Source of the DNA: Candidatus Desulfaltia sp.
GTDB lineage: Bacteria > Desulfobacterota > Desulfobacteria > Desulfobacterales > ETH-SRB1
Direction of reading: 5' to 3'
Length of the DNA stretch: 32,732 nucleotides
NCBI GenBank assembly: GCA_030656555.1
Contig: JAUSPN010000019.1
Location: 1 to 32,732, forward strand
The notes below the pieces were generated by a model that worked only from the letters and a program-made list of their open reading frames with translations, was not told where the DNA came from and ran no database searches. Below are positions 1 to 32,732 of the stretch, in pieces. The translations under genes were made by a program, and so were the position numbers. Within the stretch, counting starts at the first letter, position 1. Every line of letters begins with the position of its first letter.

Positions 1-24
1 CCGTGAACTGTGATCCGTGAGCGG
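1..24. repeat. Degenerate heptamer repeat at window edge
   Basis: The first 21 bases read as three related 7-mers (CCGTGAA, CTGTGAT, CCGTGAG). The array is probably cut by the window edge. It is the first of many period-7 arrays in the intergenic gaps. The rest of the gap to the aldolase gene shows only a candidate promoter and a ribosome binding site. Confidence 0.5.
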
Positions 25-146
25 CTATATTATCTTTAAATAATCTTCTATGATTTTATTGCATAACCTGTCAAATCTATTTCATCGTAATAGTTCAGCC
101 GCAAAGGCACTAAGAATGGCTGAGCTATTACCATTGGAAGCGAAGC

Positions 147-177
147 TTGACTACTTTATCAGTGTGTGCTTTATATT
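147..177 (+). promoter_or_regulatory. Candidate sigma-70 promoter for the aldolase gene
   Basis: TTGACT at 147-152 is followed after 19 bases by TATATT at 172-177 (five of six matches to the -10 consensus). The spacing is one or two bases longer than ideal. A strong Shine-Dalgarno (AAGGAGG, about 206-212) lies further on, just before the ATG at 220. Prediction by eye only. Confidence 0.35.
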
Positions 178-219
178 AATTCGGAATAAGACAAACAAAG
201 TAGCAAAGGAGGTTTAGTT

Positions 220-1494
220 ATGTCGGGAGATTTTGAAAGGGCACTTCAGATAGGTCGTCCGCCACAGGTGGCAAAGCTTTTCCCTAATTCAAAAGCATTG
301 ATAGTCAGCGGAAAGTTTATAGACAAAGCCATGATTGCAAAGGGTAATGCCATAGCAATGGCCGCCAATGGAAGAAGCCACTTTATAATACGTGGAGCCC
401 TTAAGGCTGCCCAAAGGGCAAATTCCGTTATCATAATAGAAATAGCCAGGTCCGAAGGTGGCGCCAATGCTTATTGCGCTGTAAATTACTGGAACATTGC
501 CAGGCAGGTAGATGCTATATGCAACGAGCTGGGCATAACGATTCCTGTTGCCATACATGCCGATCATTACGGCATTAAAAAGGAAGAAGATATTAAAGGG
601 GCAAAAATAGAGATTCCCACAATGTTTGAGGCGGGCATGACATCGATTGCCATAGATGCATCACATATGCGGGATGATAAAAATCTGCTCGCAAACATTG
701 AGCTGAATCCTTTTGTACCCAAGTGGGCCGGCCTTGAAACCGAAGTGGGTGAAATCAAGGGAAAATCAGGGCTTTCTACCGTTGATGAAGCCTTGTTTCT
801 CATACAGGGCTTGAATGCGCATGATATTTTTCCGGATTGGATTGCCTTAAACAATGGAACTACCCACGGAATTGAGGCAAGCGATCAGGGGATACAGATT
901 GAATTGACCTCTGAAATTCACAGCGCCCTGTCAAAATATAAGGTTTCAGGCGCCCAGCACGGCACATCAGGGAATAACTCCGACAAGTTAATAGACATAG
1001 CCAATAAAACCAGAACTACCAAAGCCAATGTCGCCACCGCCCTTCAAATGATTTCGTGGGGTATCGAGGTTAATGATTATGGAAACGCCATCCTGAATGA
1101 CAACGGTGATTTCATAAAAGTCAAAGATCAGGGAGTAACCGAATCAATGTGGGCTGAAATAGTAACCTATGCCGAGTCAAAAGGGATTAAGAGAGGAAAC
1201 TACAAAAAACTTAACCTTCCATTTGAAAACAAGCTTCTTGGCCAACCAAAAGAGATCAGGGAAAGGATGGCCAACAGGGTTGAAGAGTTTGTCCATAACA
1301 TGCTTGTAAATGTATTTAATGCAAAAGATTCAGCGCCGATTGCCATTGAGGCAATACTGGCAACAAATTCATACGATCCCGGATTTAAAGCAGACAGGTT
1401 TGAAAACCCTGATGAATGGACCCGTGAAAAGATAATCAAACGTGCGGCTGCAATTTCAACCGATAAGGGACAAAGCGGAGATTTCGACGATTAA
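220..1494 (+). CDS. Class II fructose-bisphosphate aldolase family protein (424 aa)
   Basis: A metal-dependent aldolase of the class II type, cytoplasmic, expected to interconvert fructose 1,6-bisphosphate with glyceraldehyde 3-phosphate and dihydroxyacetone phosphate. The class II signature is clear: HADHY at residues 113-117 (metal-binding His and catalytic Asp region), DASH near 147-150, a Glu-rich GLETEVGEIKG stretch near 171-181, NNGTTHG around 211-217 and GAQHGTSG around 244-251, which carry the remaining metal His and phosphate-binding residues. At 424 aa it is longer than the usual ~340-360 aa, with the extra length at the C-terminus. The start is set by AAGGAGG eight bases upstream. 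The Nudix gene begins two bases after the stop, so the two are probably co-transcribed. Substrate specificity cannot be settled from sequence; another sugar-phosphate aldolase activity is possible. Confidence 0.88.
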   Translation: MSGDFERALQIGRPPQVAKLFPNSKALIVSGKFIDKAMIAKGNAIAMAANGRSHFIIRGALKAAQRANSVIIIEIARSEGGANAYCAVNYWNIARQVDAICNELGITIPVAIHADHYGIKKEEDIKGAKIEIPTMFEAGMTSIAIDASHMRDDKNLLANIELNPFVPKWAGLETEVGEIKGKSGLSTVDEALFLIQGLNAHDIFPDWIALNNGTTHGIEASDQGIQIELTSEIHSALSKYKVSGAQHGTSGNNSDKLIDIANKTRTTKANVATALQMISWGIEVNDYGNAILNDNGDFIKVKDQGVTESMWAEIVTYAESKGIKRGNYKKLNLPFENKLLGQPKEIRERMANRVEEFVHNMLVNVFNAKDSAPIAIEAILATNSYDPGFKADRFENPDEWTREKIIKRAAAISTDKGQSGDFDD

Positions 1495-1496
1495 CC

Positions 1497-1997
1497 ATGC
1501 AAAAAAAAATATTCTGCCATTTTTGCGGAAGTCGGCTTGTTGAAAAGACAATTAATGATAACAAACGGCTCTTCTGTGAAAAGTGCAATCAGCCGATTTA
1601 CGAAAACCCGATACCTGCCTCATGTCTTGTCGTAATTAATAAAAATGAAGGTGTGCTTCTTGTTAAACGGAGCGTGGAACCCAGGAAAGGGGTTTGGTGT
1701 CTTCCTGGCGGATTCATGGAGCTTGGAGAAACTCCTGAACTTGCTGCTTTAAGAGAACTCAAAGAGGAAACAGGCCTTTCCGGTCAGATAGAGATGCTTC
1801 TCGGCATCACCTCAAACAACAGCGCGCAATATAACACCGTATTTATGTTTGGTTATCTTGTAAAAATCTATTCCGGCATCCTTAAAGCCGGAGATGATGC
1901 ATCTGAAGCAGCATATTTTCATCCTGATGATTTGCCGGAAATCGCATTTAATAGCCATAAAAAATTCATCAGGATATATTACGCTGCATATTCATGA
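1497..1997 (+). CDS. Nudix hydrolase with N-terminal zinc ribbon (166 aa)
   Basis: A nucleoside-diphosphate-linked-moiety hydrolase. Residues 1-35 form a zinc ribbon (Cys7, Cys10, Cys27, Cys30). The canonical Nudix box spans residues 72-94, with Gly72, Glu78, Arg86, Glu87, Glu90, Glu91 and Gly93 in the GX5EX7REUXEEXGU pattern. The zinc ribbon plus Nudix arrangement recalls NudC-like and ADP-ribose or NADH pyrophosphatases, but the protein is shorter than NudC, so the substrate is uncertain. It starts two bases after the aldolase stop, with a GGAG inside the aldolase 3' end as probable ribosome binding site. It converges with pgi, leaving only 13 bases between the two stops and no obvious terminator. 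Confidence 0.88.
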   Translation: MQKKIFCHFCGSRLVEKTINDNKRLFCEKCNQPIYENPIPASCLVVINKNEGVLLVKRSVEPRKGVWCLPGGFMELGETPELAALRELKEETGLSGQIEMLLGITSNNSAQYNTVFMFGYLVKIYSGILKAGDDASEAAYFHPDDLPEIAFNSHKKFIRIYYAAYS

Positions 1998-2010
1998 AAG
2001 GTGTTGGGTG

Positions 2011-3642
2011 TTACTTTTGCTTAAGTTTTCCGGAAAAAAGCGCGTCAAGGTAAAATTTTGCAATAGGATTTATGCCTTCAAAACTGTGGCTGCTTTTTTC
2101 ATTTTTCTTTGCGATTTCATTTCTGATGCCGGATGCCATGGTTTTGCCAAGCTCAACCCCAAACTGATCAAATGGATTAATGCCCCAGACAAATGCCTCA
2201 AAAACCGTTTTAGCCTCATAAAAAGCTAAAATACGGCCCATGCTTTCCGGTGACAAATCATTTAAGAGAATTGTTGAAGAAGGTCTGTTGCCTGAAAAAC
2301 GTTTTGCCCTGTCCTTATCTTTCTTGCCGACTGCAAGGGCCATGGGCTGAGCAATGAAATTCGCCCAGAGCTCCTGATAATTGGTAACCCCTTTTGATTT
2401 GCAATCATACTGTTCGTATTGCGGCCTGATTGCTCCGATAAAATCGATCGGAAACGCACGTCCCTGATGCGCAAGTTGAAAAAATGAGTGCTGCGCATTT
2501 GTGCCAGGCTCTCCAAAAAGGATAACCCCTGTGTGTTCATCAAGAATATCTCCGTCATCGGTCACTGATTTTCCGTTACTTTCCATATAAAGCTGCTGAA
2601 TATGTGGAGCCAGCCTGTGCAATGGGGATGCGTATGGGATAATAGCCTGGTGCTGGTATCCCATGAAGTTGTTGTTCCATATACCTATCATAGCTGCAAC
2701 AAGGGGGAGATTCTCATGTAAAGGGGCGGATTTTGCATGATTATCCATCTCCTCTGCGCCTTTTAAAAACCTTTCAAATCTGTCATATCCTAAAACCAGA
2801 CTCAGAGGAACCCCTCCGACTGCTGAAGTAACGCTGTATCTTCCCCCTATGAAATCGAACATGTGAAAAGAACGTAAAATCGAACCGCAGCTCGAATCTC
2901 CAGGGCTACCCTTGCTTGTTACTGTCACAAAGTGTTTTGCAGGATCAAGACCCCTGTCCTTCATAAAGCTTACCGCAAGATTAGCATTTGCCATGGTTTC
3001 AGCGGTTGTATAGCTTTTTGAAATAACTATCCAGATTGTAGTTTCAGGATCAATACATGAGGCCACCCTTCCGAAATTGTGGATATCAACATTTGAAAGA
3101 TAATGAATTTGAATCCCTTTATCCGCATAAGCATACAAAGCATTTGAAACAAACTCGCTGCCAAGGTACGACCCGCCGATTCCAATAACAACCACATGGT
3201 TAAAAGGCTTGCCTGTTGATCCTGTTATTTTTTTCTCATGCACCTTTGAGGCAAACTCTTTTATATCATCTCTGACCTTTCTTATTTCAGGCATTACATC
3301 TATATTATCCACAAAAACCGACTCGTCCGAGAAGCTCCTTGATGCTGTATGAAGAGCCGCCCTGTTTTCTGTAATATTTACCTTTTCCCCGTCTGTCATA
3401 CACTTAAAGCGATGTTTTAACTGCCTTGTCTCAGCGAGCTCGAATAAAAGATCCATACACTTCTCATCAACTCTCTGGCGTGAAAAATCATAAAAGATGT
3501 CTGCGCCATATAGAGAAAATTTTTCAAGTCTGTCTTTATCTTTTATAAGATTCCTCAAATGCTTTTCAGGGCTATCCATTATTTTTGCATGACGCAAAAG
3601 TTTTTGCCATGCGAAAATGTCGTGAAGTTTCTGGCTGTTCAT
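2011..3642 (-). CDS. pgi: Glucose-6-phosphate isomerase
   Basis: Interconverts glucose 6-phosphate and fructose 6-phosphate in glycolysis and gluconeogenesis. Both family signatures are present: DFIGGRYSVTSAVG (signature 1) and a C-terminal segment ending FDQFGVELGK (signature 2, with the conserved Gln-Gly-Val-Glu-Lys core). GIGGSYLGSEF and the SKSYTTAETMAN phosphate-binding loop are also intact. An open frame runs 30 codons further upstream, but I place the start at the ATG at 3640-3642 because GAGG stands about seven bases before it and the upstream residues do not look like the family. This gives 543 aa, a normal length. It lies 13 bases downstream of a small Cys-rich gene, probably in one transcript. 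Confidence 0.95.
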   Translation of the reverse strand: MNSQKLHDIFAWQKLLRHAKIMDSPEKHLRNLIKDKDRLEKFSLYGADIFYDFSRQRVDEKCMDLLFELAETRQLKHRFKCMTDGEKVNITENRAALHTASRSFSDESVFVDNIDVMPEIRKVRDDIKEFASKVHEKKITGSTGKPFNHVVVIGIGGSYLGSEFVSNALYAYADKGIQIHYLSNVDIHNFGRVASCIDPETTIWIVISKSYTTAETMANANLAVSFMKDRGLDPAKHFVTVTSKGSPGDSSCGSILRSFHMFDFIGGRYSVTSAVGGVPLSLVLGYDRFERFLKGAEEMDNHAKSAPLHENLPLVAAMIGIWNNNFMGYQHQAIIPYASPLHRLAPHIQQLYMESNGKSVTDDGDILDEHTGVILFGEPGTNAQHSFFQLAHQGRAFPIDFIGAIRPQYEQYDCKSKGVTNYQELWANFIAQPMALAVGKKDKDRAKRFSGNRPSSTILLNDLSPESMGRILAFYEAKTVFEAFVWGINPFDQFGVELGKTMASGIRNEIAKKNEKSSHSFEGINPIAKFYLDALFSGKLKQK

Positions 3643-3655
3643 GCAATCCTCATTA

Positions 3656-3820
3656 TTAAACACTTTTTGAGCATGATACTGCTTTAGATAAAATACCGTG
3701 TATTTCATCCAGTATTTTACAAGCATCCGCACACTCAGGAAAATTATTTTTTTTATCGCATTCCTTACACGGACTTTTTATAAGATATCCGATTTCAAAA
3801 TCGAATCTGTAATTAAACAT
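3656..3820 (-). CDS. Small Cys-rich protein upstream of pgi (54 aa)
   Basis: A 54-aa protein with a CxxC-x8-C-x3-C pattern (Cys18, Cys21, Cys30, Cys34, plus Cys50), suggesting a bound metal, probably zinc, or a structural disulfide. It looks like a small conserved hypothetical of deltaproteobacteria, but I cannot name a family. The frame opens upstream to 3895, but those extra codons translate a REP-like palindrome, so the ATG at 3820 is preferred although no clear Shine-Dalgarno precedes it. It ends 13 bases before pgi on the same strand, so co-expression is likely. Confidence 0.55.
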   Translation of the reverse strand: MFNYRFDFEIGYLIKSPCKECDKKNNFPECADACKILDEIHGILSKAVSCSKSV

Positions 3821-3837
3821 GTTTTTTTTGGCTAAAT

Positions 3838-4018
3838 ATTTGAAGTTCCTCGCAGCAAGCTGCGGGGAATCTTCGACCGTAAGGAATTTTGTCATTTTTG
3901 TATTCGCTCCCTAACCCCGCAACCTGCGAAGCACTACCGTCAGGCAGAACCTGCGGGGAATACGCTCGCTGTTGCGGTTCAAAATATCCTGTTCTCACGC
4001 AAAGGCGCCAAGCCGCTA
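3838..4018. repeat. Cluster of REP-like palindromes
   Basis: A hairpin around 3846-3870 has arms TTCCTCGCAG and CTGCGGGGAA around a CAAG loop. Further GC-rich relatives follow at about 3912-3975 (CCCCGCAACCTGCG and CCTGCGGGGAATACGC). A short 7-9-mer run (ACGCAAAGG, CGCCAAGCC) follows near 3996. The first palindrome resembles the repetitive extragenic palindromes linked to RAYT transposases, remnants of which occur near 28.0-29.7 kb. Several spurious open frames run through this cluster. Confidence 0.6.
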
Positions 4019-4023
4019 AAAAT

Positions 4024-4250
4024 ATAGTTTTGAGTTTTTAATTTAACATTCAGAACTCAAACTTAAAAATTGTTCTCTAATCCCTCAATCTTTATATTAT
4101 CATAATAATTTTAGCTTGAGGTTTCAAGTAAAATAAGGAATTTAAGTAAATAGAATAAGTAACATTTTTAAATTGATTAAATGTATATGATCTTATATTT
4201 TTGTAATATTGTTTTATTTCGTGTTCTCGCACTTTCGTGTTTTCGTGATT
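4024..4250. repeat. AT-rich spacer with period-7 and period-8 arrays
   Basis: The gap before glnE holds a heptamer series at 4027-4068 (GTTTTGA, GTTTTTA, ATTTAAC, ATTCAGA, ACTCAAA, CTTAAAA) whose end is roughly the complement of its beginning. An octamer series follows at 4217-4248 (TTTCGTGT, TCTCGCAC, TTTCGTGT, TTTCGTGA). No gene is seen here. A promoter for glnE must lie within or after this region, but I cannot single one out. Confidence 0.5.
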
Positions 4251-4285
4251 AATTTACCGGTGGTAAAAAGGAAATGCTTTAATTT

Positions 4286-7210
4286 ATGAAACCTGCGGAT
4301 AGCCTTCCAAAATCGCTGGAAAACGATTTTAATGTTAAATGGGAATCGCTGTGCGTTTCAGCCGGATATACAAAAAAGATTCCGCGGGATAATCCTGAAG
4401 TTTTTGCCGCCCTTAAACAAGTCTTTGCCTTCAGTGATTTTGTTGCGAGAAGCTGCGTCCATACTCCCGAACTGCTCAAAAATCTTATTAAAAGCAATGA
4501 TCTTCAAAGAAGTTATAAAGCAAATGAATACAATGATAAGCTTAAAACCGCACTTTTATCATTAGAAGGAGATGCAAAACCAGGCATACAATCCCCGGTG
4601 TCCAGCCTCCAGCATATTTTTAGACGATTCAGGCTTTATGAAATGGTACGCATTGCCTGGCGCGACCTTGCCGGATGGGCAGATCTTGAAGAAACAATGG
4701 CAGATCTTTCAGCCCTTGCCGATGCTTGCATAAACCACGCACTTTCATGTCTGTATGATTGGCAGTGTTTGAAACACGGCATACCCACCGGCCCTGACGG
4801 CTCTCAACAACACCTTGTGATTATAGGAATGGGAAAGCTTGGAGCATGTGAACTCAATTTTTCTTCAGATATTGATCTAATCTTTGCCTATCCCGAGCCC
4901 GGAAAAACAAAAGGTAAAACAACATCAATAAGCAATGAAGAATTTTTTGTGGGCCTTTGCAGACATTTTATTAATGTTATCAGCGCAACCACATCAGAAG
5001 GTTTTGTTTTTAGGGTAGATACTCGCCTTAGACCTTATGGGGAAAACGGCCCTCTGGTTATGAGCTTCGATAACATGGAGGCTTACTATCAGAGACAGGG
5101 AAGAGAATGGGAACGTTACGCGTGGATCAAGGCAAGAATTATAGCTGATGAAAAAGGGGCGGGCAATAGTCTTCTTAAGAGGCTTCAGCCCTTTGTTTAC
5201 CGCAGATACCTGGATTTTGGAGTCTTTGAATCTTTAAGGGAAATGAAAAATAAAATTTCACTTGAAGTTAAGAATAAAGGGATGAAAAGCAATATTAAGC
5301 TTGGCTCCGGAGGAATACGGGAGATAGAATTCTTCGGCCAGATATTTCAGCTTATACGCGGGGGCGTGACGCCTGTTCTTCGGGAACGCCGTATCCATAA
5401 AGTATTAACAGTCTTATACCAAAATAATTACATAGAGCAAGACACTTGCGATGAACTTATAAAAGCATATAAATTTTTGCGCAACACCGAACACCGGCTC
5501 CAGGAATTTTCCGACCAGCAAACCCACCAGCTTCCGTTGGATCATGCAGGCAGAGAACGCCTTGCCGTATCAATGGGTTTTGTTGACTGGGAGTCTTTTT
5601 GTTTGCGCCTTAACAAACACATGGAAAGGGTTCATTATCATTTCAATGCATTGCTGGCTGAAAAAGAACCGGATTGCCGGACAGAATGTGATAAACAAGA
5701 AGCAAAAACAGGGATCGAATTAAAGGGCATCTGGCAAAACCTTATAGATAATGAAAAAAGTATAAATTTGCTTTCTGATGCCGGATTTGACAAGCCTGAA
5801 AAAGTATTGCGCCTGCTGGATCATCTTCGCAATGATTCGCATACTCGCGCGCTCAGCATCGAAGGCCGGAAACGGCTTGACAGATTAATTCCGCTTGTCC
5901 TGCAAGAAATCGGCAAATTAAGATTATCTTATCCTGTTTTGAATCTCATAATTGATCTGATTAAAACTATTGAAAGGCGAACCTGCTACATCGCCCTTCT
6001 ACTGGAAAACCCGACAGCACTTACCCATCTGATCAAGCTTGCGAATGCCGGCCCATGGGTTATCTCGTTTCTATCCCGTCATCCTGTGCTTCTTGATGAA
6101 CTGCTTGACCCGCGTACTTTATACGTCCCGCCCGAAAGGGATGAACTTGAAAAAGAGGTGCAAAAAAAGGTTGAGCCGATTCCCAGTGATGATCTTGAAA
6201 GCCGGATACAAGAATTATGCATATTTAAACAGGTTAACATATTGCGAGTGGCTGCGGCAGATGTTACCGGCGCGGTAAAGCTTATGAGAACCAGCGATCA
6301 TCTTACCGAAATTGCCGAAACAATCGTAAATAAAGTTATTGAATTAGCGTGGAATTATCTGATTGAAAAACACGGCACACCGACCTGCGTTATAGACGGA
6401 CATATAATTGACAAGGGATTTGCTGTAATTGCCTATGGGAAACTTGGGGGAATTGAGCTTGGGTATGGCGCTGATCTTGACCTTGTTTTTCTTCATGCAG
6501 GAGCAAAGGGACAAACAAAAGGGGGTGTCCGCTCTATTGACAATTCACAATTTTTTGCACGCCTTGGGCAAAGAATTGTCCATGTCTTAACAACACATAC
6601 TCCAGCAGGAATGCTTTATAAAATCGACATGAGGCTGCGCCCCAGCGGAAGCTCCGGCCCTCTGGTCGGCCACATTGAATCGTTTCGCGATTATCAAATA
6701 AAAAATGCCTGGACATGGGAACACCAGGCGCTTGTAAGGGCAAGGCCGATAAGTGGCAATATTAAGTTGACAAAATACTTTGAGCAGATAAGGAAAGAAG
6801 CACTCGCGCTTCCCAGGATTAAAGCCTTGCTTCAGGAAGAGGTGCGCACTATGCGTGAACGTATGCGCAAAGAGCTGTTAAGCCCTGAACCCGAAATATT
6901 TGATCTAATACAAGATAAAGGTGGAATTGTTGACATTGAATTTCTGATTCAATATCTGGTGCTTTTAAAATCTTACGAACATGCCGAGCTTTTAAAATGG
7001 ACCGACAATGTGCGTATTCTTGAAACACTTACACAAACAAACGTGATCGATAAAGATATTGCAATTTTTCTTAAAGATGCTTTTCTCACCTATAGAGCCG
7101 AGGTGCACAGACTCAGGCTTCAGAAAAAGCCTACCCTTGTACCTGAAAATGAATTTTATGCTTTGCGCAAAGAGGTAAAAAAAATCTGGAAATGCTTTCT
7201 CGAAGAGTAA
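4286..7210 (+). CDS. glnE: Bifunctional glutamine synthetase adenylyltransferase/deadenylase
   Basis: Adenylylates and de-adenylylates glutamine synthetase in response to PII, adjusting ammonia assimilation. The 974 aa contain the two expected nucleotidyltransferase domains. The N-terminal half has GMGKLGACELNFSSDIDLIF at 181-200, with the catalytic Asp195-x-Asp197 pair. The C-terminal half has AYGKLGGIELGYGADLDLVF from 716, with Asp730-x-Asp732. Each is followed by the arginine-rich segments typical of the family (RVDTRLRPYG and KIDMRLRPSG). Length is normal. The ATG at 4286 follows AAGGA at 4268-4272; an ATG at 4274 is closed by an immediate stop. The gene converges on leuD with only five bases between the stops and no visible terminator. 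No other nitrogen-regulation gene is adjacent. Confidence 0.95.
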   Translation: MKPADSLPKSLENDFNVKWESLCVSAGYTKKIPRDNPEVFAALKQVFAFSDFVARSCVHTPELLKNLIKSNDLQRSYKANEYNDKLKTALLSLEGDAKPGIQSPVSSLQHIFRRFRLYEMVRIAWRDLAGWADLEETMADLSALADACINHALSCLYDWQCLKHGIPTGPDGSQQHLVIIGMGKLGACELNFSSDIDLIFAYPEPGKTKGKTTSISNEEFFVGLCRHFINVISATTSEGFVFRVDTRLRPYGENGPLVMSFDNMEAYYQRQGREWERYAWIKARIIADEKGAGNSLLKRLQPFVYRRYLDFGVFESLREMKNKISLEVKNKGMKSNIKLGSGGIREIEFFGQIFQLIRGGVTPVLRERRIHKVLTVLYQNNYIEQDTCDELIKAYKFLRNTEHRLQEFSDQQTHQLPLDHAGRERLAVSMGFVDWESFCLRLNKHMERVHYHFNALLAEKEPDCRTECDKQEAKTGIELKGIWQNLIDNEKSINLLSDAGFDKPEKVLRLLDHLRNDSHTRALSIEGRKRLDRLIPLVLQEIGKLRLSYPVLNLIIDLIKTIERRTCYIALLLENPTALTHLIKLANAGPWVISFLSRHPVLLDELLDPRTLYVPPERDELEKEVQKKVEPIPSDDLESRIQELCIFKQVNILRVAAADVTGAVKLMRTSDHLTEIAETIVNKVIELAWNYLIEKHGTPTCVIDGHIIDKGFAVIAYGKLGGIELGYGADLDLVFLHAGAKGQTKGGVRSIDNSQFFARLGQRIVHVLTTHTPAGMLYKIDMRLRPSGSSGPLVGHIESFRDYQIKNAWTWEHQALVRARPISGNIKLTKYFEQIRKEALALPRIKALLQEEVRTMRERMRKELLSPEPEIFDLIQDKGGIVDIEFLIQYLVLLKSYEHAELLKWTDNVRILETLTQTNVIDKDIAIFLKDAFLTYRAEVHRLRLQKKPTLVPENEFYALRKEVKKIWKCFLEE

Positions 7211-7215
7211 AGGTT

Positions 7216-7737
7216 CTAATATCTCGAATCAGCATACTCGACCCATCCTCCTGCATCTACGAGTGATTGATCAAAATCGGAAATATTAAAAGATATCTCC
7301 TCTGTCAGTCCATCGGCTTTAATAATAAACATGTTTTTTTGAAGATCGGTTTCAAGAAATGTATCTTTACCGGAAAACTGTTTAAAAACACGGTCTATTA
7401 TCACAGCAGGCAGCTCAACAGCCATCATACCGCAGTTAAACATGTTCTGCATGAAAATCCTTGCAAAGCTTTCCGCAATAACAAGGTTGATGTTGTTTGT
7501 TTCAAGCGCCCAGGGCGCATGTTCTCTGGAAGATCCACACCCAAAATTTGTTCTTGTTACAATAACGTTTTTTCCTTTAATAAGCTCTATGTGAAATCCA
7601 TCAAGCTCTAAATCCTCAAGAAGATAAGGCTTAAGGGCACCTTTTGAGATTTCAGTAAGGTATTTTGCTGGAATTATTTCATCGGTATTTATGTCCGATC
7701 TGTCAAGAAACAGTACCTTGCCGCCAAAATTTTTCAT
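7216..7737 (-). CDS. leuD: 3-isopropylmalate dehydratase small subunit
   Basis: Small (swivel-domain) subunit of isopropylmalate isomerase, which converts 2-isopropylmalate to 3-isopropylmalate in leucine synthesis. Family features are FLDRSDINTDEIIPAKYL near the N-terminus and the substrate-binding segment NFGCGSSREHAPWAL in the middle. At 173 aa it matches the short LeuD class found with archaeal-type LeuC. The start is the ATG at 7735-7737, which shares its A with the TGA stop of leuC (TGATG), a translational-coupling arrangement; AGAGG in the leuC end serves as ribosome binding site. Homologous small subunits act on related 2-hydroxyacids such as homoaconitate, but leucine synthesis is the default. 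Confidence 0.92.
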   Translation of the reverse strand: MKNFGGKVLFLDRSDINTDEIIPAKYLTEISKGALKPYLLEDLELDGFHIELIKGKNVIVTRTNFGCGSSREHAPWALETNNINLVIAESFARIFMQNMFNCGMMAVELPAVIIDRVFKQFSGKDTFLETDLQKNMFIIKADGLTEEISFNISDFDQSLVDAGGWVEYADSRY

Positions 7738-9026
7738 CAATTGCCTCTATAAAAACTGGAATTTGTGATATGCCCTGCTATAGCTGTCGCAGCGGCTGTT
7801 GCCGGACTCATGAGATGAACCATGCCTCCTTTGCCCATGCGGCCGTTGAAATTCCGGTTTGTTGTCGAAGCGCATACTTCACCTTCGGCAAGCACCCCGT
7901 TGCTCATCCCAAGACATGCCCCGCATGTTGGATTAGTGACGCAAAATCCAGCATCCATGAATATTTTTAGTATTCCTTCCTCCATTGCCCGGCTGAAAAC
8001 CTTTGGAGTGGCTGGCGATAGAATACCGCGGACACAATCGCTGATCTTCTCGCCTTTTAATACCTGTGCGGCAACACGAAGATCTTCTATCCTTCCATTT
8101 GTGCATGATCCAATATAAACCTGATCAACCTTAATCCCTTCCATCTCTTTTACCGGTTTTACCTGGTCTGGTTTGTATCCGAATGTAACCAGCGGTTCCA
8201 GCCTGCTGATATCATGCTCGATAACATCTTCGTATACTGCATCCGGATCAGGAGAAAATTTGTTAAATTCCTCAAAAGCCTCCTTTTTTGTAGCATATTC
8301 ACCCTTAATAAACTCCCAGAGATATTCCACTGTCGTCATATCAGGGCAGCATATACCGCAGGTTGCGCCGGCTTCAATAGCCATGTTACAGCAGGTCATC
8401 CTGGCTTCCATGCTCATCTTATCTACAACCGGACCGGCAAATTCGATCACTCTATTGGTTGCGCCGTTTACCCCAAGCCGGCCTATGATAGAAAGAATTA
8501 CATCTTTTGAGTAAACCCCTTCAGGCATGTTGCCTGTTATATTTAATTTTATAGTTTCAGGATAATGAAATGCACACACACCCTTCAGGATACCCACCTC
8601 AAGATCTGTTGTGCCGACACCTGCCGCAAATGCTCCAAATGCACCATGTGTACAGGTATGCGAATCACCCATAATCACCGTATAACCTGGTCGCACAAAC
8701 CCTTTTTCCGGAAAAATCGCATGACAAACCCCGTTGCTGCCAATGTCAAAAAAATCATAAATATTATGCCGCAATGCCCACTGCCTTAAAATTTTGCCCT
8801 GCATGGCGGTTTTTGAATCTTTTGCCGGAGTCACGTGGTCGATTACAGCCTTGATTTTAGTAGAATCAAAAACCCTGTCCTTTCCCTTGGCGATTAAATC
8901 GTTTATCGCTCCGGGGGTTGTTATTTCATGGCAGAATACAGCATCCAGCCTTATTACATGAATATCTTCCGACGGGTTGTCAACCAAATGGGAATCAAAG
9001 ATTTTTTCAGCAACAGTTTTACCCAT
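7737..9026 (-). CDS. leuC: 3-isopropylmalate dehydratase large subunit (short type)
   Basis: Aconitase-superfamily large subunit carrying a [4Fe-4S] cluster, partner of LeuD. The three cluster cysteines are visible: Cys308 in GSCTNGR, and Cys368 and Cys371 in PTCGACLG. HTCTHGAFGAFA and GVGTTDLE are also typical. At 429 aa it belongs to the shorter archaeal/deltaproteobacterial class rather than the ~466-aa E. coli type. GGAGG stands about five bases before the ATG at 9026. No other leu gene is in the window, so leuA and leuB must lie elsewhere. Confidence 0.93.
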   Translation of the reverse strand: MGKTVAEKIFDSHLVDNPSEDIHVIRLDAVFCHEITTPGAINDLIAKGKDRVFDSTKIKAVIDHVTPAKDSKTAMQGKILRQWALRHNIYDFFDIGSNGVCHAIFPEKGFVRPGYTVIMGDSHTCTHGAFGAFAAGVGTTDLEVGILKGVCAFHYPETIKLNITGNMPEGVYSKDVILSIIGRLGVNGATNRVIEFAGPVVDKMSMEARMTCCNMAIEAGATCGICCPDMTTVEYLWEFIKGEYATKKEAFEEFNKFSPDPDAVYEDVIEHDISRLEPLVTFGYKPDQVKPVKEMEGIKVDQVYIGSCTNGRIEDLRVAAQVLKGEKISDCVRGILSPATPKVFSRAMEEGILKIFMDAGFCVTNPTCGACLGMSNGVLAEGEVCASTTNRNFNGRMGKGGMVHLMSPATAAATAIAGHITNSSFYRGN

Positions 9027-9082
9027 ACAACCTCCGGTATTTAATTCAGGAATTGAGGGATTTAGGAATTTCTAATTTACTG

Positions 9083-9457
9083 CTATTCACTGGAATCGTA
9101 ATCCCGCAAATACTTTCTAAGTCCCTTGGTTTGCTTACGACATTCCGAGGCAATCTCATAAGCCTGTTCAAACTGATTTTTGTTAATATATTTACAGTCT
9201 AATGCCCTATATAATTGGGATTGCACTTCACTGCACGATCTTTGAGAATACCCTAAGAACCGGATAAATTCACGAGTTGAACCATCGTCAAAGCCTTCTG
9301 CTATATTGTCCATTACCGAACCAGCAGCGCTCCAAATTTGATTCCTCAAGCTGAAATCCTTTGAAAATTTCCCTTGATTGATTAAATCAAAAATGAGCTT
9401 GCATAGCTCCCTCGACTTTTTCCAGCATGGTAATTCCTCAAATCTCTTATAATTCAT
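9083..9457 (-). CDS. Four-helix-bundle protein (23S rRNA intervening-sequence family)
   Basis: A 124-aa helical protein with the family's hallmarks: an early W-K-x-S-R-E-L helix, a central segment with SVMDNIAEGF, then FIRFLGYSQRSCSEVQSQL. This family was first found inside 23S rRNA intervening sequences and also includes the pentameric Avd accessory protein of diversity-generating retroelements. Here there is no rRNA, no reverse transcriptase and no template repeat nearby, so the role is unknown; nucleic-acid binding is the usual guess. It sits between leuC and lepA on the same strand and is flanked on both sides by GGAATT/GGGATTGA-type repeat words, which suggests it moved in as a small cassette. 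Start at ATG 9457. Confidence 0.85.
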   Translation of the reverse strand: MNYKRFEELPCWKKSRELCKLIFDLINQGKFSKDFSLRNQIWSAAGSVMDNIAEGFDDGSTREFIRFLGYSQRSCSEVQSQLYRALDCKYINKNQFEQAYEIASECRKQTKGLRKYLRDYDSSE

Positions 9458-9461
9458 AACC

Positions 9462-9568
9462 CCTCAATCCTTATTGAATTTAGGAAGTTAGGAATTGGGA
9501 AATTGGGGAATTGAAGGTGTCTTATTGATTTTAATCCCTCAATCCCTCAATCCCTCAATCCCTCAATC
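9462..9568. repeat. Octamer array running into the lepA stop codon
   Basis: Four exact copies of AATCCCTC occupy 9533-9564, followed by a partial copy to 9568. A degenerate 8-mer series (TTAGGAAG, TTAGGAAT and TTGGGGAA types) precedes it from about 9478. The TGA stop of lepA (plus-strand 9563-9565) lies inside the last copies, so the array abuts and partly forms the gene end. Confidence 0.75.
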
Positions 9569-11359
9569 ATTATCTGTTTTTAAAACCGCCAGAAATGCCG
9601 ACTGAGGAATCATTACCTTGCCTACCATTTTCATCCTTTTTTTCCCTTTTTTCTGCTTTTCAAGGAGCTTGCGTTTTCTGGTGATATCTCCGCCATAACA
9701 TTTTGCCGTAACATCCTTTCTAAAAGCGGAAACAGTCTTGCGAGCTATTATTTTTCCGCCAATCGCCCCCTGGATGGCAATCTTAAACATCTGCTTGGGG
9801 ATTTCATCACGCAGCTTTTCACAGACATATCTTGCCCGTTCAGCAGACCTGTCCCTGTGAACGAGCTGGGAAAGAGCATCAACGCGCTCTCCGTTTATCA
9901 TGATATCCACCTTTACAAGATCCGTATCCCTGTAATCAATTAAATCATAGTCAAAGGATCCATAACCCTGCGTAATAGACTTTAGCCTGTCGTAAAAATC
10001 ATAGATCACCTCTGCAAGCGGAAGTTCAAATATCATCTCCAGACGATTACTTGTAAGATATTGATAGGTGGTGTTAATTCCTCGCCTGTCAAGGCACAGT
10101 TTCATTACTGCTCCCATATAACGATCAGGAATTATTATTGACGCGCGAATAAAAGGCTCATAAGTCCGCTGAATACTGGCAGGATCAGGATATAATGCAG
10201 GATTGTCGATTATTAGTGTTGAGCTGTCCTGCATGGTAAGTTTGTATCGCACGGACGGCGCCGTTAGTATCAGAGAAAGATCATATTCGCGCTCAAGCCG
10301 TTCCTGCACTACTTCAAGATGAAGAAGCCCCAAAAAACCGCAGCGAAAGCCAAAGCCAAGGGCAGCGGAACTATCCTTTTCATAAATAAGGGAAGAATCA
10401 TTTAGTTTGAGCTTCTCTAAGCCGGCGCTCAATTCTTCATATTCATCAGAAGCCACAGGATAGATGGAAGAAAAAACAACCGGTTTTGCCTCCTTGAATC
10501 CTTGCATAGGTGTTTTGCAGGGTCGATTCCTTAATGTAATTGTATCACCGCATTTCGTATCACTTACGGTCTTTATTCCCGCAATAAAATATCCGACCCG
10601 GCCTGCATAAAGCTCCCTGCATGGGATCCGTTTTAACTGAAATATTCCGACCTCCTCAACCCTGTAAGCAGCATTATTGGACATAAAGGAAATAATATCA
10701 CCTGAAGTTATTTTCCCCTCAAACACACGAATATGGACTATGGTTCCACGGAAAGGATCATAGTGGGAATCAAAAATCAAAGCCTTAAGCGGCGCTTCTA
10801 AATCTCCGGACGGCGACGGCAGTCTTGTTACAATCCCCTCAAGAACATCTTCAATCCCAATACCCTCTTTTGCTGAAGTAAGAATTGCCGTTGAAGGATC
10901 GAGTCCGAGGTCCTTGTCTATCTGCATTTTAACCTTATCAATATCGGCGGACTGCAGATCTATCTTATTTATCACGGGAATAATTTCAAGATTGTGTTCC
11001 ATGGCAAGATAAAGGTTGGCCAGAGTCTGGGCTTCAACGCCCTGGCTGGCATCTATCAAAAGAAGAACCCCTTCGCATGAAGCAAGAGCCCGTGAAACCT
11101 CATAACTAAAATCCACATGGCCTGGTGTATCTATAAGATTCAGAATATATGTATTCCCGTCTTTTGCATTATATGGAAGGCAAACTGTCTGGCTCTTTAT
11201 CGTAATGCCCCGCTCCCGCTCTATGTCCATGGTATCAAGTATCTGATCCTTAAAATCCCGATCATTCACAATATCTGTAAATTGTATAAGGCGATCCGCG
11301 AGAGTCGATTTACCATGATCGATATGAGCTATGATGCTGAAGTTTCTTATATTTTTCAT
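9563..11359 (-). CDS. lepA: Elongation factor 4 (back-translocating GTPase)
   Basis: Ribosome-associated GTPase of the EF-G superfamily. Visible motifs are the P-loop AHIDHGKST (11-19), the switch I region ERERGITIKSQ, DTPGHVDFSYEV (G3) and NKIDL (G4). The C-terminal LepA-specific domain contains AIGGKIIARKTVSAFRKDVTAKCYGGDITRKRKLLEKQ, given here as the family's well-known closing segment in which the basic residues contact tRNA. Length of 598 aa is typical. The ATG overlaps the rfbC stop by one base (TAATG), so it is translationally coupled to rfbC. Its stop lies in an octamer repeat array. Confidence 0.96.
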   Translation of the reverse strand: MKNIRNFSIIAHIDHGKSTLADRLIQFTDIVNDRDFKDQILDTMDIERERGITIKSQTVCLPYNAKDGNTYILNLIDTPGHVDFSYEVSRALASCEGVLLLIDASQGVEAQTLANLYLAMEHNLEIIPVINKIDLQSADIDKVKMQIDKDLGLDPSTAILTSAKEGIGIEDVLEGIVTRLPSPSGDLEAPLKALIFDSHYDPFRGTIVHIRVFEGKITSGDIISFMSNNAAYRVEEVGIFQLKRIPCRELYAGRVGYFIAGIKTVSDTKCGDTITLRNRPCKTPMQGFKEAKPVVFSSIYPVASDEYEELSAGLEKLKLNDSSLIYEKDSSAALGFGFRCGFLGLLHLEVVQERLEREYDLSLILTAPSVRYKLTMQDSSTLIIDNPALYPDPASIQRTYEPFIRASIIIPDRYMGAVMKLCLDRRGINTTYQYLTSNRLEMIFELPLAEVIYDFYDRLKSITQGYGSFDYDLIDYRDTDLVKVDIMINGERVDALSQLVHRDRSAERARYVCEKLRDEIPKQMFKIAIQGAIGGKIIARKTVSAFRKDVTAKCYGGDITRKRKLLEKQKKGKKRMKMVGKVMIPQSAFLAVLKTDND

Positions 11360-11889
11360 TATGCCTTGATATCTGAAAGACGGGGAAGCTGTTTATCCTT
11401 TCCTGAAACAATCGGGTCTTTAACCGGCCAGTCAATGCCTATATCCGGATCCGACCAGATGATTCCGCCCTCGTCATGCTGAAAGTAAAAATCTGAACAT
11501 TTATATAAAAAATGGGCTGCTTCACTGATCACGCAAAAGCCGTGCGCAAACCCTTCAGGTATAAAAAGCTGGCGTTTGTTTTTTTCCGACAGATAAACGC
11601 CTGTCCATTTGCCGAAAGTTGATGAGCCCGGCCTGATATCAACAGCCACGTCAAATATTTCACCTGTAACAACCTGTACAAGTTTTGCCTGTGGCCGCTT
11701 TATCTGAAAGTGCAGCCCCCTGAGTGTGCCTTTCACAGAATAGGAAAGATTGTCCTGAACAAAGACACGATTTATACTTTTTTTGTATCTGTCCTGATTA
11801 TATGTCTCCATGAAAAAACCGCGGCTATCTATAAACACCTTCGGTTCAACGATAATTACCCCCTCAAGATCTGTTGTAATAATATTCAT
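11359..11889 (-). CDS. rfbC: dTDP-4-dehydrorhamnose 3,5-epimerase
   Basis: Epimerises dTDP-4-keto-6-deoxyglucose on the route to dTDP-L-rhamnose for surface polysaccharide. The LRGLHFQ motif holds the catalytic His60; FDVAVDIRPGSSTFGKW and FIPEGFAHGFCV are also family segments. 176 aa is the normal size. It lies about 100 bases downstream of rfbA on the same strand and overlaps lepA by one base. rfbB and rfbD are absent, so the rhamnose pathway is split across the genome. The gap between rfbA and rfbC carries a heptamer array. Confidence 0.93.
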   Translation of the reverse strand: MNIITTDLEGVIIVEPKVFIDSRGFFMETYNQDRYKKSINRVFVQDNLSYSVKGTLRGLHFQIKRPQAKLVQVVTGEIFDVAVDIRPGSSTFGKWTGVYLSEKNKRQLFIPEGFAHGFCVISEAAHFLYKCSDFYFQHDEGGIIWSDPDIGIDWPVKDPIVSGKDKQLPRLSDIKA

Positions 11890-11907
11890 AGCTAAAAAGT
11901 GTTAAAT

Positions 11908-11985
11908 ATAATTTTGAGTTTTTAATTTTTAATTTTGAATGAAGGAAAAACCGTTTTTAATTTAAAATTAAAAATCATTCCCTAA
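11908..11985. repeat. Heptamer array with inverted AT-rich arms
   Basis: Four heptamers at 11911-11938 (ATTTTGA, GTTTTTA, ATTTTTA, ATTTTGA) are followed at about 11957-11976 by roughly complementary text (TTTAATTTAAAATTAAAAAT), making an imperfect AT-rich inverted repeat between rfbA and rfbC. Nearly the same words recur at 4027 and 22475. Confidence 0.6.
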
Positions 11986-11989
11986 TTCT

Positions 11990-12856
11990 CTAATATCTGA
12001 GCATCTCTATTAAATATTGGCCGTAACTGTTTTGCAGAAGAGGCTGAGCCAGTTTTTCCACCTGAGCCGCATCTATGTAGCCCTTTCTATAGACTATCTC
12101 TTCAATGCATGCCACCTTAAGCCCCTGCCTGTTTTCAATCGTTTCAATATAGTTAGACGCCTGCATAAGCGATTGGTGAGTTCCTGTATCCAGCCACGCT
12201 ATTCCTCTGCCGAATTTTTCCACATGGAGCTTTTCCATTTTAAGATACGCCCTGTTGACATCTGTAATTTCAAGCTCTCCTCTTGGAGATGGTCGCAGCC
12301 CTTCGGCAATATTAATAACCTCATTATCATAAAAATACAGTCCTGTTACCGCATAGTTGGACTTTGGGTTTTTGGGTTTCTCCTCTATGCTTACTGCCTT
12401 GCCTGATTCATCAAAGGCCACCACCCCATAGCGCTGCGGGTCTTTAACCCAGTAACCGAAAATAGTTGCTCCTTTCTCTCTTGATACTGCTTTGTTTAGA
12501 AGCTCCGTCAATCCGTGCCCATAAAAAATATTATCACCAAGCGCCATGCAAACACTGCTGCTACCTATAAATTCCCGTCCTATTATAAAAGCCTGCGCCA
12601 GACCTTCAGGGTGCGGTTGCTCGGCATAAAAAAAAGAAACGCCCCACTGTGATCCGTCTCCAAGTAGTTTTCTGAAAAGAGGAAGGTCCTGGGGCGTGGA
12701 GATCACAAGGATTTCCCGAATCCCTGCCAGCAAAAGAACCGAAAGGGGATAGTAAATCATCGGCTTATCATAAACAGGAAGAAGTTGTTTGCTGACAACC
12801 ATGGAAATTGGATAGAGCCTTGTGCCGGATCCGCCGGCAAGTATTATTCCTTTCAT
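11990..12856 (-). CDS. rfbA: Glucose-1-phosphate thymidylyltransferase
   Basis: Makes dTDP-glucose from glucose 1-phosphate and dTTP, the first step to dTDP-rhamnose. The nucleotide-binding GGSGTRLYP motif is at residues 8-16. [25 protein letters not shown] and [20 protein letters not shown] are characteristic. The reading frame can be opened three codons earlier at a GTG, but AAGGTGG lies exactly over that GTG and five bases before the ATG at 12856, so the ATG is the start (288 aa). Probably co-transcribed with rfbC. Confidence 0.95.
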
Positions 12857-12891
12857 AATTACCACCTTTTTATCTCAAGTGATCGGTTTCA

Positions 12892-12970
12892 GGTTCAGGG
12901 TTAAAGGTTCAACGGTTCAAAATCTCTAATCCTCTAATCCCTTAATCCTTAATCCTTAATCCTTAATCCC
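12892..12970. repeat. Mixed heptamer arrays downstream of the small zinc protein
   Basis: The heptamers GGTTCAG, GGTTAAA, GGTTCAA and GGTTCAA occupy 12892-12920 (one extra base before the last). Then 12921-12970 has CTCTAAT-like words that settle into four exact copies of TTAATCC at 12942-12969. The 3' end and stop codon of the small minus-strand gene above lie inside this second array. Confidence 0.65.
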
Positions 12971-13135
12971 TGCTCCTGATCTCTCAATGGTAAAAAACCA
13001 AATTAAGCATGAAGTGCGAAACTTGCAATATGTTTCAGGATCGCTGCATTTAAGACACTTCTCGCACAGATATACATTATACTTCATGCATATAAATTCG
13101 GTTTCCATGTCAGGATGATTTACACATTTTGCCAT
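12956..13135 (-). CDS. Small B-box-like zinc-finger protein (59 aa)
   Basis: Translated directly from the minus strand: a 59-aa protein beginning MAKCVNHPDMETEF with Cys4, His7, Cys16, Cys24, Cys27, Cys30, Cys37 and Cys43. The spacing CxxH-x8-C-x7-CxxC resembles a B-box type zinc-binding site, with two further cysteines. The ordered pattern over the first 45 residues is unlikely by chance, and I believe related tiny proteins occur in sulfate reducers, though I cannot name a family. No good Shine-Dalgarno precedes the ATG. The last residues (about AGIKD and the stop) are written by a TTAATCC tandem repeat, so the C-terminus may vary with repeat number. It lies upstream of rfbA on the same strand. 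Function unknown. Confidence 0.6.
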   Translation of the reverse strand: MAKCVNHPDMETEFICMKYNVYLCEKCLKCSDPETYCKFRTSCLIWFFTIERSGAGIKD

Positions 13136-13276
13136 AAATTAAGTCAAGAAGTTTCGCATATCAGTGTTTGAACTGTCCATTTCTTTATGCTAATAGATTT
13201 TGATGAAAGCGTAAAAAGCCCCATATAAAAAATCGAATTTATCGGATATCATGGGTCAGGTTAAAATTACAATAAA

Positions 13277-13409
13277 AGTTACGAGTGACTAAAGTTGAGG
13301 TATTCTGCCAATTTTATATAAAAAATGGAGCGTAGCGACCCATTCTCTTTAGTTCACTTTGGGCGCTTTAGCTCACTTGTAACTTAGCACCTAACACTTA
13401 ACACCTAAC
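13277..13409. repeat. Imperfect inverted repeat with heptamer tail upstream of moeA
   Basis: The left arm at 13277-13294 (AGTTACGAGTGACTAAAG) is nearly complementary to the right arm at 13366-13384. Between them lies GAGCGTAGCGA (13328-13338), a variant of a core found in two other spacers. Four heptamers follow at 13382-13409 (ACTTAGC, ACCTAAC, ACTTAAC, ACCTAAC), ending 19 bases before the moeA ATG, where a ribosome binding site would normally sit. The preceding stretch 13136-13276 shows nothing I can name. Confidence 0.6.
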
Positions 13410-13428
13410 ACTTTGAGTATATAACATT

Positions 13429-14658
13429 ATGAAAGAATTTTTTAAAGTAACGAATTTAAAACAGGTTATGAAATACGCTGACGATTTTTTACCGGTTGAA
13501 ACCGAAGAAATCGATCTGCACGAAACTTTTGAAAGGGTTCTTGGCTCTGATGTTGTTTCAGATGTTAATCTGCCGGATTTTATAAGATCAACCAGAGACG
13601 GATATGCTGTGCGCGGCCAGTCCACTTTCGGAGCTTCAGAAGGAAGCCCTGCATATTTAACGGTAAAAGGTCATGTAACCATGGGCGCTTGTCCAGCTTT
13701 TTCAATAGGTCCTGGTGAAGCAGCCAAAATCTCAACAGGCGGCATGCTGCCTGAAGGCTCAGACAGCGTTGTAATGATCGAATATACCGAAGCAATAGAC
13801 AGCGCCACAATCGAGACATACCGCAGTGTTGCGCCAGGTCAGTATGTTATAGAGGTCGGCGAAGATATAAAAAAGGGGGAAATCATACTCTCTTGCGGCC
13901 AAAAACTCAGGTCTCAGGAAATTGGCCTTCTTGCAGCCTTTGGCAAAGAAAAGGTAAAGGTATATAAAAAACCGGTAATTGGAATAATTTCTACAGGAGA
14001 CGAAGTTGTAGAGATAAATGAGACCCCCGGCCCGGGCCAGATTCGCGATATAAACACCTATACCCTGTCGGGTCTGGTACAAAAAGCCGGTGGAATTCCG
14101 CTTTGTTTTGGCATTGTCCGGGATAATTTTGATGATCTTTTAAGCAAGTGCTCTCAGGCCCTTGCCAAATCAGATATGGTGCTGATTTCAGGCGGCAGCT
14201 CTGTTGGCGCACGCGACTTTACCATCGATGTCCTGTCTTCCCTGCCTGACTCAAAAATACTTGCTCATGGAGTCTCAATCAGTCCGGGAAAACCCACCAT
14301 TCTTGCCAGGGCAGGAAACAAGCCGTTCTGGGGGTTGCCAGGGCATGTGGTCTCAGCCATGATTGTATTCGAAGTTGTTGTCCGGCCTTTTGTTGAAAAA
14401 ATCGGAGGGCTTTCAGGTAAACATAAAAGAAAAGAAAAAATCCCAGCTCTGCTTAGCAGAAACTTGTCATCTGCTCAAGGACGTATAGATTACGTCCGGA
14501 TACGGCTTGTTGAAAAAGATGGCCTGTTTTGGGCCGAGCCTATCTTAGGCAAGGCGGGCCTGATAAATACAATGGTAAAAGCAGACGGCATTATCGAGAT
14601 AGGAATAAATACCGAAGGGCTCGACAAGGGAAGCAAGGTTTTGGTTATTCCAGTTTAA
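13429..14658 (+). CDS. moeA: Molybdopterin molybdenumtransferase MoeA
   Basis: Inserts molybdate (or tungstate) into adenylylated molybdopterin to complete the cofactor. Family segments: LPDFIRSTRDGYAV (about 48-61), the MoCF-domain motif SGGSSVGARDF, and WGLPGHVVSAMIVFE. The 409 aa match a single complete MoeA. No convincing Shine-Dalgarno precedes the ATG; a heptamer array ends 19 bases upstream instead. A second, larger moeA homologue follows after 24 bases, so the two form an operon. In organisms with two MoeA proteins one may serve Mo and the other W, but the sequence does not show which. Confidence 0.92.
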   Translation: MKEFFKVTNLKQVMKYADDFLPVETEEIDLHETFERVLGSDVVSDVNLPDFIRSTRDGYAVRGQSTFGASEGSPAYLTVKGHVTMGACPAFSIGPGEAAKISTGGMLPEGSDSVVMIEYTEAIDSATIETYRSVAPGQYVIEVGEDIKKGEIILSCGQKLRSQEIGLLAAFGKEKVKVYKKPVIGIISTGDEVVEINETPGPGQIRDINTYTLSGLVQKAGGIPLCFGIVRDNFDDLLSKCSQALAKSDMVLISGGSSVGARDFTIDVLSSLPDSKILAHGVSISPGKPTILARAGNKPFWGLPGHVVSAMIVFEVVVRPFVEKIGGLSGKHKRKEKIPALLSRNLSSAQGRIDYVRIRLVEKDGLFWAEPILGKAGLINTMVKADGIIEIGINTEGLDKGSKVLVIPV

Positions 14659-14682
14659 TTCTATTTTTAGGAAGGCAAAAAA

Positions 14683-16611
14683 ATGACATCCAATCGTAAT
14701 GTTTATTTAAAAATGAAAACTCTGACAGAGGCTAAGGAAATTCTTTTTAATCGATTTGCTTTGACTGAAACGCTTGCAAGCGAAACAATTCAGGTCCCAG
14801 ATGCGGTCGGCCGGGTTCTTTCCGAGCCGGTTACAGCCAGGCTTTCATCTCCAAATTTTCATTCTGCTGCAATGGACGGCATAGTAGTCAAAGCAGAATC
14901 CACATTCGGCGCCAGTGAAACAAAGCCAAAGGAGCTTGTCATCGGCAAAGACGCTTTTTATATCAATACCGGCAATGTTATTCCTGAAGGATTCAATGCG
15001 GTTATTATGATAGAACATATAAATATTATAGATGAAAACCGTATTGAGATAGAGGCTCCTGCCTTTCCATGGCAGCATGTGCGAAAGATGGGTGAAGACA
15101 TTGTAGCAACAGAGCTTTTGTTTCCACACAATCATGTCATCACACCATATTGCGTTGGAGCCCTTCTCTCCGGTGGAATATTTTCGGTTTTGGTTAAAAA
15201 AAAGCCGAAAGTATTGATTATTCCAACAGGTTCAGAACTTGTTGACTGGCGCAAAACCTCAGTTGAAAAGCTTGAACCCGGCCAGATACTTGAAACAAAT
15301 TCATTCATGCTTGGGAAGCTTGTGGAATCGTTCGGGGGCGAGTATGTGCGGCATGAGATGGTAATGGATGATCCTAAAAAAATAAAGGATGCTGTTTATA
15401 ATGCCGTACAAAGCGATTTTAACATAGTATTTACTGTAGGCGGATCATCAGCAGGATCAGAGGATTATTCCAAAAGGGTAATTACAGATCTGGGCGAAGT
15501 ACTGATCCACGGGGTAACTATAATGCCCGGCAAGCCGGTCATTATAGGAGCAATAAATGACAAACCTGTCTTTGGTATTCCAGGGTACCCTGTATCTGCA
15601 ATAGTTGCCTTTGAACAGTTTGTCGCTCCGTTGTTATGCATGATGTTAGGAGTGCCGGAAAAGGAAAGGCCTTTGGTTCAGGTGGAGCCCACGAGAAAAA
15701 TCGCATCAAAGTTAGGCATGGAAGAGTTTGTGCGGGTTAAACTCGGCAAGGTCGGCAACAGGATCGTTGCCACACAACTCCCCCGAGGCGCGGGTTGCAT
15801 TACAACAATAACAGAGGCAGACGGAATCATCAGGATTCCAAACCATGTTGAAGGGCTGAAAGATCATGAACCGGTTGTTGCCGAACTTCTTCGTCCGCTT
15901 TCTTCTATAAACAACACCATCGTTATAGTTGGAAGCCATGACAATACTCTTGACCTGTTGGCCGACCGGATAAAGGCCGGACACAACAATCTTACCCTTT
16001 CGTCAAGCCACGTCGGAAGCATGGGCGGACTCATGGCCATCAAAAAAAGCGCCTGTCACCTGGCCGGCTCCCACCTTCTTGACGAAGAGGACGGTTCTTA
16101 CAACATATCCTATATAAAAAAATACCTGCCGGGCATGAGCATCAAACTGGTAAACCTTGTGTTTCGAGATCAGGGCCTGATCGTTCCTCAGGGCAACCCA
16201 AAGCAAATCAAGGGGATAGAAGATCTTGCCCGCGAAGATATTACGATGATGAACAGGCAGGCTGGATCAGGCACAAGAATTCTTCTCGATTACAGCCTTA
16301 AAGGGCTTAACATAAATCCAGGAGCAATAAAAGGATATGAAAATGAGGAGTTTACCCATATGTCCGTGGCCGTGGCTGTGCTGAGCGGGACAGTTGATGC
16401 GGGTCTCGGCATCTACGCTGCCGCAAAGGCTCTTAACCTTGATTTTATACCTGTTGTAACAGAAGAGTATGATCTTGTAATTCCTGAAGAATATTTTGAA
16501 TCAAAAAATATTCAAATCCTGCTTGAAACCATAAATTCGCAAGAATTTAAAAAGGCTGTTAAAGCCCTTGGAGGATACCATACTGAAAAAACGGGAGAGA
16601 TTATTATTTGA
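14683..16611 (+). CDS. MoeA fused to a C-terminal periplasmic-binding-like domain (642 aa)
   Basis: Residues 1 to about 405 are a second MoeA, with SPNFHSAAMDGI (56-67), VGGSSAGSEDYSK and FGIPGYPVSAIVAFE. From about residue 410 to 642 there is a type 2 periplasmic-binding-like domain, of the sort annotated as a LysR substrate-binding-like domain, including FRDQGLIVPQGNPKQI, NRQAGSGTRILLDY and GTVDAGLGIYAAAKALNLDF. There is no signal peptide, so this domain acts in the cytoplasm and probably senses or delivers an oxyanion or cofactor intermediate. The fusion is a recognised architecture (MoeA/LysR substrate-binding-domain protein). AGGAAGG precedes the ATG at a good distance. It is the second gene of the moeA pair. 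Confidence 0.9.
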   Translation: MTSNRNVYLKMKTLTEAKEILFNRFALTETLASETIQVPDAVGRVLSEPVTARLSSPNFHSAAMDGIVVKAESTFGASETKPKELVIGKDAFYINTGNVIPEGFNAVIMIEHINIIDENRIEIEAPAFPWQHVRKMGEDIVATELLFPHNHVITPYCVGALLSGGIFSVLVKKKPKVLIIPTGSELVDWRKTSVEKLEPGQILETNSFMLGKLVESFGGEYVRHEMVMDDPKKIKDAVYNAVQSDFNIVFTVGGSSAGSEDYSKRVITDLGEVLIHGVTIMPGKPVIIGAINDKPVFGIPGYPVSAIVAFEQFVAPLLCMMLGVPEKERPLVQVEPTRKIASKLGMEEFVRVKLGKVGNRIVATQLPRGAGCITTITEADGIIRIPNHVEGLKDHEPVVAELLRPLSSINNTIVIVGSHDNTLDLLADRIKAGHNNLTLSSSHVGSMGGLMAIKKSACHLAGSHLLDEEDGSYNISYIKKYLPGMSIKLVNLVFRDQGLIVPQGNPKQIKGIEDLAREDITMMNRQAGSGTRILLDYSLKGLNINPGAIKGYENEEFTHMSVAVAVLSGTVDAGLGIYAAAKALNLDFIPVVTEEYDLVIPEEYFESKNIQILLETINSQEFKKAVKALGGYHTEKTGEIII

Positions 16612-16614
16612 AAA

Positions 16615-16945
16615 TATGAACATCGAACGGATTAAAATACAAACATCGAACATCGAACATTGAACGTCCAACATCGAATGAAAAACAAAAGAAACGGAAG
16701 TAGGAAGACAATTCTTTTAAATCCCCTCTAACAAGAGGGGTGGACGCAAAGCGGACGGGGTGTGTAAAAATTGGAGTCGGAGGCTGAAGGCCAGATGTCA
16801 AATGTCAGAAAACCGGCAATCGTGAACCCTGAACCTTTGTTTTTATTTAGTATTGGTTTTTCATTCGATGTTGGAATAATTTGAGGAGCGAAGCGACATC
16901 ATTATTCGACGTTCGATGTTCAATGTTCGATGTTGGACGTTCATC
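16615..16945. repeat. Inverted pair of heptamer arrays around a palindromic core
   Basis: The left array at 16643-16677 has five heptamers (ACATCGA, ACATCGA, ACATTGA, ACGTCCA, ACATCGA). The right array at 16905-16939 has five that read as its reverse complement (TTCGACG, TTCGATG, TTCAATG, TTCGATG, TTGGACG). A further TCATTCGATGTTGGA copy lies at 16861. Between them are a CCCCTCTAACAAGAGGGG hairpin (about 16724-16741) and GAGCGAAGCGA at 16886-16896. This fills the whole gap between moeA and archease; no gene is seen, and open frames through it are repeat artefacts. Confidence 0.7.
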
Positions 16946-16983
16946 TTTTAAGGAGGCAGGAGGCAGGGATTAGTCTAAAAAAC

Positions 16984-17397
16984 ATGAAATACCGGATAAT
17001 CGATCATACCTCCGATTTTGGATTGCAGGTTTTTGGATCCGACATAAAAGCTCTGTTTGCCAATGCCGCTCATGCAATGATTGACCAGATTACCGATATC
17101 AACAGGTTAAAGGGCTTAAATGAATACTATGTTCATGTCACGGGGAGCGACCTGCCCGATCTTATGGTAAACTGGCTGAGGGAGGTTTTGTGTCTCTGGA
17201 CGAGTGAAGAAAAACTTGTTAAGAGCGCAAGAATTTTATTTCTTTCAGAATATGAGCTGTCGGCAAAGATAATGTATGATACTTATGAGCCTGGTCGCCA
17301 TATTATAAAAAATGAGATAAAGGCTGTAACCTATCATCAGATACAGGTTAAAAGCCTGCCGGACGGCTGGGAATCGCAGATAATATTTGATGTATAA
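16984..17397 (+). CDS. Archease
   Basis: Cofactor of the RNA ligase RtcB: archease accelerates RtcB guanylylation and supports multiple turnover. The N-terminal signature DHTSDFG (residues 7-13) matches the conserved DHTADxG metal-binding motif, and the C-terminal part has KAVTYHQIQV near 114-123, another family hallmark. The open frame extends upstream to 16930, but those codons translate a heptamer array, so the ATG at 16984 is chosen (137 aa, the usual size). An AGGAGG-rich stretch lies 16 or more bases upstream. rtcB follows after 94 bases on the same strand. Confidence 0.9.
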   Translation: MKYRIIDHTSDFGLQVFGSDIKALFANAAHAMIDQITDINRLKGLNEYYVHVTGSDLPDLMVNWLREVLCLWTSEEKLVKSARILFLSEYELSAKIMYDTYEPGRHIIKNEIKAVTYHQIQVKSLPDGWESQIIFDV

Positions 17398-17398
17398 G

Positions 17399-17475
17399 GA
17401 TTGATGATTGTCGATTTATGATTGTCGATTGAAAAGATAGAGCGAAGCGATTCCATCAATCATAAATCATAAATC
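17399..17475. repeat. Mirrored heptamer arrays between archease and rtcB
   Basis: Five heptamers at 17399-17433 (GATTGAT, GATTGTC, GATTTAT, GATTGTC, GATTGAA) are mirrored by three at 17455-17475 (ATCAATC, ATAAATC, ATAAATC). The core between them contains GAGCGAAGCGA at 17440-17450. RNA across this gap could fold into a long imperfect hairpin between two genes of an operon. Confidence 0.7.
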
Positions 17476-17491
17476 CAAAGGGGTTAGTGGT

Positions 17492-18925
17492 ATGGAATTA
17501 AAAAAAATAGATAATTACAGGTGGGAGCTGCCAAAGACAGGGGCTATGCGCGTGCCTGGCATCATTTATGCGAGCGCCTCCATGCTGAAAGATCAGGATC
17601 AGGAAGAACCCTTAAAGCAGGTTGCAAATGTCGCAACCCTTCCCGGAATTATTAAGGCATCGCTTGCCATGCCCGACATGCACTGGGGCTATGGGTTCCC
17701 TATAGGCGGCGTTGCCGCTTTTGACTGGGAATCCGGCGTCATATCCCCGGGCGGAGTCGGCTATGATATAAACTGCGGCGTCCGACTGGCAGGCACATCC
17801 CTTGTTGAAAAGGATGTCAGGCCAAGGCTTGAAGAGCTTATCAATGCTCTTTTTCAAAATATTCCATCCGGTATAGGCTCTACAGGCTCAATAAAGCTGT
17901 CGGCGGCTGAAGAGATAAAGGTTCTTAAACAAGGCGCCAAATGGGCTGTGCACAATGGTTTTGGAACTGATTCAGATATAGAACATACGGAAGACAATGG
18001 TTGCATGCTAAATGCCGATCCTGATACGATCAGCAAAAGAGCAATGGAAAGAGGAAAAAATCAGTTGGGCACTCTGGGTTCAGGAAATCATTTTGTTGAA
18101 ATAGGTGTGGTCGAGACTGTTTACGATCAAAAGGCAGCACGTATATTCGGGCTTTTTGAGGGGCAGATTACACTAATGCTCCATTCAGGTTCAAGGGGAT
18201 TCGGATACCAGGTCTGCGATGATTTTCTGGCTGCAATGGCAAAACATATTAATAAACTCGACTTTGATATACCTGACAGGCAGCTTTCCTGCGCAATGAT
18301 TCAATCAAAAGAGGGTATGAGCTATTTCAATGCAATGGCATGCGCCGCAAATTATGCCTGGGCCAACAGACAGATTTTAATGCACAGGGCGCGCGAGGTG
18401 TTCTCAAGAACGCTTGGCATAGGACCGAATGCGCTTGCAATGAATTTAGTATATGACGTTTGCCACAACATAGCAAAAAAAGAGGTTCATATTATAGGCG
18501 GGGAAAAGCGGCTTACATGTGTTCACAGAAAAGGGGCTACAAGGTCTTTCCCTCCGGGCAGTGAAGCCTTATGTGATGCATATCGCTCTGTGGGACAGCC
18601 TGTGATTATTCCGGGCGACATGGGAACAGCCTCTTATGTTCTTGTGGGAACACAAAAGGCCATGGAGGAAACCTTTGGCTCGACATGTCATGGAGCCGGA
18701 CGTGTTCTGAGCAGAAAGGCCGCAAAAAAGGCCTGCAAAGGCAGGTCAATACAGCACGAACTGGAAAACAAAGGGATACTTGCCAGATGGACCGGCAGAT
18801 CCACCCTCGCGGAAGAGATGCCTGATGCATACAAGGATATTTCAGAGGTGGTTGAGGTGGTTCATGGAGCCGGAATTTCGAAAAAGGTCGCTAAGTTAAG
18901 GCCCATGGCGGTCCTTAAAGGTTAA
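17492..18925 (+). CDS. rtcB: RNA-splicing/repair ligase RtcB
   Basis: GTP- and Mn-dependent ligase that joins RNA ends bearing 2',3'-cyclic phosphate or 3'-phosphate to 5'-OH. Visible motifs: MPDMHWGYGFPIGG (60-73), GGVGYDINCGVR with metal ligands Asp92 and Cys95, GTLGSGNHFVEIG, HSGSRGFGYQV and the active-site CHGAGRVLSRKAA, in which His400 would be the guanylylated histidine. Length of 477 aa fits the archaeal-like RtcB class that uses archease, consistent with its neighbour. AAGGGG lies about eight bases before the ATG. uppP follows six bases after the stop. Confidence 0.95.
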   Translation: MELKKIDNYRWELPKTGAMRVPGIIYASASMLKDQDQEEPLKQVANVATLPGIIKASLAMPDMHWGYGFPIGGVAAFDWESGVISPGGVGYDINCGVRLAGTSLVEKDVRPRLEELINALFQNIPSGIGSTGSIKLSAAEEIKVLKQGAKWAVHNGFGTDSDIEHTEDNGCMLNADPDTISKRAMERGKNQLGTLGSGNHFVEIGVVETVYDQKAARIFGLFEGQITLMLHSGSRGFGYQVCDDFLAAMAKHINKLDFDIPDRQLSCAMIQSKEGMSYFNAMACAANYAWANRQILMHRAREVFSRTLGIGPNALAMNLVYDVCHNIAKKEVHIIGGEKRLTCVHRKGATRSFPPGSEALCDAYRSVGQPVIIPGDMGTASYVLVGTQKAMEETFGSTCHGAGRVLSRKAAKKACKGRSIQHELENKGILARWTGRSTLAEEMPDAYKDISEVVEVVHGAGISKKVAKLRPMAVLKG

Positions 18926-18931
18926 GAAAAC

Positions 18932-19771
18932 ATGGATTCATTTCAGGCAATATTTTTGGGCATAATTCAGGGGCTGACCGAGTTTCTTCCGGTCAGCAGT
19001 TCAGGACATCTGGTAATTTTTCAGAATCTTTTCGGGCTAAAAGAGCCTGAACTTTTCTTTGATATCAGCGTGCATGTTGGAACCCTTGCAGCTATAGTAA
19101 TATTCTTCCGGAAAGAAATATGGGCTATAATAATTTCTTTGGCGCATTTTACTTCTCTGGCGTTAAAGAAAAAGTGCTCTTTCCATAATGTTTATGAGGA
19201 TGAGGATGCAAAACTGGCGATACTTATTGTTGTCGGATCCATTCCAACCGCTATTATCGGTGTTTTATTTCATAAAATTGCCGACACCCTTTTTTCCTCT
19301 GTAGTTATTGTCGGTTTTATGCTTATTCTAACCGGACTGCTTTTGTGGAGTACGCGATTTATTAAAAAAGATCGCAAAAGCACTAACAATTTTTCAGTTA
19401 GAAATGCCTTAATTATAGGTCTTGTACAGGGCATTGCCATAATACCGGGGATTTCAAGATCAGGTTCAACTATTGCCGCAGGACTCTTTTTAGGATTAAA
19501 CCGTGAAACAGCCGCCAGGTATTCCTTTCTCCTGTCAATACCGGCCATCCTGGGCGCCTCAGCCCTTACCCTGAATAATTTATCAGCCAATAATATTCTT
19601 CCATTAAAGATTACATTCTTTGGCGCTTTTACTTCATGCATTGTGGGATACTGGGCGTTGAAATTGCTGGTTAAGATAGTTAAAAATGGGCGCATTCAAA
19701 TTTTTGCGCCATACTGCTGGGCTATAGGGTTTTTGGCCTTAATCTGGCAACAAAGTATTTTAAGTTTTTAA
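18932..19771 (+). CDS. uppP: Undecaprenyl-diphosphatase
   Basis: Integral membrane phosphatase (BacA family) that recycles undecaprenyl pyrophosphate to the monophosphate carrier for cell-wall synthesis; it can confer bacitracin tolerance. The two catalytic segments are present: GIIQGLTEFLPVSSSGHLVI (residues 10-29, with Glu17 and His26) and the later GIAIIPGISRSGSTIAAGLF. Most of the rest is hydrophobic, as expected for a multi-span protein. 279 aa is usual. It starts six bases after rtcB, so it is read from the same transcript despite the unrelated role. Confidence 0.93.
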   Translation: MDSFQAIFLGIIQGLTEFLPVSSSGHLVIFQNLFGLKEPELFFDISVHVGTLAAIVIFFRKEIWAIIISLAHFTSLALKKKCSFHNVYEDEDAKLAILIVVGSIPTAIIGVLFHKIADTLFSSVVIVGFMLILTGLLLWSTRFIKKDRKSTNNFSVRNALIIGLVQGIAIIPGISRSGSTIAAGLFLGLNRETAARYSFLLSIPAILGASALTLNNLSANNILPLKITFFGAFTSCIVGYWALKLLVKIVKNGRIQIFAPYCWAIGFLALIWQQSILSF

Positions 19772-19790
19772 AAATAAATATGCTGTTTTC

Positions 19791-19870
19791 ACCACGGAGC
19801 ACACAGAGATCACAGAGAAAACCATTCTTTTTTTATAGAAAATCTCAGTGCGCTCTGTGAACTTTGTGGT
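19791..19870. repeat. Inverted repeat of degenerate 9-mers
   Basis: The left arm 19791-19821 contains CCACGGAGC, ACACAGAGA and TCACAGAGA. The right arm 19839-19870 reads as its approximate reverse complement, ending CTTTGTGGT. A T-rich loop lies between. This is a period-9 relative of the period-7 elements and lies between uppP and the phosphomannomutase gene. A period-9 CTCTGTGGT run recurs at 22545. Confidence 0.65.
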
Positions 19871-19916
19871 AAAAGTTTTTTTTATAGATAATATATTGCT
19901 AAAAAAGGAGACTACC

Positions 19917-21269
19917 ATGAATTCTGAAATATTCAGAGAATATGATATCCGGGGAATTGCCGGCAAAGACATGACCGAAGATGATGTTGTATTGATCGGG
20001 AAAGGGGTCGGCACATTCCTTAAAAAGCGGGGCCATTCAAGTCTCAGCGTGGGCCGAGACTGCAGATTGACTTCGGACCTGTATTCAAAAAAAATTATCG
20101 AAGGCTTACTATCGACCGGCTGTAATGTTGTCGATATCGGTGTATGCCCGACTCCGGTCTTTTATTTCTCAATCAAACGCCTTGCGTTGGAAGGCGGCGT
20201 AATGGTTACCGCCAGCCACAACCCTAAAGAATACAACGGCTTTAAACTTTGCATTGATTTAGATTCAATACATGGAAACGATATCCAGAAAATCCTTGCT
20301 ATTATTAATGAGCAATCGTTTGTTCAGGGAAAGGGCTTGGTGTTATCTGAAAATATTATTCCGTCATATATGGAGTATATTGAAAAAAATATAAATATAT
20401 CAAGGCAGATTAGAGTCGGCGTAGATGCCGGCAACGGCACCGCAGGAGTGGTGGCTTTACCGATATTAAAAAATCTCAAATGCGATGTTTATGATATTTT
20501 TTGTGACATGGACGGCACCTTCCCAAATCATGAAGCCGATCCAACAGTCGCAAAGAACATGAAAGACATTATTGCTCTTGTAAAGAAAAAAGGCCTCGAC
20601 CTGGGAATCGGTTATGACGGCGACGGTGATCGCATCGGTGTTGTCGATGAAAAAGGAAACATGATCTTCGGCGATCAGCTTATGATTATTTTTTCCAGAG
20701 AAATCCTGTCAAGAAAACCTGGCGCCACATTCATATCAGAAGTAAAGTGCTCAAAAACAATGTATGACGACATCGAAAAACACGGCGGCAGAGCCATTAT
20801 GTGGAAAACCGGACATTCCCTTATCAAAAAGAAAATGAAAGATGAAAAGGCCGAGTTTGCGGGCGAAATGAGCGGCCACATGTTCTTTGCCGACCGATAT
20901 TTCGGCTTTGACGATGCGATATATGCCTCCTGCAGACTTATCGAAATACTGGCTGATACCGGAAAGACGATATCAGAGCTTCTGTCCGATGTTCCCAAAA
21001 CCTATTCAACCCCTGAAATACGGGTTGAATGTCCTGACCACAAAAAATTCAACGTAGTTAAAAAAATTACCGAATATTTCCGCGAAAAATACAATGTTAT
21101 CGATATCGACGGCGTTCGAATATTGTTTGATGATGGTTGGGGCCTTGTGCGTGCATCAAACACCCAGCCCGCCCTTGTGCTGCGCTTTGAAGCCGTGTCT
21201 GAAAAAAGGCTTTCAGAAATAAGAAATCTTGTGGAGTCTGTGCTGGCCGATATTGAAAAGATGTTTTAA
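19917..21269 (+). CDS. Phosphomannomutase/phosphoglucomutase
   Basis: Alpha-D-phosphohexomutase interconverting hexose 1- and 6-phosphates, feeding nucleotide-sugar synthesis (for example the glucose 1-phosphate used by RfbA). All four family motifs are present: FREYDIRG (6-13), the phosphoserine loop TASHNPKEYNG with Ser100, the metal loop DGDGDR with Asp234, Asp236 and Asp238, the sugar-binding GEMSGHMFF, and the phosphate-binding RASNTQPALVLRFEA near the end. The frame opens further upstream through a repeat element, but AAGGAG six bases before the ATG at 19917 fixes the start (450 aa). The stop overlaps the MFS start by one base (TAATG). Confidence 0.92.
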   Translation: MNSEIFREYDIRGIAGKDMTEDDVVLIGKGVGTFLKKRGHSSLSVGRDCRLTSDLYSKKIIEGLLSTGCNVVDIGVCPTPVFYFSIKRLALEGGVMVTASHNPKEYNGFKLCIDLDSIHGNDIQKILAIINEQSFVQGKGLVLSENIIPSYMEYIEKNINISRQIRVGVDAGNGTAGVVALPILKNLKCDVYDIFCDMDGTFPNHEADPTVAKNMKDIIALVKKKGLDLGIGYDGDGDRIGVVDEKGNMIFGDQLMIIFSREILSRKPGATFISEVKCSKTMYDDIEKHGGRAIMWKTGHSLIKKKMKDEKAEFAGEMSGHMFFADRYFGFDDAIYASCRLIEILADTGKTISELLSDVPKTYSTPEIRVECPDHKKFNVVKKITEYFREKYNVIDIDGVRILFDDGWGLVRASNTQPALVLRFEAVSEKRLSEIRNLVESVLADIEKMF

Positions 21270-22468
21270 TGAACAAGCTGAATAAGAAAATTTTTGGGAC
21301 TCTGTTCTTTTCAATATTTGCCACAGTTACAGGGGTTGGGATCGTGGTCCCCCTGCTCCCGGTCTATGCCCATAATCTTGGCGCAAGCGGCATATATATC
21401 GGTTTAATATTCGGTGTGTTTTCCCTTTCAAGAACCTTATTTTTGCCGTATTTCGGCGCGCTTTCAGATAAAAAAGGACGCAAACCGTTTATTATTGCAG
21501 GTCTTTTTTTATATAGCTTCATTTCCTTTTCTTTCCTGCTCGCAGATAGTATCCAATCCCTTATCATAATAAGGTTTTTTCATGGAATTTCATCCGCCAT
21601 GATGATGCCGGTCATACTGGCCTATGTAGGCGACATAACACCAACAAACAGAGAAGGGCTTACCATGGGTCTCTTTAATATGTCCATGTTCTTAGGCCTG
21701 AGTCTCGGACCTCTTGTAGGCGGAGCAATAAAGGACAGTTTTAGCCTGGATGCCTCATTTATCTGTATGGGGCTTCTCGCATTTACCGGCTTTTTATTAT
21801 CCGCTTGTTTACTTCCCCCTAAAAGTTCAGAAAAAATTATTCAAAGCAAAGAAAAACCGGCGAACTGGAAACAGCTATTAAAGAATAGAAATATTGTTGG
21901 ACTTTTTATTTTCAGATTTTCCTATGCAGCATGTATCGGAATTATATGGGGCTTTCTGCCTGTGTTTGCAAGCTCGAAGTTTTCACTTTCCAGTTCATTG
22001 ATCGGGGTTCTTGTTATGACAGGAGTTTTTGTCAGCGGATCATTGAATCTGCCGATGGGTTACCTTGCAGACAGGTTAAACAAAAAAGCTATGGTTGTAA
22101 CCGGAGGTTTTATATCGAGCTGCGCCCTTTTTTCATTTGTACTGGCAGACGGTTTTAAATGCCTGTTTTTATCAAATCTCCTTTTTGGACTCGGAGGGGG
22201 CATATCAATATCGGCGCTCATGGCGCTGGCTATATTAAAAGGCAATAAAACTAAAGCCATGGGATCGGTTATGGGTCTGATGACAATGGGGCACAGCCTT
22301 GGAATGGGGCTGGGATCGCTTTTCGCAGGCCTGATGATGGATGCTTTTGAGCTGCGCTATGCATTTTCATTTGGGTCCATTATTATGATGTGTGGAGTTG
22401 CTCTTTTCTTTATCTTCACATACAAAGAAAAAGTTGAAGCCTCTTTAATTATAACACAAGAAGGATAG
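21269..22468 (+). CDS. MFS transporter, DHA1 drug-efflux-like
   Basis: A 399-aa inner-membrane major facilitator protein with about 12 hydrophobic segments. The motif between the second and third helices, FGALSDKKGRKPFI (62-75), is the classic MFS motif A, and a shorter copy (GYLADRLNKKAMVV) stands at the start of the second half. The early GVGIVVPLLPVYA and the overall similarity point to the tetracycline/multidrug exporter group, but the substrate cannot be told. It is translationally coupled to the mutase gene by a TAATG overlap. Confidence 0.87.
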   Translation: MNKLNKKIFGTLFFSIFATVTGVGIVVPLLPVYAHNLGASGIYIGLIFGVFSLSRTLFLPYFGALSDKKGRKPFIIAGLFLYSFISFSFLLADSIQSLIIIRFFHGISSAMMMPVILAYVGDITPTNREGLTMGLFNMSMFLGLSLGPLVGGAIKDSFSLDASFICMGLLAFTGFLLSACLLPPKSSEKIIQSKEKPANWKQLLKNRNIVGLFIFRFSYAACIGIIWGFLPVFASSKFSLSSSLIGVLVMTGVFVSGSLNLPMGYLADRLNKKAMVVTGGFISSCALFSFVLADGFKCLFLSNLLFGLGGGISISALMALAILKGNKTKAMGSVMGLMTMGHSLGMGLGSLFAGLMMDAFELRYAFSFGSIIMMCGVALFFIFTYKEKVEASLIITQEG

Positions 22469-22474
22469 AGAATA

Positions 22475-22571
22475 ATTTTGAATTTTGAGTGTTGAATTTT
22501 GAGTTGAAGGGATTAGGGATAATTTTGAATTAAAAACGATTTTTCTCTGTGGTCTCTGTGGTCTCTGTGGT
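22475..22571. repeat. Period-7 and period-9 arrays after the MFS gene
   Basis: Heptamers ATTTTGA, ATTTTGA, GTGTTGA, ATTTTGA lie at 22475-22502. Three exact copies of CTCTGTGGT follow at 22545-22571. A larger array begins 54 bases later. Confidence 0.7.
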
Positions 22572-22624
22572 GAGACAAATAAGAATACTGGAAATTAGAA
22601 AATAGAAATTTGGAAAAGCGAAGA

Positions 22625-22757
22625 ACCCTGAACCTTGAACCCTGAACCTTGAACCCTGAACCTTGAACCCTGAACCTTGAACCCTGAACCTTGAACCCTG
22701 AACCCTGAACCTTGAACCCTGAACCTTGAACCCTGAACCTTGAACCCTGAACCCTGA
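22625..22757. repeat. Array of exactly 19 heptamers upstream of mqnE
   Basis: 133 bases made of 11 copies of ACCCTGA and 8 of ACCTTGA with no other variation. With C for ACCCTGA and T for ACCTTGA, the order is CTCTCTCTCTCCTCTCTCC, mostly alternating (a 14-bp higher-order unit). It ends nine bases before the mqnE ATG and takes the place of the ribosome binding site and perhaps promoter elements. Open frames through it translate as a VQGSGF-like repeat and are not genes. Confidence 0.95.
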
Positions 22758-22766
22758 ATAATTACT

Positions 22767-23852
22767 ATGAAACTGTCTTTTTTAGATAAAAGTTTATATA
22801 AAATAAAAGAAAAGGTTGAGACCGGAATCCGCCTTGGTTTTGAAGACGGCATTATCCTGTATAAAACCAATGACCTGATAGGTATTGGACGTCTGGCAGA
22901 CATGGTGCGCAGCAAAAAACATGATCGCAAAGCCTACTATATATATAACCAGCATATAAATTACACGAACATCTGTTTAAACCACTGTTTGTTTTGCGCA
23001 TATTCCAGAAATGAAGGTGAAAATGGCGCCTTTACATTCTCAATTGATGATGTCAGGGCAAAACTTCTGGAGCGAATCGACGAACCGGTTCGCGAATTAC
23101 ATGTTGTTGGCGGCCTTAACCCTTCCCTCCCCTTTGATTATTACCTCGATCTGCTAAAAACCATTAAAGAGACCAGGCCGAATGCAACCATCAAGGCGTT
23201 TACCGCTGTTGAGATAGATCATATTTCCAGGATTGCAAATTTGTCTCTGGATGAAACTATCATCAGCCTGAAGAATGCCGGTCTTTCAATGGTCCCTGGT
23301 GGCGGCGCCGAAGTAATGAGTAGCAGAGTTAAAAAAAAGCTCTTTCCTAAAAAGATAGACAGTAAAAGATGGCTTGAAATCATGGAGAAGTTGCATAACG
23401 CGGGCATTGTTTCAAATGCAACAATGCTTTATGGCCAGATTGAAACCATTGAAGAACGCGTTGATCACCTTATCAGGTTAAGAAATCTGCAGGATAAAAC
23501 AGGCGGCTTTTCAGCCTTTATTCCCCTTGCCTTTCATTCAAAAAACACAAAATTATCAAAAATCCCGGCCACCACGGCCTTTGACGATTTAAAGAATGTG
23601 GCGACAGCCCGCCTGATGCTTGATAATTTTGATCACATCAAGGCATACTGGGTTATGATAGGAGAAAAACTGGCGCAGGTCGCGCTTTCCTTTGGAGCAG
23701 ATGATTTGGACGGAACCATAATCGAAGAAAAGATTACCCATATGGCCGGTGCAAAATCGGCAAAAGGATTGACCCGGGAGCAGATAAAACATCTTATATC
23801 TTCGGCAGGGTTTACTCCTGTTGAGCGGGATTCTTTTTATAATTCTATCTAA
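22767..23852 (+). CDS. mqnE: Aminodeoxyfutalosine synthase
   Basis: Radical SAM enzyme of the futalosine route to menaquinone, joining SAM-derived adenosyl to 3-[(1-carboxyvinyl)oxy]benzoate. The [4Fe-4S]-binding CxxxCxxC is Cys70, Cys74, Cys77 (ICLNHCLFCAY). Other family segments are HVVGGLNPSLPFDYY, MVPGGGAEVMSSRV and TGGFSAFIPLAFH. 361 aa is normal. No Shine-Dalgarno is visible before the ATG; the 19-copy heptamer array ends nine bases upstream. mqnC follows after about 200 bases on the same strand. Confidence 0.92.
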   Translation: MKLSFLDKSLYKIKEKVETGIRLGFEDGIILYKTNDLIGIGRLADMVRSKKHDRKAYYIYNQHINYTNICLNHCLFCAYSRNEGENGAFTFSIDDVRAKLLERIDEPVRELHVVGGLNPSLPFDYYLDLLKTIKETRPNATIKAFTAVEIDHISRIANLSLDETIISLKNAGLSMVPGGGAEVMSSRVKKKLFPKKIDSKRWLEIMEKLHNAGIVSNATMLYGQIETIEERVDHLIRLRNLQDKTGGFSAFIPLAFHSKNTKLSKIPATTAFDDLKNVATARLMLDNFDHIKAYWVMIGEKLAQVALSFGADDLDGTIIEEKITHMAGAKSAKGLTREQIKHLISSAGFTPVERDSFYNSI

Positions 23853-23862
23853 TATATTTATT

Positions 23863-24034
23863 TTTTTGACAGGATTTACAGGATATTCAGGATTTAAATT
23901 ATTGTAGCCGTTCACAGCTTGAAACTTGAAATTAGAAATTGGGAAGAACAGTATAAAAGCATGAAGGCCAAATTTCCAATTTCAATGTTCCGTGAACGCT
24001 TACAAATCTTGTTTGTCCTGTTATCCTATCAAAC
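23863..24034. repeat. Long nested inverted repeat between mqnE and mqnC
   Basis: The outer arms are degenerate 9-mers: GACAGGATT, TACAGGATA, TTCAGGATT at 23868-23894, facing TTGTCCTGT and TATCCTATC near 24011-24030. Inside lies a second pair: CGTTCACAGCTTGAAACTTG from 23909 against the complementary text ending GTGAACG near 23997. The roughly 170-base element could fold end to end. It contains no gene. Confidence 0.65.
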
Positions 24035-24060
24035 TTTTTTTCAAAAGGGTAAATTGTTAC

Positions 24061-25122
24061 ATGAATTCTATTTGTAAAATTATTGAAAAGCTATCCTCCA
24101 ATGAGCGTATCAATTATAAAGAGGCTCTTACACTTTTTACTGATGCCGACACTCTTGTTCTGGCCGACCTGGCCGATAAAAGAAGAAAAACCCTTCATCC
24201 CAAGCCTGTTGTTACCTACGTTGTTGACCGGAATATCAATTATACCAATGTATGCGTGTCAGGCTGCCTGTTTTGCGCCTTTTACCGCCCGCTGAATCAC
24301 CCTGATGCATATATTATTTCAAAAAAGGACCTGAAAAAAAAGATTGAGGAAACGCTCAGCCTCGGAGGAACACAAATACTGCTTCAGGGAGGGATGCATC
24401 CATCGCTGAATTTAGATTTTTACACAGACCTTTTACGCTATATCAAGGACAATTTCTCTATCCACATTCACGGTTTTTCGCCGCCGGAAATAGCCTTTTT
24501 ATCGGAAAAATCATCTATTTCCATCAAGGATACCATAAACCGGCTCATTGACGCGGGGCTGAATTCCATACCAGGCGGTGGAGCAGAAATCCTTGCAGAT
24601 GAAATAAGGGAAAGAGTCTCTCCGAATAAATGCACGGCCGTAAAATGGTTAGAGGTAATGGAAACAGCGCACAAATGCGGGCTTAAAACCACAGCAACAA
24701 TGATGTTCGGACATATTGAGAAGCCAGAACATATAGTCGAGCACCTTATAAAAATCCGCACCCTTCAGGATAAAACAGGCGGCTTTACAGCATTTATTCC
24801 ATGGACATTTCAACCCGACAATACCCGTCTGCATGTTCAAAAAGCTACTGCTGTGGAATATCTCAGAGTACTCGCTCTCAGCAGGCTGGTTCTGGATAAT
24901 ATCCCAAACATCCAGGCGTCATGGGTAACACAGGGTGATAAGATTGCCCAGATTGCCCTTGCGTTTGGGGCAAACGATCTTGGAAGCACCATGATAGAAG
25001 AAAATGTGGTGGCAGCCGCAGGAATCAAATTCCGGCTGCCAAAAGAGGAAATGGTGCGCCTGATACAGGATGCAGGATACGAGGCGGTTCAAAGGGACTG
25101 TTATTATAATAGTGCTGGATAA
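24061..25122 (+). CDS. mqnC: Cyclic dehypoxanthinyl futalosine synthase
   Basis: Radical SAM enzyme that cyclises dehypoxanthine futalosine in menaquinone synthesis, a later step than MqnE. The cluster motif is Cys65, Cys69, Cys72 (CVSGCLFCAF). LLQGGMHPSLNLDFY, SIPGGGAEILADEIRERVSP and TGGFTAFIPWTFQPDNTRL are typical of MqnC and separate it from MqnE. The frame opens upstream at a GTG (23992), but those codons translate the inverted repeat, so the ATG at 24061 is chosen (353 aa). A weak AAAAGGG lies about 12 bases upstream. mqnA, mqnB and mqnD are not in the window. Confidence 0.92.
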   Translation: MNSICKIIEKLSSNERINYKEALTLFTDADTLVLADLADKRRKTLHPKPVVTYVVDRNINYTNVCVSGCLFCAFYRPLNHPDAYIISKKDLKKKIEETLSLGGTQILLQGGMHPSLNLDFYTDLLRYIKDNFSIHIHGFSPPEIAFLSEKSSISIKDTINRLIDAGLNSIPGGGAEILADEIRERVSPNKCTAVKWLEVMETAHKCGLKTTATMMFGHIEKPEHIVEHLIKIRTLQDKTGGFTAFIPWTFQPDNTRLHVQKATAVEYLRVLALSRLVLDNIPNIQASWVTQGDKIAQIALAFGANDLGSTMIEENVVAAAGIKFRLPKEEMVRLIQDAGYEAVQRDCYYNSAG

Positions 25123-25143
25123 GGTGTCAGGTGGGGCCCTGTA

Positions 25144-26829
25144 TTATCCTCTTGTCAAATGTCTGTATTTGATCCGATGGGGTTGTTCAGCGGCCTTTCC
25201 AAGCCTCTTTTTTCTGTCCGCCTCATAATCCGAATAATTGCCTTCAAACCACACGGCAGTGCTGTCTCCCTCAAAAGCAAGAATATGGGTGGCAATGCGA
25301 TCGAGAAACCAGCGATCATGAGTGATAATAACCGCGCAGCCTCCAAAATGTTCCAACGCTTCTTCAAGAGCACGCATTGTATTCACATCAAGATCATTTG
25401 TAGGTTCGTCTAAAAGCAACACATTAGCGCCCTCTTTGAGCATACACGCAAGATGGACCCTGTTACGCTCGCCGCCTGAAATCATGTTTACTTTTTTCTG
25501 CTGGCCTGATCCCGAAAAATTAAACCGGGCAACATAGGCCCTTGAGTTCACTTCTATTTCCCCAAGCTTAACTATATCATTACCCCCGGAAATCACTTCC
25601 CATATAGTCTTGTCGGATTTAAGAGTATCGCGTTCCTGATCAACGCAAGCTAATTTAACGGTGTCCCCAATGTTAATGATCCCGGAATCAGGTTTTTCCA
25701 AACCGGTTATAATTTTAAAGAGTGTTGTTTTGCCTGCGCCGTTAGGACCGACAACGCCTACAATACCTCCTGCAGGTAAAGCAAATGTCAATCCCTCAAA
25801 GAGAAGGCGATCGCCATATGCTTTGCTCAGATTTTCTGCTTGAATAACTACTTTTCCAAGACGTGGTCCTGGTGGAATATATATTTCAAGATCTATGGCC
25901 CCTTTTTCATAATTCTGGCTTAAAAGTGTTTCATAAGCATTAATGCGTGCCTTTCCCTTTGCCTGGCGGCCTTTTGGTGACATCTTGATCCATTCCAATT
26001 CCCGCTGCAAGGTCTTCTGCCGGCTTGATTCTGATTTTTCTTCCTGCTTAAGCTGTATTTGTTTCTGTTCAAGCCAAGAAGAATAGTTGCCTTTCCACGG
26101 GATGCCGTGCCCTCGATCAAGCTCTAAAATCCAACCTGCTACGTTATCCAAAAAATAACGATCATGCGTAACGGCAATTACCGTACCTTCATACTGCTGA
26201 AGATGATGTTCGAGCCAGGCGACAGTTTCGGCATCCAGATGATTTGTCGGTTCATCCAGTAGCAGAATATCCGGCTTCTGCAATAAAAGTCTGCATAGTG
26301 CCACACGTCTTTTTTCACCACCGGAAATAACACTAATGGGAGTATCTCCAGGAGGGCAGCGCAGCGCATCCATTGCCATTTCTAAACGCGCGTCAATATC
26401 CCAGGCATCAAGATAATCGATTTTTTCCTGCAATTCGCCCTGGCGCTCAATAAGTTGATTCATTTCATCGTCAGACATGGGCTCTGCAAATTTTTCACTG
26501 ATTTTATTGTATTCCTCAACAAGACCTACAACCTCCAGCAGGCCTTCTTCAACTACAGCTTTTACGGTTTTATTTGAATCAAGCAAAGGTTCCTGCTCAA
26601 GAAACCCTAAAGTGTATCCCGGGGAAAGCACGGCTTTTCCGTCATATTCCTGATCAACACCTGCCATAATACGTAAAAGAGAACTTTTCCCTGAGGCATT
26701 TAATCCTAAGACGCCAATTTTGGCGCCAAGAAAATAGGAAAGAGATATGTCTTTTAGCACGGGTTTGTTCTGGTATGCCTTGCTGACTCTCGACATTGTA
26801 TAAATAATTTTTTCTGGTTCGTTGCTCAT
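25144..26829 (-). CDS. ettA: Energy-dependent translational throttle protein EttA (ABC-F)
   Basis: Soluble ABC-F ATPase that binds the ribosomal E site and couples translation to energy state. It has two ABC domains: the first with Walker A GLNASGKSS (42-50), signature ISGGEKRRVAL and LLLDEPTNHLD; the second with GPNGAGKTT, ISGGERNRVHL and LLLDEPTNDLD. Between them is the linker with the ELEWIKMSPKGRQAKGKARI segment typical of EttA. There are no membrane spans. 561 aa is normal. It converges with mqnC; only 21 bases separate the stops. The ribosome binding site before the ATG is weak. Confidence 0.94.
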   Translation of the reverse strand: MSNEPEKIIYTMSRVSKAYQNKPVLKDISLSYFLGAKIGVLGLNASGKSSLLRIMAGVDQEYDGKAVLSPGYTLGFLEQEPLLDSNKTVKAVVEEGLLEVVGLVEEYNKISEKFAEPMSDDEMNQLIERQGELQEKIDYLDAWDIDARLEMAMDALRCPPGDTPISVISGGEKRRVALCRLLLQKPDILLLDEPTNHLDAETVAWLEHHLQQYEGTVIAVTHDRYFLDNVAGWILELDRGHGIPWKGNYSSWLEQKQIQLKQEEKSESSRQKTLQRELEWIKMSPKGRQAKGKARINAYETLLSQNYEKGAIDLEIYIPPGPRLGKVVIQAENLSKAYGDRLLFEGLTFALPAGGIVGVVGPNGAGKTTLFKIITGLEKPDSGIINIGDTVKLACVDQERDTLKSDKTIWEVISGGNDIVKLGEIEVNSRAYVARFNFSGSGQQKKVNMISGGERNRVHLACMLKEGANVLLLDEPTNDLDVNTMRALEEALEHFGGCAVIITHDRWFLDRIATHILAFEGDSTAVWFEGNYSDYEADRKKRLGKAAEQPHRIKYRHLTRG

Positions 26830-27103
26830 TGGAAGTCTCTTTCAATTTGATATGATTTTTTAGTTTTTCTCTTGACTCGGTTTCCAAAATCATTCCCACT
26901 ATTTATTAAAGTTAAAATAAAGGTTCATTTCTTAACTCTACAGCAGATTTTGTCAAGCTTTATCAAAGGGACTCAGGGAACATTATTAAAATATTGATTA
27001 CTTAAACGTTCCGAAACTCTCCCCGAGAAATACGGGTTAAATCGACATGTTTTTGCTTAATCCAGCAAAATTCTATCTCTGCTTTTTATTGACAATTTTA
27101 CAA

Positions 27104-27144
27104 AATTGAAGGACCCTGTAGCTTGCTACAAGGAACCTTCAATT
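27104..27144. repeat. REP-like hairpin
   Basis: AATTGAAGG at 27104-27112 pairs with CCTTCAATT at 27136-27144. An inner GTAGC/GCTAC stem around TT makes a 41-base imperfect hairpin. No T-run follows, so it is not a clear terminator. It resembles the palindromes near 3850 in its AGCTTGCT centre. The rest of the 26,830-27,190 gap shows nothing else I can name. Confidence 0.6.
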
Positions 27145-27190
27145 ATCTGCTTATATAATTTTACTCTTATATCTGAAAAAGGTGCTTTTT

Positions 27191-27601
27191 ATGGAAGAAG
27201 TATTAATAAACACAATTGATCTTGAGAATGGTCTGAAATTGAAATTATTCGATAATTCCCGAAAATTGGCTGGTGACAGATGGCTTGTTTCATTAATTGC
27301 CAGAATAGAAATTCCAATCAAAGACTCATTGCTTAAAGAGGATGGCTCATCATCATTAAATTTTGATGAAGCTATAAAGGTCTTAGGGGAAAATTTGCTT
27401 TTTGAGCAAAAAAGGGAAAGAATTTATATTGATGAGAAAGAAAAAGATGAAGTAATGAAAGGAATACAGGATTCTTTTTTAAGCATCTCCCTTTCTTATC
27501 TTTCACGTTCAGATTTCCCCAAAAGCTATATTTTAAAGAAATTTCATGAGAAGATTAAAAAAGACTCTTGGCAAAAAAACATGCCCGCTGATAATAGGTG
27601 A
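27191..27601 (+). CDS. Hypothetical protein (136 aa)
   Basis: Not recognised. An acidic/basic mixed, soluble protein without a signal peptide or membrane span. It begins MEEVLINTIDLENGLKLKLF, has a LAGDRWLVSLIARIEIPI stretch suggesting beta strands near residues 30-47, then a helical, charged second half rich in Lys and Glu (EKEKDEVMKGI, HEKIKKDSWQK). The frame opens at a GTG three codons earlier, but AAAAGG lies about eight bases before the ATG at 27191. It ends two bases before the converging small minus-strand ORF and marks the left edge of the accessory zone. Probably a real gene given its clean start signal; function unknown. Confidence 0.6.
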   Translation: MEEVLINTIDLENGLKLKLFDNSRKLAGDRWLVSLIARIEIPIKDSLLKEDGSSSLNFDEAIKVLGENLLFEQKRERIYIDEKEKDEVMKGIQDSFLSISLSYLSRSDFPKSYILKKFHEKIKKDSWQKNMPADNR

Positions 27602-27603
27602 AT

Positions 27604-27753
27604 TCAGGAGTTGGGGGGGCGCTTCCTGGGTTCAGATTCAACACTTTGTTGGCCTTTGATTTTAGGTGCTTTTTGTATTTTATAGGTCTGCAGCTTTCGA
27701 TTGAATTCGTATAAGTTACTGAGTTGCTTAAACACTTTCTCAATCTTTTCCAT
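27604..27753 (-). CDS. Small basic protein paired with nucleotidyltransferase remnant (49 aa)
   Basis: A 49-aa ORF starting MEKIEKVFKQLSNLYEFNRK, helical and basic at the N-terminus, with a charged, probably disordered tail. Its start lies inside the last codons of the nucleotidyltransferase-like remnant (14-base overlap), an arrangement typical of a coupled two-gene cassette. I do not recognise it; if the upstream gene is dead this may be dead too. Confidence 0.4.
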   Translation of the reverse strand: MEKIEKVFKQLSNLYEFNRKLQTYKIQKAPKIKGQQSVESEPRKRPPNS

Positions 27754-28026
27754 TATCCAACCTCTCAATGTCGGCCTGGTCCTGAAGGGAATTCCTTTGT
27801 CTTTTTAACCAGATAATATCCGATTTTTCCGCCACACGTGCAATGCCATGCTCCCCGTGAGCAATAAGAGCGTTTTCAATAATTTCTATGTGTTTTTTAT
27901 TTCCTGCAACCAAAATATCAATGATCATTTGGTCATTTTCAATGGCTTTGAAGAAACGACGCAGAGTTAAAGGGGTGCTTTTAAATGTCCATGCTTCTCC
28001 TGATTCTATACATAATTTGGGGATGC
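27740..28026 (-). pseudogene. C-terminal remnant of a nucleotidyltransferase-like protein
   Basis: The frame is open from about 28,057 to the stop at 27740, but it has no start codon before 27928. It reads GIPKLCIESGEAWTFKSTPL, then PLTLRRFFKAIENDQMIIDI, LVAGNKKHIEIIENALIAHG, and ends with SDIIWLKRQRNSLQDQADIE. The late pattern DxIxLKxxRxxxxDxxDIxxL is what many AbiEii/MNT-like nucleotidyltransferases show at their C-terminus; this assignment is an inference. The N-terminal half with the catalytic GS...DxD is missing and is replaced by a RAYT fragment, so it is a 5'-truncated gene. Confidence 0.5.
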
Positions 28027-28029
28027 CCT

Positions 28030-28338
28030 TTAGTTTTGCAGTTTTAGGCCTAAGGGTCGATTAATTTGTAGCCCTTTTCTTTTACTATTCTCTCTCCTCG
28101 CTTTACAGACAAACTTAGTAGAAATCGGCATATCACCGGTTTTTAGCAGCAAATGAAAATGATTAGGGATAAGCGCCCAGCCAAAACAACACGTATTAGT
28201 TTCCTTAATTATTTTGCCAAGCCGGTTTAAAAAATTATTACGGTCGGTATTGTCCTTAAAGATATCGGAACGCTCAATCCCACGTGCTATGATATGATGA
28301 AACGCTCCAGGCGCATCTGTTCTCGATTTTCTTGGCAT
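28030..28338 (-). pseudogene. Truncated RAYT / Y1 (IS200-like) transposase, N-terminal part
   Basis: Begins MPRKSRTDAPGAFHHIIARG and has the HUH motif His60-Phe-His62 in ALIPNHFHLLLKTG, typical of REP-associated tyrosine transposases (usually 150-330 aa). After about residue 74 it departs from the family and stops at residue 102, so the helix with the catalytic tyrosine is absent. Not expected to be active. It abuts the truncated nucleotidyltransferase remnant, which it probably disrupted. A second, unrelated-position RAYT piece lies at 29332-29709. Confidence 0.8.
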
Positions 28339-28340
28339 GA

Positions 28341-28613
28341 CAACCGCTTGGCATATTACTGATAATTTGTAAACTGCAAAACTAAAGGGCCCTACTTTTC
28401 CAACGCGCTCAACCGTCGCCTGACCATCGATAAGATGCCCTATACATCGGAGTAGTATCCCTCTTCCTCCTGGAAGTATGACATGTGTACATAAACACTG
28501 TCGTTTTTCCCGAAACCAACGGAGCAGATCTTTCGATGGCCAGCGTCCAATGACTGAACGGTCACCACATGTCTATCCGCGAATACAGTGTTTGGCGGCA
28601 TCACATCAAACAT
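28341..28613 (-). pseudogene. Frameshifted remnant of an unrecognised hypothetical gene
   Basis: From the ATG at 28613 one frame reads MFDVMPPNTVFADRHVVTVQ, SLDAGHRKICSVGFGKNDSV and YVHMSYFQEEE before a TAG at 28440-28442. In the neighbouring frame the text continues sensibly (GRGILLRCIGHLIDGQATVE, then RVGKVGPFSFAVYKLSV) to the RAYT start. The switch point is near 28465. The composition looks protein-like in both halves, and I have an impression of a conserved hypothetical family with an H/R-K-x-C-S-x-GFGK segment, but cannot name it. It is probably a dead gene cut by the RAYT fragment. Confidence 0.4.
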
Positions 28614-28676
28614 ATTAAAATCCAGCTACCAACAAACCTCGCAGTTAGCGCAGTTTGCCTTTTATTGATAGGTGTT

Positions 28677-28733
28677 TAATGATGAAGCATGATCCAATGG
28701 TCAAATTGGAGATACCGTCATGCTTCATCATTA
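28677..28733. promoter_or_regulatory. 16-bp inverted repeat covering the recombinase start
   Basis: Perfect 16-base arms at 28677-28692 (TAATGATGAAGCATGA) and 28718-28733. The right arm contains the recombinase ATG (28720-28722). The 25-base loop holds a second small stem, CCAAT/ATTGG (28694-28698 and 28705-28709), whose right half overlaps the GGAG Shine-Dalgarno at 28708-28711. In RNA this would bury the start codon in the outer stem and part of the ribosome binding site in the inner stem. It could equally be a binding or recombination site. Confidence 0.7.
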
Positions 28734-29319
28734 TATCAACCAGTTCCTGGGATATTGTCAACTGGCAGATTTTTCAGTACGTTCCATACAGGCTTTAGCC
28801 ATCAGGCTAAATGAATTTGAAGCCTTTCTGAAATCTCAAAGAATCCAGTCTGTTAAAAAGGTTCCCTACAGGCATCTGATCGATTTTGTGGCCGACTACA
28901 AAACGCCCTCAATACATGTCAGAAAGTCCCGTGTTTGGATGCTGAGGCAGTTTTACCATTTTTTGACACTCCACCGGATTGTGGCTGAAAACATCGCAAC
29001 AGGTATTCCGTATCCGAAAATTGAAAAGACAGTGCCGCAGTTTCTCACAATTGATGAGTACAATCGTCTGATCCACTACTTCAGCCGAAAGGCACAGGAT
29101 ATTTTGGAACTGAGAAACCTCATCATCATCATGCTGCTGGGCATGCTGGGGCTGCGGACATCGACCCTGATCGCTGTAAATATTGAAGATATCGATTTAA
29201 CCTGTGGGCTGGTATGGATCAGAGAAAAGGGCAGGCGCCGGCGCAACCTGATTATGCCCCAAAGCCTTTGTAATATCATCCACAACTATTTGCAACTGCG
29301 AAAAGGGGGACGGGGTTGA
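28720..29319 (+). pseudogene. Tyrosine recombinase/integrase, C-terminally truncated
   Basis: Residues 1-95 look like the SAM-like core-binding domain of XerC/D-type recombinases. The catalytic domain then begins (VPQFLTIDEYNRLIHYF) and contains the first catalytic Arg in GMLGLRTSTLIAVNIEDIDL and the Lys in IREKGRRRR. The frame stops at 199 aa, before the HxxR, the last His/Trp and the nucleophilic Tyr, against a normal ~300 aa. The last codons (GGRG and stop) are formed by GGGGGACGGGGTTG at 29305-29318, which I take to be the end of an inserted RAYT element. Not expected to recombine DNA. GGAG stands eight bases before the ATG. Confidence 0.8.
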
Positions 29320-29323
29320 AATT
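29305..29323. repeat. Probable end of the RAYT element
   Basis: GGGGGACGGGGTTGAAATT lies just downstream of the stop of the RAYT C-terminal fragment and exactly where the recombinase frame breaks. GGGGACGGGGTTG-type tracts are common at the ends of Y1-transposase units. The assignment rests on position and base composition. Confidence 0.45.
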
Positions 29324-29331
29324 ACGCGTTT

Positions 29332-29709
29332 CTATCCTTTCAGGGACAAGAATTGATCGACGATCAGTTTTTGGCCTCTATTGGCCGCCCGACTGACAGC
29401 GGATTTGCTCAGATCGAGGTACTTGCCAACCTCCGTTGTCGTCAGGCCCAGATCTCGAATCGCCCAGTAAGCCAGAACACTACGGGCACGTACCCGATCG
29501 GGCTGTTTTCCGGCGACAAACACTTGGTCTTTTTCAATACCAAAAATTTCTGCAACCCTTTCGGCAATCTTTGTAAGTGTCCATCCTTCCGCTTTTAACC
29601 GGTACCGTCGTTCCATTTGCTCTGATGCCTGGCTCAGAACTTTTTCGACAAAATCACTGTCCCCTAAAATGCGCTCATCTCCCTTTATATGAATATTCAT
29701 CTTGCGCAT
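29332..29709 (-). pseudogene. C-terminal fragment of a RAYT with DnaA-like helix-turn-helix
   Basis: The KGDERILGDSDFVEKVL segment followed by a charged linker (KAEGWTLTKIAERVAEIFGI) and a helix-turn-helix (GLTTTEVGKYLDLSKSAVSR) matches the C-terminal region of the long deltaproteobacterial RAYT transposases, where a DnaA domain-IV-like fold follows the Y1 domain. The catalytic Y1 part is missing. Upstream the frame runs into the left inverted repeat of the ISL3 element after about four codons, so the IS truncated it. The apparent ATG at 29709 is internal to the original gene. Confidence 0.75.
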
Positions 29710-29719
29710 TGATTTTAAT

Positions 29720-31019
29720 GGCTCCTCGCTGTTTCATGTGGGTAGGTTGAAATTTAACTTACCGCTGATTAAGTAAATCATGGTGATCAGATATCGGTTG
29801 TTACGGTAGCCTCTTGCTCTGGCTTTAGCGGCCTGAACCATGCTGTTGATTCCTTCAAGGATGCCGTTGTTTATTCTGGATTTGAACCAGTTGATAATCC
29901 CGTTCCAGTGACGCTTGATGGTATAGGCAGCTTCTTTTATCGGCTCCAAACGACTATGGGTTGCCCAGTAGTACCATTTTTTCAGATAGGCTTCCGCTTG
30001 GTCCGGAGTCTGGTTCCAGAGTTCCTGAAAACTCAATCGAATATGGTATGCGCGTACGGTTTTCAAATGAAAATCTTTCAGCTTGAGATCCTCCAGTCGA
30101 TCAGCCTGTTTCAGGGTAAGATTTTCAGGATTTTTCAAAAAGATGTACCTGGTATTTTTTAGTTCGGGATGGTCTGTTTGTTCCTGACGCCGAACCTCAT
30201 CTACCGCTGTGTTGATCATTTTAGTTATGTGAAATTTGTCAAAGGTGATCTTCGCATTGGGCAGATTTTCTTCTACCCCTTTGATGAATGCAGGCGACAT
30301 ATCGCAGCTGACATCCTGAATACCATCTGGATTGCCTCCGTGCTCAATAAGATCATCTTTGAAGCTCACCACAGTGGCGCTATCCTTGCCCTCTGTGGCA
30401 AAGATGGTTTTGGACTTTTCAAGATCAACAAAGATGGACACATAATTATGACCGCGTTTGCTGGATGTTTCATCAACACCAACTTGTTTTATGTCAGAAT
30501 AGTCTGCCTGTTCTCTTGCTTCTTCGACATGATGATGCAGGATTCGCCACAAACGGGTATCGTGTTCTGTAACCAGTTCAGCCATCTTTTTAACCGGCAT
30601 GGATGGCGACAGAATCATGATATAGGCTTCAAACAACAGGGTGAATCCACTGCCGGATCTTGCCCAGGGAACATTAATCAGCTTGACGCCGCACTGATCG
30701 CACCGAATACGGGGCACCCGGGCGTTCATATAGGTTTCATGCTGGAAAAAATTCATATGCCTCCAGGATTGGAACTCTGTGTCATGAACGGCGCAATCTG
30801 ACCGAGCGCATTCCGGACAGCTAAACCGGCTACCCTTGGAAAAATCCAGATGAATATCCAGACGCTTCTGGTTTGTATCTATTCCGCACCCCACAACCTG
30901 CCACGGGGGTGTCAACATTAACGCAATTTGTAAAAGTTCGGTATCTTTCATAATGACTTAACCTAACACGATCCAGATAGCAATTCAACAAGGTTACCCA
31001 CACGAAACAGCGAGGAACC
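29720..31019 (-). mobile_element. ISL3-family insertion sequence (about 1.3 kb)
   Basis: The terminal inverted repeats agree at 23 of 25 positions: 29720-29744 (GGCTCCTCGCTGTTTCATGT and GGGTA) and the reverse complement of 30995-31019. One intact transposase lies between. The flanking 8-mers (ATTTTAAT on the left, CTTCATAT on the right) are not a convincing target duplication, although ISL3 elements usually make 8-bp duplications; this suggests a deletion or rearrangement next to the element. Confidence 0.88.
29734..30951 (-). CDS. ISL3-family transposase (405 aa)
   Basis: DDE transposase. The N-terminal zinc finger shows CPEC near residue 40 and CDQC near residue 84. The catalytic domain follows: VGVDETSSKRGHNY (first Asp), DVSCDMSPAFIKGV (second Asp) and GILEGINSMVQAAKARARGY (Glu). 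Length is normal and no disruption is seen, so it may be active. Its 3' end overlaps the left inverted repeat. It is the only apparently intact mobile-element gene in the window. Confidence 0.92.
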   Translation of the reverse strand: MKDTELLQIALMLTPPWQVVGCGIDTNQKRLDIHLDFSKGSRFSCPECARSDCAVHDTEFQSWRHMNFFQHETYMNARVPRIRCDQCGVKLINVPWARSGSGFTLLFEAYIMILSPSMPVKKMAELVTEHDTRLWRILHHHVEEAREQADYSDIKQVGVDETSSKRGHNYVSIFVDLEKSKTIFATEGKDSATVVSFKDDLIEHGGNPDGIQDVSCDMSPAFIKGVEENLPNAKITFDKFHITKMINTAVDEVRRQEQTDHPELKNTRYIFLKNPENLTLKQADRLEDLKLKDFHLKTVRAYHIRLSFQELWNQTPDQAEAYLKKWYYWATHSRLEPIKEAAYTIKRHWNGIINWFKSRINNGILEGINSMVQAAKARARGYRNNRYLITMIYLISGKLNFNLPT

Positions 31020-31035
31020 CTTCATATCTTACCTC

Positions 31036-32015
31036 CTAATTATTTCTTCCGATTTCGATGGTTGCACCAGCAACTTCACGATATTTTTCAAGCTGGATGG
31101 TAAAGTTCCTCTCCACACGGTCAAGAGTTCTCTTCTTCAGATCAACATCGGGAAGGGCGCTCTGAAACGAGGGAGTAAGGGCTGCAAAAATGTCTTTTGG
31201 CGTAAAACTGTCAACATAGAGGGACAAGCGAACATCAGCACGCCATTCATGCGGGCCCTTGTTGTCGTTGTACGTTTCCAGGTTGACGGTCATGAAGCTG
31301 AGGGGTTTCAGCTCTGCACGTCCCTTCCAGCCTTCCATATCACTGCTTTCCCTGAAGTCATACCAGTAATAACCGCCGAAAACCTTGAACCAGGGAAGAT
31401 AGGGGACCGGGACGCCAAACTCCACATCATATCCGTTGGACACTCTGGCTCTTGTGATCGAAGATGTCGTCTCTTCCACAACACGGGTCGGTGAAAGCCC
31501 GAAATAACTGTTTGACCTCAGTTCAGCGTATTTTCCGATAACCTCCAGGCCGACGCCCTGGCGGTAATGCTGGTTGGGATCCTGATAGTCAAAGAATGTA
31601 TTGATGCCGGCCATAAGGTTATCGTCAAACAACAGCCTTCGGTAACCGAGACCGGCAGAATAGTTGCCATAACCATCCTGTCCCGAGATACGCAGATGGG
31701 TAAAGAAGGTGTCCTTCTTTCCTGCGGACTGGTACAAGGGCTGAACTGTTTCAATGTAATAACGTGGTTCTGGTGGCTCTCTAATGCCGTACCGATTGAC
31801 GTCCGCTTCAGCCATTCGGGGACATTATACTTGATCCGGCTCTCTTCTTGGTTATCCAACGGTTGAAGCTGCGAAATGTCGGTCATGGAATTGGCGTCGC
31901 TCAATGGCATTTCACTGGCAGGACTGACAGGATTTTCTCCTGCTTTAACGACCGTCAGGCACAAAAGTGCAGAAAAGAAAACGGCAAACACCAGTAAAGG
32001 CAATATTTTCCTCAT
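31036..32015 (-). pseudogene. Inverse autotransporter (invasin/intimin-type) beta-domain protein, frameshifted
   Basis: The ATG at 32015, with GGAGG eight bases upstream, opens a frame with a signal peptide (MRKILPLLVFAVFFSALLCL...VKA) and a linker to VPEWLKRTSIGTALES. Near 31,770-31,785 the sense moves to the -1 frame, which continues PEPRYYIETVQPLYQSAGKK, then GYGNYSAGLGYRRLLFDDNL and the remaining barrel strands to RTLDRVERNF near the end. This is the IAT-beta outer-membrane barrel of inverse autotransporters, about 325 aa if the one-base shift is repaired. There is no Ig-like passenger. The shift could be a real lesion or a sequencing error. AGGAGG and an ATG follow its stop immediately, then the ISL3 end, so a downstream partner gene was interrupted. 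Confidence 0.8.
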
Positions 32016-32065
32016 AAGTCGCACCTCCACAACATAATTTGATGTTTGATAGGAATTTACTTTTT

Positions 32066-32094
32066 TTAATAAATAAAAGAGGGCTGTATGTCAA
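32066..32094 (-). promoter_or_regulatory. Candidate sigma-70 promoter of the inverse autotransporter
   Basis: On the minus strand TTGACA (plus 32089-32094) is followed after exactly 17 bases by TATTAA (plus 32066-32071). It lies about 50 bases upstream of the ATG at 32015. The -35 box is perfect, the -10 box four of six. Confidence 0.5.
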
Positions 32095-32233
32095 GAAAAG
32101 TGTCCCTTGTGTCAGAACAAATAATCTATCCGGTTAAAAAGGTGAAAATTTTGCTGTTTGATTGAAATCCCTTGATATTATGCCTGATCTAATTTAAGAG
32201 ATTGGGCACAATAAATACAAAATGGAGATTTAA

Positions 32234-32297
32234 GTGAGAACTTCTAATTTCATAAAGTTAATTATGCTTTTTGTGATGCTTGCAGCGATTTTCAACA
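32234..32297 (+). other. Possible 5' end of an interrupted gene (membrane-anchor-like)
   Basis: GTG at 32234 with GGAG six bases upstream starts MRTSNFIKLIMLFVMLAAIF, which looks like a signal or anchor segment. It then runs into GC-rich DNA, where the frame loses protein-like character and stops near 32392. AT-rich text resumes at about 32520. It may be a gene split by an insertion; evidence is limited to these few codons. Confidence 0.3.
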
Positions 32298-32300
32298 GGG

Positions 32301-32513
32301 TTAAACCACCTTCCCGTCCTTCAATCGGTAGGCCGTCCCCAGCCTTATCCCTTCACCGCTCAGGCGCTTGTCGGTCACCTTCCGGACCTTGATCTCCTTG
32401 CCTTTTTTCACGATCATCTCGATCCGGCCGTCGGCGCCCTTTTTGGTGATCGTCACTTCCGATCGCGGATCGAGCAGGTCGATCATGTTGTAGGCCATGA
32501 AAAGGGCGATCAT
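32301..32513 (-). CDS. GC-rich fragment with unrecognised small ORF (70 aa)
   Basis: On the minus strand the frame begins MIALFMAYNMIDLLDPRSEV (ATG at 32513), continues with TKKGADGRIEMIVKKGKEIK-like basic text and ends LGTAYRLKDGKVV. It is compact and beta-rich looking and clearly GC-richer than its surroundings, with codon use (many GGC, GAC, ATC) unlike the neighbours. The borders near 32298 and 32519 are sharp. Probably a transferred or rearranged gene piece; not recognised. Confidence 0.4.
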   Translation of the reverse strand: MIALFMAYNMIDLLDPRSEVTITKKGADGRIEMIVKKGKEIKVRKVTDKRLSGEGIRLGTAYRLKDGKVV

Positions 32514-32592
32514 CAACTGCAATTAAAAGCCAGGGAAGATATTTTTAGCAACTGTAGAAGATGAGTCGAAATAACCACCGGCCAGATTCTCC

Positions 32593-32622
32593 TTGACAAA
32601 TAGAACGACCGTTCTACATTAT
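32593..32622 (+). promoter_or_regulatory. Promoter with TetR-like palindromic operator
   Basis: TTGACA at 32593-32598 and CATTAT at 32617-32622 are separated by 18 bases. The spacer contains TAGAACGACCGTTCTA at 32601-32616, a palindrome with 7-base arms and a 2-base centre. An operator filling the -35/-10 spacer is the classic layout for TetR-family repression, so a TetR-type repressor is inferred; no regulator gene lies in the window. Confidence 0.6.
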
Positions 32623-32653
32623 GGCGGCATGATATTCTCCAAGGAGAAAGATC

Positions 32654-32732
32654 GTGTCCGCTCCTGCCGCCGTTTATCGCCCCCGCCACCCGCAAGATTC
32701 GGATTACTACCGCTGCGTAGAGGATTATTTTG
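32654..32732 (+). CDS. IS91-family transposase, N-terminal part (runs off window)
   Basis: GTG at 32654, with AAGGAG seven bases upstream, opens a frame beginning MSAPAAVYRPRHPQDSDYYR and continuing CVEDYF to the window end. The YRPRxPQxSxYYRCVEDxF start is typical of IS91-type (Y2 HUH, rolling-circle) transposases. Only 26 codons are visible, so integrity cannot be judged. The GC-rich codon use matches the 32301-32513 fragment rather than the core genes. It is expressed from, or inserted just behind, the TetR-like promoter. Confidence 0.65.
   Translation, partial: MSAPAAVYRPRHPQDSDYYRCVEDYF

Follow-up and report, generated by a model that had tools for sequence, protein, structure and literature searches.

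REPINs are paired, inverted palindromes that are non-autonomous, carry a GTAG tag and are linked to RAYTs (REP-associated tyrosine transposases). CGTC-tagged REPs have been described as small intergenic palindromes, often arranged as opposite-orientation pairs, with a base tag of CGTC or TGTC followed by A-T pairs, a stem of 8 to 9 bp counted from A-T, T-A, a loop of 4 to 5 nt and a CCA-like tail, and in the parts of that survey describing them no transposase is associated with these repeats (Di Nocera et al. 2013, PMC3733652). From nucleic acid chemistry, a GNA or GNNA loop carried by two or more G-C pairs is described as an extraordinarily stable DNA mini-hairpin, GCGAAGC melting at 78°C (PMC4686876). 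The promoters of the phage N4 virion RNA polymerase are reported to contain a hairpin that extrudes in living cells by supercoiling, in a gyrase-dependent manner (PMC4496689). Heptameric repeats, finally, have been reported as GGGAATC in Xanthomonas and GGGGA(T/C)T in Nostoc (PMC4692102) and as TAACTGA in Beggiatoaceae (PMC4679880).

Results

In the window, that is, the whole stretch of 32,732 nucleotides of Candidatus Desulfaltia sp. that was analyzed, an 11-nt core, GAGCGAAGCGA, is found in two exact copies and as the variant GAGCGTAGCGA (Table 1). Allowing at most one mismatch, there are 4 core matches in the window versus 0.35 expected, a number reached in 1 of 100 shuffles. The two exact copies are located on the gene strand, in co-directional gaps of a one-direction gene run with two MoeA-like ORFs, archease and RtcB (the names archease and RtcB were tested against Pfam, while MoeA-like is a name only). 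The variant lies in a divergent gap, on the strand of the gene that follows.

The first-pass annotation had described, in the two gaps on either side of archease, a heptamer array mirrored across the core as its reverse complement. Arrays, cores and inverted arms are indeed present: TRF detected arrays at 16642-16678 (period 7) and at 16905-16942 and 17399-17432 (period 14, twice 7), and inverted arms surround both core 16886 (16632-16679 with 16904-16951, 48 nt, 83% complementary) and core 17440 (GATTTATGATTG at 17413-17424 with CAATCATAAATC at 17457-17468, exact). However, the element at 16886 is not a simple succession of arm, core and arm, since its left array stops ∼195 nt short of the core and an inverted second piece of the array lies in between. 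Similarly, the variant core reported before moeA does lie between inverted arms, but these are made of 9- to 10-nt words (e.g., CTTTAGTTCA and CTTTGGGCG) and not of heptamers. Close forms of the AT-rich spacer beside this variant are present in other word-armed copies, and the inner palindrome around core 16886 (arm class C) was found in 8 copies in the window's own genome and 13 in a sister genome, among the 40 and 82 cores read there.

Table 1 Features of the core-containing elements in the window
Feature	Position	Strand	Basis
Left arm of the moeA-side element, AAAGT-type 9- to 10-nt words, not heptamers	13277..13300	+	Sequence
AT-rich palindromic spacer GCCAATTTTATATAAAAAATGG; its last G is core letter 1	13307..13328	+	Sequence
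Core GAGCGTAGCGA, predicted DNA mini-hairpin with GTA loop	13328..13338	+	Sequence
Right arm of the moeA-side element, reverse-complement words	13347..13385	+	Sequence
Left heptamer array, AACATCG/AACATTG/AACGTCC words, plus TGAAAAACAAA	16642..16689	+	TRF, inverted-repeat search
Inverted, partial repeat of the end of the left array, on the left side of core 16886	16857..16875	+	Inverted-repeat search
Inner palindrome GAATAAT...ATTATTC around core 16886, arm class C	16874..16907	+	Sequence
Core GAGCGAAGCGA, predicted DNA mini-hairpin with GAA loop	16886..16896	+	Sequence
Right heptamer array, left array's vocabulary reverse-complemented	16908..16944	+	TRF, inverted-repeat search
Left heptamer array, GATTGTC/GATTTAT/GATTGAT words, archease-rtcB gap	17399..17431	+	TRF
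Core GAGCGAAGCGA, predicted DNA mini-hairpin	17440..17450	+	Sequence
Right array CAATCATAAATCATAAATCC	17457..17476	+	Sequence

Across 408 kb of the own genome, namely, the window and three long contigs, arrays most often had period 7. A relaxed scan yielded 21 arrays of period 7, none of period 6, 6 of period 8 and 13 of period 14, with none in one Markov resample, while a strict threshold yielded 2 period-7 arrays; 7 of the 21 lie inside the window. The longest heptamer array of the window (22619-22764) consists of ∼19 direct GAACCCT/GAACCTT units, and no inverted repeat was found in 22440-22780. An array of octamers, AATCCCTC, is located at 9533-9568, near an ORF at 9083-9457 (minus strand) that encodes a four-helix-bundle protein of the 23S rRNA intervening-sequence type (PF05635). 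The window also contains an ISL3-family transposase (29734-30951) and, near the contig end, an inverse autotransporter beta-domain (PF11924; 31036-31815, minus strand).

The corresponding gaps of sister genomes contain other words or lack the core. Sister genome G004 has arrays without a core before archease and a direct GGGATTA array before rtcB, the archease-rtcB gap of G001 (L110) keeps GAGC and GCGA with 25 nt between them in place of the GAA loop, and the same gap in G013 is 8 nt long. The elements in these gaps turn over fast, and the comparisons give no direction of change.

Outside these gaps the core is abundant. The own genome contains 20 exact copies of GAGCGAAGCGA versus 1 of the reversed pattern, and 43 of GAGCGNAGCGA versus 4. 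Across 58 genomes (the own genome, 16 of its family and 41 of its order), GAGCGNAGCGA was found 1,798 times versus 235 for the reversed pattern; 22 of the 58, the own genome included, have at least 20 core copies and five times the control, and many others are near control. In the own and a sister genome, 23 of 116 classified core copies fall inside open frames.

We read the arms of 122 core copies, 40 of the 43 from the own genome (those with short flanks and duplicates were dropped) and 82 of 152 from one sister genome. About 10 arm types surround the same core: TCATTGC, TCATTTC and TCATTCC, the same with an extra GAG/CGA step, a CACCCG stem, and array-type arms of the CATCGAA-, AAAGTG-, TTGAAGA-, GATTGTC- and GAATTTC-type. 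Some of these copies have no arms, and a few are located in coding frames. Sister genome G001 additionally contains copies (L161, L164, L177, L184 and similar) with a one-sided CGACCACT-type array followed by CAATTGT-core-ACTAAGTT, some of them apparently right in front of an ORF start.

By a looser criterion, 19 of 40 own-genome cores and 41 of 82 sister cores have inverted arms, versus ∼7% expected; a stricter threshold leaves 13 and 30, respectively. Inverted arms are thus strongly enriched at cores, yet about half of the copies have no detectable arms. The genome-wide search proposed with the first-pass annotation therefore finds arms far above expectation, and its view that differing words share one architecture of arm, core and complementary arm applies to a wider range of arm types than it described, although at about half of the cores. 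Its further expectation, that compensation between arms exceeds chance, mostly fails. Matched arms in 100 copies scored 14.1, versus at most 11.6 in 10,000 permutations, but within the main word class (9 copies) compensation is lacking, an arm's own partner scoring 28.1 and a swapped partner 28.25 (P = 0.56), and the second class (13 copies) shows it weakly (22.7 versus 20.4, P = 0.04). Given that the own partner fits no better, or only slightly better, than that of another copy, the arms are complementary by vocabulary and not copy by copy. The mirrored heptamer arrays are real; a copy-by-copy match between them is absent in the main class.

The core itself was assessed in short-armed relatives, retrieved with fixed short arms (TCATTNC) and a free middle. 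Among the 300 matches listed, which favor the genomes listed first, 262 have an 11-nt middle; the other 38, which have no 11-nt core in register, were left out of the counts. In these 262 listed rows, core letters 3 and 9 form a Watson-Crick pair in 238 (G-C in 154, C-G in 78, A-T in 6), versus 146 in the largest of 5,000 permutations, and letters 4 and 8 in 232, versus 214. Reduced to 83 distinct rows, pair 3-9 is found in 60 versus 46 for the largest permutation, and pair 4-8 in 58 versus 57. Other letters of the 262 listed rows are kept, namely, G1·A11 in 231, A2·G10 in 235, and G5 with A7 in 202, around any base at position 6; in 38 rows letters 5 and 7 are both A, giving ANA loops that depart from the GNA rule. 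We take G1·A11 and A2·G10 to be tandem sheared G·A pairs, a geometry assumed from the letters and general structural knowledge.

An alignment of short-armed elements was restricted to distinct rows with pairing arm letters, and 26-mers were trimmed of their additional base to the right of the core. For its 65 distinct sequences, the paired cells, the doubly changed cells and the covariation score each exceeded all 500 shuffles, whereas two of the five measures, the number of doubly changed pairs (347 of 500) and that of further pair types (254 of 500), were not above shuffles; these shuffles overstate independence, since the rows are related copies. The covariation score was 0.553 in the core register and at most 0.096 in slid registers. 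At the level of letters, pairing of the core in the short-armed relatives is shown by compensating changes at 3-9 and 4-8, and the core follows the GNA/GNNA mini-hairpin rule, with the G and A of the loop usually kept and both pairs mostly G-C.

A scan of named loci used a pattern that allowed four combinations at 3-9, unpaired ones included, and 80 of the 120 stretches listed became loci. Pair 3-9 was present in 98 of 98 copies at these 80 loci (51 G-C and 47 C-G, no G-G or C-C), a result that informs this pair only, since the pattern fixed the loop G and A and pair 4-8. According to our grouping of the record titles, the loci span a dozen or so phyla, including Bacteroidota, Omnitrophota, Thermodesulfobacteriota, Chloroflexota, Hydrogenedentota, Armatimonadota, Riflebacteria, Calditrichota, Actinomycetota and others. 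Most records are metagenome bins, and the isolates include Luteimonas marina, Mucilaginibacter lappiensis and Thermonema rossianum. Thirteen stretches of a viral collection were matched by the short-armed relative; a distant-mode search with window positions 16600-17500, low-complexity filter on, gave no plasmid match.

Of the matches in the 408 kb of the own genome to the motif written as GA-XY-GNA-Y'X'-GA, 17 of 47 in noncoding DNA and 14 of 161 in coding DNA are paired, while eleven control motifs in the noncoding DNA of the same 408 kb gave 17 paired of 209. Three of the 17 paired noncoding matches come from the window. Heptamer arms contain two of the 17 and another has an AT stem, so that about three may be due to chance. 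Among 38 rows retrieved with a free core between heptamer-type near flanks, 25 contained GAGCGAAGCGA; the others had single changes or decay, and no compensated pair change was seen in these 38 heptamer-armed rows. The hairpin predicted for the window-type elements is therefore drawn from the identity of their core with that of the short-armed relatives. ViennaRNA with DNA parameters, in which tandem sheared G·A pairs are unmodeled, gave no stable fold for the bare 11-mer and a z-score below −2 in 2 of 8 elements. A related hairpin in genome G047, TCATTCCTGC-GGAA-GCAGGAATCT, combines a GNNA loop with a stem paired throughout and is present in at least 8 identical copies.

Discussion

We consider it fairly probable that these elements belong to the REP kind of palindromic repeats, being short and non-autonomous, and that they function as single-stranded DNA in folded form, with the 11-nt mini-hairpin as their apex. 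In this apex, G1·A11 and A2·G10 would form tandem sheared pairs below two Watson-Crick pairs (3-9, then 4-8) topped by a G-N-A loop, and the heptamer-armed copies of the window, having the same 11 letters, would fold alike. The tip may nucleate a hairpin or cruciform from supercoiled or lagging-strand DNA, by analogy with the GNA-loop hairpins of phage N4, and a candidate single-strand-DNA enzyme or replication template switching could copy and spread the elements via the folded form. Heptamer arrays would then be interchangeable material for a long, imperfect stem, and since any array in both orientations around the apex would serve as a stem, the words can differ between copies. A hairpin apex would account for the use of one 11-letter word on unrelated arms, separating the conserved part, the cap, from the interchangeable part, the heptamer arms.

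The elements could instead be a neutral by-product: slippage would lengthen the arrays, template switching in quasi-palindromes would mirror them, and the core would be no more than a point of frequent fold-back. Period-7 arrays built of many unrelated words, different words in the same gap of sister species and a main class lacking copy-specific arm matching all fit such an origin. We nevertheless hold it unlikely, given that the kept non-Watson-Crick G·A letters, the GNA loop, the compensating changes and the recurrence of the same apex on short arms across phyla are left unexplained.

The RNA hairpins suggested in the first-pass annotation imply that the moeA-archease-rtcB transcript includes the elements and that their structures stabilize the mRNA, serve its processing or act as terminators. 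The orientation of the three window cores described above would agree with this, as would the RNA folding of 2 of 8 typed elements, which beats shuffles (z-scores of −1.83 and −2.95), and the long stems into which longer stretches fold. However, among the 116 copies classified in two genomes, the core is on the gene strand in only 27 of 54 co-directional gaps. G·T is no commoner than A·C, either in the two core stem pairs (8 versus 9) or between arms (52 versus 44). The loops GATA (at least 2 rows) and GTTA (at least 1 row) fit GNNA and not the RNA GNRA rule, and the window has no Rfam match at gathering score. With no strand preference, no G·U-tolerant covariation and no Rfam family, we rejected a transcribed RNA element, which we regard as improbable. 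In the own and the sister genome, the same apex is reused on many arm types without strand preference relative to genes. Since the core strand ignores gene direction and G·T is not in excess, the sequences favor folding as DNA. Of the alternative in the first-pass annotation, spread as hairpin-ended DNA, the DNA hairpin is favored, and spread by it is hypothetical.

If the folded DNA is mobilized, a RAYT would be a candidate, as for REP and REPIN elements. The own genome has 11 RAYT-model and 9 Y1_Tnp matches, the window includes a truncated RAYT-like ORF, and, among the matches listed, the short-armed relatives often occur in opposite-orientation pairs ∼51 nt apart. Core and RAYT counts, however, do not convincingly track each other across the 58 genomes (rho = 0.23, P = 0.085; per Mb 0.30, P = 0.02 overall, 0.19, P = 0.47 inside the family and −0.14, P = 0.38 outside it). 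In genome G027 (83% complete), 206 cores are present without any RAYT match, while G017 has 11 matches and 3 cores; AGCGNAGC is absent from the 9 fetched Y1_Tnp loci, and the base tag is TGTC or CGTC, not GTAG, in at least 89 of 98 short-armed copies. RAYT was thus rejected as the mobilizer, given the lack of a core in the 9 Y1_Tnp loci and the counts, and we assign this explanation a similarly low probability. The RAYT-like ORF itself (28030-28338, minus strand) resembles NF047646 with an E value of 1.6e-5, below the cutoff, has no Pfam match at 0.001 and is accompanied by 20-bp exact inverted repeats at 28025-28044 and 28371-28390.

Least probable is that the elements are MITEs of a DDE transposase in which heptamer arrays by chance form the terminal inverted repeats; this would fit inverted recurrent outer ends such as ATGAACGTC and GAGACCTTTGCA in several copies but not arms that span from 5-bp REP-like stems to long arrays.

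Returning to the DNA mini-hairpin, a bolder version, which we find rather doubtful, is that GA-XY-GNA-Y'X'-GA is a universal DNA hairpin cap, a structural signal recognized by a widespread putative single-strand-DNA enzyme, so that any sequence occurring in both orientations, heptamer arrays among them, could act as a mobile palindrome. If true, it would unite the CGTC-type REPs, which have no known transposase, and the heptamer-armed elements in one mechanism. The apex could offer a structural handle for fishing out a protein acting on CGTC-type REPs, for which the 2013 survey, in the parts describing them, found no dedicated transposase.

Comparison with known systems

The elements described here are, like REPINs, paired inverted and non-autonomous, whereas the GTAG tag and the RAYT link were not found, the tag having been evaluated on the short-armed copies.

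The short-armed relatives resemble CGTC-tagged REPs in their base tag, with TGTC in 79 and CGTC in at least 10 of 98 copies (counting the twelve commonest tags). Their stem comprises 5 arm pairs, 2 G·A pairs and 2 core pairs, its A-T start being imposed by the search pattern. Compared with the published description (PMC3733652), they differ in having mostly a 3-nt GNA loop above tandem G·A and no CCA tail; loops are of 3 nt in the 262 listed rows with an 11-nt core, and the tails are varied. Given these differences in loop and tail, we treat the short-armed elements as relatives of the CGTC REPs and not as members. The window elements differ further from that description in having heptamer or 9- to 10-nt-word arms, and we do not file them as members of the CGTC-REP superfamily.

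Like the arrays of the window, the GGGAATC repeats of Xanthomonas are intergenic heptamer arrays, with 70 and 75 close inverted pairs in two genomes, in contrast to the GGGGA(T/C)T repeats of Nostoc, for which few inverted pairs are reported (PMC4692102). The Xanthomonas, Nostoc and Beggiatoaceae repeats differ from ours in that each study deals with one word, and the parts of these papers describing the repeats mention no apical core (PMC4692102, PMC4679880). Among the papers listed by open-access full-text searches, which match unbroken strings, none describes this apex in repeats in its title or abstract start.

Phage N4 promoters share with the predicted core a 3-nt loop, a sheared G:A and a C:G closing pair, with the difference that the promoters are read by a polymerase (PMC4496689), a role of which there is no indication for the core. 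The center of the core shares the loop rule and the two G-C pairs of d(GCGAAGC) and the other GNA/GNNA mini-hairpins of Hirao and colleagues, which, as described there, are synthetic DNA and aptamers (PMC4686876), whereas the core is the kept, G·A-flanked apex of natural repeats. A mini-hairpin known from chemistry would thus recur as the conserved, covarying apex of natural repeats in a dozen or so phyla.
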